From positions 434,001 to 498,000 of the forward strand of contig NZ_PIPN01000001.1 in NCBI RefSeq assembly GCF_003986955.1: a stretch of 64,000 nucleotides of DNA. Reading direction: 5' to 3'. This DNA comes from Aliidiomarina sedimenti. GTDB lineage: Bacteria; Pseudomonadota; Gammaproteobacteria; Enterobacterales; Alteromonadaceae. Positions 1 through 64,000 of this stretch are shown here, piece after piece. The translations under genes were made by a program, and so were the position numbers. The first letter of the stretch is position 1. Each line of letters opens with the position of its first letter. Below the pieces are notes generated by a model, which was not told where the DNA came from, searched no databases, and saw nothing but the letters and a program-made list of their open reading frames with translations.

Positions 1-1310
1 AAGACCATGTGAAACGGGCCGCGATGGTTCGTGAACAAGCAGCGAAGCATGGTCGTCATGTGGCTATCTTAGGTGATCTGCAAGGTCCAAAAATACGAGT
101 CGCCCGCTTCAGTAATGGTTCCGCTATGCTTGAGCAAGGGCAGACCTTTATTCTCGACGCCAGTCTGGATAAAGACGCCGGTGATTCGAATCAGGTAGGC
201 CTTGATTACGCTGACTTACCCCAGGATGTAAATACCGGCGATGTGTTGCTGCTCGACGATGGTCGGCTGCGCTTGCAGGTCGATTCGGTGAGCGGCAGCC
301 AGGTCATTACCAGCGTGCTGGTTGGCGGTACCCTGAGCAACAATAAAGGGATTAACCGCTTAGGCGGGGGCCTGTCAGCCGCCGCACTGACCGATAAAGA
401 TTTACGTGATATTCAGACTGCCGCTGATATCAATGTTGATTTTCTCGCGGTCTCCTTTCCCCGTTCCAGTGACGATATAAATCGCGCCCGCGCCCTGCTT
501 CGGGAAGCCGGCGGTAAAGGCGGTATTTGCGCCAAGATCGAACGTGCTGAAGCAGTCGCCACCGAAGCGGCCCTGGATGATATTATTCATGCCTCCGATG
601 TGGTCATGGTGGCGCGTGGCGATCTCGGTGTTGAAATTGGCGATGCACAACTGGTCGGTAAACAAAAACAGATTATTCAACGTTCACGGGCACTCAATAA
701 AGTCGTCATTACTGCCACCCAAATGATGGAGTCGATGATCGATAATTCGATGCCAACACGGGCCGAAGTCATGGACGTAGCCAACGCCGTGCTTGACGGC
801 ACAGATGCAGTAATGCTCTCTGCAGAAACGGCAGCGGGCAAGTTTCCGGTTGAAACCGTACTGGCGATGGCTGACATCTGTAAGGGGGCCGAAACTCACC
901 CCAGCGTCACCATGTCCTATCACCGCGCGGATGAAACCTTCACCTCGATTGCGGAATCAACCGCGATGTCGGCAATGTACGCTGCAAACCACCTCAGTGG
1001 CGTCAGTGCTATTATTGCGCTGACAGAATCAGGTCATACCGCCAAGTTGATGTCACGGATCAGTACCGCACTACCAATTTTCGCTCTCACCCGCCACCAC
1101 AGCACGCTGGCAAAAACGGCGCTGTACCGTGGGGTTTATCCGGTCTATTTCGATACGCGTGAATCAGCCCTGGATACGCTGATTGCGGATGCAATGGCCG
1201 TGGTGGAATCGCGTGGGCACTTACAGAAAGGCGACTATGTGATTATTACCTACGGTGATTTAATGGGCACCATAGGGTCCAGTAACACCGTTAAAATCAT
1301 GCAGGTTTAA
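1..1310 (+). CDS. pyk: Pyruvate kinase, 5'-truncated by the window edge
   Basis: Converts phosphoenolpyruvate and ADP to pyruvate and ATP, the last step of glycolysis in the cytoplasm. About 436 residues are visible. The frame is open through the left edge and already in the family alignment ([11 protein letters not shown] near the visible start), so roughly 45 N-terminal residues are missing and the internal GTG at 9 is not the start. The [10 protein letters not shown] segment, the [12 protein letters not shown] active-site loop and the [11 protein letters not shown] region are all present, followed by the C-terminal allosteric domain. It resembles the E. coli PykA type more than PykF. Its stop overlaps the stop of the convergent lipoprotein gene by three bases. 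Confidence 0.95.
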
Positions 1311-2185
1311 AAGGTCATTGTTGCTATATCGAGGTCGCGGCTGCGCAACATACTGCGTAAGTCGCGACGCAACTCTTGCAACTCTGCCGCGAAATGCAGA
1401 CGTTGGTCGTCAGTGAGCAGGCCATGCAGGGTCATTAAGCGCTCCTGACTGGCTTCTTTCGCTGCGCTGGTCTGTGTTATCAACACATCGCCGCGCAGGT
1501 TCTCCGGTTCTAAGAACAGCCCATCCAGATGTTCACTCAACAAATCTGACTGACTGCGCTGTTCAAGAGCTGAGGCAAACTGCTCCGCCCATTCCAGCCG
1601 GTACTCAATCCAAAGCATAGTGCTGTCATCGATGCTATCAGCCCACTCATCGAACAACGCCTGCTGCTCCCCGGTTACTGCTCCCAGCCAACGCTGAGCC
1701 TGTTTCTGAAACATATCGCGCCGCTCTGCAACACGCTCATCGGCGGTTGAGTCCTGATACTCATCGAGACGCTGCTGAATGGAGTCGGCCACACTCTGAA
1801 TGAGCTCGTCGACCTGAGCATCACTTAAGTCAGGTAACAAACGCAGTGCCGCTGGCAACGCACCGGAACGCACCTGAAACCAGAAGTCGGCTGCTAGATC
1901 GCTATACTGGCGCACCGCTTCCGGGTCGAGAGTGGCCTCAGTAATATCCGCTTCGAGGGTTTCAAGTGTCAGGTGATACCGTGGTATTTGGGTCTCTGCG
2001 TGCCATTGTAAAAACGCCTCAACCTCTTCGTTCAACGCTTCATGCTGCTCGCGTTCCAGGCTCACGTAATCGCGTGCCTGCCAGACTATATACGTGTCCG
2101 CAAAACGGTAGGCGAAACTTCGCGAACAGGCACCTACCCCAAGAACAATCAGCGCCACGACAATCAGTTTAAGTAGTCTATGCAT
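1307..2185 (-). CDS. DUF6279-type lipoprotein
   Basis: A 292-residue predicted lipoprotein of unknown function. The N-terminus is a short basic stretch, a hydrophobic segment and a lipobox ending VGAC near residue 20, so it should be lipidated and face the periplasm. The rest is hydrophilic, rich in Glu, Gln, Leu and Trp and probably helical, with no catalytic motif. It resembles the DUF6279 family. I chose the ATG at 2185 over an in-frame TTG at 2200 because it gives a normal signal peptide. The gene lies immediately downstream of a terminator, so it probably has its own transcript. Confidence 0.8.
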
Positions 2186-2198
2186 AAGCTTCACAGGC

Positions 2199-2224
2199 AA
2201 AAAGGGCCGCTATTCTAGCGGCCC
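2199..2224 (-). terminator. Intrinsic terminator of the LytTR operon
   Basis: A perfect 9-bp inverted repeat (2204-2212 with 2216-2224, 3-base loop) is followed on the minus strand by a T run. The stem includes the stop codon of the response regulator gene. It separates that operon from the lipoprotein gene. Confidence 0.8.
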
Positions 2225-3042
2225 AAAATTAATTGTTTGATCTTGTCTTTATAACTACGACTGACCTTTAATTCTTCACCATTATGTAGAATCAGATGGT
2301 ACTCACCGTTTTGCCTGCTACAGAGTTTCTGCACCTGATTCAGGTTAACAATCGCGGAACGATGAATGCGCTGAAAGCTTTTCGGGTTCAGCTCTTTTTC
2401 CAGCTCTTTCATGGTGCGTCGAAGAATATGAGTTTCATTGTCAGCATGAATACACATGTAATCGCCGGCAGCGTCTACCCACTCGATCGCACTGATAGCG
2501 ACCCGGGTAATCTCGCCACTTTCCTTAATCGCGATATGCTCTGGATAGTCATCGACCCGCAGTGACTCGCCGTCCGCCAGTCGCCGAAGAATATCTTCGC
2601 CATCTTCGCCAGTCATTTCTGCAACAAGGTCAACCAGCTTGTGCTGCTGTTCTTTCTCAGACACGTTGACCATGGCCAGCTCAATCCGCTCAAGAGCTGC
2701 CGCTAAGCGCTCTTCATCGACGGGCTTGAGCAAATAATCCAGCGCCCGCACATCGAACGCACGAATTGCATACTGGTCATACGCGGTAACAAACACAATC
2801 AATGGCATCTGGCTCATTGACTGACTGAGCGCCCGTAATACTTCAAAGCCGTTTAAACCAGGCATCTGAATATCCAGGAAGACCAGATCAGGCGCCGTCT
2901 CGGTGATACGTGTCACCGCGTCACGGCCGTTACTGCATTCAGCAACCACCTCAACCTGCTCAAACTGATCAAGACGCACCAGTAAACCGCGTCTTGCCAA
3001 AGGCTCATCATCCACTACAACTGTTCGAATTTTCTTACTCAT
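2215..3042 (-). CDS. LytTR-family response regulator
   Basis: A 275-residue response regulator. The receiver domain (about residues 5-125) has the acidic pair VVDDEP, the phosphoacceptor Asp near residue 57 in VFLDIQMPG, and the Thr and Lys motifs (FVTAYD, LLKPVD). A linker leads to a C-terminal LytTR DNA-binding domain with FQRIHRSAIVNLNQV. It is of the AlgR/BtsR/YpdB type and binds DNA through the LytTR domain when phosphorylated. Start: the ATG at 3042, 4 bases after the kinase stop; an upstream in-frame start would overlap the kinase gene. The target genes cannot be read from the sequence. Confidence 0.92.
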   Translation of the reverse strand: MSKKIRTVVVDDEPLARRGLLVRLDQFEQVEVVAECSNGRDAVTRITETAPDLVFLDIQMPGLNGFEVLRALSQSMSQMPLIVFVTAYDQYAIRAFDVRALDYLLKPVDEERLAAALERIELAMVNVSEKEQQHKLVDLVAEMTGEDGEDILRRLADGESLRVDDYPEHIAIKESGEITRVAISAIEWVDAAGDYMCIHADNETHILRRTMKELEKELNPKSFQRIHRSAIVNLNQVQKLCSRQNGEYHLILHNGEELKVSRSYKDKIKQLILGR

Positions 3043-3046
3043 GTCT

Positions 3047-4114
3047 TCACACAACTTGCCACGGAATCCGAATCTCAACAATGCAACCTGTTGGATCATT
3101 TGCAAACAGATTAAAGGAGTACTGCTTTCCGTACAAGGCCTTTAATCGTTCAGCGGTATTGCTCAGCCCGACGCCCCCGCCTTTATTGCTCCGTTTCGGT
3201 ATCTCATGCACCGCGACCGGCCCGTTGTCTTTAACTTGGATGACCAGAGTCTCCACCTCAACCCGGGCATTTATCTCGATAGTGCCCTGCTCTTCGAGAC
3301 GTGCAATGGCGTATTTTATAGAATTTTCGATAAGTGGCTGCAAAAACATACTGGGAACCAGCGCGCGCGCTGCATCTTCGGTTATGGCGGTGAAGACCTG
3401 CAATCGTTCTTCGAAGCGGACCTTCTCAATATCCAGATACAGCATCAGAACCTCAACTTCGCGCGCTAAGGTAATCCGTTTAATGGGTTCGTTATCAAGG
3501 GAAAAACGCAGGAAGTCACTCAACCGTGACATCATTTTATTGGCGGCCTTGTTCTCCTCCACCAGGATCAAGGTGGAAATAGCGTTCAGGGTATTAAACA
3601 GAAAGTGCGGATTTAACTGATAACGCAGCATTTTCAGCTGTGACTGATGCGCCATCGACGCGGCAGTGAGCGCTTTTTGCTTTTCATCCTGGAGCATCTG
3701 GTAATACTTAATAACAAAGTACAGCCCGCTCCAGCTGAGAATGATATACCACTTAGCGATGGTGTAATTGAAGTAGAACAAGGGATTGATCGGACGATAG
3801 CCGAAACGGTAGATCTCCCAGTTGGTGGCGTTATCGATAACTGCCCACAGTGCGGCAGTGACGAAAGATGCCACCAGCACCACAAGGAAAAGCCACGCCG
3901 GACGTCGGTTCCAGATGCGCCGATAGAGGTAACGTAACGGAATCGTCAGCAGGAAACCGGCATAGGCGCCCAACGCGACAATTACCATGTAAATGTCACG
4001 CATCTCCTGAGTAAAAGAGCCAAGGTACTGAATCAGTCCGTAGCCGATCCAGCCGGTTAGCTGCAATACCCAGAAAAATTTATTGCGGTCGTCGAAAAGT
4101 TGTCGCCAGTTCAA
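3047..4114 (-). CDS. LytS/AlgZ-type sensor histidine kinase
   Basis: A 355-residue membrane histidine kinase. Four hydrophobic segments fill residues 12-140. A His_kinase (PF06580-type) domain follows with YQLNPHFLFNTL, His170 being the likely phosphorylation site, then an ATPase domain with LQPLIENSIKYA and KDNGPVA. It should phosphorylate the LytTR regulator encoded 4 bases downstream. The start is a TTG: an in-frame TAA lies three codons upstream and no ATG is available before the first membrane segment. No extracellular sensor domain is present, so it probably senses within the membrane. Confidence 0.9.
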   Translation of the reverse strand: MNWRQLFDDRNKFFWVLQLTGWIGYGLIQYLGSFTQEMRDIYMVIVALGAYAGFLLTIPLRYLYRRIWNRRPAWLFLVVLVASFVTAALWAVIDNATNWEIYRFGYRPINPLFYFNYTIAKWYIILSWSGLYFVIKYYQMLQDEKQKALTAASMAHQSQLKMLRYQLNPHFLFNTLNAISTLILVEENKAANKMMSRLSDFLRFSLDNEPIKRITLAREVEVLMLYLDIEKVRFEERLQVFTAITEDAARALVPSMFLQPLIENSIKYAIARLEEQGTIEINARVEVETLVIQVKDNGPVAVHEIPKRSNKGGGVGLSNTAERLKALYGKQYSFNLFANDPTGCIVEIRIPWQVV

Positions 4115-4254
4115 GATGTGTTACTGCACCAATACAAAATTTTAACAAAGTATACCGAAATCAGCGTAAAGCTCCGACCCTCTTTATCTCGCGATTGTCG
4201 CGCTTGGTCGCATTCGTTACACTGACTAGCTTAAACGGACGATCAGGAGAATCC

Positions 4255-6045
4255 ATGTCGGCTTGCCCATTGCACTATCATATCAAAGCAGCGGACTGCT
4301 CGGGACACTATTTCGACGTGTGCCTGCGCATAGAAAACCCCGACCCGGAAGGGCAAACGCTACGTCTCCCTGCCTGGCTACCCGGCAGTTATATGATCCG
4401 TGATTTTGCTAAACATGTGGTTGAGTTCAGTGCCAACCATAACAACCAGATCCTGCACTATCACCGGGTCGACAAGCAGACCTGGTTGCTGCAGGCAAGT
4501 GACGGTCCGATTGAGGTACGTTACCGGGTCTACGCCAATGACTTATCCGTGCGTACGGCCTTCCTTGATGACACCTTTGGCTTTTACAACCATAGTGCCC
4601 TTTGTCTCGAGGTGGTTGGACAGAGCCGGCAACCCTGCGAAGTCGACATAGAGCTGCCGAACGGGTATGACAATTGGTATCTCGCAACAGGGATGCCGCG
4701 ACTGCGCGGGGATGCCTTCGGCAGTGGTCGTTTCCGTGCCGACGATTATCAGCAGCTGATTGATTTTCCGGTGCTGATGGGCGAATTAACGCTGGATGAC
4801 TTCATCGTCCATGGTACCCGTCACCGAATCGCCATTGCCGGCCGCCACTTCGCCGATATGGACAGGATCAGCGCTGATCTGGCGAATATCTGCGAGAACC
4901 AGCTTGATATGTTTGAAGGCGCAGCGCCGTTCGACGATTATACCTTTCTGGTCATGGTCACCGGGCAAGGCTTTGGCGGACTTGAACATCGCAATTCCAC
5001 TGCCCTGCTGTGCAGTCGTAAAGACCTGATCCATTCACAGCAGGCTGGAATGACAGATAGCTATCGCACCTTCCTCAGCCTCTGCTCCCATGAATACTTT
5101 CATTCGTGGAATATAAAACGTTTACGCCCACGCGAATTCATTCCATTTCACCTCGACAAAGAGCAGTACACAGAGCAGCTTTGGTTTTACGAAGGGGTGA
5201 CCAGTTATTACGACGACTACATGGTTCACCGGGCTGGTTTAAGCAGCCCCCAGCAGTATCTGGATACCTTGGCGACAACCCTCACCCGTGCACTGATGGG
5301 CCAGGGTTCGCAGCGTCAGACGCTAACCGAGTCCAGTCAGCTCGCCTGGACCACCTTCTACCAGCAAAACGAGAATGCGCCGAACGCAATTGTCAGTTAT
5401 TACAGCAAAGGCGCCATTGTTGCGCTTTGCGCCGACTTGTTAATTCGAAAACAAAGCAATCATAGCTTTACCCTTGATGACGTGATGCGCCAACTGTGGC
5501 TGGAGTATGGCAAAGACGAGCGCGGCACCACCATGGACAGCCTGATTGACTGCCTCATCGATGCCGGCGGAGCGGAAATGCGCAGTCTGTTGCAGCGTGC
5601 CCTGCACACTACGCATCCGCTGCCGCTCAAAGAACTGCTTAGTTTTGTTGGTGTTGAGGCGCAGACCCTGGCCCTTGAAAGTGACAACGGACCCTTTGGC
5701 AAAGCGCCCCGGGTTGAATTCCAGGTTAGCTTAGGGGCTCGTTTTACGGCGCGCGAACACGGGCTTGAGTTAATTCAGGTTTATGAGGGTGGTAGTGCGT
5801 ATGAGGCAGGCCTTAGTGCCGGTGACCTGCTGATTGCGATTGATAATCTGCAAATTAATGCAACCAATCAACTGGAGTTTTTCAGCCGCTACCAGGCCGG
5901 AGACAAGGTGGTGGTGCATGCATTTCGGCGTGACGAACTGAAGCAACGAGAGTTGCAGTGGCAGGCCCCAGAGCGTATCAACTGGGTGCTAACCCTGGCT
6001 GACCCGACGAAGGCCAGCCCCTGGTTATCAGTCCCGCGGGGGTAA
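4255..6045 (+). CDS. M61-family (glycyl aminopeptidase-like) peptidase with PDZ domain
   Basis: A 596-residue zinc aminopeptidase of family M61. After an N-terminal beta domain, the catalytic region carries HEYFH (near residue 280) followed by NIKRLRP, with the downstream zinc-ligand region LWFYEGVTSYY. The C-terminus has a PDZ domain (about 505-570; IQVYEGGSAYEAGL, GDLLIAI). No signal peptide is seen, so it is probably cytoplasmic. I chose the ATG at 4255 because AGGAGA lies 4 bases upstream; an earlier in-frame start at 4195 lacks one. Family members prefer N-terminal Gly or Ala. The 3' end overlaps the convergent M23 gene by 18 bases. Confidence 0.92.
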   Translation: MSACPLHYHIKAADCSGHYFDVCLRIENPDPEGQTLRLPAWLPGSYMIRDFAKHVVEFSANHNNQILHYHRVDKQTWLLQASDGPIEVRYRVYANDLSVRTAFLDDTFGFYNHSALCLEVVGQSRQPCEVDIELPNGYDNWYLATGMPRLRGDAFGSGRFRADDYQQLIDFPVLMGELTLDDFIVHGTRHRIAIAGRHFADMDRISADLANICENQLDMFEGAAPFDDYTFLVMVTGQGFGGLEHRNSTALLCSRKDLIHSQQAGMTDSYRTFLSLCSHEYFHSWNIKRLRPREFIPFHLDKEQYTEQLWFYEGVTSYYDDYMVHRAGLSSPQQYLDTLATTLTRALMGQGSQRQTLTESSQLAWTTFYQQNENAPNAIVSYYSKGAIVALCADLLIRKQSNHSFTLDDVMRQLWLEYGKDERGTTMDSLIDCLIDAGGAEMRSLLQRALHTTHPLPLKELLSFVGVEAQTLALESDNGPFGKAPRVEFQVSLGARFTAREHGLELIQVYEGGSAYEAGLSAGDLLIAIDNLQINATNQLEFFSRYQAGDKVVVHAFRRDELKQRELQWQAPERINWVLTLADPTKASPWLSVPRG

Positions 6046-6876
6046 CAAAAGCTGGGGATCGACTCGTGTTGATTCCCAGTTCATGCGCCAGTCCAGATGA
6101 GGCCCGGTCGCGCGCCCTGTGGCACCTATTTCAGCAATAGGATCGCCCTGTTGCAGATAATCGCCGACATCCACGTAAATACGATGCAGGTGCAAAAAGC
6201 TCGAAAAAACCCCATGGCCGTGGTCAACGATCAAGGTGCCGCCGGACATCAGCATATCCGGGTGAGCCAATACCACGATACCACCTATCGGCGCATACAC
6301 TGGCGTGCCGGTAGGAGCGGCAATATCGATGCCCCAGTGCGGTGCCCGTGGTTCGCCATTAAGAATACGTTGCGAACCGTACACACCGCTAATACGCCCT
6401 TCTGCCGGCCAGGCGTATGGGCCGGTAAAATACGTCATCTCGCTACGAACCTGACGGGCCTCTGCAACCTGCTGATTCTCAGCACGGATTCGCTCCTGAG
6501 CCGCAGGATCCGGCGTCACTGTCTGTTGCGGTAACCCTTCGATACGTTGAATATTAAACTCACGTGACGCAACATCCAGTGTCGAGCTATGTTCAGTCCC
6601 CTCTGCATCCGTTACCGTGAGCGTTTGTTCAGCATCCGCTTCCCGAGGCAAACCAAAAACAAAATAGCCATACTCACCGACCGTTAATTCTTCGCCGTTC
6701 AGGCGCACCTTAAAGCCCGGCTCGGTTTTACCGACCACCAGCGCCCCCTGGGTCAACTGACCTTGCAACTGAACATAGTCGTTGAGGCGATGCTCGCTCT
6801 CGTGCTCGTCCGCCTGCACCGACCCAAGTCCAGCGAGTAGTAGCAGTATTCCCGGTAAACCGTACCATTTACGCAT
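6028..6876 (-). CDS. M23-family (LytM-type) peptidoglycan metallopeptidase
   Basis: A 282-residue exported protein. The signal peptide covers about residues 1-21 and is followed by a beta-rich region. The M23 domain has HWGIDIAAPTGTPVYAP, VDHGHG and the HLH motif in SSFLHLHRI, all zinc-site elements, so it looks catalytically competent. It probably cleaves peptide cross-links in the cell wall. I chose the ATG at 6876 because AAAGGAGC precedes it and a signal peptide begins there; a longer open frame to 6999 is coding sequence of the upstream gene. It overlaps that gene by 8 bases, suggesting translational coupling. Confidence 0.92.
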   Translation of the reverse strand: MRKWYGLPGILLLLAGLGSVQADEHESEHRLNDYVQLQGQLTQGALVVGKTEPGFKVRLNGEELTVGEYGYFVFGLPREADAEQTLTVTDAEGTEHSSTLDVASREFNIQRIEGLPQQTVTPDPAAQERIRAENQQVAEARQVRSEMTYFTGPYAWPAEGRISGVYGSQRILNGEPRAPHWGIDIAAPTGTPVYAPIGGIVVLAHPDMLMSGGTLIVDHGHGVFSSFLHLHRIYVDVGDYLQQGDPIAEIGATGRATGPHLDWRMNWESTRVDPQLLLPPRD

Positions 6877-7750
6877 AGCCAATAGCTCCTTTGCCAACAC
6901 CTTCATAAGCGATGACCTTAACGTCAGCCTCAGGTTCCGCCATTTTAATCGTCGCCGCCAGGTAGTTAGAAATGCATTCAACGGTTGAATCGGTATCAAT
7001 TACCGTATTCTCAGTTCGTGGCACAGCCAGCTCAAATAGCCCCTGATCAGCCTGATAACTATAGCAGACATGATCGTCGCCCACGCTCTCGCGGCCATAC
7101 TCAGACAGTTGCATTGTGTCCGGCATCACCACGTCCTCGACGGAGCCAACATAGATATCTTCCCACTTACGCGCCCAGTGTTGTTCCAGTCGTGGGGTTC
7201 GCATGCCATTCAGATAAACCTGAATCGCCGAGCGGTGGCCGTGGGCAATTCGTTGACAGTTGCCGTCATGTTTCTTCAGGCCATGGGTGTAGTGATAATA
7301 AAACCCGTTGATCTGTTCAGCCCGCAATGTCAGTTGCAGACCTTCAACGTTGGTTGGCAGCTGACGTTTTATTACCCCATGCAAATAGGCCTTAACGGTG
7401 TCCATCGTCACTTCATCGGCATCGACAAAGGCATAGGCGTCGGCAGGACAGAATAAATGAATAGAGCCATTATCCGGGCGCATGAAATCGACCCAGTAAC
7501 CACTTTCATCCTGGTTCCGGCTGACTTTGGTAAAGGGGTGTTCAGCGGGGACTGCCAGCTTATGGTCGACGGAGTCGTCAATAATCGCTTTGATTTGCTT
7601 TTTAACGCGGCCGAAATCCAGCACCATCGACTGGTCGTTCAACGACCCGTCTAACGTGATATCGACGATCCAGCTTTCGCCGACTATACCCCGCTGTGGA
7701 CAAAGGTAAGAAAAGTCGATAACAGTCAGATCATTTACAAATAATTGCAT
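6869..7750 (-). CDS. 6-carboxytetrahydropterin synthase-like protein with two T-fold domains
   Basis: A 293-residue protein of the 6-pyruvoyl-tetrahydropterin synthase/QueD family, about twice the usual length. The C-terminal half has the zinc-site pattern (HDGNCQRIAHGHR) and a C-terminal Glu motif (VKVIAYEG). The N-terminal half has the partner elements MVLDFGRVKK and VDHKLAVP but no HGH. This looks like a tandem duplication in which each half kept part of the conserved motifs. The usual role is the queuosine precursor step from dihydroneopterin triphosphate, but no other queuosine gene is nearby, so the activity is uncertain. It is coupled to the M23 gene. Confidence 0.8.
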   Translation of the reverse strand: MQLFVNDLTVIDFSYLCPQRGIVGESWIVDITLDGSLNDQSMVLDFGRVKKQIKAIIDDSVDHKLAVPAEHPFTKVSRNQDESGYWVDFMRPDNGSIHLFCPADAYAFVDADEVTMDTVKAYLHGVIKRQLPTNVEGLQLTLRAEQINGFYYHYTHGLKKHDGNCQRIAHGHRSAIQVYLNGMRTPRLEQHWARKWEDIYVGSVEDVVMPDTMQLSEYGRESVGDDHVCYSYQADQGLFELAVPRTENTVIDTDSTVECISNYLAATIKMAEPEADVKVIAYEGVGKGAIGYA

Positions 7751-7804
7751 GCCGGTGGCGGTCCTTGATTCGCGTTACTACAAAGGCGTTAGTATAACGG
7801 AAGT

Positions 7805-8437
7805 TCAACTCTGCCACCATTGCCACAGCAAGTGCGCTGCCAGTAACCACAGAAACGCCCCCATTACCCGATCAAACCAGTAGCCCTTCGCCAGCAATAA
7901 ACGACGCATCCAGTCATTGCCGAGCATCAATGCCAGCAAACAAAACCAGGCCATGGTGGCCAACGCCATATACAGGCCATAGCCAGCCTTTACCAGCATC
8001 GGCGTTTGCGGCGCTATCAGGGTGGTAAAAAGCGCCAGAAAAAACAACGTCGCCTTGGGATTGAGTGCATTGGTGATAAAGCCAAGCACAAACGCCTTGC
8101 CCGCACTCAGTCGATCCGCTTGCTCGGTATCAATGGTCTGAGTCATCGCCGGCGCCCGCATCGCGTTCCAGCCGAGCCAGATGAAATAGCCGCTGGCAGC
8201 CAGCAGGAGGGTCTGATAAAGCCAGGGGGTGCGATGGATGACCAGCGCTACACCGAGCAGCGAATAAGCAATATGAACCAGAATACCGGTCCCCACACCG
8301 ATAGCAATAATACAGCCAAGCCGGATCCCATAACGCACCGCGTAGCGACTGACGACGGCAAAGTCCGGACCCGGGCTCATCACGGCCAATAAGTGCGCGA
8401 CGGCAATGGTGGTAAACTCGAAAAGATACTCAGACAA
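7805..8437 (-). CDS. LysE/RhtB-family amino acid exporter
   Basis: A 210-residue inner-membrane protein with about six hydrophobic segments. The family signature is near the N-terminus (LLAVMSPGPDFAVV), with NPKATLFF in the middle. Family members export amino acids such as lysine, threonine or homoserine lactone. The start is a TTG, with AGGGGA about ten bases upstream and the N-terminus aligning with the family. The gene is divergent from a LysR regulator 69 bases away, the common exporter-regulator arrangement. Substrate not determinable. Confidence 0.9.
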   Translation of the reverse strand: MSEYLFEFTTIAVAHLLAVMSPGPDFAVVSRYAVRYGIRLGCIIAIGVGTGILVHIAYSLLGVALVIHRTPWLYQTLLLAASGYFIWLGWNAMRAPAMTQTIDTEQADRLSAGKAFVLGFITNALNPKATLFFLALFTTLIAPQTPMLVKAGYGLYMALATMAWFCLLALMLGNDWMRRLLLAKGYWFDRVMGAFLWLLAAHLLWQWWQS

Positions 8438-8491
8438 CGGCTTGTGTCCCCTTAGTTAGCCAGCTAAAATTAACTGTAATTCATACCAGAA

Positions 8492-8504
8492 TGAGAAAAA
8501 CTCA
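8492..8504. promoter_or_regulatory. Candidate LysR operator (T-N11-A palindrome)
   Basis: TGAGAAAAACTCA, a 4-bp inverted repeat around five A residues, lies 2 bases before the lysR start in the divergent lysE-lysR interval. It fits the general T-N11-A LysR box pattern. A short AT-rich palindrome could arise by chance. Confidence 0.3.
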
Positions 8505-8506
8505 CA

Positions 8507-9385
8507 ATGAAACGCGCCTCACTCAATGCGCTGCGAGTCCTCGCCGCTGTCGCCGAAACCCGCAGTTTTAAAGGTGCCGCCGACAAACTCGGGGTCACTC
8601 AATCGGCCGTCAGCCGGCAAATTCAAACACTCGAAGAGCAACTCGGCCTGCGGTTAGTCCAACGCGACAACCGAATGCACGCATTAACCGACGCAGGCAG
8701 TCTGCTCGCCCCGGAGTTGCAGCGCATTTTTTCCCAACTCGACGAGCTTATCAATACCTTAACCCAAAGCAAAGCGGCTGATATACGTACCTTGCGGCTG
8801 GCAGTGCATGAAAACTGCCTGCAATGGTTTCTCGCCCCCTGGCTGGATGACTTCCACTCGCTGTACCCTCACCTCAAACTGCAAATACAGCAGGCCGACG
8901 AATACCTCACTGAAGCCTCCGCCAATGACTGGCGTAACGCGCTGGAACGCAACGAAGTGGATGTGGTACTGAGTTGTGGCCAGATGCGCGGCAAAGGCGT
9001 GGTGATGACCCCGGTGCAGGAGTTTCACTGGCAACTCCACGGCGACGCTAAAGGGCCCCTGTTTTCAGTCATCGGCAGTGGCGACTTAAGCAACCTGACC
9101 CAACAGCAGCGTAACGCAGGCACCACGCTGACCTATCGCGGCGTACAGGAAGTGGCAAACACCGGCATGGCATTGACCCTGGCGCAGTTGCAACATGGTC
9201 AGCTGCTGATGCCCAGTCATTATTCGCAGCCACGTCAGGGGCAGCGTCTCGCGCTTGATTTACCCGCACAGGAACTGACGGTGGAGGCACCGGGCATGTT
9301 GCAAACCTTTCATGCGCGGCATAAAGAAAACGAACTGGCGGTGGTCGCCTTTACCAATTGGCTGCGCCATGTGGTCACGGTTTAA
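8507..9385 (+). CDS. LysR-family transcriptional regulator
   Basis: A 292-residue regulator. The winged helix-turn-helix spans about residues 5-62, with the typical NALRVLAAVAETRSFKGAAD and VTQSAVSRQIQTLEEQLG segments. A substrate-binding-like effector domain follows. It probably controls the divergent LysE-type exporter. The overall pattern resembles GcvA-like LysR proteins, but the effector is unknown. The 3' end overlaps the convergent ATPase gene by 11 bases. Confidence 0.9.
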   Translation: MKRASLNALRVLAAVAETRSFKGAADKLGVTQSAVSRQIQTLEEQLGLRLVQRDNRMHALTDAGSLLAPELQRIFSQLDELINTLTQSKAADIRTLRLAVHENCLQWFLAPWLDDFHSLYPHLKLQIQQADEYLTEASANDWRNALERNEVDVVLSCGQMRGKGVVMTPVQEFHWQLHGDAKGPLFSVIGSGDLSNLTQQQRNAGTTLTYRGVQEVANTGMALTLAQLQHGQLLMPSHYSQPRQGQRLALDLPAQELTVEAPGMLQTFHARHKENELAVVAFTNWLRHVVTV

Positions 9386-12077
9386 ACCGTCGTTGCAGCC
9401 ATTTTTCCAGCTCAAGAATAGCGAACAGAATAACCCCGACCGCAACGCATAGCAGACCATGCTGCATGCTTAAGGGTTCGCTGGCAAACAGTGCTTGTAA
9501 CCAGGGGCTATAGGTAAACAAAAGTTGCAGCACAAATACCGCCATCACTGCCAGCAAAACAGGTGGCGTGCCTTTCACATCGGGTATTGAGAACGACGCG
9601 CGGCGCAGGTAACGCACACTAAACAGATACCAGACTTCCATCGCCACCAGCGTATTGACTGCCATCGTGCGAGCGTAGCCGTCGCTATAGCCTTGCCATT
9701 GTGCCCATTCAAACACCGCAAAAATGCCTGCGGTAAAGAGTGCCGACACCAACCCAATACGCCAGATAATAAATCCCGACAACCAGGGTTCAGTAGGCGC
9801 ACGCGGAGGACGGCGCATGACGTCGTCCTCACTGGCCTCAAACGCCAGCGCCAGAGCCAGCGCGATTGAGCTAACCATATTCACCCAGAGGATCTGCAAC
9901 GGCATAATCGGCAGGGTTAGCCCTATCAGTAGCGCCAGAATAATAGCCAGCGACTCACCGCCGTTGACCGGGAGCAAAAAGGTGATCGCTTTCTTCAGGT
10001 TATCGTAAACCGTACGTCCTTCGTGAACGGCTTTAACAATGGTGGCGAAATTATCATCCGTCAGCACCATTTCACTGGCTTCACGAGCCGCCGCGGTACC
10101 GCCCTTGCCCATTGCAATCCCGATATCGGCCCGTTTCAAAGCAGGCGCGTCGTTCACCCCGTCCCCGGTCATCGCCACTGCTCTGTTCCCGGCCTGCAGC
10201 AACGTCACCAGGCGCAGCTTATGCGCCGGCGTGGTACGGGCGAATATGTCGGTGTCCTGTAAAGCCTGTGACAGCGCCTCATCGTCCATCTGGTCAAGCT
10301 CACTGCCAGTCAATGCATTATGCGGATATTTCAGGTGCAGCATGCGACCAATGGCCGCAGCGGTCTGTACATGATCGCCGGTGATCATTTTCACCGCAAT
10401 GCCAGCCTGATGGCACTCTTCAATTGCGCTAATAGCTTCATCGCGCGGCGGGTCCATGATCGCAACCAGGGCCACCAGCTGCAAATCACTGGCGATACTA
10501 TCGTGGCTTAGCGTCGCGTCTGCTGTGAAAGGTTTACAGGCCAGCGCCAGTACCCGATTGCCCTGCCTGGCAAGCATATCAATATGCGCATGCCAGGTAT
10601 CGATTTCAAACGGCGCTGCGCTGTTATAGAGACGACTGCAGCGCTGCAAAATGGCTTCCGGTGCGCCTTTCACCAGAGCCAGTGCACCGCCACTGTCAGC
10701 TGAATCATGCGCGGTATCACGATGCAGCGTTGCCATGTATTTATAGCCACTATCGAATGGGATTTCGTCGCTACGCGGCCATTGCTGACGAATGCTTTTT
10801 GCATCCAGGCCCGCTTTGCCGGCCAGCGCAAGCAAAGCACCTTCCATTGGGTCACCGCGCACCTGAAAGCCGTTTTCATCCTCCACCAGGTGAGCTTCAT
10901 TGCAGAGTAAGGCGACCTCAAAAATCCGTTGCTCTGCACTAACCCCACTGTCGCCCTGAATATCCCCATGCGGCGCATAGCCTACACCGCTTACCTCAAA
11001 CCGGCCCTGAGGTGACACCAGTGCGGTCACGGTCATCTCGTTGCGGGTCAGGGTGCCGGTTTTGTCTGAGCATATAACCGACACCGCACCAATGGTTTCG
11101 ACAGCAGGCAAGCGCCTGATAATGGCATGCCGGGACGCCATTCTGGTCACGCCAATCGCCAGCGCCACGGTCAGAATGGTTGGCAATCCTTCCGGGATAG
11201 CTGCAACCACCAGACTCACCACCGCCATAAACATATAGCTGGCGTCGTTACCACGCAGCATACCCAGCGCAAATACCAGCACCCCAACCAGCAAAATAGC
11301 CATGGTCAGGTACCGGGCAAACTGGGCCATCTGGCGCAACAGGGGTGTGGTGAGCTGTTCGACACTGGCGAGCATTTGATTGACCTGGCCGAGTTCGGTG
11401 TTGGCCCCGGTAGCGACCACGATGCCCTGCCCCTGGCCCTGAGTCACTAAAGTGCCAGCGAACGCCATGTTGCTGCGCTCGGCCAACGGCATAACTTTGT
11501 CCAAGGTGCTGCTGTGCTTGTCTACCGCAACCGACTCACCGGTTAACGCGGCTTCCTGCAGCGCCAGATTGTTGACCTTGATCAGACGCACATCCGCCGC
11601 GACCTTGTCACCCGCCTCAAGCAATAACAGGTCACCGGGTACCAACTGAGTGCTTTCAATCTGTTGCTTGTGCCCCTGGCGAATGACCTGGCTGTATTCT
11701 GCCAGCATCCCCTGAATGGCTTGCAACGCCTTTTCCGCTTTACCTTCCTGAAAAAAACCGATCAGCACGTTGACCAGCACCACCGCCAGAATGACCATGA
11801 CTTCGAGCCACTCAGCTAATACAGCAGCCAGTGCCGCCGCCACCAGCAGCACCACAATGAGGAGGTTATTCAGTTGTTTGAGTAAACGTTTCCAGGCCGG
11901 GTCACGCTTTTTATCTGGCAGGCGGTTGTCACCATACTGCTCTCTCAGCTGGCCAGCCTGGGCGTCCGTGAGCCCGTGTTTATGATCAGTAGCAAAGGCT
12001 TTGCTTACCTGATCGACGGTCGCCTGGTACCAGGCGGTTTGTGCCCGCTGTACTGAATCCGAATCCTTGTTCGCCAT
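9375..12077 (-). CDS. P-type cation-transporting ATPase (P2-like)
   Basis: A 900-residue ion pump in the inner membrane. In order: N-terminal cation-ATPase domain, actuator loop with LTGESV, the M4 motif IPEGLP, phosphorylation motif SDKTGTLT (Asp near 337), nucleotide-binding domain, the hinge motif TGDGVNDAPALK, and C-terminal membrane helices. The architecture is that of PacL/SERCA-like pumps. In M6, where Ca2+ pumps usually read NxVTDG, this protein reads NMVSSIALAL and lacks the Asp, so calcium transport should not be assumed. Na+, K+ or proton movement is possible. It appears to be monocistronic. Confidence 0.92.
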   Translation of the reverse strand: MANKDSDSVQRAQTAWYQATVDQVSKAFATDHKHGLTDAQAGQLREQYGDNRLPDKKRDPAWKRLLKQLNNLLIVVLLVAAALAAVLAEWLEVMVILAVVLVNVLIGFFQEGKAEKALQAIQGMLAEYSQVIRQGHKQQIESTQLVPGDLLLLEAGDKVAADVRLIKVNNLALQEAALTGESVAVDKHSSTLDKVMPLAERSNMAFAGTLVTQGQGQGIVVATGANTELGQVNQMLASVEQLTTPLLRQMAQFARYLTMAILLVGVLVFALGMLRGNDASYMFMAVVSLVVAAIPEGLPTILTVALAIGVTRMASRHAIIRRLPAVETIGAVSVICSDKTGTLTRNEMTVTALVSPQGRFEVSGVGYAPHGDIQGDSGVSAEQRIFEVALLCNEAHLVEDENGFQVRGDPMEGALLALAGKAGLDAKSIRQQWPRSDEIPFDSGYKYMATLHRDTAHDSADSGGALALVKGAPEAILQRCSRLYNSAAPFEIDTWHAHIDMLARQGNRVLALACKPFTADATLSHDSIASDLQLVALVAIMDPPRDEAISAIEECHQAGIAVKMITGDHVQTAAAIGRMLHLKYPHNALTGSELDQMDDEALSQALQDTDIFARTTPAHKLRLVTLLQAGNRAVAMTGDGVNDAPALKRADIGIAMGKGGTAAAREASEMVLTDDNFATIVKAVHEGRTVYDNLKKAITFLLPVNGGESLAIILALLIGLTLPIMPLQILWVNMVSSIALALALAFEASEDDVMRRPPRAPTEPWLSGFIIWRIGLVSALFTAGIFAVFEWAQWQGYSDGYARTMAVNTLVAMEVWYLFSVRYLRRASFSIPDVKGTPPVLLAVMAVFVLQLLFTYSPWLQALFASEPLSMQHGLLCVAVGVILFAILELEKWLQRRFKP

Positions 12078-12124
12078 CTACCCATTTCCTGTTAGCTGAA
12101 CGTTAGTGGGTTACGCCAGTACCA

Positions 12125-13402
12125 TCATAGCGAAAGACCCCAGTCCTGCCAGAACGCCTGTTCCAGTGTCTCGCGAAAGTTCGGGTGTGCGATTTCAATC
12201 AATGCCTTTGCACGCTCTTTAATACTGCGCGCGCGTAGATTCGCAATCCCATACTCAGTGACAATATAGTGCACATGCGCACGTGTGGTAACGACCCCTG
12301 CGCCAGGCGACAACATGCTACTAATTCGGGACACCTGGCCGCCTTTGGCGGTCGACGGCAATGCAATAATGGCTTTGCCGCCTTCGGCAAGTGCCGCGCC
12401 ACGGACAAAATCCATTTGGCCACCCACGCCGGAGTAAATTGAAGTGCCCATCGAGTCGGCACAAACCTGGCCACTTAAGTCGACCTGCAATGCACTGTTA
12501 ATCGAAACCACTTGCGGGTTTTTGCGAATCACACTGGTATCGTTGGTGTACTCAACATCAAGGAAAGCCACGTCGGGATTGTCGTCAACAAAGTCATACA
12601 AGGCCTGAGTCCCCATTGCGAAGGTGGTAACTATGCGGCCTCGATGCTTGCGCTTATTGCTATTGTTAATCACCCCGGACTGCACCAGCGGCAGCACACC
12701 GTCTGAAAACATCTCGGTATGGATGCCGAGATTCTGATGGTGCTGCAGGCAACTCAGGGTTGCATCCGGAATCGCGCCAATACCAAGTTGCAAACAGTCA
12801 CCATCGTCGATCAGGCTGGCCACATTGGCACCAATTTGGCGGGTAATCTCATTTTGTCGGGCCGGCCGGTGTTCGTGCAAGGGGGCCTGATATTCAAAGG
12901 TACGGTCAAAATCGCTCAGGTGCACAAAGGAATCACCGTGCGTCCGCGGCATTGACGGATTAATCCAGGCAATCTTACGCTTCGCCACCTGTAACGCAGC
13001 ACGGGTGGCTTCGACCGAAATACCCAGACTACAGAACCCGTGTTTGTCCGGTGGAGAAACCTGGCATAGAACCGTATCAACGGGTTGTTCGCCACTGCGC
13101 ATAAGTTTGGGGATTTCAGACAGGAAAATTGGTACGTAGTCAGCCAGTCCCGCCGCCACCGCCTGGCGGGTCGACCCACCAACAAAGAATGCGCGCTGAC
13201 GCAGGTGCCCCTGCAACGCAGGGTCGGCCAATCTTTCACTACCCTCGGTATGCAGTTGCAGTAACGTCAAATCACGCCGCTGCAGCGCAATATCTGCCAG
13301 CCCGTGCAACAACAAATAAGGGGTGGCTGCCATCGAATGACACCAAATAATGTCCTTGTCCTGAATAAGCTCCAAAGCCTGTTGCACTGAGGCTGCCTGC
13401 AT
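12125..13402 (-). CDS. Acetyl-CoA hydrolase/CoA-transferase family protein
   Basis: A 425-residue member of the Ach1/4-hydroxybutyrate CoA-transferase family, which moves or hydrolyses CoA thioesters through a glutamyl-CoA intermediate. The C-terminal half has the catalytic Glu motif HTEMFSDG, the glycine-rich LQLGIGAIPDATL and the GGQMDFVRGA motif. The start ATG follows AGGGAGATCAAT. Length is normal. The donor and acceptor acids cannot be read from the sequence, so transferase and hydrolase remain open. Confidence 0.9.
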   Translation of the reverse strand: MQAASVQQALELIQDKDIIWCHSMAATPYLLLHGLADIALQRRDLTLLQLHTEGSERLADPALQGHLRQRAFFVGGSTRQAVAAGLADYVPIFLSEIPKLMRSGEQPVDTVLCQVSPPDKHGFCSLGISVEATRAALQVAKRKIAWINPSMPRTHGDSFVHLSDFDRTFEYQAPLHEHRPARQNEITRQIGANVASLIDDGDCLQLGIGAIPDATLSCLQHHQNLGIHTEMFSDGVLPLVQSGVINNSNKRKHRGRIVTTFAMGTQALYDFVDDNPDVAFLDVEYTNDTSVIRKNPQVVSINSALQVDLSGQVCADSMGTSIYSGVGGQMDFVRGAALAEGGKAIIALPSTAKGGQVSRISSMLSPGAGVVTTRAHVHYIVTEYGIANLRARSIKERAKALIEIAHPNFRETLEQAFWQDWGLSL

Positions 13403-13493
13403 ATTGATCTCCCTGATAAACCATTGGTTGGGTGGAAACTACCGCAAGCCTAGCACATTGATTGGGGGCCGCAGGCTGACCCATATCAAAGCT

Positions 13494-15038
13494 TTATAGC
13501 AACCAGTCAATTGGCAGCCAGGAGAAAAACCGCACTGAGGCACGTTGTAACAGCGTGCTATCGGGTTCTGTATCATGCCGCTGAAGGTGCCCCGGGTTGC
13601 GTTCCAGCCAGTACATCCGGCCCGATGGTGCGAGACGAAGCTCATAAGAGTTAAAAGGTACGTCCCTGGCAAAAATATCAGCGGTCTGCTGAGCCAGCAT
13701 CTCGCTTTCAATAACAAAGCCAAGTTCAGTATTCAGCGCGGCGGAACGGGGGTCAAAGTTAAACGAGCCAATAAACACCCGTTCCCCGTCAATGGCGAAG
13801 GTTTTCGCATGTAAACTGGACGCAGAGCTGGCAAAACGAGGTATATCAGGATTGCCATTGTCAGGCTGAACCACACTGGGGCGCATTTCATAAATACGGA
13901 TCCCCGATTGCAGCAAACGTTGACGCCATTTAGCATATCCAGAATGCACAATCGCGACATCGGTGGCGGCAAGTGAGTTGGTCAGAATATGGATTTCAAC
14001 TCCACGGGCGGCCATTTCCTCAAGGGTTTCAACCCCCGTTCGGGTGGGTACGAAGTACGGCGAAACCAGATAAATACTCGCTTCTGGTTTGCCCATAATG
14101 TCGCGTAAGGCATAGGTCAACAGCTGGTTTTCGTCGACCGTACCCAGCACTTTGCGCGGGTCATCGCTGACCATGCTGGTCTGAGCCCACTCAAGCGGTA
14201 CCTCACCATCCAGCATTTGATTAAAAAGCTCGCGATCCCGGATGCTTTGCATAAACAGCGTAGCGGCTTCTTCATGTTCAAATAACGTCGCAATAGTGCT
14301 CGCTTTCTGCGCGGAAGAGACCGGTGACGTCAGCAGTTCCAGAGGGTAAGCAGACTGACTGTTCCAGAAGTCATCAAAATCGGCGGACACGTCGGCTACG
14401 ACGTCACCAATTGCCAGCGCATCGAGGTCAGCAAAAAGGACTCCGTCGGCACCGCTGAAATAGTCATCGCCGACGTTACGGCCACCGATAATAGTGACCT
14501 GATTATCAGCGGTGAATGACTTGTTGTGCATACGCCGGTTAGCCCGCGCAAAGTCAGTAATAAAACCTAAACTACGTGGGCCACGGATGGCAAAGGGGTT
14601 GAACAGGCGCACTTCAATACTGGCATGCTGATTCAGTGCGACCAGCTTGTCTTTAATAGGCGCGCTATTCAGATCATCAATTAACAGCCGTACCCGCACC
14701 CCACGCTGGGCAGCATCATACAGAGACTGCATCAAAAGCTGGCCGGTGTTGTCATTGCGCCAGATGTAATACTGCACATCCAGGCTGCGCTCGGCGGCGC
14801 TTGCCAGTAATAGACGGGCCGCAAAGGCGTCCTGCGCCTGCGGCAGGGTTAAAATGCCACTTTGTTGCGGATGCGCGGTAACCTCATCCGCTATTGCCTG
14901 CCCGATTGCAGTACTCTGTGTAACCGACACTGGGTAGGCAAAACTGTCACTACGACCATCAAGCGCTGGCAGACTTGAGCAGGCTATAAGCACCATCAGG
15001 GTAACCACCCCAAGCCCAAGCCAGCGAATCGGTCTCAT
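13494..15038 (-). CDS. Phospholipase D-family lipoprotein (cardiolipin synthase C-like)
   Basis: A 514-residue protein with two HKD motifs, HNKSFTADN and HAKTFAIDG, each followed by the usual glycine or serine segment (IIGGRNVGDDYF, FIGSFNFDPRS). Both active-site halves are intact. The N-terminus has a lipobox ending LIAC, so this member is probably membrane-anchored. It resembles ClsC/YmdC-type cardiolipin synthases, which join phosphatidyl groups. Its ATG overlaps the stop of the upstream microprotein gene (TAATG), indicating coupling. A phospholipase or nuclease role is not excluded. Confidence 0.88.
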   Translation of the reverse strand: MRPIRWLGLGVVTLMVLIACSSLPALDGRSDSFAYPVSVTQSTAIGQAIADEVTAHPQQSGILTLPQAQDAFAARLLLASAAERSLDVQYYIWRNDNTGQLLMQSLYDAAQRGVRVRLLIDDLNSAPIKDKLVALNQHASIEVRLFNPFAIRGPRSLGFITDFARANRRMHNKSFTADNQVTIIGGRNVGDDYFSGADGVLFADLDALAIGDVVADVSADFDDFWNSQSAYPLELLTSPVSSAQKASTIATLFEHEEAATLFMQSIRDRELFNQMLDGEVPLEWAQTSMVSDDPRKVLGTVDENQLLTYALRDIMGKPEASIYLVSPYFVPTRTGVETLEEMAARGVEIHILTNSLAATDVAIVHSGYAKWRQRLLQSGIRIYEMRPSVVQPDNGNPDIPRFASSASSLHAKTFAIDGERVFIGSFNFDPRSAALNTELGFVIESEMLAQQTADIFARDVPFNSYELRLAPSGRMYWLERNPGHLQRHDTEPDSTLLQRASVRFFSWLPIDWLL

Positions 15039-15142
15039 TAGTTGTTGCGCTCTTTTTCGCCCTTAATAACGGTCGCAATCAAAAACCATGCAAGCAGGGC
15101 AATAAACACCACTGGAAAAGCAACTAACATAAATACGCCCAT
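15038..15142 (-). CDS. 34-residue single-span membrane microprotein
   Basis: A short open frame between the MBL nuclease and PLD genes, translating to 34 residues. A hydrophobic segment of about 20 residues (FMLVAFPVVFIALLAWFLIA) is followed by a charged tail ending KGEKERNN. A TTGAGGATT element lies about ten bases before the ATG, inside the 3' end of the MBL gene. The stop overlaps the PLD start codon as TAATG. Both junctions are what a real coupled gene would show. Function unknown; it could anchor or regulate a neighbour. Confidence 0.65.
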   Translation of the reverse strand: MGVFMLVAFPVVFIALLAWFLIATVIKGEKERNN

Positions 15143-15147
15143 ACTAA

Positions 15148-16521
15148 TTAAATCCTCAAAATACTCATGTGATCTGGAATGTCGACGTCAAAACTGGTGG
15201 TTTGGGACAAATAATCGCGCATGGCTTCCAACGCATCAGGTTCGCCATGAACCAACTGAATATTGGTCCCGGGGCGAAGCTTGGATTGCTGCAGCCATTG
15301 CCCGAGCTCCTGGTAATCGGCATGGCCGGACAGCCCTTCAAGATTACGAATCGATGCCCGAACTTCTATCCACTCGCCGTGCAGCTTAATTCGCTCAGTG
15401 CCGTTGATCATTTTAGCACCTCGCGTGCCCCCTGCCTGATAACCGGCAAATAAGACAGTGCTGCGATGATCAGCCAGCCAATGTTTAAAGTGGTGCAGAA
15501 TACGTCCGCCGGTCGCCATGCCGCTACCCGCAATAATAATATGCGGGCCAGTCTGCTTGCCAATCGCTTTGGACTCATCAACGCTGTGCGTATAGGTCAC
15601 CACATCTTCGGCATGGCTGCATTGAGCACCGGTTAAGCGAAGATGTTCATGGTAGTCACCATACATATCGGAGACTCGTATCGCCATTGGGCTGTCGAGG
15701 AAAATAGGCAAACGTGGGACCTTATTTTCATCCATCAAGGTGACCAGCATGTGCTGCAGCAACTGGGCACGGCCAACAGCGAAACTTGGAATCATCAGCA
15801 CCCCACCCGCTTTGGCCGTTTCATTGACTACGTCAGCCAACTCCGCAAAGGGGTCATACTCTGCGTGTTTACGGTCGCCGTAGGTCGACTCCAGCAACAG
15901 GCAGTCAACCTCTGGCAGTGGTTCCGGCGGGTACATCATAATGTCATTGGGTCGTCCGACATCGCCGGAGAAGCCAACCCGCTTACCGCCGTGCGAAGCA
16001 ATGACGCTGGCGGCTCCCAGAATATGACCAGCCGACTGCAATTCAAACTCGATGTCGCCAATGCTAAAGCGTTGTTTGAAATCCACCGGCTGCAATAACT
16101 TCAGCGCCTTCTTCGCGGTGTCTTCGTCATACAACGGCTCTGGGTCTTCGTGACGGCTTAGCTTATGTTTTTTCAGATACTTAGCGTCTTCTTCCTGAAT
16201 TCGTCCGCTGTCTGGCCAGAGCACCGAACAAAGCGCCGCCGTGGCGGGATGGGTCCAAACCTGACCACGGTAACCATGCTTATACAACACCGGGAGATAA
16301 CCAGAATGGTCAAGATGGGCATGGGTCAGGACCACCCCATCGACATGGTTGATCCCCAAAGGTAAGGGTTGCCGGTTGCGTCGGCGCAACCATTTATATC
16401 CCTGAAACAGACCACAATCGACCAGCACCCTGGTAGTTTTTGTTTCCAGTAAAAAACGCGAACCGGTAACGGTTTCTGTGCCACCTAAAAACGTAATACG
16501 TAAGTCATGCTGATCTGCCAT
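15148..16521 (-). CDS. MBL-fold/beta-CASP metallo-hydrolase (RNA-processing type)
   Basis: A 457-residue metallo-beta-lactamase-fold enzyme with the nuclease-specific cap. Metal motifs are visible in order: HAHLDHSG, the GHILGAAS segment, SGDVGRP, then the beta-CASP region and the C-terminal RNA-specificity motif with SGHADY. Relatives are RNA endo- or exonucleases of the CPSF-73/Ysh1 type. I chose the ATG at 16521, preceded by AGGA eight bases away and 10 bases after the upstream stop. It is third in a five-gene run with MoxR, VWA, microprotein and PLD genes. Confidence 0.9.
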   Translation of the reverse strand: MADQHDLRITFLGGTETVTGSRFLLETKTTRVLVDCGLFQGYKWLRRRNRQPLPLGINHVDGVVLTHAHLDHSGYLPVLYKHGYRGQVWTHPATAALCSVLWPDSGRIQEEDAKYLKKHKLSRHEDPEPLYDEDTAKKALKLLQPVDFKQRFSIGDIEFELQSAGHILGAASVIASHGGKRVGFSGDVGRPNDIMMYPPEPLPEVDCLLLESTYGDRKHAEYDPFAELADVVNETAKAGGVLMIPSFAVGRAQLLQHMLVTLMDENKVPRLPIFLDSPMAIRVSDMYGDYHEHLRLTGAQCSHAEDVVTYTHSVDESKAIGKQTGPHIIIAGSGMATGGRILHHFKHWLADHRSTVLFAGYQAGGTRGAKMINGTERIKLHGEWIEVRASIRNLEGLSGHADYQELGQWLQQSKLRPGTNIQLVHGEPDALEAMRDYLSQTTSFDVDIPDHMSILRI

Positions 16522-16531
16522 GCCGATAGTC

Positions 16532-17701
16532 CTATTGTAGTTCGTCAATTGCTGCGGAAATGCCATCCAAGGTTAACCCGTACATGCGACCCTCCATAAT
16601 GTGCTGGATCAACTCAATGGACTGGTAATACGGCCATCGTGCAGAGTCCTGAGGGTTTAACCAGACAGCTTTCGGGTAGACATCCAGCAAACGACGTAAC
16701 CAGACTTCACCCGACTCTTGGTTCCAGTGCTCAACGCTACCACCCGGGTACGCAATTTCATACGGCCCCATGGTCGCATCGCCAATAATCAACACCTTAT
16801 AGTCACTGCCGTAGGTATGCAAAACATCGTTCAATGGTATTTGCTGATTAAAACGCCGCTTGTTGTCTTTCCACACCCCTTCATAAATGCAGTTATGAAA
16901 ATAAAAGAACTCAAGATGTTTAAACTCACTGCGAGCAGCGCTAAATAACTGTTCGCACTCGTAAATATAGTCATCCATCGAGCCGCCAACATCAAAAAAC
17001 AGCAACACTTTCACTGCATTATGACGTTCAGCCTGCCATTGCAAATCTAACAGGCCACCCTGGCGCGAGGTTGCGCGAACGGTGTTCTCTAAATCCAGCT
17101 CGTTGGCAGCGCCGCTGCGCGCGAAGCGCCGTAACTTGCGCAGAGCCAGTTTCATGGTGCGGTTGTTTAACGCCGCTTCATCATCGAGATCACGAAACTC
17201 CCGCTTATCCCATACTTTCACCGCACGCCGGGCATTGGAACCCTCCTGACCGATACGGATCCCTTCCGGATGATACCCATAGGCGCCAAACGGCGAACTA
17301 CCACCAGTGCCAATCCATTTGTTACCTCCGGCATGACGCTTTTGTTGCTCATCCAGCCGTTCACGAAACTTATCCAGTAACGACTGCAAATCGCCCTCGC
17401 CTTCAAGCGCGGCTTTGTCTGCCTCACTAAGCTGTCGCTGAATAGTGCGCTGCAACCACTCTTCAGGTATCGCGCTGGCCAGATCGACGTCATGTACACC
17501 CTCGAAGTACTCAGCAAAAGCGCGATCAAAGCGATCATAATGGCGCTCATCCTTCACCATCACCAGTCGTGACAGGGTATAAAAGGCTTCAATATCGGCA
17601 AACACCAGTTGCTGGTTCAGCGCATTCAACAGATCGAGCAGCTCAGTTAAGCTGGCCGGCAGACCGTGTTTACGCAGACATAAAAAGAATCCAACCAGCA
17701 T
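16532..17701 (-). CDS. VWA-domain (CoxE-like) protein
   Basis: A 389-residue protein with a helical N-terminal half and a C-terminal von Willebrand A-like domain. The MIDAS motif reads FFDVGGSMDD (DxGxS), followed by later elements such as LIIGDATMGP. CoxE-like VWA proteins usually work with MoxR AAA+ ATPases to insert cofactors or remodel partners. Here the MoxR gene is directly upstream and overlaps by one base. No signal peptide or membrane segment is seen, so it should be cytoplasmic. Confidence 0.88.
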   Translation of the reverse strand: MLVGFFLCLRKHGLPASLTELLDLLNALNQQLVFADIEAFYTLSRLVMVKDERHYDRFDRAFAEYFEGVHDVDLASAIPEEWLQRTIQRQLSEADKAALEGEGDLQSLLDKFRERLDEQQKRHAGGNKWIGTGGSSPFGAYGYHPEGIRIGQEGSNARRAVKVWDKREFRDLDDEAALNNRTMKLALRKLRRFARSGAANELDLENTVRATSRQGGLLDLQWQAERHNAVKVLLFFDVGGSMDDYIYECEQLFSAARSEFKHLEFFYFHNCIYEGVWKDNKRRFNQQIPLNDVLHTYGSDYKVLIIGDATMGPYEIAYPGGSVEHWNQESGEVWLRRLLDVYPKAVWLNPQDSARWPYYQSIELIQHIMEGRMYGLTLDGISAAIDELQ

Positions 17702-18549
17702 TAGCGCCCCTGACGGCGGCTCATGAACGCCAGCTTTTCAACCAGTTCAATGTCCTGCTCGTTTTTCAACAAGGCGCCAAACATCGGCATCAGTCCGCCT
17801 TGTTTCTGTTCTGCCTGTAACGCTGGCGCATCGATTTGCTCAGCCAGCAACAGCTTAAGCCAGTCCAGTAACTCAGAGGTCGACGGCTTTTTCTTCAGGT
17901 TTGGCATTTGCCGTACATCGAAGAAAATATCCAGCGCTGTACTCAATAAGTTTTTCTGAATATCAGGGAAATGAACTCCCACAATAGAACGCAATGTCGC
18001 TTCATCAGGGAAACGAATATAGTGGAAGAAACAGCGACGCAAAAATGCATCCGGCAGTTCTTTTTCGTTATTTGAGGTGATAATAACAATGGGCCGTTGC
18101 TCGGCACTGACCTGCTCACCGGTTTCATACACATGAAACGACATCTGGTCGAGTTCGTGCAGCAAGTCATTGGGGAATTCAATATCCGCTTTATCAATTT
18201 CATCGATCAGCAGCACCGGCCGCTGTGCGGCGGTAAACGCCTGCCATAGTTTGCCCGGGCGAATGTAATTGGCGATGTCATGCACTTTGTCGCTGCCCAG
18301 CTGGCTGTCGCGCAAACGCGAGACCGCATCATATTCATAAAGTCCTTGCTGAGCTTTCGTGGTCGACTTAATTTGCCACTGAAGCAGCGGGGTATCCAGC
18401 GCTGCTGCCAGTTCTTCTGCAAGCCGGGTTTTACCGGTACCAGGCTCACCTTTTAATAATAATGGTTTTTCCAGCGTCACTGCCGCGTTTACAGCCAGCG
18501 CCAGTTCATCAGAAACAATGTAATTATCGGTACTACTGAAGGATGTCAC
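17701..18549 (-). CDS. MoxR-family AAA+ ATPase
   Basis: A 282-residue AAA+ ATPase. Walker A is GEPGTGKTRLAEELA (about residue 36), Walker B is VLLIDEIDKAD (about 117), and sensor 1 lies in IVIITSNNEKELPDAFLRRC with the arginine finger. MoxR proteins act as chaperones with VWA partners, and the VWA gene follows with a one-base overlap. It is the first gene of the five-gene run. The spacing to the previous gene and a terminator at 18615-18650 suggest the promoter lies at 18550-18610. Confidence 0.92.
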   Translation of the reverse strand: MTSFSSTDNYIVSDELALAVNAAVTLEKPLLLKGEPGTGKTRLAEELAAALDTPLLQWQIKSTTKAQQGLYEYDAVSRLRDSQLGSDKVHDIANYIRPGKLWQAFTAAQRPVLLIDEIDKADIEFPNDLLHELDQMSFHVYETGEQVSAEQRPIVIITSNNEKELPDAFLRRCFFHYIRFPDEATLRSIVGVHFPDIQKNLLSTALDIFFDVRQMPNLKKKPSTSELLDWLKLLLAEQIDAPALQAEQKQGGLMPMFGALLKNEQDIELVEKLAFMSRRQGR

Positions 18550-18614
18550 ATAACCACCTGTCTAACTAAATTGGGCACTCATCATACCCACCTCACCACG
18601 TTACCCCAAGTACA

Positions 18615-18650
18615 AAAAACACCGGTGCTAACGCAGCCGGTGTTTTTCGT
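18615..18650. terminator. Intrinsic terminator (A/T flanked both sides)
   Basis: A perfect 11-bp stem (18615-18625 with 18637-18647, 11-base loop) with A-rich and T-rich flanks. On the minus strand it would end the DUF3185 transcript. Confidence 0.75.
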
Positions 18651-18713
18651 TTGCTAGTGACGGTTAATACCTTAAGGTTGTTACGTTAAGTCATTAACCT
18701 TGGCGTTGGGTAA

Positions 18714-18923
18714 TTATTTGCTGCGTACAAAGCCGCGAATGACGCCACCAATGCCGATAATTGCCAGCACAGCGCCGGAAATCAGAAACCAGATAGAGTT
18801 ATCGGTCGGTTGCCCCTGGAATGTTTCGCTTACCTCAGATGCAATAGACTGTGACTCCTGGTAACCGAAGTACAATAAAATTAAACCAGCAATGAGAATG
18901 GCGAGTGAAATAAACTTATCCAT
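18714..18923 (-). CDS. DUF3185 small membrane protein
   Basis: A 69-residue protein with two hydrophobic segments (about residues 5-20 and 46-63) separated by a polar loop, ending in a basic tail. It resembles the DUF3185 family found in many marine gammaproteobacteria, whose function is unknown. AGGAGT lies shortly upstream of the ATG. It stands alone, with a terminator downstream. Confidence 0.82.
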   Translation of the reverse strand: MDKFISLAILIAGLILLYFGYQESQSIASEVSETFQGQPTDNSIWFLISGAVLAIIGIGGVIRGFVRSK

Positions 18924-18991
18924 AAATTGACTCCTGTATTGTTGTCATAAACAACCGTAGAACAAGACCTTAGGGAACGCCAACTTAATAA

Positions 18992-20884
18992 CTAAGATTT
19001 TCGATAGGTTAACTCATGAACATGGGTCAAAGCCTGACGGATTTCGGTCAGACGAAAGGGCTTGGTCAGGTAGGCATTCATTCCCGCCGCCATCGCACGC
19101 TGGCGCATGGTCGGCATTGCATTTGCGGTCAGTCCGACAATGTAAGGTTGCTTTAACGCTTGCTGGCGGATGCGAATCGTTGCTTCAACCCCATCCAGAT
19201 CAGGCATATGAATATCCATAAAGACAACATCAAACTCCTGGCTTTGCAGCACCTGTAGCCCCATTTCCGCTGAGGAGGTGGCCACGTAAACCTGCTCCAG
19301 GCTGCTTAGCATTTCACCGAGAATCAACTGGTTGACGTCATTGTCGTCGATGACCAGAATCCGATACACAGGCAGCCGTGTTATGCCTTTACTGGCCGCC
19401 ATGGCAGGCTCGGTTGCCGCGACCGGTAAGGTGATGGTAAAGGTACTGCCGAAGCCGGGTTCGCTCTGCACCTCTGCCAGCCCTCCCATTAACTGCACCA
19501 GGCTGCGCACTATACCCAGGCCCAACCCGCCTCCTGGCTTAGGGTGCATGGACTCCTCGCTTTCCTGCTCAAATACATTCCAGACTTTTTCGGTGTCTTC
19601 AATGCCCATCCCTGAATCGGCTACCTGCAAGGTCAGAACATCGTTGTGCCAGCTTAAGGTGACCCGAATAAAGCCGATTTTGGTGAATTTGAATGCGTTA
19701 TTCACCAGATTCACCGCAATCTGTAAAAAGCGTGACTTATCCAGCAATACCCAGTCGGGTACCCCGTCCCGCCGTTCAACCTGATAGTCAATGCTACGCC
19801 GGCGCGCCTGTTCACCGAATAACGACTGCAAATGGGTAAGCAAACTATCGCAACTCTGTACGCTTGGTTTAATCTCCAGCTTGCCCTGGTCGGCGCGGCT
19901 GATATCAATGGCATCGTTCAGTGTGTTGAGAAGATAGTCGCCACTTTCCTGAATAGTCTCCAGCAATTGCCGCTGGTAGTCATCCAGTTCAGTGCTCGCT
20001 AAGACGGATGCCAGGCCGAGAATACCGTGCAAGGGGGTACGGATTTCATGCGACATATTGGCCAGAAACAAGGTGCGCGAACGGGCTGCTTCGCGTGCGT
20101 CCAGTTCCGCCTGACGCTGCTTAGAGATATCAGTGTGGGTTCCGGCAACGCGTACCGGTTCAGCGCCATTCCATTCCACGACTTTACCGCGGTCAAGTAC
20201 ATGCAGGTAGTGGCCGCGGGTGTGGCGAATACGGTAAACATGCTCATAAAACGGTGTATTAGCGGACAAATGCATCTGCAGTGCACGATGCCAGCCGAGG
20301 CGGTCTTCAGGGTGGATCAGGCTTTCCCATAGGGCCACAGACACCTGCGGCGGATTTTCGTCGAGCCCGTACATGGTCAGCCAGCGTTGATTAACCTGCA
20401 GCGTGTTGTGTTGCGGTGCCCAGTCCCAGCTGCCGAGCCGGGTCCCTTCAAGAACCATCTGTAGCTGACTGCGTTCCGCCAGTAGTGCCAGTTCCAGGTT
20501 TTTACGCGTGGTTATATCCAGCAGATAGCCGATCATGTAACGCACGGTCCCCTGCTCGTCCCGCTCCACCATGGTGGTATCAGCCACCCAGACTTCGCGG
20601 CCGTCAGCACGCAGTAGCCGATAGTCCTCGTGGGAAAACGAACTCGACGTCTGATCCTCTAGTCCGGCCCGCACCTCGTCACTGACCCGCTCGACGTCAT
20701 CCGGGTGGACGATATCAATGAACGCCACCCGGCGGCTGTAAAAATCCTCTTTACTGTAGCCGATCAGTTCTCGGACATTGTCAGTGCAATGCAGCACCGG
20801 CCAACCCGGCAAATGGTCCCACACGAACAGAGTAATGTCGTCATTCGCCGAAAACAGCTCAGCCAACTCACGGGCAATAATCAT
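18992..20884 (-). CDS. Hybrid histidine kinase, PAS-PAS-HisKA-HATPase-REC
   Basis: A 630-residue hybrid sensor kinase without obvious membrane segments. Two PAS/PAC modules fill about residues 15-245. HisKA follows with FLANMSHEIRTPLHG, then an ATPase domain (LVNNAFKFT, GGGLGLGIV) and a C-terminal receiver with VIDDND, FMDIHMPDLDG and LTKPF. It can therefore autophosphorylate and pass phosphate to its own Asp. No output domain is present. The ATG at 20884 overlaps the TGA of the patatin gene (TGATG), so the two are probably co-translated. The partner phosphotransfer protein is unknown. Confidence 0.9.
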   Translation of the reverse strand: MIIARELAELFSANDDITLFVWDHLPGWPVLHCTDNVRELIGYSKEDFYSRRVAFIDIVHPDDVERVSDEVRAGLEDQTSSSFSHEDYRLLRADGREVWVADTTMVERDEQGTVRYMIGYLLDITTRKNLELALLAERSQLQMVLEGTRLGSWDWAPQHNTLQVNQRWLTMYGLDENPPQVSVALWESLIHPEDRLGWHRALQMHLSANTPFYEHVYRIRHTRGHYLHVLDRGKVVEWNGAEPVRVAGTHTDISKQRQAELDAREAARSRTLFLANMSHEIRTPLHGILGLASVLASTELDDYQRQLLETIQESGDYLLNTLNDAIDISRADQGKLEIKPSVQSCDSLLTHLQSLFGEQARRRSIDYQVERRDGVPDWVLLDKSRFLQIAVNLVNNAFKFTKIGFIRVTLSWHNDVLTLQVADSGMGIEDTEKVWNVFEQESEESMHPKPGGGLGLGIVRSLVQLMGGLAEVQSEPGFGSTFTITLPVAATEPAMAASKGITRLPVYRILVIDDNDVNQLILGEMLSSLEQVYVATSSAEMGLQVLQSQEFDVVFMDIHMPDLDGVEATIRIRQQALKQPYIVGLTANAMPTMRQRAMAAGMNAYLTKPFRLTEIRQALTHVHELTYRKS

Positions 20885-21954
20885 CAGCGCTGCCAGAGCT
20901 CCACATGCTCGCCCAGGGTCCCTTTTTGCTGCCATTCAGCAAATTGATCCGCCATCCGGTAGCCGACCTCGACCGCTTTTTTCCAGTATGCCTGACGCGT
21001 GTCGGCATCCAGTTTAACGAAGTCATTGCGGTCCGGGATTTTGCCGTAGGGTAGAGCGTCGAGGAAAGCCTGACTGGGATGCATAAAAATCACATTTGGC
21101 CATTGCTTACCTGAGGTTCGGCGCCAACTCAGCTTTTTATCAAACCAGCCTGGAATCACCTCTGAGTGGAAATGCGGATAGAGCACCAGACCGGACTGTC
21201 GCGACAGATCAACATCGAAATGATAGTCGGTAATGCCACCATCGCGATAGACCCCTGGTGGCGCGCCCGGAATATCCCGTACTCCTTCCAGCACCATAGG
21301 AATAGAGCCCGTTGCCAGTAGCGTCTGGCGGAAGTTCCTGCTGCTTAACGCAACGCGGCTGGTCGGCAGATCGTCCCAGTGCTCACCCAGATCCGTTCCC
21401 GCCTGCGGGTGATGGAAAATAACCCGTTCAAAGGCAGACTTGAGGGCTCGCCGGCTGAGTAAATTGCCGGCCGCCGCCCGGGCCAGGCCTATCGCCTGAC
21501 GGCGACGCGACTCAAGCGCCGCCCAGCCATTGCAGCGGGCAACAATCATATGGTGGAGAAAGGTCTGCTGGTTCAGTATTTCACTGATATCCTCATCGCT
21601 GACGTAGTGCTCAAGTAAGGTTTTGGCATTGTCGGTGATTTCTGCTGCGGTCGGTTTGGCACTGTAGGTTTGTGCCCGATAAAGCTCGCAGAACAGTTCG
21701 CTGGCTTTCGCCGCATGCGCGCGACCGAGACTGGCAAAGCGCCACGCCCCGGCTGAGGTACCGAGTAACTGCAGTGGCGTTTTGCGCTGGGCAAAAAACT
21801 CTCCAAACAGATAGTTATCCAGGCCCTGCAACACAAACCATTTCGGTCCGCCTGAGGCACCCAGCAACAAATTTATATCTTCCTGCTGCAGCCCCTTTTC
21901 CTGAATATGTAAGTACGCCTCCGCACCGGCTTTAATGTCTAACCACTTTGTCAT
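20884..21954 (-). CDS. Patatin-like phospholipase
   Basis: A 356-residue patatin-fold lipid acyl hydrolase. The oxyanion region is GASGGPKW (about residue 32), the nucleophile elbow is GTSAGAW (Ser near 65), and the catalytic Asp is in YRDGGITDYHF. The Ser-Asp dyad is intact. No signal peptide is seen. It lies between a DUF3392 membrane protein gene (9 bases upstream) and a hybrid kinase gene (one-base overlap), an unusual company for a lipase. Substrate unknown. Confidence 0.88.
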   Translation of the reverse strand: MTKWLDIKAGAEAYLHIQEKGLQQEDINLLLGASGGPKWFVLQGLDNYLFGEFFAQRKTPLQLLGTSAGAWRFASLGRAHAAKASELFCELYRAQTYSAKPTAAEITDNAKTLLEHYVSDEDISEILNQQTFLHHMIVARCNGWAALESRRRQAIGLARAAAGNLLSRRALKSAFERVIFHHPQAGTDLGEHWDDLPTSRVALSSRNFRQTLLATGSIPMVLEGVRDIPGAPPGVYRDGGITDYHFDVDLSRQSGLVLYPHFHSEVIPGWFDKKLSWRRTSGKQWPNVIFMHPSQAFLDALPYGKIPDRNDFVKLDADTRQAYWKKAVEVGYRMADQFAEWQQKGTLGEHVELWQR

Positions 21955-21963
21955 TGCAAATCC

Positions 21964-22290
21964 TTAAGCCTGACCTTTGCGTTCAGCCAGTACACCCAGC
22001 GTAATAGTAACAATCAGTACCACTGGTGCCAGATAGTAATTGGGCAACTGTGCCAACTGACGAGCAAAAAACGGGGTCAGTAAACTGGTTAACAAGCCAT
22101 ATCCAAAGGCACATAACAGGATGAAAAGCGTCGTTCGCAGGACAAAATGATAATGATGAATCTGTCGCCGCACTGCAGCATTAATGTTATTGCCATACAG
22201 TACCAGTAAGGTGGCAACGACCATCAGCGAAACCGCCATAAGGTGCGGTCTAACCCACTGACTGGCTTGAACAATCCAGCTCTCAAACAT
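21964..22290 (-). CDS. DUF3392 membrane protein
   Basis: A 108-residue inner-membrane protein with three hydrophobic segments. It resembles DUF3392, a family of unknown function found in Vibrio and relatives. I chose the ATG at 22290, preceded by AGGGTAG, rather than the in-frame start at 22317. It is the first gene of a probable operon with the patatin and hybrid kinase genes. Confidence 0.75.
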   Translation of the reverse strand: MFESWIVQASQWVRPHLMAVSLMVVATLLVLYGNNINAAVRRQIHHYHFVLRTTLFILLCAFGYGLLTSLLTPFFARQLAQLPNYYLAPVVLIVTITLGVLAERKGQA

Positions 22291-22422
22291 GTTTCTACTA
22301 CCCTGTTTCCGGTTCACAAAAGGGGGCAGTATAACGCGCTTTGCGGGCTAACGCATAGCGTCTGAGAGTGCTATCATGAGCTCTTCTGAACCCCGTTCGC
22401 TAACACAATTGGATTCGTTTTC

Positions 22423-23241
22423 ATGAAAGTCATTAGTTTTAATATCAACGGCCTGCGAGCCCGGCTTCACCAGCTTCAGGCACTTATCGAGAAACATCAG
22501 CCAGATGTCATCGGGCTGCAGGAAACCAAAGTACATGACGATGCTTTTCCGTTGCAGGACGTTGAAGCCATGGGTTACCAGGTCGTTTTTCACGGCCAGA
22601 AAGGTCACTACGGCGTCGCCTTAATGAGCAAATTGCCGATACAGGACGTGAGCTACGGTTTCCCCACCGACGATGACGATGCGCAGCGGCGTATGATCAT
22701 GGCAACGGTGACGGCTGCCAACGGTGAACTGGTGCGCGTTATGAATGGCTATTTCCCGCAGGGCGAGAGCCGTGACCACCCGGTCAAATTCCCTGCCAAA
22801 GAGAAATTCTACGCCGACCTGATGAATTATCTTGAGCAGGACTTAAGCCCGCAACAGCCTGTCGTGCTGATGGGCGATATGAATATTTCATCCAAGGATT
22901 GCGATATTGGAATCGGCGATGCCAACGCCAAACGCTGGTTGCGTACCGGTAAGTGCAGTTTCTTACCGGAAGAGCGAGAGTGGATGCAACGGTTGATGGA
23001 TTGGGGTTTTAGCGACACCTTCCGTGACGCAAACCCGGATGTAGACGACCAGTTCAGCTGGTTTGATTACCGCTCAAAAGGCTTTCTCGACAACCGCGGA
23101 CTGCGGATTGACCTGATCCTGGCCACCGCCCCCTTAGCACCCAAGTGTGTCGAGACGGGGATCGACTACGAACTGCGCGGTATCGAAAAGCCATCGGATC
23201 ATGCGCCGATCTGGTCAACCTTTAAGCTAAGCGACTCATAA
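22423..23241 (+). CDS. xthA: Exodeoxyribonuclease III
   Basis: A 272-residue AP endonuclease and 3'-5' exonuclease of base excision repair. Family motifs are intact: FNINGLRAR, the metal-binding Glu in [14 protein letters not shown], and the C-terminal DLIL and SDHAPIW with the catalytic His. Length matches E. coli ExoIII. It is divergent from the DUF3392 operon and convergent with yfbV, whose stop is 6 bases away. Confidence 0.96.
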
Positions 23242-23247
23242 CAACAC

Positions 23248-23670
23248 TCAGTATTGATCAGGTGGTAACTCGCTAAGCGCTTTACGCAGGATAAGCGCCA
23301 AGTCAATATAACAGGGCCCCGGGCGATGTGACGGCAGACGCACATCCTGCCCGGCGACCTGCAGCTTACTTTGCAATTCAAAGTACCAGCCGCGAAGATT
23401 CAACGGCAGCTCACTATAAGCCCGCTTGCCCAGCCAGTAATACCCTTGCAACGGCAGCAGCAATAAAAACATAGACGCCATAATAATCATCGGTAAATGC
23501 TCAGTACCGAGCCAGAACCACTGCACGCCAAAATTTGTAACCGCCGCAGCTGGTAACATCCAGCTTACCAAGCGGGTTAACGGAATAATCTGCGCTTCGG
23601 GTAACGCGCCAACCACCGCATGGTTTGGCCACAGTTTCATATACCGCCAGCCGTTTGCAAACACCTTCAT
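23248..23670 (-). CDS. yfbV: YfbV-type (UPF0208/DUF412) inner membrane protein
   Basis: A 140-residue protein with two central hydrophobic segments and the family's WPN, LTR, LPLQGYYWLGKR and LRGWYFELQSKLQ elements. The E. coli homologue is a membrane protein whose loss alters terminus macrodomain insulation. I chose the ATG at 23670 (AGG a few bases upstream) over the adjacent GTG. It is convergent with xthA without an intervening terminator. Confidence 0.85.
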   Translation of the reverse strand: MKVFANGWRYMKLWPNHAVVGALPEAQIIPLTRLVSWMLPAAAVTNFGVQWFWLGTEHLPMIIMASMFLLLLPLQGYYWLGKRAYSELPLNLRGWYFELQSKLQVAGQDVRLPSHRPGPCYIDLALILRKALSELPPDQY

Positions 23671-23862
23671 CACCTACCTGCCTCTTTACGTATCGCTGAG
23701 CTAGCCCTCATGAGCTTAGTGTAATCCTTTTCCACACAACCACCAATGGCCGTTTTTAGCCCACTACGTTCACAATCTGAGCGTAGCGGACAGATATCAA
23801 CCAGTGGTATTACTGTTTAATTATCAGTAACTTGCAATCTTGCGGTCAGGTAACTAACAAAG

Positions 23863-23871
23863 TTATCCACA
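23863..23871 (+). promoter_or_regulatory. Perfect DnaA box
   Basis: TTATCCACA matches the DnaA consensus exactly, in the 284-base interval between yfbV and the EIIA-like gene. It is a single copy and could be fortuitous. Nothing else, including no small gene, is seen in the interval. Confidence 0.35.
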
Positions 23872-23954
23872 GAAAATGGGGATAGCCTGCAAATTGCCAA
23901 ACGGCCAGCGATTTGTCACACTCAGGCTTCTGCTCACAAGGATAAGCTGACACT

Positions 23955-24458
23955 GTGTATTTATTAGACCATCCGACTCAATATGGCACGCTGCAACAGC
24001 GGATTCTGTCACCTGCCAACGGCGTTGCTTCAGCGCTAAGCGAGAGCCCGTTAGCACTCGACCGTCTGGCGATTCCCGGACCAGGTGCGCGAATTAAACT
24101 GCGCACCCAACGCATCCTGGCACCGGCCCGCTGCAAAATATTGAGTGTGTCTGCGGACCGCTGTGAATGGCGCTTAGCGCTCAACAAATCACTCCAGTTA
24201 CGTCTTCTGCTAAGCAGCAGTGCAGCCTTGCCACTGGCAAACAGTCCCTGTCAGCCGGGCGATATTGTAACCCCCAAAGCAACCCTGTTTACACTAACCC
24301 CAGAGGCATTGCGTCAGGACCCGGTATTAACCCTCAATCTTCTCAGCGAACAGACTAAGCTCGGCCTTTTTGTCCATAGCGGGCAACACCGTGCCGGTGA
24401 AGATGTTTTATTCAGTTTAATTGAGCTTTCACAAGAGGTTATAGAACACGACTTATGA
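23955..24458 (+). CDS. Degenerate PTS EIIA(Glc)-like protein
   Basis: A 167-residue protein with weak resemblance to the glucose-type EIIA fold: an N-terminal ILSPANGVA block, a second APARCKILS block and a C-terminal CQPGDIVTPKATLF block occur in the order seen in Crr. The two histidine segments of EIIA are replaced (WRLALNK and LRLLLSS), so phosphotransfer is unlikely. The start is a GTG with AAGGAT upstream. It overlaps yffB by 4 bases (ATGA). A regulatory or structural role is inference. Confidence 0.6.
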   Translation: MYLLDHPTQYGTLQQRILSPANGVASALSESPLALDRLAIPGPGARIKLRTQRILAPARCKILSVSADRCEWRLALNKSLQLRLLLSSSAALPLANSPCQPGDIVTPKATLFTLTPEALRQDPVLTLNLLSEQTKLGLFVHSGQHRAGEDVLFSLIELSQEVIEHDL

Positions 24459-24805
24459 GCACAGTCCTATTTGGTATAAAAAACTGCGATACGGTGAAGA
24501 AGGCTCAGCGTTTTCTTACCACTCATGATATCCCGTTTGAATTTTCCGATTTTCGCGACGAGCAACCAACGGCTGAACAAATCCAGAGCTGGATAGCCAT
24601 CCTCGGCCTGGAAACCCTGGTTAATAAACGCAGCACCACCTTTCGCCAGCTTGACGACGACGCTAAGCAAAGCAACGACGCCGAACGCTGGGTTGAGCTT
24701 ATTCAGCAACAGCCAACCCTTATCAAACGTCCCTTGTTAACGCACGACGGGAGCCTTTATTGTGGCTTCAGCGATAAAAAGTATCAGGAAATCTTCCATG
24801 TCTGA
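24455..24805 (+). CDS. yffB: ArsC/Spx-family protein YffB
   Basis: A 116-residue thioredoxin-fold protein of the arsenate reductase-like family. It has [12 protein letters not shown] near the N-terminus with the single Cys, and IKRPLL later. It corresponds to E. coli YffB, which also precedes dapE. Arsenate reduction is not established for YffB, and a glutathione-linked thiol role is more likely. It overlaps the EIIA-like gene by 4 bases and dapE by 8. Confidence 0.9.
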
Positions 24806-25955
24806 GCAGACGCACCCAACCCTGCAACTGGCCCGCGAGCTCATCGCCCGAGCCTCGGTCACTCCTGAGGACGCTGGTTGTCAGCAAATCATCGGTAAAC
24901 GTCTGCAGGCACTCGGTTTTCAGCTTGAAAGCATGGTCTTTGAAGATACCACCAACCTTTGGGCCCGGCGCGACAGTCAGCCCGGCGGCCTGTTTTGTTT
25001 TGCCGGTCACACCGATGTGGTGCCGGCAGGTGATCTCGACAAATGGAATACCCCGCCCTTTGAACCAACTGACATTGATGGTGTTTTGTTTGGTCGTGGG
25101 GCTGCTGATATGAAAGGTAGCCTGGCCGCTATGGTAGTGGCCTGCGAACGTTTTATCGCAAAGCACCCAGAACACAAAGGCTCGATCAGTTTTCTGATCA
25201 CCAGCGATGAAGAAGGCCCGTTTATCAATGGCACCACACGGGTTATCGATACGCTGGAAGCTCGTAACGAAAAAATACGCTGGTGCATTGTCGGTGAACC
25301 TTCCAGTACCAGTTATTGTGGCGATATCATCAAAAACGGGCGCCGCGGCAGTTTAACCGGTGACCTCCAGGTCTGGGGTATTCAGGGTCATGTCGCCTAC
25401 CCTCACCTGGCCCGTAATCCGGTCCATCAGGCGGCACCAGCGTTGCACGAACTGGCAGAAACAGTCTGGGACGAGGGTAACGACTACTTCCCGCCGACCA
25501 GTTTCCAGATCTCCAACCTGCATGCGGGAACCGGTGCAGGCAACGTCATTCCCGGCACGCTGCATGTCTCGTTTAACCTGCGCTACAGTACCGAGAATAC
25601 CGCTGAGCAGCTAAAAGACCGCATTTTGCGTATTTTTGATGGGTACGGCCTAGACTACGCTATCCACTGGACCCACAACGGGCAGCCGTTTTTGACCACC
25701 GACAGTGGCGAACTGGTTCAGGCCACCCGCGAGGCTGTTAAATCGGTGACCGGTCATCTGCCCAAACTGTCCACTGCGGGTGGCACCTCGGATGGCCGCT
25801 TTATTGCACCAACCGGCGCTGAGGTGCTGGAACTGGGCCCGGTCAATGCATCGATTCATAAGGTCAATGAATATGTCAGTCATAACGATCTGATCGAGCT
25901 GACTGATATGTATGAACAGACTCTAATCAACCTATTGGTGAACGACAAAGAATGA
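24798..25955 (+). CDS. dapE: Succinyl-diaminopimelate desuccinylase
   Basis: A 385-residue di-zinc hydrolase of the M20 family that removes succinate from N-succinyl-LL-diaminopimelate in lysine and peptidoglycan synthesis. It shows the metal motifs [22 protein letters not shown] and ITSDEEGP, plus the dimerisation-domain histidine region. The ATG at 24798 was chosen because homologues start at this point; a longer in-frame start lies inside yffB. The 4-base overlap with the M15 gene suggests one transcript. Confidence 0.95.
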
Positions 25956-26605
25956 CAAACCCGGACTACCAGACGCTGACCGGACTCACTGCGGCCCATG
26001 TAGCGGCAGAGGTTGACGGCTGTCCGCTCCACCCTGAGACGGTCGCTGCCTTTACCCGCATGCAGCAGGAAGCAGCAAGTGCAGGCCACGACTTGCGCGT
26101 TGCCAGCGGGTTTCGCAGTTATCAGCGTCAACTGGCAATCTGGCAGCGCAAAGTTGAAGCTCTGGGTACTAACCCGGCTGATGAGGATTTGCTGAGCATT
26201 TTACACTGGTCGGCCATGCCCGGCGCCAGTCGCCACCACTGGGGGAGCGACTTGGATGTTTTCGACAAGACAGCATTGGGAGAGCAAGGCTTACGGCTGG
26301 AGCCCTGGGAATACCAAGCAGGAGGCCCTTGTGCCCCCTTGTATGACTGGCTGCAACAGCACGCCCATCGCTTTGGCTTTTACTGGCCATATGATACAGA
26401 CCGCGGCGGTGTAGCGCCGGAACCCTGGCATTTAAGCTATGCCCCGGTTTCGCAGCCGTTTCAACAGGCGTTCACGCTCGAACACTTGCAAGCCGCCTGG
26501 CTTGAACAGCCACCAGCTGCTTTTGACTGGCTGCAACAAAAAGCGCCTCAGCTATTTGCCCGTTATGTGCAACGGGTTGCTGAGGCGCCTCGCGAGTCAG
26601 GTTAG
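25952..26605 (+). CDS. M15-family D-alanyl-D-alanine carboxypeptidase
   Basis: A 217-residue peptidase of the VanY/M15 type. Zinc-site motifs are [13 protein letters not shown] and EPWHLSY, with the substrate Arg region SGFRSYQRQ. It cleaves D-Ala or related peptidoglycan peptides. No signal peptide is visible, which is unusual for a wall enzyme, so it may act in cytoplasmic murein recycling. It overlaps dapE (ATGA), linking two peptidoglycan genes. A strong inverted repeat lies in its last codons. Confidence 0.88.
26543..26588. repeat. Long hairpin inside the 3' end of the M15 gene
   Basis: Two nested perfect inverted repeats: GCGCCTCAGC with GCTGAGGCGC (26543-26552, 26579-26588) and CCCGTT with AACGGG (26559-26564, 26571-26576). 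It lies within coding sequence just before the convergent purC. No T run follows, so it is not a standard intrinsic terminator. Confidence 0.6.
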
Positions 26606-26618
26606 CGAACCGGTTGCC

Positions 26619-27329
26619 TTAAAGCTCGACACCAATCCGTTTGGCGACGGCTTCATAGGCTTCAACCACCCCACCAAGGCCCTGGCGGAAACGGTCTTTG
26701 TCCATTTTATCCAGGGTTTCTGCGTCCCACAGGCGACATCCGTCCGGGGTAAACTCATCACCCAGAACGATCTGGTCGCCAAACAGGCCAAACTCGAGCT
26801 TGTAATCCACCAGCAACAAACCGGCTTTTTCAAATAACGAGGTCAGCACCTGGTTCACTTTAAAGGTCAGCGCTTTCATCTGTTCGATTTGTGCCTCAGT
26901 GGCCCAGCCGAAGGTAATGATATGTGACTCGTTGATCATAGGATCATGCAGCGCGTCGTTTTTGAGGAAAAACTCAAACGTCGGCGGATTCAGCGCCTGT
27001 CCTTCGGTCACACCCAGACGGCGGACCAACGAACCAGCGGCACGATTACGCACCACGCATTCAACCGGGATCATCTCCAGCTTTTTAACCAACGACTCAG
27101 TATCCGACAGCAGTGCATCTACCTGAGTAGGCACACCAGCCGCTTCCAACTGCTGCATAATAAAATGATTGAACTTGTTATTGACCATACCTTTGCGGTC
27201 AAGCTGGTCAATCTTCTCACCATCAAACGCAGAGGTGTCATTACGAAACTGCAGGATCAGGCGGTCAGCGTCGTCTGTGGTGTATACAGTTTTTGCCTTA
27301 CCGCGGTACAGCTCTTCTCGTTTTTCCAT
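26619..27329 (-). CDS. purC: Phosphoribosylaminoimidazole-succinocarboxamide synthase
   Basis: A 236-residue SAICAR synthetase, joining CAIR and aspartate with ATP in purine synthesis. It shows YRGKAKTVY at the N-terminus, [28 protein letters not shown] and DYKLEFG. Length is normal. It follows bamC by 26 bases, completing the dapA-bamC-purC order known from enterobacteria. Confidence 0.96.
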
Positions 27330-27355
27330 GATTGTTTCTTATCTCACAGCGTTGG

Positions 27356-28456
27356 TTAATCAGCGTGCTCACTGAAAGCTTCAGCAAACACTGGGAACAA
27401 TTTATCGATGGTTTCTTCATCCAGTACTTCATCGTCGTGGCGGATCACGATGTAAAATACATCATCCACTGCATCGACCTGGAACTCATACCCACTGCCT
27501 CGGGGTAAACCAAGTAACCCACGATCTTCAGAACTCCAGAACGCCAGACGACTCCAGAAACCCGGGCGTCCACCCGGCTGGTAATTGGCATAGTAAACAC
27601 CATCGCGCTGGTTGAGGTCTTCAACTTCAAAACCAAGGTATTCAAGCGCGCCAGGCATTAAAACCCAGCCCGCTTCAAAGTTTACATCGAGCGCATATGC
27701 GGGGTCACCCTGTGGGCTTTCAGCATGGCGTAAAGCGCGCGTGGCACGAACCTGAGCAACCCGTTGGTCTTCAAAGTTACGCTGCATACGTAACGATAAA
27801 TCATTCAGGAAACCCGCTTCTACTTCACGTTGCAAACTGACCGGAACCTCCTGCGGTTCACCATCTTCCAGCCAGCTGACATCAGCCGCCGTCACATCCA
27901 GGCGGGCAGAACGACCGTGGCTTGGTGCTTGCATTTCGATGCGCAGGCTATACTCAGAGGTCTGTTCAATCCGGTCGCGGCGTAAACGAGCCCAGAAGCC
28001 TCCACGGGAACGACTGCCTTCAACCGTTTCAATGGTGCCAGTCTGGATATATTCTAATTCGCTTTGCTCAGTAATTTCGATATCGCGTTCAGCCAGCAAG
28101 GTCTGCATCTCTTCCCAAACCCATCCGGCCACGTCGTCCATATCTTCGATCGCATCAAACCAGATCCGTGCGTCGCGGCTTCCCTCTTCAACACGGCTAC
28201 CTGGCACCAATGGCATAACCTGCCGTGGTGAGCGAATACTCTGTTCAGTGCCTACCGGCCCCTGAGCAGTGTCCAGATTAGGAATACTAAAATCCGGATT
28301 CTGGGCAACATTCTGCATACCTTCCGGTACCAGTAATGCTCCCCGTTGATTAATATCGACGTACTCAAATCCACCTTGGGCCTGGTCACGCTGTGATGTG
28401 CACCCTGCCAGTGCGATGACCGTTGTTGTAACGGCTAAACCTCGCCAGAACTTCAT
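27356..28456 (-). CDS. bamC: Outer-membrane assembly lipoprotein BamC
   Basis: A 366-residue lipoprotein with a lipobox ending LAGC near residue 19, an unstructured N-terminal stretch and two helix-grip-like domains. It is a component of the BAM complex that inserts outer-membrane proteins. Identification rests on the domain pattern and the location between dapA and purC. It starts 10 bases after dapA ends. Confidence 0.9.
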   Translation of the reverse strand: MKFWRGLAVTTTVIALAGCTSQRDQAQGGFEYVDINQRGALLVPEGMQNVAQNPDFSIPNLDTAQGPVGTEQSIRSPRQVMPLVPGSRVEEGSRDARIWFDAIEDMDDVAGWVWEEMQTLLAERDIEITEQSELEYIQTGTIETVEGSRSRGGFWARLRRDRIEQTSEYSLRIEMQAPSHGRSARLDVTAADVSWLEDGEPQEVPVSLQREVEAGFLNDLSLRMQRNFEDQRVAQVRATRALRHAESPQGDPAYALDVNFEAGWVLMPGALEYLGFEVEDLNQRDGVYYANYQPGGRPGFWSRLAFWSSEDRGLLGLPRGSGYEFQVDAVDDVFYIVIRHDDEVLDEETIDKLFPVFAEAFSEHAD

Positions 28457-28466
28457 GCAAACTCCG

Positions 28467-29345
28467 TTATTTTAGTAATCCAGCATTATGTAACGCTGCT
28501 TCGATAGCTTTCTGGCTCTCAAGTTCCGGAGATGTCAGCGGTAAGCGGTAAAACTCGTTAATCCAGCCTAACCGTGCCATCGCCCACTTCACCGGAATCG
28601 GGTTCGCTTCAATGAAAAGTTTGTCATGCAATTCGCGCAGTGGCGCGTCCAGTGTTTCAGCCTGCTCCCGCTCACCGCGGCGTGCGGCGTCGACCAATGC
28701 TTTGATCGTTTTTGGCACCAGGTTGGCAGTGACGCTGATAACACCATCCCCGCCCTGTAATAAAAACTCACACGCGGTGGGGTCATCGCCACTGAGCAAA
28801 ATAAACTCGTCACCACAGGCGTCTTTCAGTGCTTTTACCCGGGACACATCACCGGTTGCTTCCTTAATACCTACCACATTGGGTATTTTCGCCAGCTCTG
28901 CGACCATCTCAGTCGACAGGTCACAGCACGTACGGCCCGGAACATTATATAGAATCTGCGGAATATCAGCGGCTTCGGCTGAAGCACGATAATGGGCAAG
29001 CAAGCCGGCACGGCTTGGCTTGTTGTAATAAGGAGTCACGTTCAGGAAGGCATCAACGCCGAGGTTGGCCATCCGTTCAGTCAGTTGTACTGACTCAGCA
29101 GTGGCATTGGAGCCGTTACCGGCAATAACCTGAATGCGGCCATTGGCAATCTCAACGGTGGCCCGCACTACATCGACATGCTCGTCATGGCTCAGGGTTG
29201 GTGACTCGCCCGTGGTACCAACCGCAACAATAGCGTCGGTGCCCTGTTTAATGTGCATTTCAATCAGTTCGGCGAGCAAAGTGTAATCAACATTCCCCTG
29301 CTTGGTGAACGGCGTCACCAACGCGACCATACTACCTGTCAGCAT
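28467..29345 (-). CDS. dapA: 4-hydroxy-tetrahydrodipicolinate synthase
   Basis: A 292-residue class I aldolase that condenses pyruvate with aspartate semialdehyde, the first committed step to lysine and diaminopimelate. [22 protein letters not shown] and LYNVPGRT are present, and the Schiff-base Lys lies in [10 protein letters not shown]. It leads the dapA-bamC-purC run. The window also holds dapE, but in a separate unit. Confidence 0.96.
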
Positions 29346-29388
29346 AATTTCTCCCAGCGTTGTTTAAGTGCTCAATCTTACTTGCGCA

Positions 29389-29409
29389 ACACCCTAAACA
29401 CAAGGGTGT
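29389..29409. promoter_or_regulatory. Inverted repeat in the dapA-bcp divergent region
   Basis: ACACCCT and AGGGTGT form a perfect 7-bp inverted repeat separated by 7 bases, in the middle of the 141-base interval between divergent dapA and bcp. It could be an operator; no T run supports termination. Confidence 0.3.
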
Positions 29410-29486
29410 AAACAACGACTGGCGGAATGCTTTACCCTATGTTTAGATAGATCACAGCAAACAAGATAACCACAAGGAGTTCCCCC

Positions 29487-29948
29487 ATGAAGACCCTGCA
29501 AGCGGGCGATCAAGCCCCAAAATTTGAACTACCGGATCAGCAAGGCAACCAGGTTGCACTGAGTGACTTATTAAAGTCGAACCGTGTTCTGGTCTATTTC
29601 TACCCAAAAGCGATGACCCCGGGCTGCACCGTCCAGGCACAGCAGCTGCGCGATCACAAAGACCAGCTGGCAGCCAAAAACACCGTTGCAGTGGGTATTA
29701 GCCCGGACGCTCCGAAACGGCTGGCTAAATTTACTGAACGCGATGACCTGAATTTCATTCTGCTGGGTGACGAAGACCATCAGGTGGCTGAACAGTTTGG
29801 TGTCTGGGGTTTAAAGAAATTCATGGGCAAAGAATACGATGGCATCCACCGGATCAGCTTTCTAATTGAGCAGGACGGCACTATCAGCCAGGTTTTCGAT
29901 AAATTTAAAACCAAAGAGCACCATCAGGTGGTCCTCGACGCGCTCTAA
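29487..29948 (+). CDS. bcp: Peroxiredoxin Bcp (thiol peroxidase)
   Basis: A 153-residue peroxiredoxin that reduces hydroperoxides. The peroxidatic Cys lies in MTPGCTVQAQQLRD. In E. coli Bcp the resolving Cys is five residues later; here that position is Gln, so the enzyme probably uses another thiol as reductant. The ATG follows AAGGAG. It is divergent from dapA, as in enterobacteria, but gcvR is absent between them. Confidence 0.92.
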   Translation: MKTLQAGDQAPKFELPDQQGNQVALSDLLKSNRVLVYFYPKAMTPGCTVQAQQLRDHKDQLAAKNTVAVGISPDAPKRLAKFTERDDLNFILLGDEDHQVAEQFGVWGLKKFMGKEYDGIHRISFLIEQDGTISQVFDKFKTKEHHQVVLDAL

Positions 29949-29959
29949 TTCACCATGGT

Positions 29960-30559
29960 CTAATCAGGCAGCTGCAACAACCAATTCAGCAGCTGCCGGT
30001 TCACCTCACTTAAGGTACCGCTCATCGCCGCCACCGCTTCATCAGCGTTTCCCGATCTGAATTCAACCTCAGCACTAAAACTTTCTGCGGCCAGTGACTG
30101 GCGGTTTGAGCGTTGCATTACGCCGACATGCAGTTCAATTCGTGCCACGGTTTGTCCGCTTTGCTGACGCACCGAAAAATCACCCAGTTCGGTCAACAAA
30201 ATCAGTTCACCCGACGCGCCATCCCGTTCATGGGTGACCGATTCAAATGCGCCGCTTGCCCGCAGCTCCTGCACTATCCGGCTCGCCAGCAGAATCGGTG
30301 CGCGGTCAGCGAGGCGCAAATTCTGCCAGTAGGCCTGGCCCTGAGCCGTTTGAAATACGCTCAGCCGCGCGCTGTCAAACGCCTGCACGGTTTCCGGCAG
30401 CCGCACTTCAAGGCTGTATGGCAGGCGTTGCTCAGCCTCAACGGCAGCCACCTCTGACGGCGCTGGTAAGTGGTAAATGCGGACCCGTTCTGGTTCAGGT
30501 AAAATGCTGCAGGCAGTGACAAGGCAGAGCCCAACCACAACTAGTATGAGCTGTTTCAT
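29960..30559 (-). CDS. ABC-type transport auxiliary lipoprotein (PqiC-like)
   Basis: A 199-residue lipoprotein with a lipobox ending VTAC (Cys near 17). It matches the ABC_trans_aux/PqiC type by length, the early YHLPAP segment and its place after an MCE gene. PqiC-type lipoproteins sit in the outer membrane and take part in lipid transport across the envelope. It overlaps the MCE gene by 4 bases and is the last gene of the transporter operon. Confidence 0.85.
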   Translation of the reverse strand: MKQLILVVVGLCLVTACSILPEPERVRIYHLPAPSEVAAVEAEQRLPYSLEVRLPETVQAFDSARLSVFQTAQGQAYWQNLRLADRAPILLASRIVQELRASGAFESVTHERDGASGELILLTELGDFSVRQQSGQTVARIELHVGVMQRSNRQSLAAESFSAEVEFRSGNADEAVAAMSGTLSEVNRQLLNWLLQLPD

Positions 30560-31473
30560 GGGTCCACTTCCTCCACTCGCTGGCGTTGTAGTAAGAACCC
30601 TTGCGGATTCTGCTCGATCTCACGAATTAAACGCTGTAATGAACGCATGGTGCGGCTGACATCTTCAATCGCCGGGCCGGTTTGTTGCATTCCCTGCAGC
30701 GTACGTTGCAGGGCTTCGTCGTTCTCCTGCAGTAAGTTCTGGATCTCCGTGCTGCTCTGAGCAATCGAATCCATCGCCCGTTGCAGTGACTGCAGCGATG
30801 CGTTTCCTTCTTCCTCTAACAAGCGTGCACTCTGCGTCGCCAGAGCGCCAAAGGCATTAATACTGACCCGTATCTCGGCCAGGGTCTCGCCAAGTTCATC
30901 GCGCTGTTCAGTCAACATCGCCGTCATTTGCTCGACATTATCGAGAATTCCCGCAACCCGCTGCGAGTTGTCATCAGAAAACATTGCATTCACATTCTGC
31001 ACCAGGTTGTTGATGTCGCCCAACAGGCTCTCACTGTTCGCCAGTAAGCGGTTCAGGCCCGACTGCTCAGCATGAATCACCGCCGGGTTCTCTGCGCTGC
31101 CGGTGAGACGCGGGCTCTCCGGAGTACCGCCATACAAACGGATCAGCGCACTCCCTGTGATATTAGCCAGACCCAACCGGGCGCCGGTATCTTCGCGCAC
31201 CGGAGTATCAGCATTGACCCGGATACGTACCCGCACCACCCGCGGGTCGTTGTCATCGAGGCGCAGGTTTTGCACGTCGCCCACGGTAATGCCACTGTAT
31301 TCCACCGGACTGCCAGGGGTCAGGCCACTGACTTCATCGCTAAAGACCACCTCGTAGTAATGCAGGTCCCGATCAATGTTGCTTTTACCTAACCACAGCG
31401 CGACCGCCACCATCAGCGCAACCGCGAGCAGGACAAAACTGCCGACTAACACATGGCGTGCATTTGTTTCCAT
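30556..31473 (-). CDS. MlaD-family MCE substrate-binding protein
   Basis: A 305-residue periplasmic MCE protein anchored by one N-terminal helix (about residues 8-27). The MCE domain (about 38-115) contains VSGLTPGSPVEYSGITVGDV. A long helical, probably coiled-coil region follows and should form the hexameric channel. It binds lipids for the ABC transporter encoded directly upstream, whose stop abuts the start codon. Confidence 0.9.
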   Translation of the reverse strand: METNARHVLVGSFVLLAVALMVAVALWLGKSNIDRDLHYYEVVFSDEVSGLTPGSPVEYSGITVGDVQNLRLDDNDPRVVRVRIRVNADTPVREDTGARLGLANITGSALIRLYGGTPESPRLTGSAENPAVIHAEQSGLNRLLANSESLLGDINNLVQNVNAMFSDDNSQRVAGILDNVEQMTAMLTEQRDELGETLAEIRVSINAFGALATQSARLLEEEGNASLQSLQRAMDSIAQSSTEIQNLLQENDEALQRTLQGMQQTGPAIEDVSRTMRSLQRLIREIEQNPQGFLLQRQRVEEVDP

Positions 31474-32271
31474 TTAAGCGTCCTCTTTTGCATTGACTGG
31501 GTGGCTTTTTCCATGTTGTGCGGCGCGACCGCGCGGCCCCTGAAAGTATGACTGAATCCATTGATCCGGATGCGTCGCCACACGTTCTGGGGTGTCCACC
31601 ACCAGCACTTTGCGCTCAGCCAGCACCGCGACCCGGTCACTGACTTTAAAAATACTATCTACATCGTGGGTGACCAGAAATACAGTTAATCCGAGCGCGC
31701 GCTGCACCGTGACTAACAGCTCATCAAAATCATTGGCGCCAATCGGGTCCAGCCCGGCGGTGGGTTCATCCAGAAACAGAAAATCCGGTTCCAGTATCAA
31801 GGCTCTGGCTAGCGCGACCCGTTTGATCATGCCCCCTGATAATGACTGCACACTGTTGTCAGCAACTGCAGACGACAGACCGACCAGACGCAACTTCATC
31901 AGCGCCAGTGCTTCCGCATCCTCTGCTGGCAATGACAAATGCTCCTGCAACGGCAGCAATACGTTTTCCAGCACAGTCAGCGACGAATACAGTGCTCCGC
32001 GTTGAAACAGAACTCCCATCCGCCGCTCCAGCTGCACGCGTTGCTCGCTGTCGGCGCGCAACAGATCAACGCCATCGACCTCAATCTGGCCTGCACTCGG
32101 CCGATGCAGCCCAAGAATACTGCGCATCAGCACCGACTTACCGGACCCCGAACCGCCCACCACGGTTAGAATTTCACCCTGCGCGACATCAAGATCCAGC
32201 TGCTCGTGAACCAGGTTGTCACCAAATTGGTTGTGCAGCCCCCGAACGCTGATAATTCCCTTGCTCACCAT
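31474..32271 (-). CDS. ABC transporter ATP-binding protein (MlaF-like)
   Basis: A 265-residue ATPase. Walker A is VGGSGSGKSVLMR, the signature is LSGGMIKRVALARAL, and Walker B is FLFLDEPTAGLDP followed by the switch His in VTHDV. It powers lipid movement with the MlaE-type permease. It overlaps the permease gene by 7 bases. Confidence 0.93.
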   Translation of the reverse strand: MVSKGIISVRGLHNQFGDNLVHEQLDLDVAQGEILTVVGGSGSGKSVLMRSILGLHRPSAGQIEVDGVDLLRADSEQRVQLERRMGVLFQRGALYSSLTVLENVLLPLQEHLSLPAEDAEALALMKLRLVGLSSAVADNSVQSLSGGMIKRVALARALILEPDFLFLDEPTAGLDPIGANDFDELLVTVQRALGLTVFLVTHDVDSIFKVSDRVAVLAERKVLVVDTPERVATHPDQWIQSYFQGPRGRAAQHGKSHPVNAKEDA

Positions 32272-33401
32272 CCCATCTCCAGGAAAAACAAAGCAAATAA
32301 AGCATCCAACAGGATTACCATAAATATCGACTGCACCACGCTGGAGGTTGTATGTTCACCCACTGACTGCGCGCTACCCGCCACTTTAAAGCCTTCCAGA
32401 CAGCCTATCAGGGCAATCACAAAGGCGAACACCGGCGCTTTACCCAAACCTACCCAGAAATGAACGGGTTCAATGTCGCGTGAAAAAATATGCATAAACA
32501 GCGCCGGTGAAATATCCAATGCCAGCCAGCACACCAACATGCCCCCCAACACTCCGCATAGCATCGCAATCAAGGTCAGTACCGGCAGGCTTATCAACAT
32601 CGCCAGTACACGCGGCAACACCAGCACTTCAACCGGGTTAAGCCCCTGCGCGCGCAATGCATCAATTTCCTCATTGGCTTTCATCGAGCCGAGCTGAGCG
32701 GTAAAAGCACTCGCGGTTCGCCCCGCCAGCAGTATCGCTGCCAGCAGGACTGCAAACTCGCGTAAGAAAGCAAACCCAACCAGGTTTACGGTGTAAACCG
32801 CGGCGCCAAATTCGTCCAGTACCCGGGCGCCGAGAAACGCAATCACCGCCCCGACCAAAAAAGTCAGCAGGGCAACAATTGGAATCGCGTTGACGCCAAT
32901 CTGTTCAACCTGCGCCGCGGTAGCGGTATAACGCCAGCGTGAGGGGCGAAAAAGAGTCCTGCTCAGGTTATCCAGCGCCAGTCCGAGAAAGGCCAGTAGC
33001 TGCTTTTGTTGCTGCAGGACACTGCAGGTTACCCGGCCTATCTGCTCCAGCCATTGCAGTAGCGGGTTGTCCCCGCGGTGCTGCGGTGCTTGCTCGTCTT
33101 TACAGGCTTGCAATACCAGTGTCGCCAGCTTCTGTTGTTGCCCGGCTAACTGCGCAGTTTCAATCAGTTCAGTACCAAAATACTGCTGCAGGAGAAACAC
33201 CCCTGCACTATCAAGGCGACTGATATCACGACCATCCAGTGTTCTGACCGCAGTGATTTGCGTATCGCTCAGCGCATTCAGCGCCGCTTTTGCCTGCTCA
33301 TACTGCTGCAATGTCCAGTCGCCGCATAAGCGCAGTTGCTGTTCCGCGGAGTCCTGATTATCGCTCTGCTCAGAGTGCTCGATATGCGGTCGATGCGACA
33401 C
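32265..33401 (-). CDS. MlaE-family permease with N-terminal STAS-like domain
   Basis: A 378-residue inner-membrane permease. Residues 20-110 look like a STAS domain (LRLCGDWTLQQYEQ, ISRLDSAGVFLLQQ). The rest is the MlaE fold with about five helices, including FLREFAVLLAAILLAGRTASAF-like segments and MKANEEIDALRAQGLNP. In the Mla system the STAS protein (MlaB) is separate; here it is fused. First gene of the four-gene lipid transport operon (permease, ATPase, MCE, lipoprotein). Transport direction is not readable. Confidence 0.9.
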   Translation of the reverse strand: MSHRPHIEHSEQSDNQDSAEQQLRLCGDWTLQQYEQAKAALNALSDTQITAVRTLDGRDISRLDSAGVFLLQQYFGTELIETAQLAGQQQKLATLVLQACKDEQAPQHRGDNPLLQWLEQIGRVTCSVLQQQKQLLAFLGLALDNLSRTLFRPSRWRYTATAAQVEQIGVNAIPIVALLTFLVGAVIAFLGARVLDEFGAAVYTVNLVGFAFLREFAVLLAAILLAGRTASAFTAQLGSMKANEEIDALRAQGLNPVEVLVLPRVLAMLISLPVLTLIAMLCGVLGGMLVCWLALDISPALFMHIFSRDIEPVHFWVGLGKAPVFAFVIALIGCLEGFKVAGSAQSVGEHTTSSVVQSIFMVILLDALFALFFLEMGW

Positions 33402-33508
33402 GTTGCGATCCTTTTAATTGACTGTGGCCGACAAAGTTTTCTATAACCATTACGTCATAAACATATCACAGCGCTGAATTGCCGCCAGTTCACCGCCCGT
33501 TTAGTTTG

Positions 33509-34543
33509 CTATGGAACAAGTAATTGATTCATAGTGCTAATCACCTGTTCAACCTGAGCACTGCTGATATCAAGGTGGGTCACCAGACGCATCGCCTGTT
33601 GCGGCGGTACCAGAATGCCCTGTTCGCGTAATTCAGCCGACAATTGTCTGGCCTGCTCAGGATCCACAAAATTCAGATACACCATATTGGTTTGTGCTGG
33701 CTCGACGCTAAACTGGCCATGTTTTGACGCAATTTCACTTAGTCCCTCAGCCAGACGCTGCGCGTGGTGATGGTCTTCCGCCAGGCGCTGAACATGATTA
33801 TCCAACGCATAGTCGACCGCTGCGGCAAGCACTCCGGCCTGACGCATACCGCCGCCAAGCATTTTCCGCCAACGCCGGGCGCGCCCGACAATCGCTGCAG
33901 ACCCACATAGCATCGACCCAACAGGCGCACCCAGGCCTTTCGAAAAGCACACCGACACACTGTCAAACGGGGCCGCTAATTCAGCCACCGACAAACCAGT
34001 TGCTATGCTCGCATTGAATAAACGGGCACCATCAAGATGCAAATTCAGGCCGTATTTATCCGCCAGCTCGCGCGCTTCCAGCATTGCCTGCTGTGGCACA
34101 ACTTTGCCAACGTGGGTATTCTCCAGCGCTATCAGCCGCGAAATAGGAAAATGCGGGTCATCGGCCTTAATCGCGCCTTCAATATCGCTAATCTGCACAC
34201 TGCCATCAGCCTGCAGCGGAAGCGTTTGCGGCACAATACCGCCCAGCACCGCCGCGCCACCCGCTTCATATTTGTAAGTGTGGTATGGCGCCCCGACCAG
34301 ATACTCTTCACCGCGCTGACACTGACTCATAATACCGAGCAGGTTACTCTGCGTGCCGCTGCTGCAGAACAAGGCTGCCTCCTTGCCAAGCAGTCCGGCG
34401 ACGCGTTGCTCAAGGGCATTCACCGTCGGGTCTTCCCCGTACACATCGTCGCCGACTTGCGCGGAGGCCATGGCATCGCGCATCGCCGGGGTCGGTTTAG
34501 TTAGGGTATCGCTGCGTAAATCAATCATGGGTTCCGGCTGCAT
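33509..34543 (-). CDS. ltaE: Low-specificity L-threonine aldolase
   Basis: A 344-residue PLP enzyme that cleaves threonine and allo-threonine to glycine and acetaldehyde. It shows DLRSDTLTKPTPAMR at the N-terminus, GDDVYGEDPTVN, LHLDGARLFNA and the PLP-binding Lys region SVCFSKGLGAPVGS. Length is normal. It is divergent from the Pmp3-like gene, with a tandem repeat between them. Confidence 0.94.
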   Translation of the reverse strand: MQPEPMIDLRSDTLTKPTPAMRDAMASAQVGDDVYGEDPTVNALEQRVAGLLGKEAALFCSSGTQSNLLGIMSQCQRGEEYLVGAPYHTYKYEAGGAAVLGGIVPQTLPLQADGSVQISDIEGAIKADDPHFPISRLIALENTHVGKVVPQQAMLEARELADKYGLNLHLDGARLFNASIATGLSVAELAAPFDSVSVCFSKGLGAPVGSMLCGSAAIVGRARRWRKMLGGGMRQAGVLAAAVDYALDNHVQRLAEDHHHAQRLAEGLSEIASKHGQFSVEPAQTNMVYLNFVDPEQARQLSAELREQGILVPPQQAMRLVTHLDISSAQVEQVISTMNQLLVP

Positions 34544-34561
34544 TCAGCATCTCCTGAAATT

Positions 34562-34606
34562 TTAACTACACTTATTTCGACTACACGTATTTTAACTACA
34601 CTTATT
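34562..34606. repeat. Three tandem 15-bp repeats between ltaE and a Pmp3-like gene
   Basis: Three contiguous 15-base units at 34562-34576, 34577-34591 and 34592-34606. Units 1 and 3 are identical (TTAACTACACTTATT); unit 2 differs at three positions. All share ACTACAC. They lie in the 95-base divergent promoter region and could be binding sites. Confidence 0.7.
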
Positions 34607-34638
34607 AGTACACCGTTGTACACAAGGAGTTTTTTACT

Positions 34639-34809
34639 ATGCGAATTCTTATCGCGATCTTATTACCCTGGCTGGCATTTTTCACCATCGGCCGTCCATT
34701 CGCAGGTATTATTTGTCTTATCCTTCAGTTGACTTTGATCGGTTGGGCTCCAGCCGCTATCTGGGCCGCTTTCTCAGTCAACAAGCATTACGTTGATAAA
34801 AACACCTGA
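34639..34809 (+). CDS. YqaE/Pmp3-family small membrane protein
   Basis: A 56-residue protein with two hydrophobic segments (FTIGRPFAGIICLILQL and GWAPAAIWAAFSV) and a polar tail. This is the pattern of the Pmp3/YqaE family, often stress induced. AAGGAG lies 10 bases upstream of the ATG. It is monocistronic, with tandem repeats upstream and a terminator downstream. Confidence 0.85.
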   Translation: MRILIAILLPWLAFFTIGRPFAGIICLILQLTLIGWAPAAIWAAFSVNKHYVDKNT

Positions 34810-34852
34810 TTAAAGAGCGTGATAATTTTTCTAACCAACGTGTTTCTAAATA

Positions 34853-34886
34853 AAAACGCCGGCGCTTGAGAAAACGCCGGCGTTTT
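34853..34886. terminator. Bidirectional intrinsic terminator
   Basis: Perfect 12-bp stem (34853-34864 with 34875-34886) including A and T flanks, loop of 10. It serves the Pmp3-like gene on the plus strand and the M13 peptidase gene on the minus strand. Confidence 0.85.
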
Positions 34887-34942
34887 GCTGTCCCCCACCC
34901 AGGTGTCTAACCTAAGTGTCTAACCTGAAACATGCACTAAGA

Positions 34943-37015
34943 CTACCAGATTTTTACCCGCACCTCTTCACCACGGTACATGTCATCATCTTCACTGACA
35001 TCATAGGCTTCATAGAATTCAGGCATATTAGACAAGACACCTAACACGCGGTATTTACCCGGCGAATGAGGACCCTGCACCACCTGACGACGCAAGGCTT
35101 CATCGCGGAATTTAATCCGCCAGATCTGACCCCAGCCAGCAAAGAAACGCTGCTCCGCAGTCATGCCATCAATCTCAGGTCCGGCTTCACCATTCAGTGA
35201 GTTCTGGTAAGCGCGGTAGGAAACCGTTAAGCCACCCAAATCAGCAATGTTCTCACCCAGCCCCAGGGCGCCCTGCAATTGCAGGTCGTCGATGGGATTA
35301 AAGGCACTGTACTGATCAATCATTTGTTGAGCACGCTCGGTAAACTGGCTCTCGTCTTCAGCGCTCCACCAGTCACGCAGGTTGCCCTCGCCATCTGAAC
35401 GACGACCCTGGTCATCAAAACCATGGGTGATTTCATGGCCAATAACGCCGCCAATGGCGCCGTAGTTAACCGCGTCATCCGCTTCTACATTGAAAAACGG
35501 CGGCTGCAGAATAGCGGCCGGGAATACAATCTCGTTCATGGTGGAACGATAATAAGCATTCACCGTTTGTGGCGTCATGCCCCAGTCATCCGGATCAACT
35601 TCTTCACCCAGACGGTCAATCATGCGCTGATATTCACACTGACTGCTGCGCTGCATATTGCCGTACAGATCGTCAGCGACAATGTTGAGGCAGTCATAGT
35701 CACGCCACTTGCTCGGGTAGCCAATTTTAGCGGTAAAGGTCGACAGCTTGGCCTGCGCTTCCTCTTTTGTTTCGTCCGTCATCCACTCAAGGTCATTGAT
35801 TGCACCTTCGAACGCTACCATCAGGTTATCGATCATGTCCTGCATACGTTCGGCAGAGGCTTCCTGATAATGGCGGGCGACATACTCTTCACCCACCATA
35901 AAACCAAGTGCGTTCTCAACCATTGAAACACCACGCTTCTCGCGGTCACGCTGTTCTTCTAAACCTTGTAAAACCCGGCCATAAAAGTCGAAACTGGTGT
36001 CTGCAATTGCAGCCGGCAGGATCTCTGCAGACTGACGCAAAGTATGAAAACGCAGATAGGTTTGCCAGTCGGCCAGATCTACGTCGTCATACATCGCCGC
36101 AAAATCAGCAAAATAGGTCGGCTGACGCACTACCACCTCATTAATATCGACCTCAGCGGCAGCAAAGAAAGCGCTCCAGTCAAAGCCTGGCGCCTGTTCA
36201 GCCAGTTCATCCACAGTCAGTTTATTGTAGGTTGCCTGACGGTCACGGTTCTGTACCCGGCTCCACTGTGACTGCGCCAGTTTGCTTTCCAATGCCACTA
36301 TGGTCTCAGCAGCCTGCTCGCCGCCTTCCCACTCAGCCGCCTCATACAGGGCCACAATGAAGGCTTTGTATTGTTGCAGCAGTTGCTGATTGCTTTCGCT
36401 GTCGTTGACGTAGTAATCGCGGTCCGGCAACCCAAGGCCAGCCTGACTGATACCGGTAATATACTGATCAGACTGCATTTGATCCTGGCCCACGAACAGC
36501 GCCACCGGAATACCAGCGCGACTGCGTTGCTGCTGGCCCCAGAACGATGCCAGCTGGTCATGGCTCTCAAGTTCGTCAATACGCGCCAGGGCGTCATCCA
36601 AGGGGCTTAAACCACGCTCTTCAATTTGCTCTTCATTCAGGAACGAGCGATACAGATCGCCAATTTTTTGCGCATCGCTGCCTTCTTCTGCATCCTGCTC
36701 AGCAAACTCTTTCACGATCGCCAGAACCTGCTGTTCAGCGCGTTCGCGCAATTCATCGAAACTTCCCCAGCGCGCCCGATCCGTCGGAATGTCCGTGCGT
36801 TCCAGCCACTGGCCATTGATATAACGAAAGAAATCGTCCTGCGGGCGAACACTGGTATCCATATTCTCCAGTTCAACGCCGGAGGTCAGTTCACCATATT
36901 CGCTGCTAACTGTGCTGCTCTGCTTGTCATTGTCTGTCGAAGACGGTTCCGAACAGGCGGCCGTTCCCAGCGCCATTGCTACACTAAGTGCGAGTAAAGA
37001 TGTGCGTGTGATCAA
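34943..37015 (-). CDS. M13-family (PepO/neprilysin-like) metallopeptidase lipoprotein
   Basis: A 690-residue zinc endopeptidase. The N-terminus has a lipobox ending GTAAC, so it is a lipoprotein. The M13 N-domain follows (RPQDDFFRYINGQWL), then NEIVFPAAILQPPFF, the zinc motif VIGHEITHGFDDQG (near 528), and ENIADLGG with the third ligand. The start is TTG, chosen because AGGGGA lies six bases upstream and the next ATG would remove the signal peptide. It follows the ygjV-like gene by 10 bases. Confidence 0.92.
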   Translation of the reverse strand: MITRTSLLALSVAMALGTAACSEPSSTDNDKQSSTVSSEYGELTSGVELENMDTSVRPQDDFFRYINGQWLERTDIPTDRARWGSFDELRERAEQQVLAIVKEFAEQDAEEGSDAQKIGDLYRSFLNEEQIEERGLSPLDDALARIDELESHDQLASFWGQQQRSRAGIPVALFVGQDQMQSDQYITGISQAGLGLPDRDYYVNDSESNQQLLQQYKAFIVALYEAAEWEGGEQAAETIVALESKLAQSQWSRVQNRDRQATYNKLTVDELAEQAPGFDWSAFFAAAEVDINEVVVRQPTYFADFAAMYDDVDLADWQTYLRFHTLRQSAEILPAAIADTSFDFYGRVLQGLEEQRDREKRGVSMVENALGFMVGEEYVARHYQEASAERMQDMIDNLMVAFEGAINDLEWMTDETKEEAQAKLSTFTAKIGYPSKWRDYDCLNIVADDLYGNMQRSSQCEYQRMIDRLGEEVDPDDWGMTPQTVNAYYRSTMNEIVFPAAILQPPFFNVEADDAVNYGAIGGVIGHEITHGFDDQGRRSDGEGNLRDWWSAEDESQFTERAQQMIDQYSAFNPIDDLQLQGALGLGENIADLGGLTVSYRAYQNSLNGEAGPEIDGMTAEQRFFAGWGQIWRIKFRDEALRRQVVQGPHSPGKYRVLGVLSNMPEFYEAYDVSEDDDMYRGEEVRVKIW

Positions 37016-37025
37016 AATGAGTCCC

Positions 37026-37550
37026 CTATAATTTACGAGCGCTTTCTATGGCCTTATGCCGACGCTCTTGATACATCTTGCTAAAAATACTGGTGAAGTT
37101 ACTGATATTAAACAACACCCCAAAAACACTGCCGACCGCTACGGCATAGATAAGCCCCAGGCCTTCGGCGAGAATAAACCAGCGACGGATACTCTGCGCA
37201 CTTTCCAGCACGATCGAGCCGACCGTAAAGACCAACGAAGAGGCGTAGGCGATAAAAAGTAACGCGCTATTGCCAATAACAAACCACTCCCACAGGCAAA
37301 ACACCACATTGAACAGGACGAACAAATACAGAATCCAACGCTGACGGTACTTCATCGCAACGATATTGCGCACCGCGCCTAACAGCAGCGTTATGCCCGC
37401 GGCCATCGCCCCGAGCAGGAAAAAATGCCAGCTTAAAAACAGCAGTGCCAGCGCGGACACCAAACGATATCGATTAATCGTATTCTGGCGGTAGCCAATG
37501 AAGTTGACGATCAGTGCCAAAGCACCGAACAGATGCAGCGCGTAATCCAA
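37026..37550 (-). CDS. YgjV-family inner membrane protein
   Basis: A 174-residue hydrophobic protein with about five or six membrane segments and a basic C-terminal tail. It resembles E. coli YgjV, whose function is unknown. The 10-base gap to the M13 gene suggests co-transcription, though the two products have no evident functional tie. Confidence 0.75.
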   Translation of the reverse strand: MDYALHLFGALALIVNFIGYRQNTINRYRLVSALALLFLSWHFFLLGAMAAGITLLLGAVRNIVAMKYRQRWILYLFVLFNVVFCLWEWFVIGNSALLFIAYASSLVFTVGSIVLESAQSIRRWFILAEGLGLIYAVAVGSVFGVLFNISNFTSIFSKMYQERRHKAIESARKL

Positions 37551-37561
37551 GGTTTTTACCC

Positions 37562-37978
37562 TTACTCTATGGCGAAGGTATTGTTCTGAAACTCGTAGTC
37601 GACCACCAGCCCGGACTGATTAAAAAGCACATTAAGAGCCTTCAGCCCTGCCTGACCGCGGCCTTCGTCACGAAACTGATGCGAATAATTCCAGTAAACC
37701 TCTTCACCACTGCGGGTTACCGAATGGGGCCGCCCGAACCAGTTGGCGATTTGCCCGCTGTGGGTTTGCCCGCGAATAATAAGTCGATCCACATCGTCCT
37801 GTTGCAGGGTATCAAAGGATTGTCGTTGTCCGGCGGAGCTCCGGGCCGAGTCGCGCTGGCCAGGGATCTGGCTGGTAGCCGGGTCAGTCGGTGACTCATT
37901 CACCGAGCGCGTTGTCGTGGTACAGGCCGCAAGCAACAAGGATACTGTAAAAATCAGACCCGACTGTAGGGTGTTCAT
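37562..37978 (-). CDS. Small BamE/SmpA-like lipoprotein
   Basis: A 138-residue lipoprotein: signal with lipobox ending LAAC, a Ser/Thr-rich linker, then a compact domain with NWFGRPHSVTRSGEEVYWNY that resembles the SmpA/BamE-like fold. The resemblance is weak. The start ATG at 37978 follows GAGGAGG; a longer frame to 38056 would overlap the DUF192 gene. It is the last gene of a run with waaA, kdkA and DUF192. Confidence 0.65.
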   Translation of the reverse strand: MNTLQSGLIFTVSLLLAACTTTTRSVNESPTDPATSQIPGQRDSARSSAGQRQSFDTLQQDDVDRLIIRGQTHSGQIANWFGRPHSVTRSGEEVYWNYSHQFRDEGRGQAGLKALNVLFNQSGLVVDYEFQNNTFAIE

Positions 37979-37988
37979 CGCATCCTCC

Positions 37989-38513
37989 TCACCAGTTATC
38001 CCACGGCGACTGCTGGCATTCCTGGTCATAGACATAATCACCGACCTCAATACCAAAGTCAGCGAAGGCCCCGGCGTTTAATTCAAGTGCCGCTCGAGCC
38101 GGTTGCTCGGAGGGGTAGCTGCGACACTGTGCAGGGTCGCCACTGCCACACGGCTCCATCGTTTCAATCTGCAGGATCTCGCCATCCGCGGCCAGATACG
38201 CAATATCCAGCGGCAACAGAGTCTGATACATCCAGAACGCGCGACGTTCGCTAAACAGGTAATAGAACAACATACCGCCCCGCTCGTCTAACTCTGTGCG
38301 CTGCATCAGGCCGCGGGCGCGGCTTGCAAAGTCACGGGCCAGCTCAACCTTAACCATTTCTGTCTGTTCCTGAGCCGAGCCCTGTTGCGGACTATAAAGG
38401 CACAGATCAATTTCCTGGACAGAGTCGCTTTCCAGGCTGGCTGAACAGGCCAGACTACCGCCCAGGCCCAACACTATTACACTCGCCAGGCTTATACGTC
38501 GTGTCGAATTCAC
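37989..38513 (-). CDS. DUF192 exported protein
   Basis: A 174-residue protein with an N-terminal signal peptide ending in a possible lipobox (SLAC). The DUF192 domain follows: ARDFASRARGLMQRTEL, GGMLFYY, FWMYQTLLPLDIAYL. The family's biochemical role is unsettled. It overlaps kdkA by 4 bases. Confidence 0.85.
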   Translation of the reverse strand: MNSTRRISLASVIVLGLGGSLACSASLESDSVQEIDLCLYSPQQGSAQEQTEMVKVELARDFASRARGLMQRTELDERGGMLFYYLFSERRAFWMYQTLLPLDIAYLAADGEILQIETMEPCGSGDPAQCRSYPSEQPARAALELNAGAFADFGIEVGDYVYDQECQQSPWDNW

Positions 38514-39262
38514 TGTGCTGTCTCCCCAGCTTGCTGATAGCCGCTCATCAGCGCCTGCCAGTCAGTTTCAGTAAACGCAAAGTGTTCAATGCGTTGCTGT
38601 TCTTTATGCAGCGAGCGAAGCAACCGTTGCAGGTTCTGGCTTTTCCACTGCTCGTTATATGTCGTGTTCTGTTGCTTAGACTCTGTCACCCGGTGGCACT
38701 TATCAAAATCAATCAACCACACCCGCACCTCTGTGTCGTTCTCAGCCGGGTCGGCCAGCAAGATATTATGGCAATTCAGATCTGAGTGAAAAACCTGCTG
38801 CCGATGCAGCGCGCCAATCGCGCGTCCAACCTGCGCCCAGCCAGCTTCAGACAAGGGCTTTTGCGACAGATAAGCAAACAGATCAGAGTTACAGGGCAAA
38901 CGCTCAATCAGAATGTCGGCGCGGTAAAACAACCCTTTGCTCTGCACCAGCGCCGCAATCGGCCGTGGCACCGGCAGTCCCTGCCCGTGCATCCAGTCTA
39001 GCAGTTCAAACTCAGCCACACTGCGTTTTGCGCCAGTGCGCAGAAACCAGTCGCGATTCACCTTACCGACCATGCCACCACGATAATAATGGCGCAACAC
39101 CATGGGTAAGTCACTTAACTCGTTGTCAGCGGCAATAAAATAGGCCAGGTTTCGGCCGCCAGCCGAGCCACTGAGCATGCCTTGCTGTTGCCAGTATGTC
39201 ATCTCAAAGTGCGCGGTTTTGGCCGGTGCTTTTAGTAGTGCCTTGTTCTCAACGATGCTCAT
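38510..39262 (-). CDS. kdkA: 3-deoxy-D-manno-octulosonic acid (Kdo) kinase
   Basis: A 250-residue lipopolysaccharide kinase that phosphorylates Kdo of the inner core. It has LRHYYRGG, the catalytic loop VFHSDLNCHNILL and the metal site LIDFDKC. Presence of KdkA implies a lipopolysaccharide with one phosphorylated Kdo, as in Haemophilus and Vibrio. It overlaps waaA and DUF192 genes by 4 bases each. Confidence 0.92.
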   Translation of the reverse strand: MSIVENKALLKAPAKTAHFEMTYWQQQGMLSGSAGGRNLAYFIAADNELSDLPMVLRHYYRGGMVGKVNRDWFLRTGAKRSVAEFELLDWMHGQGLPVPRPIAALVQSKGLFYRADILIERLPCNSDLFAYLSQKPLSEAGWAQVGRAIGALHRQQVFHSDLNCHNILLADPAENDTEVRVWLIDFDKCHRVTESKQQNTTYNEQWKSQNLQRLLRSLHKEQQRIEHFAFTETDWQALMSGYQQAGETAQ

Positions 39263-40614
39263 TGTGCAGAGTCCTTTTGTGCGCGCTTTCTACCCGGCTC
39301 AGACCGCGCTAACAGCCCGGTTAACGCCGCCAGACTGCGTTCTGTGGCCCCACGATGACGGGCAAACAGTTGTTGTGCCTGGGCGCCCAAACGCTGTGCC
39401 GTGGCAGGTTCCACCAGTAAACCTAACCAGGTCTCGTGCAGGCTTTGGGTGTCATCGACCCAACGTACGGCCTGACGCGCATCGAGCTGACTATAGACGT
39501 CGGCAAAATTAAACACATGTCGACCGGAAACAATGGGTAAACCAAAGGCCATCGCCTCAAGCGGGTTGTGCCCGCCGCGTTCAATCAAACTGCCGCCAAT
39601 GGTGGCAATGGTCGAAACCCCAAACCAGAGCAGCATTTCGCCCATGCTATCAGCCAGCAGTACCTGAGTATCAGCGGCCAGTGCTTGCTGGTCGCTTCGT
39701 CGCTGCATCCGCAGGCCACTGACGGCAACCAGTCGCGCCACCTCATCAAAACGCTCCTGATGGCGTGGCACCAGAATCAGCAAGCTGTCAGGCCGTGCCT
39801 GCAGCGTTTGCTTAAAGGCATCCAGCGCGATGCGCTCTTCCCCTTCGTGAGTACTGCCCACGGTAATCACCTGACGCCCGCCAAGTTGTGGTTTAAATTC
39901 GGCAACAGCGGCCTGTACCGCCTGACTGATCTGCACATCAAACTTAATATTGCCCAGTGCCTGCACCCGCTCCGGCTGACAACCTAAGGCTTTAAAGCGT
40001 TCGCTGCTGTCTTCATTCTGCGCGATGACCAGGCTTAGTGCCTGCCACACCGGTTTCATCAGTGCCCTTGCTTTGTGGTAGCCGCGCGCTGAACGCGCTG
40101 ACATTCGTGCGTTGGCCAGCGCCACCGGAATCCCATGCTGATGGCATTGTGCGACCAGATTCGGCCACAGCTCAGTTTCCAGAATAACAAAGCCACGCGG
40201 TTGTACCCGCGACAAAAAGCGGCGCACCGCTAAGGGGGTGTCAAACGGCAGGTAGCAATGGTAAACACGCTCGCCGTACCAACGTTGCACCAGCTCCGAG
40301 CCCGTCGGCGTGGTGCAGGTTACGGTCACAGGTTGCTGTGGATTCAGGCTCAGGCAAAGGTCAATCAACGGCTTTGCCGCCATTAACTCGCCCACCGATA
40401 CACAGTGGAAGACCCAACTGCCGCGAGCGCTTTGCGGAACCTTTTGCCAGCATCCGCGCTCTGACCAACGTTGACGGTAGCCCGGGTTATTGCGCCCGTG
40501 CCACCACAAATACAGGTAGATAAAAGGTAAAGCAAAGCTAAGCAGGATGCTGTACAGGGCGCGTAGCCATCCGCCTGGGATGCGCCCTGATCTGGGTTGT
40601 GACTTCACTGACAA
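39259..40614 (-). CDS. waaA: Kdo transferase
   Basis: A 451-residue GT-B glycosyltransferase that adds Kdo to lipid A precursor at the inner membrane. It has an N-terminal membrane segment, RQRWSERGCW, ETELWPNL, GSTHEGEE and the C-terminal GGHNPLEAMAFGLPIVSG. With kdkA directly downstream, the pair probably makes Kdo-phosphate lipid A. Confidence 0.94.
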   Translation of the reverse strand: MSVKSQPRSGRIPGGWLRALYSILLSFALPFIYLYLWWHGRNNPGYRQRWSERGCWQKVPQSARGSWVFHCVSVGELMAAKPLIDLCLSLNPQQPVTVTCTTPTGSELVQRWYGERVYHCYLPFDTPLAVRRFLSRVQPRGFVILETELWPNLVAQCHQHGIPVALANARMSARSARGYHKARALMKPVWQALSLVIAQNEDSSERFKALGCQPERVQALGNIKFDVQISQAVQAAVAEFKPQLGGRQVITVGSTHEGEERIALDAFKQTLQARPDSLLILVPRHQERFDEVARLVAVSGLRMQRRSDQQALAADTQVLLADSMGEMLLWFGVSTIATIGGSLIERGGHNPLEAMAFGLPIVSGRHVFNFADVYSQLDARQAVRWVDDTQSLHETWLGLLVEPATAQRLGAQAQQLFARHRGATERSLAALTGLLARSEPGRKRAQKDSAQ

Positions 40615-40731
40615 CTCTCTTTTTATTGATAAAAGGCCGGCTGCTGCCGATACACCTCGTTAACTGCCTATGATGCCAAAGGCCGCCGCGCAATTCTATG
40701 CATGGGCCCCGGAAAAAAGTACAATGACATT

Positions 40732-41640
40732 ATGCATATTCAACAACTTCGAAAAGTAACAGCGATTGGTGGTGGCCATGGGCTTGGCCGTTTGATGTCG
40801 ACGCTGTCCTTTCTTCGCCATCGCCTTATCGGCGTGGTTGCGACCACCGACAACGGTGGCGCCACTGGTTTACTGCGTCAGGCGCACAAATGTATTGCCT
40901 GGGGTGATATCCGTAACTGCTTATCGCAGCTCTCCAATCAGCCACTGGCCGCCGAAGTACTGAGTTATCGTTTTAATTCAGACTCCTCTCTGCATGGCCA
41001 TAATTTTGGTAACCTGCTGCTCTACACCCTGGACGAACTGAGCGCGCGCCCGTTAGACGGTATTCAGCTACTCAGCCGCCTGTTAAAAGTCGACTGCCGT
41101 GTGCTGCCGATGAGCGAAGCGCCCACCGATTTAATTGCCGCCACCAACGAGCAGTTTGACTGCCATGGTGAAATCAGCGTCGATGATCTACCGCGCATGC
41201 CAACCCGATTGCAACTCTCGCCGCAGGTTAAAGCAACTCCCGAAGTACTGCGCCATATTCTGCACAGTGACCTGATTATCATTGGCCCCGGCAGCTTTTT
41301 AACCTCGGTGATGCCACCGCTGCTGGTCGGAGAAATCACGCGAGCTATCGCTGAAACGCCCGCAAAGGTAATTTTTATTGATAATCTGCTGGCAGAGTAT
41401 AGTCCGGCTGGTCAACTCAGCCTCGACGATAAATTGCAGTGGATGAGCAATCAACTGGGGCTCAACCCGGTCGATTTAATTATCAGTAACAAGCCGCAGG
41501 GCTACCATGGCACGCTGCCGGTTATTACCGGAGTTGAAGCCGAGCCAGGTATGCCGCACCGGCATCAGCCAGACAGTTTACTGCAAGCACTTGAAAAGGC
41601 ATTAGCCCAATTATCAAAATTAAAAAGGACAGCCGTATGA
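40732..41640 (+). CDS. YvcK/YbhK-type (CofD-like) protein
   Basis: A 302-residue CofD-fold protein with AIGGGHGLGRLMS, TTDNGGATG, WGDIRNCLSQL, SGHN-like LHGHNFGNL and LIIIGPGSFLTSVMP. It matches E. coli YbhK. The B. subtilis homologue is needed for gluconeogenic growth and cell-wall shape; the biochemical role is unclear. Start: ATG at 40732 is favoured by homologue length, but 40702 is in frame and possible. It overlaps the M14 gene by 4 bases. Confidence 0.88.
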   Translation: MHIQQLRKVTAIGGGHGLGRLMSTLSFLRHRLIGVVATTDNGGATGLLRQAHKCIAWGDIRNCLSQLSNQPLAAEVLSYRFNSDSSLHGHNFGNLLLYTLDELSARPLDGIQLLSRLLKVDCRVLPMSEAPTDLIAATNEQFDCHGEISVDDLPRMPTRLQLSPQVKATPEVLRHILHSDLIIIGPGSFLTSVMPPLLVGEITRAIAETPAKVIFIDNLLAEYSPAGQLSLDDKLQWMSNQLGLNPVDLIISNKPQGYHGTLPVITGVEAEPGMPHRHQPDSLLQALEKALAQLSKLKRTAV

Positions 41641-44372
41641 CACCTCGTGCCCATTGCACTTCAAAGCCCTTAGCATCCCCTCTGAAACAAACGCTTTCTC
41701 CGCTCAAAAAGACCTTATTAAGCACCTGTCTGCTGGCCGGCACCGCCGCCATCAGCAGCGCGGCAGCACAAACCCTGCCGGTATTTCCGGATTCCGATTA
41801 CAGCGACCAGGTCGCCACCGTTGAAGACATTCTCGGCTACCCGTTAGCCAGCAAGGTTTCTACCCCTGAAGCCATTCAGCGCTATTATCAACACCTTGCC
41901 GACCAACATCCGGATCGCATTCGCCTGCTGCCCTACGCGACCAGCTGGGAAGGTCGCCAGTTGTTCTATGTGGTAATTTCCAGCGCCGAAAACCTGGGTC
42001 AGCTTGACCAGTTCGAAAGCAATATGCGCCAACTGGCCGACCCACGCCAGTTGAACGATGACGACGCAGAGTCGTTGATTGAGCAAACCCCAGCTTCTAT
42101 CTGGATCGCCAACAGCGTGCATGGCAATGAAATCAGCCCGGCCGAAGCCTCGATGGCAACCGCCTACCATTTACTCGCCGATCAGAGTGAGCGAACTGCT
42201 TCTCTGCTGGACGAGACGCTGATTTACATTGACCCAATGCAGAACCCCGACGGTCGCGCCCGCTTTGTCAGCCGCTATTACGCCACGGTTGGCCTGAACC
42301 CGTCGACCGACCGTATTTCCGCTGAACACAACGAGCCCTGGCCGAACGGCCGCACCAACCATTACCTGTTCGATATGAACCGTGACTGGCTGGCATTAAC
42401 CCAACCAGAAACCCGTGGTCGTATCGACGCACTGTTAAACAGCTACCCGCTGATTTTTATCGATTCACACGAAATGGGTGGTGATCTCCCCTACTATTTC
42501 AGCCCCGAAGCCCATCCGTTCAATCCGCATATTACCGAGCCTCAGCGCGAAGTGTTGGAATGGGTTGGGCGCAGCAATGCGGGCTGGTTTGACGATTTCG
42601 GTTACGACTATTTCACCCGCGAGATTTTCGATGCCTTTTACCCCGGTTACGGAGCCAGCTGGCCGCTGTATCAGGGCGCTATTTCGATGACCTATGAAAT
42701 GGGGTCCGCCCGCGGTCACCATTTCCGCACCCGCGACGGTGAAGTCCTGACCTACGGCGACGGCGTACAACAGAACTTCGTCGCCTTTATGTCGAGCATC
42801 GAGCTGGCGGCGGAACGCGGCGATGAACTGCAACAACGTTTCTACCAATACCGCAAAAACGCCATTGAACAAGGCAGCCGCGGTGACGTACGCAGCTATG
42901 TATTCCCGGCTACCCGCGATGCCGCCGGCCATCAAAAGCTGGCTGCTGTATTAAGCGAACAAGGCATTGAGGTTAAGGTTGCCGATGAAGGTTTCAGTGC
43001 CTGCGGCACTGACTATCAGGCCGGTGCTTATATCGTCAATGCGGCGCAGCCTACATACCATCTGATCCGCACCCTGCTGGATGAAAATGTGCCGATGGAT
43101 GAAGACTTTATTGAAGAACAGGAACGGCTGCGGGCCAACAACCTGCCAGACCAGATTTACGATGTCACAGCCTGGTCACTGCCATTGATGTTCAACCTCG
43201 ATGTCGAAGCCTGTGCAAGCGCACCACGTGTTGCCAGCACCACCTTTAGCGGTGAACGCATCGCCGCAGGCTCGGTAGAAAACCCGGACGCGGAATATGG
43301 CTATATCGTGCCCTGGGGCGATATGAATGCAGTTCGTTTCCTCTCGGCAGCAATCCAGCAAGGCTTACGCGTGCGTTCCAGTGATCTTGAGTTTATTCAT
43401 GACAGCAAAGCACGCTTCCCTTCTGGTAGCCTGGTGCTGAGCCGCGCTGGTAATCCAGATGATCTGACTGAGGTTGTCACTCAACTGGCCAGCGACACCG
43501 GCGCTGAAGTCACCGGCATTGATTCAAGCTGGATGCGACAAGGCCCGAATGTGGGTTCAGCCAACGTCAAAACCATGCACGCACCCAACATTGCCATGGC
43601 CTGGGACGAACCTACCAATGTACTCAGTGCCGGTAGCACCCGTTTCGTGATTGAGCGTGAAGGCAACTACCCGGTCACTGCCATTCGCCCTGCCCAGCTG
43701 CGCAGCGCCGATTTAAGCCGTTACCAGGTGCTGATCCTGCCGGCCACTGCTTCGGGTGACTACAGCCAGGCATTTGGCGAACAAGGCAGTGAGCACATTC
43801 GCCGCTGGGTAGAAAACGGCGGTGTCCTTATCACTCTGGGTAACGCCACCCGCTTTGTAGTAGACGGTGAAAACCCGATGCTGAACTCGGCGGTTGAAAA
43901 CAAAGTTCAGCCGGAAGAAGTGGCACGAATCAACCGTGATACCGCCGAACTGATTACCAATGACGCTCAGCTGAACCACCGCATTCAGGATCACGAAGCA
44001 GCACCGGACTGGGTCTCTGGGGTACTGGCCCGGGTTAATGTCGATCAAGAACATTGGCTGACCGCCGGAGTGCCTGAACAGGTGCATAGTTTGTTTGTCG
44101 GCCGTGACATTTATAGCCCGCTAACCATCAATCATGGCCGCAACGTGGCTTATTTTGCAGGCCCCGATGAGGTCCTGGCCAGTGGCTACCTGTGGCAAGA
44201 GAACCGTGAGCAAATCGCCTACAAACCCTTAGTAATGGTTCAGCCTCAGGGCCGCGGCATGGTCATCAGTTTCACGCAGGAGCCGAACTACCGCGCCTAC
44301 ATGGATGGCATGCAGGTGTTGCTGTTTAACGCCATTTTCCGTGGCGCCGCCCACGCGCAGCCAACGCGTTAG
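41637..44372 (+). CDS. Secreted M14-family zinc carboxypeptidase-like protein
   Basis: A 911-residue exported peptidase. The signal peptide ends near residue 45 (SSAAAQT). The M14 domain (about 60-380) has the zinc motifs NSVHGNEIS and FIDSHEMGG, and NPDGRARF; EMGSARGH probably includes the catalytic Glu region. A long C-terminal part contains a glutamine amidotransferase-like stretch (YQVLILPATASG, VENGGVLITLGNA). Peptidases of this size occur in marine gammaproteobacteria for external protein breakdown. Substrate unknown. Confidence 0.9.
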   Translation: MTPRAHCTSKPLASPLKQTLSPLKKTLLSTCLLAGTAAISSAAAQTLPVFPDSDYSDQVATVEDILGYPLASKVSTPEAIQRYYQHLADQHPDRIRLLPYATSWEGRQLFYVVISSAENLGQLDQFESNMRQLADPRQLNDDDAESLIEQTPASIWIANSVHGNEISPAEASMATAYHLLADQSERTASLLDETLIYIDPMQNPDGRARFVSRYYATVGLNPSTDRISAEHNEPWPNGRTNHYLFDMNRDWLALTQPETRGRIDALLNSYPLIFIDSHEMGGDLPYYFSPEAHPFNPHITEPQREVLEWVGRSNAGWFDDFGYDYFTREIFDAFYPGYGASWPLYQGAISMTYEMGSARGHHFRTRDGEVLTYGDGVQQNFVAFMSSIELAAERGDELQQRFYQYRKNAIEQGSRGDVRSYVFPATRDAAGHQKLAAVLSEQGIEVKVADEGFSACGTDYQAGAYIVNAAQPTYHLIRTLLDENVPMDEDFIEEQERLRANNLPDQIYDVTAWSLPLMFNLDVEACASAPRVASTTFSGERIAAGSVENPDAEYGYIVPWGDMNAVRFLSAAIQQGLRVRSSDLEFIHDSKARFPSGSLVLSRAGNPDDLTEVVTQLASDTGAEVTGIDSSWMRQGPNVGSANVKTMHAPNIAMAWDEPTNVLSAGSTRFVIEREGNYPVTAIRPAQLRSADLSRYQVLILPATASGDYSQAFGEQGSEHIRRWVENGGVLITLGNATRFVVDGENPMLNSAVENKVQPEEVARINRDTAELITNDAQLNHRIQDHEAAPDWVSGVLARVNVDQEHWLTAGVPEQVHSLFVGRDIYSPLTINHGRNVAYFAGPDEVLASGYLWQENREQIAYKPLVMVQPQGRGMVISFTQEPNYRAYMDGMQVLLFNAIFRGAAHAQPTR

Positions 44373-44543
44373 TGCCAAGCCTCGGTTAAGAGTGTTTAGA
44401 TATGCAAACGGCCCCATTCGGGGCCGTTTTTTGTTCCGTGGGACGTCGTTTAGGTCAGTCACGACATTATGATAAACCCCCGTCACCTGCGAAATAATGG
44501 CGTAGACGACGAGCGCTATCAAACAGCGAAAAAAGTTATTCAT
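44229..44543 (-). CDS. Doubtful small membrane-anchored protein
   Basis: A 104-codon frame starting inside the last codons of the M1-like gene. AGGAGA sits six bases before its ATG, and the first 25 residues are a credible membrane segment (NFFRCLIALVVYAIISQV). Against it, the last 48 codons run antisense to the M14 gene and through a terminator. It may be a real short gene with an extended tail, or chance. Unrecognised. Confidence 0.3.
   Translation of the reverse strand: MNNFFRCLIALVVYAIISQVTGVYHNVVTDLNDVPRNKKRPRMGPFAYLNTLNRGLALTRWLRVGGATENGVKQQHLHAIHVGAVVRLLRETDDHAAALRLNHY
44406..44432 (+). terminator. Intrinsic terminator of the M14 gene
   Basis: 10-bp perfect stem (44406-44415 with 44420-44429), ATTC loop, T run to 44432, 34 bases after the stop codon. 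Confidence 0.9.
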
Positions 44544-45798
44544 TTAGTTCTCCTGTTGCCAGCTGGTCCTCAAACCAGGCTGCAGTCTCTGAGTTGGTTA
44601 ATGAGGTGAGTAAGTCAAGCAAGTCTATGGTTTCTGTAATGTCGCTTGTCATGTAGTCAGCAATAAACTGATCGAACGTCTGCGCCCCCACTCTATTTTC
44701 CAGCTGCAGCAGCTTCAACGGCCCTAACCCGTAGTTCACCCGGTGCGAGGCGCGCTGATGCACATTTTCACGCCAGACAAATTCGGTGCCATCAGCCCGT
44801 TCCTGCCAGCTTTGCTTTAGTGACTGAAAGGCGTCGTCACCAAACTGAGATTGAATCTCGCGGGCGCCAACCAGCTCTGCAAATGACTCCGGTATCCAAT
44901 AGTCATGCGACATCACGTTACCAATCGCGGTCCAGTTATGTGCCAGTTCATGACAGACCAACTGATAGCCAAACGGTGGTCGCTGCACATTGTTGCTGTT
45001 AATCGATAAGAAGTTAGCCCGCGCGAAACTTGGTCCCTGACGCTGCAAAAGCACCAGCGAGGCTGAATCTAACGGCCTGTTCTGACCAAATTTCTCGTTC
45101 AGTGAAGCGAGACAAGTCGCCCCAACTGAAGATAATTCGGTAGCAAGCTGCGTATTGGCGTCGTCGTAGATGACCGTAAACCCGTTTTCTTCCACCGCAT
45201 TGTCATTTCGCGTGGCAAAGAAAGCTACATCAAGCTGAGGCGATGCACTTTCCAACAGTACCCAATTTTCTGCTCTGGTCGTCGAGCCAGGTGCATACAC
45301 CCGCCAGGAATCGTCCAGCTGAATAGTGACCGTGCCCTGCATTGGCGTAGCAAAATTGGCAAATATCGGATGCCAGGCAGAATCAATCGTCAGGTGAATT
45401 CGCTCATCCGACACTTCATTGCCGTGGCCATCGTCGACATTGAGCTCGCCTGAATAGCTAAAGCTAACCCTGTGCGTGTCGTAACCAGATTCGAATTCCA
45501 GCACATGCTCGTTCCAGGGCGGAATCTGCGCGGACGCCTCACTTGAGTGACCCGCCAACGTTTCGCCTTCCACAGAGGCAACGTCAAAGCTGCCATTGAG
45601 AAACAACGTGACCTGATTGTTCTCGACAACTGCTTTAGGAATCGTGAGAGACAGTTCCACATCCACCTGACTGGTTGCGTGATTGAAACTTACATCAGTT
45701 ACGTAGGCTGGTTCTTGGGCGTAAAGCACGCCTGAGGCAAGGGCTAATGCAATAGCTATGGCGTTGGCGCCGAGGTAAGCGTTGTTCATGGCATCCAT
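44536..45798 (-). CDS. Exported M1-like gluzincin metallopeptidase
   Basis: A 420-residue protein with a signal peptide ending near ALASGVLYA. A beta-rich N-terminal half precedes the zinc motif CHELAHNW and the third-ligand region WIPESFAELVGAR. This is the HExxH-18-E pattern of M1-type peptidases, although the protein is much shorter than a full M1 enzyme. The ATG at 45789 is an alternative start. Nearby M14 and M13 genes also encode secreted peptidases. Substrate unknown. Confidence 0.82.
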   Translation of the reverse strand: MDAMNNAYLGANAIAIALALASGVLYAQEPAYVTDVSFNHATSQVDVELSLTIPKAVVENNQVTLFLNGSFDVASVEGETLAGHSSEASAQIPPWNEHVLEFESGYDTHRVSFSYSGELNVDDGHGNEVSDERIHLTIDSAWHPIFANFATPMQGTVTIQLDDSWRVYAPGSTTRAENWVLLESASPQLDVAFFATRNDNAVEENGFTVIYDDANTQLATELSSVGATCLASLNEKFGQNRPLDSASLVLLQRQGPSFARANFLSINSNNVQRPPFGYQLVCHELAHNWTAIGNVMSHDYWIPESFAELVGAREIQSQFGDDAFQSLKQSWQERADGTEFVWRENVHQRASHRVNYGLGPLKLLQLENRVGAQTFDQFIADYMTSDITETIDLLDLLTSLTNSETAAWFEDQLATGELNE

Positions 45799-45875
45799 TC
45801 CGATGTTAATTTATGGTTATAAACACCCTGTCCTATGCCATGTTTTGTTCCGTGTACAACCGTTAAAAAGGTACG

Positions 45876-45972
45876 GTAAGGCATGCTGCGCATGCCAACA
45901 CGCCATATCCAACGTAGGGCATGCTGTGCATGCCACCGAGCGATATTTAACGGCATGCACAGCATGCCCTAC
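45876..45972. repeat. REP/BIME-like palindromic repeat cluster
   Basis: Three related 21-base units: 45876-45896, 45914-45934 and, inverted, 45952-45972. The second and third are exact reverse complements, and each contains an internal GCATGC-type palindrome. They lie in the 181-base gap just downstream of dcd. This is the usual form and place of REP-type elements. No gene is seen in the gap. Confidence 0.75.
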
Positions 45973-45979
45973 AGAACGT

Positions 45980-46567
45980 TTACGAGCCGTCGGCGCTGAT
46001 GCGGCTGGCGACGGCGCCGCGCTGGTCTTTGTATTTGGCGTCTTTGCGGGCGCTGTAGGGGCGTTCGCATGGCTCACTTAGGGTTTCGAAGCTGAGTGCG
46101 CCGATTTTCATCAGCGGGCGCAGTGCTAATGGCAATTTGCCGCTGTTGAACAGCTCGAGCACGATTTGCCCTGACCAGCCCGGGTCAATCCGGTGTGCGG
46201 TTACGTGCACCATCAGACCTAAACGAGCCAATGACGAGCGACCGTCTAACCAGCCGACCATATCAGCAGGTAGCGTCACCGACTCATGGGTCACCGCGAT
46301 GGCGAATTCGCCCGGGTGAATAAAGAACTGGTCTTTCTCAGTCAGGATAATCTCGTCGCCGGTTACCCGGTCAATCGCGTTATTAATTTCATCGCGCGTG
46401 CCACTTAAATCAATGTAAGCCGCCGCGTGATCCTGCAATACCCGAAACTCGTTGCCGAGATGAATATCCACCGTCACCCCACTGATGTTGCGGCTCTCGG
46501 GCGCAGGCTCAATGGCAATGGTGCCCTTGGCTAGTTCTTGTTCTATTTGGGCATCGGTTAATCGCAT
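45980..46567 (-). CDS. dcd: dCTP deaminase
   Basis: A 195-residue trimeric enzyme that deaminates dCTP to dUTP for thymidylate synthesis. It shows [43 protein letters not shown] with the catalytic Glu region following, and GALSFE. Length matches the E. coli type. It is downstream of mrp with a 74-base gap, and REP-like repeats start 8 bases after its stop. Confidence 0.96.
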
Positions 46568-46641
46568 ATCTGAAGTGCTCTCCGGTGGTTTAAAACTCTA
46601 ATTGTTCTTTGTTTGCTGTCTGTTGCAGCAGCGCATGCGCC

Positions 46642-47655
46642 CTATTCGGCCGCCTCATGCAACAGCTCCCAGGCGCTACTCGCCATCAACTGTGCGCTGC
46701 GCATAATGCGTTCGTTGTAGGGATGCTCCGGTTGATGGTACACCAGCGGCTCGCCCTCATCCATACTCAGGCGCAATGCCTTTAACAACGGCCACTGACC
46801 AAGCAGAGGAACTGACTGTTCACTTGCCACCATGGCGCCGCCGTCATGGCCAAAAATATCATCCAGCTTGCCGCAGGCGCTGCACTCAAAGCCGCTCATG
46901 TTCTCAAGTACGCCCAAAATAGGTACATCCACTTTGCGGAACATCGCAATGCCCTTCTCAGCATCGTTAAGTGCCACCGTTTGCGGCGTGGTCACCACCA
47001 CAGCACCGGTCAGCGGTAGTTTCTGCGCCAGAGTCAGTTGCACATCACCAGTACCCGGCGGTAAATCAATTAGCAGATAATCAAGTTCCTGCCACTGGGT
47101 GTCGTTATACAGTTGCTGCAGCGCACCGCTTGCCATTGGCCCACGCCACACCGTCGCGTCTTTCGCATCCACCAAATACCCCAGCGAATTAACCTGCATA
47201 TCGAAGCGCTGCAGCGGCAGCATTTTACGGTTGGGGGTGAAAGTCAGCTTCGCGTCCTGGTTCCCCAGCATGGTTGGCAGCGACGGGCCGTAAATATCCG
47301 CATCCAGAATTCCAACCCGGGCGCCGGTACGGGCCAGAGCCAGCGCTAAGTTAACGCAAACCGAGGATTTACCCACGCCCCCTTTACCTGAGGCTATCGC
47401 AATCACGTTCCTAGCCGCAGACGCCTGCCCGGCCCCTTTGCTTTGCGGCAAGGCTTCAACCGTGGTGGTGATACTCCAGTCATACTGGTTTAACTCGGTA
47501 TCATCCGCAATTAAGCGCCTCGCTTCAGGCTCTGCGGCAAATGGTAAGGTCAACGCAATGCTGTCCCCGTCAACCTGCAACCACTTTGGTAAGAAACCCT
47601 GACTAAATATTTCGCTGCGTAACGCGCCACAGTGCGCTTTCAGTGCATCTGACAT
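46642..47655 (-). CDS. mrp: Mrp/ApbC-family iron-sulfur carrier ATPase
   Basis: A 337-residue P-loop ATPase that carries or inserts Fe-S clusters. After an N-terminal MIP18-like region, the Walker A is IASGKGGVGKSSVCVNL, the switch region LIDLPPGTGD, and the cluster-binding CxxC is ECSACG. It is divergent from metG across a 68-base interval, a conserved arrangement in enterobacteria. Confidence 0.94.
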   Translation of the reverse strand: MSDALKAHCGALRSEIFSQGFLPKWLQVDGDSIALTLPFAAEPEARRLIADDTELNQYDWSITTTVEALPQSKGAGQASAARNVIAIASGKGGVGKSSVCVNLALALARTGARVGILDADIYGPSLPTMLGNQDAKLTFTPNRKMLPLQRFDMQVNSLGYLVDAKDATVWRGPMASGALQQLYNDTQWQELDYLLIDLPPGTGDVQLTLAQKLPLTGAVVVTTPQTVALNDAEKGIAMFRKVDVPILGVLENMSGFECSACGKLDDIFGHDGGAMVASEQSVPLLGQWPLLKALRLSMDEGEPLVYHQPEHPYNERIMRSAQLMASSAWELLHEAAE

Positions 47656-47671
47656 AGCAACCCCTGCTGAA

Positions 47672-47697
47672 TTTCGATAAGATGTCGCCTATCGAAA
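47672..47697. promoter_or_regulatory. Inverted repeat in the mrp-metG divergent region
   Basis: TTTCGATA (47672-47679) and TATCGAAA (47690-47697) form a perfect 8-bp inverted repeat with a 10-base spacer, between divergent mrp and metG. It could be an operator for either gene. Confidence 0.4.
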
Positions 47698-47723
47698 CGA
47701 ACCTAACCTGATTGAGAAGATTC

Positions 47724-49748
47724 ATGGCAGACACAAAACGACAGATTCTGGTGACCAACGCCCTTCCCTACGCCAACGGCCCGATCCATATAGGCCACAT
47801 GCTAGGCTACATTCAGGCCGATATTTGGGTTCGCTATCAGAAAATGCGTGGTCATGACTGCCACTTCGTGTGTGCCGATGACGCTCATGGTACGCCTATT
47901 ATGCTGAAGTCTCAGCAACTTGGCATTACCCCTGAGGCAATGATAGCGCAAATGAGCGACGCACATCAGGCCGATTTTGCCGAGTTCGGAGTGAGTTTTG
48001 ATCACTATCATTCAACCCACTCGGAAGAGAACCGCGAACTGGCGTCGCTGATATACACGCGCCTGCGTGACAACGGTCATATCCAGACCCGCACCATCGA
48101 GCAATTGTTCGACCCTGAGCGCGAAATGTTCCTGCCGGATCGTTTCGTGAAAGGCACCTGCCCGGATTGCGGCGCTGAAGATCAGTACGGCGACAACTGC
48201 GATGTCTGTGGCGCTACTTATGGCCCGACCGACTTAAAAAACCCGGTATCCGCGGTGTCAGGCGCAACCCCGGTACTGCGTGAATCCGAGCATTACTTCT
48301 TCGACCTGCCCGCTTTCGGCGACATGCTCAAAGCCTGGACCCGTTCAGGTTCCTTGCAGGACGAGATGGCCAACAAGCTCAACGAGTGGTTCGAACAAGG
48401 CCTGCAACAGTGGGACATCAGCCGCGACGCACCGTACTTTGGCTTTGAAATCCCCGATGCGCCGGGCAAATACTTCTACGTCTGGCTCGATGCGCCAATT
48501 GGCTACATGAGTAGCTTTAAAGCCTATTGTGCGAAGAACGGCCTGAACTTTGACGACTACTGGCAGGAAGACAGCAAAGCTGAGGTGTACCACTTTATCG
48601 GCAAAGACATTATCTACTTCCACAGCCTGTTCTGGCCTGCGATGCTCAAAGGCGCGCAATTCCGCCAGCCGACCAATGTGTGGGCGCACGGTTTTATCAC
48701 CGTCAACGGCACCAAAATGTCGAAGTCCAAAGGCACTTTCATTATGGCGCGCACCTACCTGGATCATTTAAACCCAGAGTACCTGCGCTACTACTTCGCC
48801 GCCAAACTGACCTCACGCATTGACGATCTCGATCTCAACCTGACCGACTTCGCCCAGCGCGTGAACTCTGACTTAGTAGGTAAAGTGGTCAATATCGCCA
48901 GCCGCTGTGCAGGCTTTATCGCCAAGAAGTTCGACGGCAAGTTATCGGACACCGTGGCCGAGCCTGAGCTGCTCAAACAGTTCACCGACGCCGCCGACAG
49001 CATTGCCGAGAGCTTTGAAAAGCGCGAATTCAGCCGCGCGATGCGCGACATCATGACCCTCGCCGACCGTGCCAACGAATACATTGCGATTAAAGAGCCA
49101 TGGCAGCTCGCCAAAGACGAAACCAAACAGCAGGAAGTGCAGGACGTCTGCTCTATGGGCATTCATATGTTCCGTGCGCTGATGATTTACCTGACCCCTG
49201 TGGTGCCAGAGCTTTCCAAGCAGGCACAGGAATTCTTAAACGACGACTTTACCTGGGACAGCGCTAAACAAGTACTGACCGGCCACAAAATCAGTAAGTT
49301 CAAGGCGCTGCTGCAACGCGTGCCAATGGAGAAGATTGAAGCGATGATCGAAGACTCAAAAGAAGCGATGCAAGCCCAACAGGCACCGGCCAACCCGCAT
49401 ATGGCCGATGACCCGATTAGCGAAGAAATTGAGTTCAACGATTTCGCCAAAGTCGACCTGCGCGTGGCTAAAATTGCCAACGCCGAGCACGTTGAAGGCG
49501 CGGATAAGCTGTTAAAGCTGACCTTAGACTTAGGCGGCGAAACCCGTCAGGTGTTTGCCGGCATTAAATCAGCCTACAACCCGGAAGATTTAATTGGCCA
49601 GCACACCGTGATGGTCGCCAACCTCAAGCCTCGCAAAATGCGCTTTGGTATGTCTGAAGGCATGGTGCTGGCAGCAGGCCCGGGCGGTAAAGAAATTTAC
49701 ATCATGAACCCGCACGACGGTGCCGAGCCTGGGATGCGAGTAAGTTAA
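47724..49748 (+). CDS. metG: Methionyl-tRNA synthetase
   Basis: A 674-residue class I synthetase that charges tRNA-Met. The catalytic domain has [11 protein letters not shown], a zinc knuckle with CPDCG and CDVCG, and the KMSKS loop [10 protein letters not shown] helical anticodon domain and a C-terminal EMAP-type tRNA-binding domain ([11 protein letters not shown]) follow, as in dimeric MetG. The ATG at 47724 has GAGAAG upstream; a TTG four codons earlier is not needed. The stop overlaps rlmI by one base. Confidence 0.97.
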
Positions 49749-50962
49749 TGGCCGGACAACTGATTATTAAGCAGGGCAAAGAAAAAGCCCTGCTGCGCAA
49801 GCACCCGTGGGTATTTACCGGCGCTGTGGCGAAAATTAAAGGCAAACCAGGCCTTGGCGACACCGTTGAGGTGCTCGACACGCGCGGTAACTTCTTAGGC
49901 CGCGCCGCCTACTCGCCGCACTCACAAATTTGCGGGCGCATCTGGACCTTTGACGCCAACGAGCAAGTGGACTTTGAGTTCTTCAAAGGCCGCATTGAAC
50001 GAGCGCTGCGCATGCGCCAGGCGGTATTGCCTGAAGGCACCACCGGCTATCGTTTAATTGCAGGTGAGTCCGACGCATTGCCGGGCATTACCATCGATAT
50101 ATACGCCAACTGGATTGTCTGCCAGCTGTTATCCGCCGGTGCCGAACTGCAACGCGGCGTGATTGTTGAGGCGCTACGCAGCGTGTTCCCTGAGCACAAC
50201 GTGTATGAGCGCTCAGACGTCGACGTGCGCAAAAAAGAGGGCTTAGAGCAGGTTACCGGTGTGTTGCATGGCGGTTCCCACGGCAAGAACGACGTGCCAG
50301 AAGAGCTGGTAATTGAAGAGAACGGATTGAAGCTATACGTGGATATCGTCAAAGGCCACAAAACCGGTTACTACCTGGATCAGCGCGACGCCCGCCAGGC
50401 GATTAAGAAGTACGCCAAAGGCAAACGCGTACTCAACTGCTTTAGCTACACCGGCGGATTTGGTTTGTATGCCGCCGCCGCAGGAGCAAGCTTCGTGCGC
50501 AACCTGGATATGTCACAGCCATCGCTCGATATCGCCAAGCGCAATCTAACCTTAAACGGTCTGGACGACGTTGACGTAGAGCACGTGCAAGGTGATGTGT
50601 TCCAACTACTGCGTGAATACCTTTCCGAAGACAAGGGTGGCGAGAAGTTTGACGTCATCGTGCTCGACCCACCCAAGTTCGTCGACTCCAAAGCCAGCCT
50701 GACACGCGCCTGCCGCGGCTACAAAGACATCAACCGCTTGGCAGCTAAACTACTCAACCCAGGTGGCATACTGATGACCTTCTCATGCTCAGGCTTACTC
50801 AGCACCGAGCTATTCCAGAAAGTCGTCGCCGATGGCGTACTCGACGCAGGCCGCGAGATGCAAATCATCGACCGCACCTACCAGGCCGCCGACCACCCAG
50901 TGTCACTGCCCTACCCTGAAGGGTTGTATTTGAAGGGGTTGGTGGTGAGGTTGGTTGGTTGA
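49748..50962 (+). CDS. rlmI: 23S rRNA m5C1962 methyltransferase
   Basis: A 404-residue methyltransferase with an N-terminal PUA domain (LLRKHPWVFTGAV) and a Rossmann SAM domain: LNCFSYTGGFGLYAAAAG, the LDPPKF motif and FSCSG with the catalytic Cys. It matches RlmI (YccW), which methylates C1962 of 23S rRNA. The TAATG overlap couples it to metG. It marks the left border of the AT-rich island. Confidence 0.94.
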   Translation: MAGQLIIKQGKEKALLRKHPWVFTGAVAKIKGKPGLGDTVEVLDTRGNFLGRAAYSPHSQICGRIWTFDANEQVDFEFFKGRIERALRMRQAVLPEGTTGYRLIAGESDALPGITIDIYANWIVCQLLSAGAELQRGVIVEALRSVFPEHNVYERSDVDVRKKEGLEQVTGVLHGGSHGKNDVPEELVIEENGLKLYVDIVKGHKTGYYLDQRDARQAIKKYAKGKRVLNCFSYTGGFGLYAAAAGASFVRNLDMSQPSLDIAKRNLTLNGLDDVDVEHVQGDVFQLLREYLSEDKGGEKFDVIVLDPPKFVDSKASLTRACRGYKDINRLAAKLLNPGGILMTFSCSGLLSTELFQKVVADGVLDAGREMQIIDRTYQAADHPVSLPYPEGLYLKGLVVRLVG

Positions 50963-51055
50963 TAGCATATTTACGGTTTCGGGTTTATTTTCCCAAAGAC
51001 CATGGGTTAAAATGACACAATGATATTTTTTTATTAAATTTATAGGCGAATTTAA

Positions 51056-51619
51056 GTGCCACTAGCAGAATTAAGAAAGCTGATAGAGCGTTTTAAGCAA
51101 CAGGGAGATAACACCCCTATAGCGCTAAATGATATAGATGCTCGTATTTGTGCGATTCAAGAGATTATAAGTATGTGTACTAAAGAGATACGTGCATTTA
51201 TCTTTTTTGATGAGCATGGAGAAAGTGAGCTTTTTGATGTACTAGCTGATGAGCATGTAAGTAGACAGCTCTCTAAAGCTTTAAACCATACCTCGATAAA
51301 AATAGTTACTAATAACACCTCGGAATTAAAAAAACTAAGCTTTGTTAATAGGAATCTTGATGATGGAACTAAAAAGCTATTTATCAACCCCATCCCCAGA
51401 AAGCTCAAAGATGAAATAATTCAAGATACTCTTGATAATGAATTTTTTTTAGCAGCGCCCGGACACTTAGTTTTTCTAGGTCGGTATGCAATTGAAAATA
51501 ATGAGAAACTTGCAGAGGTAAGCTCATTTCTTAGTCTCTTCGACTCAGGTTTTTACGAAACTTTAGCTCAGTACTTTGATACCACAGTGTCTAGAGTTAC
51601 GGATGGAGAGTTTCGCTAA
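51056..51619 (+). CDS. Hypothetical protein, first gene of an AT-rich two-gene module
   Basis: A 187-residue soluble protein that I do not recognise. It begins with GTG, preceded by AGGCGA. A helical N-terminus leads to an alpha/beta region (IRAFIFFDEHG, IKIVTNNTS) and a C-terminal stretch (FFLAAPGHLVFLGRYAI, then helices ending DGEFR) whose order recalls non-catalytic phospholipase D-like domains; no HKD motif is present. It lacks a signal peptide. Base use is much more AT-rich than rlmI upstream. The next gene starts on the base after its stop, so the pair should be co-translated. Confidence 0.7.
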   Translation: MPLAELRKLIERFKQQGDNTPIALNDIDARICAIQEIISMCTKEIRAFIFFDEHGESELFDVLADEHVSRQLSKALNHTSIKIVTNNTSELKKLSFVNRNLDDGTKKLFINPIPRKLKDEIIQDTLDNEFFLAAPGHLVFLGRYAIENNEKLAEVSSFLSLFDSGFYETLAQYFDTTVSRVTDGEFR

Positions 51620-52153
51620 ATGTCTTCGCTAATTGAACCTGTACTACTTAATGATTTTGCACCATTTTTAAGTGTAGCTATGGCTATAAATTTTGTATCA
51701 TCATTTTGGGATGGAGTTAGAAATAAAGCGGTTAACAATCTTGACTCTCACAGAGATAGCTTCATCTCTGAACTAAATGCTGTTTATACTAGTGGTGATT
51801 CTGAGCGGTCTGAGTCTGTTGTAAATTTAAGCAATGAGGCTGAAACTTATAAGCAGAAACTATCCTGGCTATCAATTCTTGCAACTACTATCAGCGTTCT
51901 CGTTGTAATATCTTTATTTATTTTATTAGCCTGGATAGGTTTCGTCCCAAAACAGGAGCTTACTGTAGCTCAAGCAATGTTGATTACGAGTTTAAGTATC
52001 ATCCCATCCGCCTTATTAAGAGCCTATGGAACATATTATTCTAAAATATCCGTCAACAAACTTAAAATAAAAAGCGAAATCATGAAGTCGGCTGCAAAAG
52101 CGGCGATACAAGATAATCAGCAAGCCGCTTATAAGAAAAGCCCAAAGAAATAG
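51620..52153 (+). CDS. Hypothetical membrane protein, second gene of the AT-rich module
   Basis: A 177-residue protein, unrecognised. A weakly hydrophobic N-terminal segment (about residues 12-30), a polar helical stretch (about 35-82), then two strong membrane helices (about 83-108 and 118-138) and a basic C-terminal tail. This is broadly like two-helix SLATT-type membrane effectors of bacterial conflict systems, but that is only a topology resemblance. The ATG abuts the stop of the preceding gene. AT-rich like its partner. Confidence 0.7.
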   Translation: MSSLIEPVLLNDFAPFLSVAMAINFVSSFWDGVRNKAVNNLDSHRDSFISELNAVYTSGDSERSESVVNLSNEAETYKQKLSWLSILATTISVLVVISLFILLAWIGFVPKQELTVAQAMLITSLSIIPSALLRAYGTYYSKISVNKLKIKSEIMKSAAKAAIQDNQQAAYKKSPKK

Positions 52154-52158
52154 ATTTT

Positions 52159-52368
52159 TCAATCGATACAGCAGCGGTGAGATTTAAAGTTATCACTTAT
52201 CGCAATTCCGGGCGTCCGTGCTGAACGCTTTGCTTCCAGCCTAGGTTCAAGCACTACGCCTACATCTTTGTATCGCGCCAAAACATTATCATAGTGTCGG
52301 TACCCTTGTAGAAAGAAGCCTATTGTATTTTCCTGCTGAGTCGACCTTTCTCCTGAAATACCACCACA
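52159..52368 (-). pseudogene. Unidentified C-terminal gene fragment
   Basis: A 69-codon open frame on the minus strand directly preceded by stop codons and without a usable start. The translation (including GYRHYDNVLARYKDVG and SARTPGIAISDNF) looks protein-like rather than random. It is probably a remnant of a gene I do not recognise. Confidence 0.35.
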
Positions 52369-52449
52369 TTATCAATGAGATTTCAGTTTTAATGCCAAAT
52401 GTTTTGCATATTCAGCTGGCGGAAAATATTTCAGTCAGGCGCGAAGCCG

Positions 52450-52690
52450 CTATTCGTTGAAGTGACCCTGCCACTGTTCAATATGGTACCGAGCTTCATC
52501 CAAGGTTCTGAACCAATGCCGATTCAGGCACTCGTTCCTAAACTTACCTTTAAGGCTTCCCCAAAGGCATTCTGTCTTAGTTTACCTTGTTGAATATCGC
52601 TCAGGCGAAGACCTTTGGTTTTGCTCCAGAAGAACATCGGTTTGCTAGTAAGTTCAATGCATTCTCGCAAACAATCGATTCCGGCTGACT
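52450..52690 (-). pseudogene. Relic of an IS3-family transposase (OrfB C-terminal part)
   Basis: On the minus strand, ELTSKPMFFWSK and QNAFGEAL match the DDE region of IS3-family OrfB. After a frameshift near 52550 the reading continues as GKFRNECLNRHWF and LDEARYHIEQWQGHFNE, the conserved end of these transposases, followed by an early stop. The catalytic DNG region is altered (LREC). Both ends and the upstream half are missing, so this is inactive. Confidence 0.75.
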
Positions 52691-52817
52691 GCGAGTCTAT
52701 GTTATCTGAATTAAATAGTGTACCTTGCTGAACTGAAATTGACACTGAAATCGTAGGACATTTATGCGTTACCACTACAAATAAAGAAGTCAAAATGAAG
52801 TGCTATCACTTATAGTT

Positions 52818-53231
52818 CTAGGGTGACCCAAGCCCCTCGAAAACCTGATCCGTTTTCTGGCCTTCGCTTTCGACAACAGAATTTGGGTTAGACCAAACTC
52901 TATCAGCCATCTTAGTAGTGGCAACACCGATGACCGCGCCAAACAGTGCTGATACAACAGCGACAATTATCGCGTCAATATTTCTTTTAAAGAAGCCAGG
53001 ACAATGCTCTCGATGCAACGGACGAACTAGTGAATAACGCCAGAGATGTATAAATGCGACGTAGAGTACCCATGAAAATGTCAAAGCCAAAACAGACAAA
53101 TAAAGGAAATCATATGATTTGAGTAGCGGCAGATGGAAAGAGTTAGGGATAACGATCGCACTACCTACCACCCACGCGTACTGGTAAAGAATTTTAGGTT
53201 TTCGCTGACAGCGACTAAGAATTAAGTCCAT
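52818..53231 (-). CDS. Three-helix membrane protein, possibly the 3' half of a gene split by IS110
   Basis: A 137-residue protein, unrecognised: a short N-terminal region with SRCQRKPKILYQY, then membrane segments at about 20-38, 41-66 and 88-108, and a polar C-terminus. The frame is open upstream of the ATG (GLFVK before MDLIL). It ends against the left border of the IS110 element. A minus-strand gene with its own ribosome site enters the element from the other side. The two may be halves of one protein; see findings. Confidence 0.5.
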   Translation of the reverse strand: MDLILSRCQRKPKILYQYAWVVGSAIVIPNSFHLPLLKSYDFLYLSVLALTFSWVLYVAFIHLWRYSLVRPLHREHCPGFFKRNIDAIIVAVVSALFGAVIGVATTKMADRVWSNPNSVVESEGQKTDQVFEGLGSP

Positions 53232-53260
53232 CTTGACGAAAAGACCTGACGCTTGTATCT

Positions 53261-53435
53261 CTCCAGGTGAAGTGATTAGCTATCACTGTAACCGAGAAGT
53301 GAGTGAGGACGGGCCTGACCGAAGCTTTAAAAGCTGATTGGTAGATTGTCCCCTTGCTTCAATATCTCATTAACTGAATGGTATCCAAGCGCCTTCTATG
53401 AAGTGACGCTGAATGAGAAAGGGGAGTACAAAGAG
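53261..53435 (+). ncRNA. Candidate IS110 bridge RNA in the left end
   Basis: In IS110-group elements the non-coding left end encodes a structured RNA of about 170-180 bases that pairs with donor and target DNA. This left end is 175 bases by the border above and has no coding content. TGGTATC occurs in it (53379-53385) and again at the right border (54456-54462), as a donor-specific guide could. Folding was not computed. Confidence 0.4.
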
Positions 53436-54428
53436 ATGATGCAATACGTTGGCGTTGATGTGAGCAAAGAAAAAGTCGACGTGTGCTGGTTACGCAGCAA
53501 AGATAGCGAGTCCGGTAAGACAAAGATTAAAACAAAAGTCTTTAAGAACAGGGACTTTGAAATTATTACCAAATGGCTGAAAGACACGATTGGCGAGGAC
53601 TTTAGCAATATCGTAGTTGTGTTAGAGCCGACCGGCGTTTATCACGAAGGCTTAACTTATTTCCTGCACGAAGCGGGTCTGCAGGTCTGCATTGGCAATC
53701 CGAGTGACGCCAGGGCGTATGCTAAATCGGTTGGATTTAAACATAAAACAGATAAAGAAGACGCTAAAGTGCTGGCTTATTACGCCTCTCACGAGCCTCG
53801 CAATCTAAAGGTGTGGGAGCCAGAGCCACCCCTGGTTCGTGAGCTGAAAGCGATGCTAAGACGCCTGGATGCTCTGGACAAAGACCAGCAGCGTGAAATT
53901 AACAGGTTAGAAGCCAGTGAAATCAGTGGTGCTTCGCTGCGAGTTACAGATTCAATCCGAGGCATGATTGACGCATTAGAAGAGGAAATACAAAGGCTTA
54001 AACAAGACATTGATGACCGGATTAAGAAAGATCCGGTGCTAGCAAAGAACCGAGAGCTGCTGCAGAGCATTAAAGGTGTTGGTGACGTACTAAGTCGTGA
54101 AATGGTCGTGTTGTTTGCAGCAAAGAAATTCTCCGACGCTAAGCAAGTCGCGGTATACCTAGGCCTAACACCGGTATTTAGGGACTCTGGTACGCAAAAA
54201 GGTAAAACCGTATTGAGCAAGCTGGGCCCGGCCAGAATACGCGCGAAGCTCTACATGGCAGCGGTGGTCGCAGGCCAACACAACATGGATATTAAGCGCC
54301 AAAAACATCGCTTAATCGCCAATGGTAAAAGCAAAATGGCCGCTCTTGGCGCGGCCATGCGAAAGCTGGTTCAAATCTGCTATGGCGTGGTGAAGAACCA
54401 GCAAATGTATCAACCCCAAACGGTTTAG
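53436..54428 (+). CDS. IS110-family transposase
   Basis: A 330-residue DEDD recombinase. The RuvC-like domain has YVGVDVSKEKVDVCWL (first Asp), VVLEPTGVYH (Glu) and HKTDKEDAKVLAYY (Asp pair). A coiled-coil linker spans about 140-215. The C-terminal Tnp domain has SIKGVGDVLS and GLTPVFRDSGTQKGK with the catalytic Ser region. I chose the ATG at 53436, after AGGGGAG; an in-frame start at 53346 lies in the non-coding left end. All active-site segments look intact, so it may be mobile. Confidence 0.93.
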   Translation: MMQYVGVDVSKEKVDVCWLRSKDSESGKTKIKTKVFKNRDFEIITKWLKDTIGEDFSNIVVVLEPTGVYHEGLTYFLHEAGLQVCIGNPSDARAYAKSVGFKHKTDKEDAKVLAYYASHEPRNLKVWEPEPPLVRELKAMLRRLDALDKDQQREINRLEASEISGASLRVTDSIRGMIDALEEEIQRLKQDIDDRIKKDPVLAKNRELLQSIKGVGDVLSREMVVLFAAKKFSDAKQVAVYLGLTPVFRDSGTQKGKTVLSKLGPARIRAKLYMAAVVAGQHNMDIKRQKHRLIANGKSKMAALGAAMRKLVQICYGVVKNQQMYQPQTV

Positions 54429-54463
54429 CAACCGGTTGAGGTCGATGTGGAGAGATGGTATCT

Positions 54464-54732
54464 ACCAGTTCACTCGATGAAACATAAATTCGAGCCCAGC
54501 GATGGTACAGCTCAATACTTAAATAGGGACTCCTAGCTGTTATCTTTATATTGGACGGACTTCTACCCCTACTAACCTCAATGAACTCATTAACAGACTC
54601 ATATCTGACATCCTCTGCAATAAGCTCGATCTCGGAACAACTTTTAAGTTTAACAAGCAGATCTTCGAGGTCACTAGCCCACATTATGAGAGGGCCATAT
54701 TCTTTAATTTGTGGTTTATCTAGCTTTTGCAT
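54464..54732 (-). pseudogene. 5' part of a gene interrupted by the IS110 element
   Basis: About 90 codons from an ATG with AAGGAG ten bases upstream, reading to the IS border. It contains MWASDLEDLLVKL and YLSIELYHRWARIYVSS. The protein is not recognised. Beyond 54463 the frame continues only by reading antisense into the IS. It probably joined the membrane-protein frame at 53231-52818 before insertion. Confidence 0.6.
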
Positions 54733-54885
54733 TGAAAATTGACTCCTTCTATCCTCACCCTTAAAAACTAAGACTCAGGTCACCGGAGAGTTGGAAATAA
54801 CGCAGAAAATCCATCGAAGTAAACCAGCTGATTAAAAAACATCCTCAATAGATCTCTTCATGTTTGATTCGAGACCTTACATTTG

Positions 54886-55318
54886 TCAGCTATTATTCAA
54901 CAAACTCTTGACCTTATATTTAACATTACTGGAAAACCTACCTGTTTCAAATTCTAATTCTGGCAGTCTTGAAAATTCGATGAGATACTTGACGGGTTTC
55001 TGGCCATCAATTTATATATTGAATCATATTCCATCATTACGTTTCGACAATATTACTGATATTTAAAAACGAGTTCATCGTCGAATAAAACTACGTTATT
55101 CAAAAAATTGTCACTTAACTCATCTTTATTTTCTAAATATACAGGATACAATTTAAAAAAGTAGCTCGCCTGATGCTAAATTACATCTTGTGATATTTTT
55201 CTATTGATGTTTCGTACTCTTGCAAACAAGCATAAACATCCAATAGAGCATTAATTTTTCTTTCATAAATTGAAGAATACCTAAAGATTCCCAATTCAAA
55301 ACCAATGCTCCTTGAAAT
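54886..55318 (-). pseudogene. Degenerate AT-rich gene downstream of the attC site
   Basis: Three clean stretches in different minus-strand frames, separated by stops: one just after the attC (ERKINALLDVYACLQEYETS), a middle one (FKLYPVYLENKDELSDNFL) and a C-terminal one (FSRLPELEFETGRFSS) ending in TGA at 54886. They look like one protein broken by frameshifts. It is in the position of a following integron cassette. Unrecognised. The remaining bases from 54743 to 54885 hold nothing I can identify. Confidence 0.45.
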
Positions 55319-55393
55319 GGCTAACGCTTCAATAACCGGTGCAGCTTTGCTGCATCCGGCGCCGAAGGCGCGAAGTTGATTGACTTGTTAAAC
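55319..55393 (-). other. Integron attC recombination site
   Basis: Read on the minus strand: core GTTTAAC (55393-55387), AAG, TCAAT, a middle part with two hairpins, ATTGA, AGC, then core GTTAGCC (55325-55319). TCAAT and ATTGA pair as the inner boxes, and the AAC and GTT ends pair as the outer boxes. Length 75 bases. The GTT-xxxx core differs from GTTRRRY at one position. The TIR gene stop codon lies in the first core, the normal cassette layout. Confidence 0.75.
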
Positions 55394-56199
55394 GTTTTTC
55401 TTGCCATGAGTCAACGGAATGCCCGCCCATTCGTTTTGCTTCTTTTCATGCATTACGCCTTGTATGACTACAGGTTTGTTTGTTGGTGAGGTTACCTCGA
55501 CCAAAAAAGGAAACCCGGGAACTGTTCCTTTTTCGACACCAATGAATTGCCCGTTGTATGTCTTTCCATCATTTAGAGTAATATTTTCATGGAATCCAGT
55601 ATTACACATGTTTCCTGACTTATATTGGAAGTTGACATCAGACTTATCCATATTGGTTAGAAATATATAATGCGAAATTGGCTCTAGGTAATGTTCAGCG
55701 TGAATCTCTACGAATGTCGAGCTGCCCTCAACATATTGATATGCTCGGACATTTGAAAATTGCTGTGGGCCAGAATTAAACGTATTACGACCTGAAAGGA
55801 CATCTACGACTTGTCGAATCGCAACTTCTAAACCGTTGCCAAATAAATCTATATAGAGGCTTTGCATGAGGAGAGGGGGCATTAAACAGTCATCGAGTTT
55901 AACAGGAATTATTTTGGTATCCCCACTTGCAGCTTTCATTACCGCATTTTGCCACTCAAGCTTGACCATGTTGCTCCGCAAGCTGTTCTTCGAAACAAAA
56001 AAAGGAAAAGTTTGCACTCACCTAGACCTTCATTCATTTTGTCTACGATGCCGTCACCGGGCTGCATAGACCAAGAATCGTAAAAAACATTATCTTGACC
56101 AAAGGCATCACGCAATCTCAGTGCTACCTGCTCTACTATGACTTTATCCTTGTGATTGTGTGATACGAAGATCAATGGGATTCTCCTTGTTGTGAACAT
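55388..56199 (-). pseudogene. TIR-domain protein, frameshifted in a 7-A run
   Basis: Two overlapping frames: 56199-56004 encodes PLIFVSHNHKDKVIVEQVA and FYDSWSMQPGDG, the start of a TIR domain. After a one-base shift at the A7 run (55997-56003) the frame reads FVSKNSLRSNMVKLEW, IIPVKLDDC and LYIDLFGNGLE, completing it. The likely catalytic Glu of TIR NADases is in VKLEW. An unrecognised beta-rich C-terminal domain (about residues 140-270) follows. With one extra A the product would be 270 residues. AAAGG precedes the ATG. The stop lies in the attC site. Confidence 0.8.
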
Positions 56200-56506
56200 T
56201 TAACCTTTGTATAGTGCGCCAGCACGCTTTGCCCACACGGCTTTTCGAGCGGTATCGAAGTCAGATAATTGATATAGCGAGGATTTCGTTATGAGGAGGC
56301 TCTTTCCCTGAGGAAACAAACTGAGCATGCTCGTTTTGCTATGTCGCTATGCCTATTATCCCTAGCGTACGTTATTATTATGTTATTGACCATATTAAAA
56401 TTAATCCCTACCCGCAACTCCGAAGCGTGCGCCCTGCTTCGGCTATGCGCGCAGTGCCAGCAGATGGTGAATAAGCCAGGGTGACCACAACCTGTCAGTC
56501 ATCTCT
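56200..56506. other. 307-base non-coding interval at the island's right border
   Basis: No gene is seen. It must contain the TIR promoter. A 7-bp hairpin (CCGAAGC 56420-56426, GCTTCGG 56436-56442) lies about 65 bases after the pseudouridine synthase stop but has no T run. Confidence 0.4.
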
Positions 56507-57205
56507 TTAAAAAGGGCTGGTGCAGTGACCATGACACGGCTCGCCGGTCACCGGATGTTGAAAATATAAATCGCTGGCGTGCAGTAGCAATCGATCTGCC
56601 AGCTGTTGACTGGTTGCGCTGTGATATAAATCACAACCAAGAATGGGGTGGCCCATAAAAAGGCTATGGATTCTTAGCTGATGCGTGCGGCCGGTCTCAG
56701 GGGTGAATTCCACCAGGGTCCGCTGCGGTTGAGTGAGCCGGTCTATGACACGGAAGTGACTGGTTGCCGCCTTGCCTGTGCTGCTGCAAATTTTAACCCG
56801 CGGAAACTGACTTTTATCTTTAGCGATAGGCGCGCTGATGACGCCCTCGTCATCCTTCACCCACCCTTCCAATATCGCGAGATAGCGCTTTTGCACTGTC
56901 CCGACCTGGAACTGATGATTAAGGTGCTGTGTCGCCTGCTGGTTGAGGGCAACCACCATCACACCTGAGGTGCCAAAATCGAGCCGGTGCGGTAATTTAG
57001 CCTCGCAAAACGGAGGGCTAACCCCTGGCTGACCATTTACCAGTCGATAATGTACCGAGTCGAGGTTACGTGGGTTTTTACCGGATAGAGTAAGCAGGCC
57101 CGCAGGCTTGTTAATCAATAAGATGGCTTCGTCCTGGAATAAAATATCCACAAACGCATCGCAGGCGGGCGCGATAAAGTCATCAATACTAGTTGCAGCC
57201 CCCAA
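56507..57205 (-). CDS. RluA-family pseudouridine synthase
   Basis: A 232-residue RNA pseudouridine synthase. It shows ILLINKPAGLLTLSGK, the catalytic Asp in LPHRLDFGTSGVMVVA, and the late GRTHQLRIHSLFMGHPILG motif. No N-terminal S4 domain is present. The order and size suit RluA or a related tRNA/rRNA enzyme, but the target uridine cannot be assigned. It borders the AT-rich island. Confidence 0.9.
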   Translation of the reverse strand: MGAATSIDDFIAPACDAFVDILFQDEAILLINKPAGLLTLSGKNPRNLDSVHYRLVNGQPGVSPPFCEAKLPHRLDFGTSGVMVVALNQQATQHLNHQFQVGTVQKRYLAILEGWVKDDEGVISAPIAKDKSQFPRVKICSSTGKAATSHFRVIDRLTQPQRTLVEFTPETGRTHQLRIHSLFMGHPILGCDLYHSATSQQLADRLLLHASDLYFQHPVTGEPCHGHCTSPF

Positions 57206-57248
57206 AAAACCTCCGAAACGTAAAAACGAACCATCATGGCTAGAGCAG

Positions 57249-58124
57249 TTACAGCGCTAAAGCGCGCTTACCCTGCCAACGACGCCACACTATAAAACTC
57301 CCGCCGGTCAGATACATTGCCAATGAATACATGGCAGCAGGCAGTGCAATGGTGCCGTCATTGAGCACGGTGGAGGCAATTAGAATCGCCAGGGTGGAGT
57401 TTTGTATGCCCACTTCAACGGTAATAGACGCACGTTGACGGTCATTAAGGTTGAACCACACGGCCAACATAAAGCCGACTGCCATCATCGCCACATTTAA
57501 TAACAGCGCAGTCGGCCCTGCACTCACTAACTGGCCGAGTAAGCTGTCGCCCTGCTGATACAGGATAATGATGATCAGCAGGCCTAAAAATATCGCGCCA
57601 AAGGCGCTAATTTTAGGCTCTAAACGCTGCGCTAGTTGTGTGCGTATAGCACGCACCAACATGCCGAGGAAAATGGGCAATAAGGTAATCAGAAAGAGTG
57701 TCAGCACCATGCGTGCGATGGGTAATTCGATTGGTACTTCAGTATTCTTAAATACGGCAAGTGCCAGGCCCACCACAATCGGAATTGTGATGATGGTCAG
57801 CACGCTGGTAATAGCGGTCAGGGTCACCGACAACGCAAGATCGCCGCGCGCATGGTATGCAATTAAATTCGACGTGGTGCCGCCAGGGCAAGCTGCCAGT
57901 AAGACCAGGCCGACTGCCAGCGCTGGCGTGCCGAGAAACAACGCCGCAATGAGAAAGCCCATCGCCGGTAACAACACCATTTGACCTAACAACCCTATAG
58001 CCACTGCTTTGGGGAATTTCACTACACGCGCGAAGTCCTGGCGCTGCAAGCTAAGGCCCATACCAAACATAATAATAAACAGGCTTAGCGGTAATACTAA
58101 CTGCGAAAAAATACTACTGGTCAT
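57249..58124 (-). CDS. BASS-family bile acid:sodium symporter-like transporter
   Basis: A 291-residue membrane protein with about nine or ten hydrophobic segments. The LLAACPGGTTSNLIAYHARGDLA-type segment and VEVGIQNSTLAIL match the sodium-binding motifs of the BASS family. These carriers move organic anions with Na+. Substrate unknown. It is 43 bases downstream of the next gene's side and probably monocistronic. Confidence 0.9.
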   Translation of the reverse strand: MTSSIFSQLVLPLSLFIIMFGMGLSLQRQDFARVVKFPKAVAIGLLGQMVLLPAMGFLIAALFLGTPALAVGLVLLAACPGGTTSNLIAYHARGDLALSVTLTAITSVLTIITIPIVVGLALAVFKNTEVPIELPIARMVLTLFLITLLPIFLGMLVRAIRTQLAQRLEPKISAFGAIFLGLLIIIILYQQGDSLLGQLVSAGPTALLLNVAMMAVGFMLAVWFNLNDRQRASITVEVGIQNSTLAILIASTVLNDGTIALPAAMYSLAMYLTGGSFIVWRRWQGKRALAL

Positions 58125-58177
58125 AGTGTCGGCTGGCGGTTATTGATTTTATGAGACCCACCATAGCGGATTGAGAG

Positions 58178-59008
58178 CTAAAAGGCGACCAGGGTAAATG
58201 CATGGCAATGATTCACCATCAGCATCTGACTGCCGCCTACATTGGAGCTCGCAAACTGTTGTTCTTCAGGATGCAGGCATCGCTGTAATAGCTCCTCATA
58301 AATGAGTTGCCCCTGCACATCAAAAACAGCCAATGCAGAACGCTGAGAGGTAGGTCGCAGCGTCATCAGTACCGCCAGATACTCGTTGTCATGCCACACC
58401 ACGGGTTGAACCCTGATGAATGATACGTAGCTTATTTCAGGCTTATAGGAAATGGGTTGTTGCAGAAACGGCACACGAATACTAACCGCCCGATCAGCAT
58501 CGATTGTCAGCGTCGCCTGTTCTGAATTCCAGTTAAACGCATGAGGCCAGTTCCTTTGCGTCGGGCGCATCTCGCTGAGCTCTGGTCCCCCAGGGCTGAG
58601 TGTTTGCCTGACAAGGCCTTCTGAATTTAAGATAACCCGCGGTTGCCACCGCTCGGCAACGACCTGCCCCACCTGAGTGCCAAAGTGATAACCCGTGGCC
58701 GCTCCGGCTATGGTTAACGCTATCGCAGCAATACTAAATTTCAACGCAGATACTGACGGAGGGCCGCCTAACTTAGCGTAAACACGCATCAGTATACGCC
58801 CTAAAAGGTTTCCTACGCCCCACAACACAACCAACACCAACAAAAGGAAAATAGAGCCAAGCGCCGCCGTTGAACTCAGTGGCACATGCTTATTAACGAT
58901 GGAACCCTCGCGAACCGAAAAGCTCAGCACCAGCACGACAGGAAGCAAGCCAACGAGGCGTGGCAAGTATTTTTGCAGCGATATCGCTGATAATGCAGTG
59001 TGTTTCAT
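58178..59008 (-). CDS. Hypothetical membrane protein
   Basis: A 276-residue protein I do not recognise. Three hydrophobic segments lie in the first 120 residues (about 13-30, 45-70 and 88-110), followed by an extracytoplasmic-looking beta-rich domain with several aromatic residues and two late cysteines. The ATG at 59008 was chosen over the in-frame GTG at 59014. No conserved motif suggests an activity. Confidence 0.7.
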   Translation of the reverse strand: MKHTALSAISLQKYLPRLVGLLPVVLVLSFSVREGSIVNKHVPLSSTAALGSIFLLLVLVVLWGVGNLLGRILMRVYAKLGGPPSVSALKFSIAAIALTIAGAATGYHFGTQVGQVVAERWQPRVILNSEGLVRQTLSPGGPELSEMRPTQRNWPHAFNWNSEQATLTIDADRAVSIRVPFLQQPISYKPEISYVSFIRVQPVVWHDNEYLAVLMTLRPTSQRSALAVFDVQGQLIYEELLQRCLHPEEQQFASSNVGGSQMLMVNHCHAFTLVAF

Positions 59009-59169
59009 AATCACAACCTTATCTGGAGAGTTCCCCCGGGAGTACTGCTCACTTTACCCCGTGTATGCAGCCGTAACTCGCTATTTTAATCCATTGCCTT
59101 CCGCCGCTACGGGGCGCACACTGCCCTGACCAACTAACTAATTAAGCTACAAAATAAAAGGACAAGATT

Positions 59170-59307
59170 ATGACTCTGCACATCACTCTTATTCCGGTAC
59201 TCTCCATCATAGCTGGCATTCTGATATTGATTAAGCCTAAGCTGCTTAACTATGTTGTGGCTATTTACCTTATTGCTATCGGCGTCATCCAAATTTTGGG
59301 GCTGTAA
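59170..59307 (+). CDS. DUF3096 small membrane protein
   Basis: A 45-residue protein consisting of two hydrophobic segments joined by KPKLLNY. It matches the DUF3096 pattern (IPVLSIIAGILILI, VAIYLIAIGVIQI). AAGGAC lies seven bases before the ATG, and a terminator follows. Function unknown. Confidence 0.82.
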   Translation: MTLHITLIPVLSIIAGILILIKPKLLNYVVAIYLIAIGVIQILGL

Positions 59308-59359
59308 ATCAGGCAAGCGACCCGGGGCAGTTTCTCGACAGTCCTTAAGCCTATGAACG

Positions 59360-59397
59360 ACGGAGCGGCGCCACGTTAGGAACCGCTCCGTTTTTTT
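59360..59397 (+). terminator. Intrinsic terminator after the DUF3096 gene
   Basis: ACGGAGCGG (59360-59368) pairs with CCGCTCCGT (59383-59391) and is followed by seven T residues. It reaches the stop codon of the convergent hydrolase gene. Confidence 0.88.
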
Positions 59398-60340
59398 AGC
59401 TCTCTTTCACGGTGATCTTTGCGATGCTGGCCGCGCTACCTCGCAGTGCTGTTTGGCTTTTTGCCCAGGCATCCTGCTCGATGGAGAACATGCTCCGCAA
59501 CCAGGCCAGTGTCAAACGCCGGGTTGTTTCCAATGCCTCGGGATCTTCTGCCTCGGTCTCTCGTGCGTCTAGCCCGGCGACTCCGCCCAGCCCATGGCCC
59601 ACACCATTGATCGTCAGCAGAGCATCAGCCCCCGGCGCATCATAAAAGGCATCCGCGTGCCATTCGGGGCCGCGCGGCGTGAAATGGGGATTATCCTCCG
59701 CACCGCAAACTACAAGCGTCGGCAATTCGATAGCGCTAAAGTCCACGTCGAAAAAGGAAAACCGCGAGGCATAGTCGGGCATTAAATCGGCACCGCCGCG
59801 GCCCGGAGTCGCCAATAGCATGCCGGCGCGGATGCGCGGATCGGAGAAACTCTCACCCTGCAAACTACCGCCAAGTAGCAGACTGCAGGTATGCCCGCCG
59901 AAGGAGTGACCCGCTACGGCTATCCGCTCGTGGTCCAGTCGCCCTGCGAGAGCTGGAGCCTGTCGCTCAATTTCAGCCAGTTGGTCGAGAATAGCGCGCA
60001 TCTCGGCCACGCGCTCGCGCCAGAAGAAAGGGCCTTCAGGCAGATCGGGGTTAAGTCCGCCAACCCGTGAACTGGCGTGTGTCGGCTGAATCACAGCGAT
60101 GCCGCGTTCGGCCCAGAACTGGACGAGTGGAGCGTAACCGTCCTTAGAGGGGATATAGTTCGATGGACCATAGCCGTGCGACAGGATCACGATCGGCAAG
60201 GCGTCCCCAACTGCGGGCGCGGTAAGTCGCAGTTCCAGAGGTTGGCGGTCAGGCATTTCCAGGCGGATCGGCGTGTAAGCGACTGTCATGGCGGGCTCTG
60301 GTGTTGGCAGAGCGCGGGACAGATTAATTAGTCGGTTCAT
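59396..60340 (-). CDS. Alpha/beta-hydrolase (dienelactone hydrolase/PAF acetylhydrolase-like)
   Basis: A 314-residue esterase-type protein. It has the oxyanion region ILSHGYGPSNY, the nucleophile elbow AVAGHSFGGHTCSLL, an acidic residue region VVCGAEDNPHFTP and the final His in GVGHGLGG. The triad looks complete. No signal peptide. Base use is visibly GC-richer than neighbours. It overlaps by 4 bases a decayed SDR stub and is divergent from an AraC regulator, so it was probably part of an AraC-controlled operon. Confidence 0.87.
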   Translation of the reverse strand: MNRLINLSRALPTPEPAMTVAYTPIRLEMPDRQPLELRLTAPAVGDALPIVILSHGYGPSNYIPSKDGYAPLVQFWAERGIAVIQPTHASSRVGGLNPDLPEGPFFWRERVAEMRAILDQLAEIERQAPALAGRLDHERIAVAGHSFGGHTCSLLLGGSLQGESFSDPRIRAGMLLATPGRGGADLMPDYASRFSFFDVDFSAIELPTLVVCGAEDNPHFTPRGPEWHADAFYDAPGADALLTINGVGHGLGGVAGLDARETEAEDPEALETTRRLTLAWLRSMFSIEQDAWAKSQTALRGSAASIAKITVKES

Positions 60341-60426
60341 TTAATAGCCTCTTTTGAAATTGCAGCTGCGGTGGCGATGGTCTGGCCAAAGCCCGACGAG
60401 GTGCCAGTGATGAATAGAGGGGGCAT
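60337..60426 (-). pseudogene. N-terminal stub of a short-chain dehydrogenase (29 codons)
   Basis: An ATG preceded by AAGGAG starts a 29-residue peptide with FITGTSSGFGQTIA, the nucleotide-binding start of SDR enzymes. The frame then reaches a stop that overlaps the hydrolase ATG (ATGA). An internal deletion has removed the rest of the enzyme while preserving ribosome site and coupling to the hydrolase. Confidence 0.75.
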
Positions 60427-60525
60427 ATCTGATCTCCTTGTTTGATGAACAGGGATAGTATAAATAGTGATTTCCGTGCATTCTATATACAAAAGTCCGC
60501 AATAATTCATTAGGAGTCCAAAAGT

Positions 60526-61431
60526 ATGCTTAATGCTAGTGATGATCCCCTCTCAAGTGTGGTCACCCTGCTCAAACCGGCGCTGTCTATATCAAAGATG
60601 GTCGAGGCCGGTGGCCTGTGGCAGGTCGAGCGGAAGAATATGGCAAGCCCCTTCTATTGCGCGATGGTCGAGGGGGTCTGCCAGCTTAAGGTGAGCGGTC
60701 GCACGCCGGTCACGCTGACAGCTGGAGACTTCGTCCTGATCCCGGATTTGCATGACTTTAGCATGACCAGCGAGGTGCCCCCGGAACTGAAGAGCCCCGG
60801 TCAGCCGCTTGAAATCGGGCCCGGACGAGTTCGCCTCGGCCCGGCGGACGCCCCGGTGGAGATGCGCGCCCTGGTCGGGCATTGTCGCTTCGAAACGCCC
60901 GCACGCGATTTGCTGGTGTCACTGCTGCCTGAGATGATCCATATCAGCGGGCACGAGCGCCTGATGGCTTTGGTACCGGCGATCCACGATGAGACCCGCG
61001 CCGACCGGCCGGGTCGGGAGCTTATCCTCCAGCGGCTGCTGGAGGTGTTGCTTATTGAGGCACTGCGCTCGGAGCCTGCCATAGACATGCCGCCGGGGCT
61101 GCTGCGGGGCCTGTCCGATCCGCAACTGGCCACCGCCTTACAGCGCATCCATTCGAATGCAGGGGGTGAGATTTCTGTCGCTGGGCTGGCGAAGGACGCA
61201 GGCATGTCCCGCTCCGGTTTCTTCGAGAAGTTTCGCAAGGAAATTGGACAGGCACCGATGGAATACGTAACGGCCTGGCGCATGGCCATCGCCAGGACCC
61301 TGCTGCGCCAGGGCAAACTTAACAACACGGAGATCGCGCTGCGGGTCGGTTACGGAAGTGCCAGCGCCTTCGGGATGGCATTCGTCCGGCACGAAGGCCT
61401 TTCTCCCGGTGCGTTTGCAGGTAAACGATGA
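60526..61431 (+). CDS. AraC-family transcriptional regulator with N-terminal cupin
   Basis: A 301-residue regulator. The N-terminal cupin-type domain (about 20-130) contains LTAGDFVLIP. The C-terminal pair of helix-turn-helix motifs includes ISVAGLAKDAGMSRSGFFEKF and NTEIALRVGYGSASAFGMAF. It probably controls the divergent SDR-hydrolase unit. TTAGGAG precedes the ATG. GC-rich like the hydrolase, suggesting they arrived together. Confidence 0.9.
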   Translation: MLNASDDPLSSVVTLLKPALSISKMVEAGGLWQVERKNMASPFYCAMVEGVCQLKVSGRTPVTLTAGDFVLIPDLHDFSMTSEVPPELKSPGQPLEIGPGRVRLGPADAPVEMRALVGHCRFETPARDLLVSLLPEMIHISGHERLMALVPAIHDETRADRPGRELILQRLLEVLLIEALRSEPAIDMPPGLLRGLSDPQLATALQRIHSNAGGEISVAGLAKDAGMSRSGFFEKFRKEIGQAPMEYVTAWRMAIARTLLRQGKLNNTEIALRVGYGSASAFGMAFVRHEGLSPGAFAGKR

Positions 61432-61477
61432 CGTTAGCGATAACCATCCAGGCGCCCTAAGATACGAGCCGCTGAGG

Positions 61478-62074
61478 TTAGTCAATCCCAGGCATGCTGA
61501 TATAACCAGGCAGAGCCTTGATGCGCTCGACCCAGGCCTCAATAGCCGGGTATTGTTCCAGCGTCACGCCCCCTTCCCAGCCCACTGCAATATAGGGATA
61601 CACCGCACAATCCGCGATGGTTGGTCGGCCTAATGCCAGCCATTTATGTTTGCCCAGGTGCTGTTCAATCAACGATAAAACCTGAGTGCTGACTTCCAGC
61701 GCGCGTTCTTTGTTTAGCGAGGCCCCAAATTTGTCAATTAGACGCGCTGCGTTAGGGCCACTATGAATCTCATTGGCAGCCGTCGACAGCCACTGCATCA
61801 CCTCACCCTGTTGAGCTGCACCATCCGGCCACCACTGATTGCCGCCATATTGACGGGCCAGATAGACCAGAATTGCCTGCGAATCTCGCAGTACAACCTC
61901 ACCGTCGCTAAGCACTGGTACCTGACCCCAGTGGTTTAGATCAATTAATGGTGAGCGTTTATGTTCACCAGCGGCAACATCCACTGATTCCAGTTCCAGA
62001 TTAATGCCTGCCAGAGCAGCGAACAGGCGAACTTTGTAGCAGTTACCGGATACATCCAGATCGTATAATTTCAT
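61478..62074 (-). CDS. Glutathione S-transferase family protein
   Basis: A 198-residue GST. The thioredoxin-like N-domain has the catalytic Ser region VSGNCYKVRL, NHWGQVPVL and RDSQAILVYLA with the glutathione-binding motif. The helical C-domain has RPTIADCAVYPYI. It is 14 bases downstream of a VOC gene and likely co-transcribed; both are detoxification-type folds. Confidence 0.9.
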   Translation of the reverse strand: MKLYDLDVSGNCYKVRLFAALAGINLELESVDVAAGEHKRSPLIDLNHWGQVPVLSDGEVVLRDSQAILVYLARQYGGNQWWPDGAAQQGEVMQWLSTAANEIHSGPNAARLIDKFGASLNKERALEVSTQVLSLIEQHLGKHKWLALGRPTIADCAVYPYIAVGWEGGVTLEQYPAIEAWVERIKALPGYISMPGID

Positions 62075-62088
62075 GGTTTAGTCCTTGA

Positions 62089-62508
62089 TTAAAGTTGGTC
62101 TTCGGGCACTAGCTGATTGAACTCCAATACGTTCCTGTCAGGGTCGCGAATAAACAAAGTGATTCGACGTGGCCCAAGTCGGTGAATCCCCTCGGTAATA
62201 GGTATGCCCGCCTGCTCTAGCCAGTCTTTCAGCGCATAGAGATCATCGACAATAAATGCAGGATGAGTCACGCCGGGTAGCTTTATCGGCTCATCCAGCA
62301 ACACGTTGCGGCCGTGGTGTAACTTTGTCGCGTTGTAGATTAGATTAATGCGCACACCATCCGGTGATTCCATCTCATTGGCTTCGTACTTCTCAAAACG
62401 GCGCACCTCTTTGAATCCAAGCTGCTCGTAGAATGCCACCGCCTGCTGGCGGTCACTTACCCGAATGCCAACATGGTCGTATTGACGAATGGGCTGCGGT
62501 TGCTTCAT
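62089..62508 (-). CDS. VOC-family (glyoxalase-like) protein
   Basis: A 139-residue metalloenzyme-fold protein: YDHVGIRVSDRQQAVAFYEQL with the first metal His, PGVTHPAFIVDDL, and LFIRDPDRNVLEFNQL with a late Glu. I chose the ATG at 62508 (AGGAG seven bases upstream) over a longer frame to 62607. Glyoxalase or dioxygenase activity is possible; the substrate is unknown. Confidence 0.88.
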   Translation of the reverse strand: MKQPQPIRQYDHVGIRVSDRQQAVAFYEQLGFKEVRRFEKYEANEMESPDGVRINLIYNATKLHHGRNVLLDEPIKLPGVTHPAFIVDDLYALKDWLEQAGIPITEGIHRLGPRRITLFIRDPDRNVLEFNQLVPEDQL

Positions 62509-62654
62509 TGCTGACTCCTGGTGGAAATAGTGTTGCGCCAGTAAACGCCATTTAGCAGATTCAATAAATGCCGCCAGCCTGATATGATTATTCAGCTTTT
62601 TGCACAAACCTGATATCTGACGCTGCGGTCCTTACACTGCGATGGTGCCTGCCG

Positions 62655-63560
62655 ATGGACAAACTCAAAGCCATGACTACTTTTGTCGCCATTGTTGACG
62701 AGGGCAGTCTGTCTGCTGCTGCAGATAAACTGAACCGGTCCCCTGCTGCGGTGGTGCGAACTCTTGCTGCTCTGGAGCAGAACCTTGGCGTGCGTCTGCT
62801 TAATCGCAGCACTCGTCGTATAGCTCTTACTGATGAAGGGCACGAGTACCTGCAACATTGCCGGCGGATTTTAACGGACATTCAGACTATGGAGTTCCAG
62901 CTCGAAAGCCGGCGAGCGGAGCCCGCGGGTAAATTGTCGATTACCGCACCGGTAACCTTTGGCCGCTTGCATATAGCGCCACTGCTGAACCAGTGGTTAA
63001 AGCAAAACCCCGCCATGCGGGCCGAATTAATTCTGCTGGATCGGGTCGTGGATGTGATTGAGGAGGGCTTTGATTTAGCTCTGCGGATTGGTCACCTGGC
63101 GGACAGCTCACTAGTGGCACGACAGATTGGCAGCACACCCTATATACTCTGCGCGAGCCCAGCGTTTATCGAGCAACACGGAGCACCCAGCCACCCACAA
63201 CAACTGTCAGACTGGCCGACAATCTGTTTCGCGCCATCCGGTGAAGTATGGCAGTTTCAGGTGGACGGAGCGCTCTGGGAGCAGCCAGTAACCCCCATCA
63301 TCAGCGCCAACCAGATTGATACGGAGCTGGCTGCGGCCCGGGACGGACTTGGCATCTGCAGGGTACTAGGTTATCAGGCCCAAGAGGATTTAGACCGGGG
63401 TGCGCTGGTGCCAGTACTAACAAAATACAACCCCGTTCCCCTACCCGTTCAGTTCGTGTTTCCCCACAGTCGCTTGCTGTCGTCCAGAGTGCGACAATTC
63501 CTGGATTCAGTGGTCGAGCCCCTGCAGAAACGTTTAAATACTCTGCCCGACCAACGTTAG
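62655..63560 (+). CDS. LysR-family transcriptional regulator
   Basis: A 301-residue regulator with the N-terminal helix-turn-helix (FVAIVDEGSLSAAADKLN, NRSPAAVVRTLAALE) and an effector-binding domain of the CrgA/AaeR-like group (GKLSITAPVTFGRLHIAPLL). It is divergent from the VOC-GST pair across about 146 bases and probably controls them. The 3' end overlaps the convergent YihY-family gene by 4 bases. Confidence 0.92.
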   Translation: MDKLKAMTTFVAIVDEGSLSAAADKLNRSPAAVVRTLAALEQNLGVRLLNRSTRRIALTDEGHEYLQHCRRILTDIQTMEFQLESRRAEPAGKLSITAPVTFGRLHIAPLLNQWLKQNPAMRAELILLDRVVDVIEEGFDLALRIGHLADSSLVARQIGSTPYILCASPAFIEQHGAPSHPQQLSDWPTICFAPSGEVWQFQVDGALWEQPVTPIISANQIDTELAAARDGLGICRVLGYQAQEDLDRGALVPVLTKYNPVPLPVQFVFPHSRLLSSRVRQFLDSVVEPLQKRLNTLPDQR

Positions 63561-64000
63561 TGCTCTTTCTCCTCTGATGCTTGGGAGCCAGCTGTATCTG
63601 CGACGTAGGCACCACGCTCGCCCATCGGCTTGTCGTCGCCGACCGTTGAGTCGAGTTCGGTTTGGTGCTCCATTTCAGCGTTTATTTCGGCTCCTAGCAG
63701 CACCACAAAAGCGCTGATATAGAACCAGAAGATAAGAATAATCACGCTGCCGATAGCGCCGTAGGTTTCATTGTAATTGGAGAAATTTTGTACATAGACA
63801 GTGAAACCGATAGACGCCGCCAGCCATAGCAATGTCGCAATAACCGCCCCTACGCTGACCCAGCGCCATTTGGCATTCTCTCTATTGGGGGCGAAGCGGT
63901 AGATGCATTCAAGTACAAAAATTAACAGCATTGCCAGAATGGGCCAGCGCAGCGTCCGCAGTAGGGTTTCCAACGCGTCGCCCATAGGTATCACTCCAAG
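63557..64000 (-). CDS. YihY/BrkB-family membrane protein, 5' end beyond the window
   Basis: The last 147 or so residues of a YihY-type inner-membrane protein. Three hydrophobic segments are visible, including WVSVGAVIATLLWLAASIGF and GSVIILIFWFYISAFVVLLGAE, followed by a charged tail rich in Glu and Asp. The frame is open through the right edge, so the GTG at 63994 is not the start. The family is not a ribonuclease, despite old naming; function unknown. Confidence 0.88.
   Translation of the reverse strand, partial: LGVIPMGDALETLLRTLRWPILAMLLIFVLECIYRFAPNRENAKWRWVSVGAVIATLLWLAASIGFTVYVQNFSNYNETYGAIGSVIILIFWFYISAFVVLLGAEINAEMEHQTELDSTVGDDKPMGERGAYVADTAGSQASEEKEH

Follow-up and report, generated by a model that had tools for sequence, protein, structure and literature searches.

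We suspect, with a probability of roughly 0.7, that the window (the whole 64,000-nucleotide stretch of Aliidiomarina sedimenti DNA analysed here) holds one unit of a dispersed integron, in which many pads, each made of a promoter and an attI site, are scattered over the genome and the integron integrase (IntI) acts in trans or has since been lost. As far as comparison of sequences goes, the window has a genuine attC site and a pad homologous to the attI region of intI loci, attC matches (three of them weak) lie behind all eight such sites of this genome, and cassettes appear to have been swapped with borders at the core and at an attC. In the proposed scenario, a pad (promoter, leader and attI-like core) behind the housekeeping gene rluA would have taken in promoterless cassettes by IntI-type recombination of its G/TT with a circular cassette, whose attC strand would take part in folded form, with IntI as the presumed catalyst. 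The first cassette, here a now-frameshifted TIR gene, would be transcribed from the putative pad promoter. Because no intI lies beside these pads, IntI may have acted in trans, may have visited, or may have been lost from each of them.

The attC site and the variable island of the window

Sites of the attC type are defined by core boxes of the RYYYAAC and GTTRRRY types, with an imperfect palindrome and inner boxes between them. The minus strand of the window carries at 55319-55393 a 75-nt site flanked by GTTTAAC (55393-55387) and GTTAGCC (55325-55319; its sixth base deviates from GTTRRRY), which contains the inner boxes TCAAT/ATTGA and a GCGCC/GGCGC hairpin. The first core box includes the stop codon of the TIR gene (55390-55388). 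As single-stranded DNA, the minus strand is predicted to fold at -15.9 kcal/mol (shuffle mean -9.8, z -3.0, 1 of 200 shuffles as good) and the plus strand at -16.4 kcal/mol (z -2.6, 3 of 200 shuffles as good). The preliminary description had proposed an attC with these boxes at the end of a TIR cassette, and the boxes bear out the proposal; both strands fold better than nearly all shuffles.

The family to which the site belongs is widespread. BLAST with the site found four other places in this genome; a search of the 17 genus genomes (this one included) gave 28 places, spread over 11 of them, and homologues also turned up on six plasmid records from Shewanella, Pseudoalteromonas, Salinivibrio and Enterobacter. 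The 28 places carry attC sites at the ends of other cassette genes; 26 were aligned, and two that lie outside the box pattern were left out. A MAFFT alignment of these 26 members, for which RNAalifold gave three base pairs, was made into a profile (R1). The window site scores 74.8 bits with R1, a home-made profile that includes the site itself, stands near a sequence profile, differs from the IntegronFinder attC model and is no test of attC structure. At E<=0.01, R1 finds 11 attC sites in the genome, on contigs C1, C4, C7 and C8, and it missed an attC-like end that is visible by eye at an island of Aliidiomarina soli. With 11 attC sites and no intI found, the genome falls within the CALIN class, and the array of the window, having one attC, lies under the usual threshold of two. 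Judged by these comparisons, the attC at 55319-55393 is confirmed as genuine and as the end of an integron cassette, its recombination by IntI being putative.

The inserted cassette is 879 bp long (55325-56203, minus strand), with the attC at one end and, at the other, the position (56201) at which the similarity to relatives stops; its exact borders are predicted from the G/TT rule. The TIR gene (55388-56175, minus strand) lies in two overlapping frames (56199-55939 and 56017-55388), both of which matched TIR_2 when searched separately, and its start is likely the TTG at 56175, behind AAGGAG. The preliminary description makes no mention of this split. Because it is split over two frames, the gene is probably inactive, unless the split is a sequencing error, and the frameshift counts against the reading of the window as part of a dispersed integron. 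The frame changes near a run of seven T at about 56000 (within 55939-56017), which may reflect a pseudogene, a sequencing error or slippage. Against plasmids, the second TIR piece gave a single weak match at 25.5% identity.

Next to the attC, a degenerate stretch (54740-55318, minus strand) has no R1 attC match, and its pieces are unmatched among the fetched loci; it is possibly a decayed next cassette. A search of the fetched loci for homologues of 54280-55330 found none. The variable island as a whole runs from the pad to the conserved right flank (50963-56203), synteny with A. soli resuming at 50962; from the pad to that position it measures 5.2 kb. Its A. soli equivalent, counted from the second copy of the pad there, is about 24.6 kb long. 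An IS110-family transposase gene (53346-54428) lies within the island and overlaps the end of a minus-strand ORF (54292-54732). Two adjoining plus-strand genes occupy 51056-52153; the first has no Pfam or PADLOC match and the second encodes 177 aa. The window and the array loci together supplied 20 proteins, some of which are perhaps not encoded by cassette genes; nine of them matched PADLOC profiles (E<=0.001), including SIR2, TIR-TM, PDC-S31 (in three proteins), PDC-M34B and PDC-M14A, with weak matches to TIR-NLR/PDC-S66 and LmuB.

The promoter-attI pad and its copies

The preliminary description had read the cassette as a fragment of a former array or as an insertion at a secondary site. 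That reading gives way to another, given that the cassette starts exactly at the 3' end of an overlooked pad of about 217 bp with a promoter and an attI-like core (56201-56417, minus strand), which recurs in the genome. The pad begins about 90 bp past the stop codon of rluA, a pseudouridine synthase gene (56507-57205, minus strand; Pfam PseudoU_synth_2) that forms the conserved left flank and is the neighbour of the pad in A. soli too. The RluA of the window stands at 94% against that of A. soli, and similarity between the two species continues through rluA and ends at the start of the TIR cassette, at 56201. On the minus strand, the pad consists of a putative cassette promoter (TTGCGG-N17-TATGGT, 56389-56417), whose pattern recurs at orphan sites, a conserved leader (56235-56388; 22 copies in alignment A2) and an attI-like core (56201-56234) that ends in ACAAAGG/TTA, with the crossover predicted between G56204 and T56203.

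Six BLAST matches to the pad occur in this genome, and matches extend to 12 of the 17 genus genomes. A profile of the pad (R2) finds it in 13 of the 17, with eight matches in this genome, and under stricter filters in 11 of 147 family genomes (3 of 52 genera). Most full copies finish in ACTATACAAATGTTA or near it, and the genes behind them differ. Comparison of the pad with plasmid and phage collections gave no match. A structured leader RNA was considered and rejected: the consensus fold has 13 predicted pairs and no compensatory ones, and searches of the whole window and of the pad against Rfam gave no match. Copies of the pad also adjoin integrase genes, lying between a divergent intI and the first cassettes in one genome (G013), beside a 412-bit intI in another (G041) and beside decayed intI in two more (G144 and G118). 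Because of these neighbours, homology identifies the pad as the promoter-attI region of the integron itself, further copies of which stand without intI beside them.

The attI-like core was recognized with a matrix of 13 cores (11 distinct) from the intI-adjacent regions of nine relatives, none of them from the genome of the window; two AAAGGTT matches were excluded. With this matrix, 56201-56234 (minus strand) ranks first in the window at 25.6 bits, the runner-up reaching 8.4 bits and the maximum over 20 mononucleotide shuffles 12.9 bits. The core thus resembles the intI-adjacent attI of relatives; it has no intI beside it, none being found in this genome, and its homologous copies lie beside intI in G013 and G041. 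Eight cores of 15.2-31.8 bits were found in this genome (in the window, at C1:220k, C1:245k, C1:258k, C1:648k and C8:2.8k, and two on C7). Seven coincide with R2 matches, and the eighth (L105:11914) is weak in R2 (E 0.0018). The R2 match at C1:555k is a truncated copy that lacks the core. Degenerate cores exist (that at L102:15980 ends in ATGTAG and that at L104 in ATGTTC) and count against a dispersed integron.

A promoter-like pattern, composed after the sequences had been seen, occurs 213-217 bp before the core end at 15 of 29 orphan sites, at 185 bp in one and elsewhere in one. Of 12 intI-adjacent sites examined, 10 have it at 193-241 bp, and a random control matched it at 74 of 2000 stretches of the window. 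Another 12 orphan sites lack the pattern, including three of this genome (L103 and both L105 sites), which counts against the proposed scenario.

Within 5 kb downstream of the core, 19 of the 29 orphan sites (12 genomes) have an attC match on the same strand; four have one upstream and none has one on the opposite strand, in a set of loci that was chosen around pads and attC places and is therefore no survey. The one-sided orientation of these matches is the telling part. A 15.1-bit match (E 0.058) 350 bp behind the site of G012 was left out and would bring the count to 20 of 29, and a 14.4-bit place (L172:10114-10147) is not among the 29 since it ends no pad. Ten of the 29 sites, including those of G004 and G145 and all three of G013, lack a downstream attC match, which again counts against the scenario. 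In the A. sedimenti genome, each of the eight sites is followed by same-strand attC matches, which at three sites (L102 twice and L105:7533) reach only 17.6-19.6 bits. The single contig of G011, without IntI above the family cut-off, has a core of 22.5 bits and, after a gap the size of a gene, an attC roughly 0.5 kb further on.

Integrase genes and proposed cassette exchange

The preliminary description had also reported no visible integrase, and had proposed a genome-wide intI search next to an attC-model search, for which R1 stands in here. The search agrees with it: no IntI above the family cut-off was found in this genome, the only IntI-like matches being two XerC/D-like genes, and no intI fragments were found beside any of the eight sites. 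A complete integron, with an intI, was thus not found, in a genome in which two contig ends lie in arrays: C4 starts inside one, and the array of C8 runs toward the contig start. Because of these truncated arrays, an intI could be concealed in an assembly gap. The array of C4 (C4:1-8200; L106:1-8200) comprises seven attC matches right at the contig start. Its pad would lie in the assembly gap, possibly together with intI. Because no IntI was found in the genome, present-day activity of the pads is only putative.

Among the 17 genus genomes, six have IntI above the cut-off. Full-length intI and distant pads occur together in G004 and G012. In G145, a single contig, about 2 Mb separate the pad from a fragment of IntI that contains stops (about 0.8 Mb in the other direction, should the contig be circular), and that fragment sits about 1 kb from an attC. 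These three genomes, together with G011 (core and attC, no IntI above cut-off), would favour action in trans.

Several integrase genes lie between two outward-facing attI cores (G001, G012, G015 and G016), and in G014, which is outside the matrix, cores of 38.0 and 35.3 bits surround a broken intI. This two-core arrangement occurs at five of seven Aliidiomarina intI loci, G004 and G013 being the exceptions; the two-core loci are L108:457-1960, L111:8023-9527, L112:9459-10986, L113:7691-8795, L035 and L182 (G015:C20). The intI genes of G013, G014 and G016 appear broken, and clear attC matches on both sides of intI are found in G015 and G016 only.

Six pads stand at common places in two species, and the first cassettes behind them are unrelated in all six, with only 762 bp comparable in L118. 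Those shared between A. sedimenti and A. soli are window/L038, L101/L118, L102:3047/L117:17568, L103/L116 and L102:15980/L117:4209; the pad shared with G005 is L104/L119. At these six pairs, the cassettes join at G/TT and are unrelated from the core onward, two pairs (window/L038, copy 1, and L103/L116) having a truncated A. soli pad. Upstream of the shared pads, identity is 93.9-95.0% in the first four; the fifth has 77% over 335 bp, and the sixth 85-87%.

Two islands have conserved flanks on both sides. At L102:15980/L117:4209, similarity resumes (96.0% over 1183 bp) at a point 6 bp ahead of GCATTAGGC in A. sedimenti and of GCGTTAGGC in A. soli; at L102:3047/L117:17568, the point of return (96.6%) lies 2 bp ahead of GTTAGGC in both genomes. 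The preceding attC differ between the genomes at both islands, and the swapped stretch begins at the attI core and extends as far as the TTAGGC of an attC. A cassette at array position 2 in G005 is the first behind a pad of G006, the two being 89% identical from the junction. In A. soli, a glutamate-synthase-like gene with CDGSH motifs lies behind two different truncated pads (L038:10769-12626 and L116:7504 onward; 86.8% over 828 bp).

Alternative explanations and significance

Each pad could be what is left of a complete integron of its own that has lost its intI, with no action in trans. We consider this unlikely. In its favour, intI loss is one of the accepted origins of integrase-free arrays according to a passage in PMC8618304, decayed intI adjoins the pad in G144, in G118 and in the G014 locus, and the IntI fragment of G145 has an attC nearby. 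It fits poorly with eight sites in one genome that have no intI fragment beside them, with a pad so close to the rluA stop codon that no space is left for an upstream intI, and with the coexistence of full-length intI and distant pads in G004 and G012. The differing cassettes at pads shared by two species argue that exchange continued once the pads were placed, with later loss of IntI possible. A less probable account of those cassettes is homologous recombination of whole islands between strains, without site-specific exchange in place. In its favour are long flanks of 94-96% identity and the failure to find intI in A. sedimenti (G000) or A. soli (G010); against it, the switches in similarity at two islands fall at the attI core and 2-6 bp from the TTAGGC of an attC. 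Cassettes placed by IntI may later have been moved by homologous recombination.

Insertion by IntI at ordinary attG-type secondary sites, the likeness upstream being incidental, seems to us highly improbable. Such insertion is established (passages in PMC12901181 and PMC12444791), attG sites also hold chromosomal cassettes away from intI, and the cassette of the window is far from any intI found. Yet attG sites are, in the relevant passage of PMC12901181, strongly diverged from classical attI and attC sites, whereas the pads match attI, form conserved elements of 200 bp present in 13 of 17 genus genomes, and here carry a core that fits intI-adjacent attI at 25.6 bits.

The dispersed integron that we favour resembles a sedentary chromosomal integron in its promoterless attC cassettes, which follow a promoter and an attI core and all point the same way, and in the homology of its pads to intI-adjacent attI. 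It differs in that intI is missing beside the pads, that a genome has several pads where the sedentary integron has a single attI, and that the arrays are often short. Like the CALIN and single-attC classes of IntegronFinder, it has attC sites without a nearby integrase; those classes are defined by attC alone, whereas here arrays begin at an attI-type pad with a promoter. Cassettes of the Delta-attI type in class 1 and 2 integrons, as one part of PMC12901181 presents them, likewise show attI copies off their usual place, and their attI2-type end AATAAAATGTTRRRY resembles the ACAAATGTTA of the pads; there, pieces of attI replace the attC behind a gene within an integron array, whereas here promoter pads start arrays elsewhere in the chromosome.

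Integrons are described, in a section of PMC9024848, as typically having one attI near the integrase, and the same text states that IntegronFinder 2.0 recognizes attI sites of class 1 only. Integrase-free attC sites and their mobilization in trans are already known, as parts of PMC12444791 and PMC8618304 record. In the open-licence literature (titles and starts of abstracts), we found no report of attI pads free of intI or of intI between two attI.

Taken to the level of Aliidiomarina and its relatives, the model would be a distributed integron, in which one resident or visiting integrase serves scattered pads that each express their own first cassette; the first positions, often of defence type, would swap independently, and the pads would outlive the integrase. 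We put this wider proposal at even odds, because 10 of 29 sites lack a downstream attC and current activity is putative. If true, several intI-free promoter-attI pads per genome would mean that cassette expression is free of the limit of one first position. Such pads could account for part of the integrase-free cassettes, and would escape tools that do not look for attI. They mark defined islands, many with defence-type genes, the contents of which can be compared between close species.
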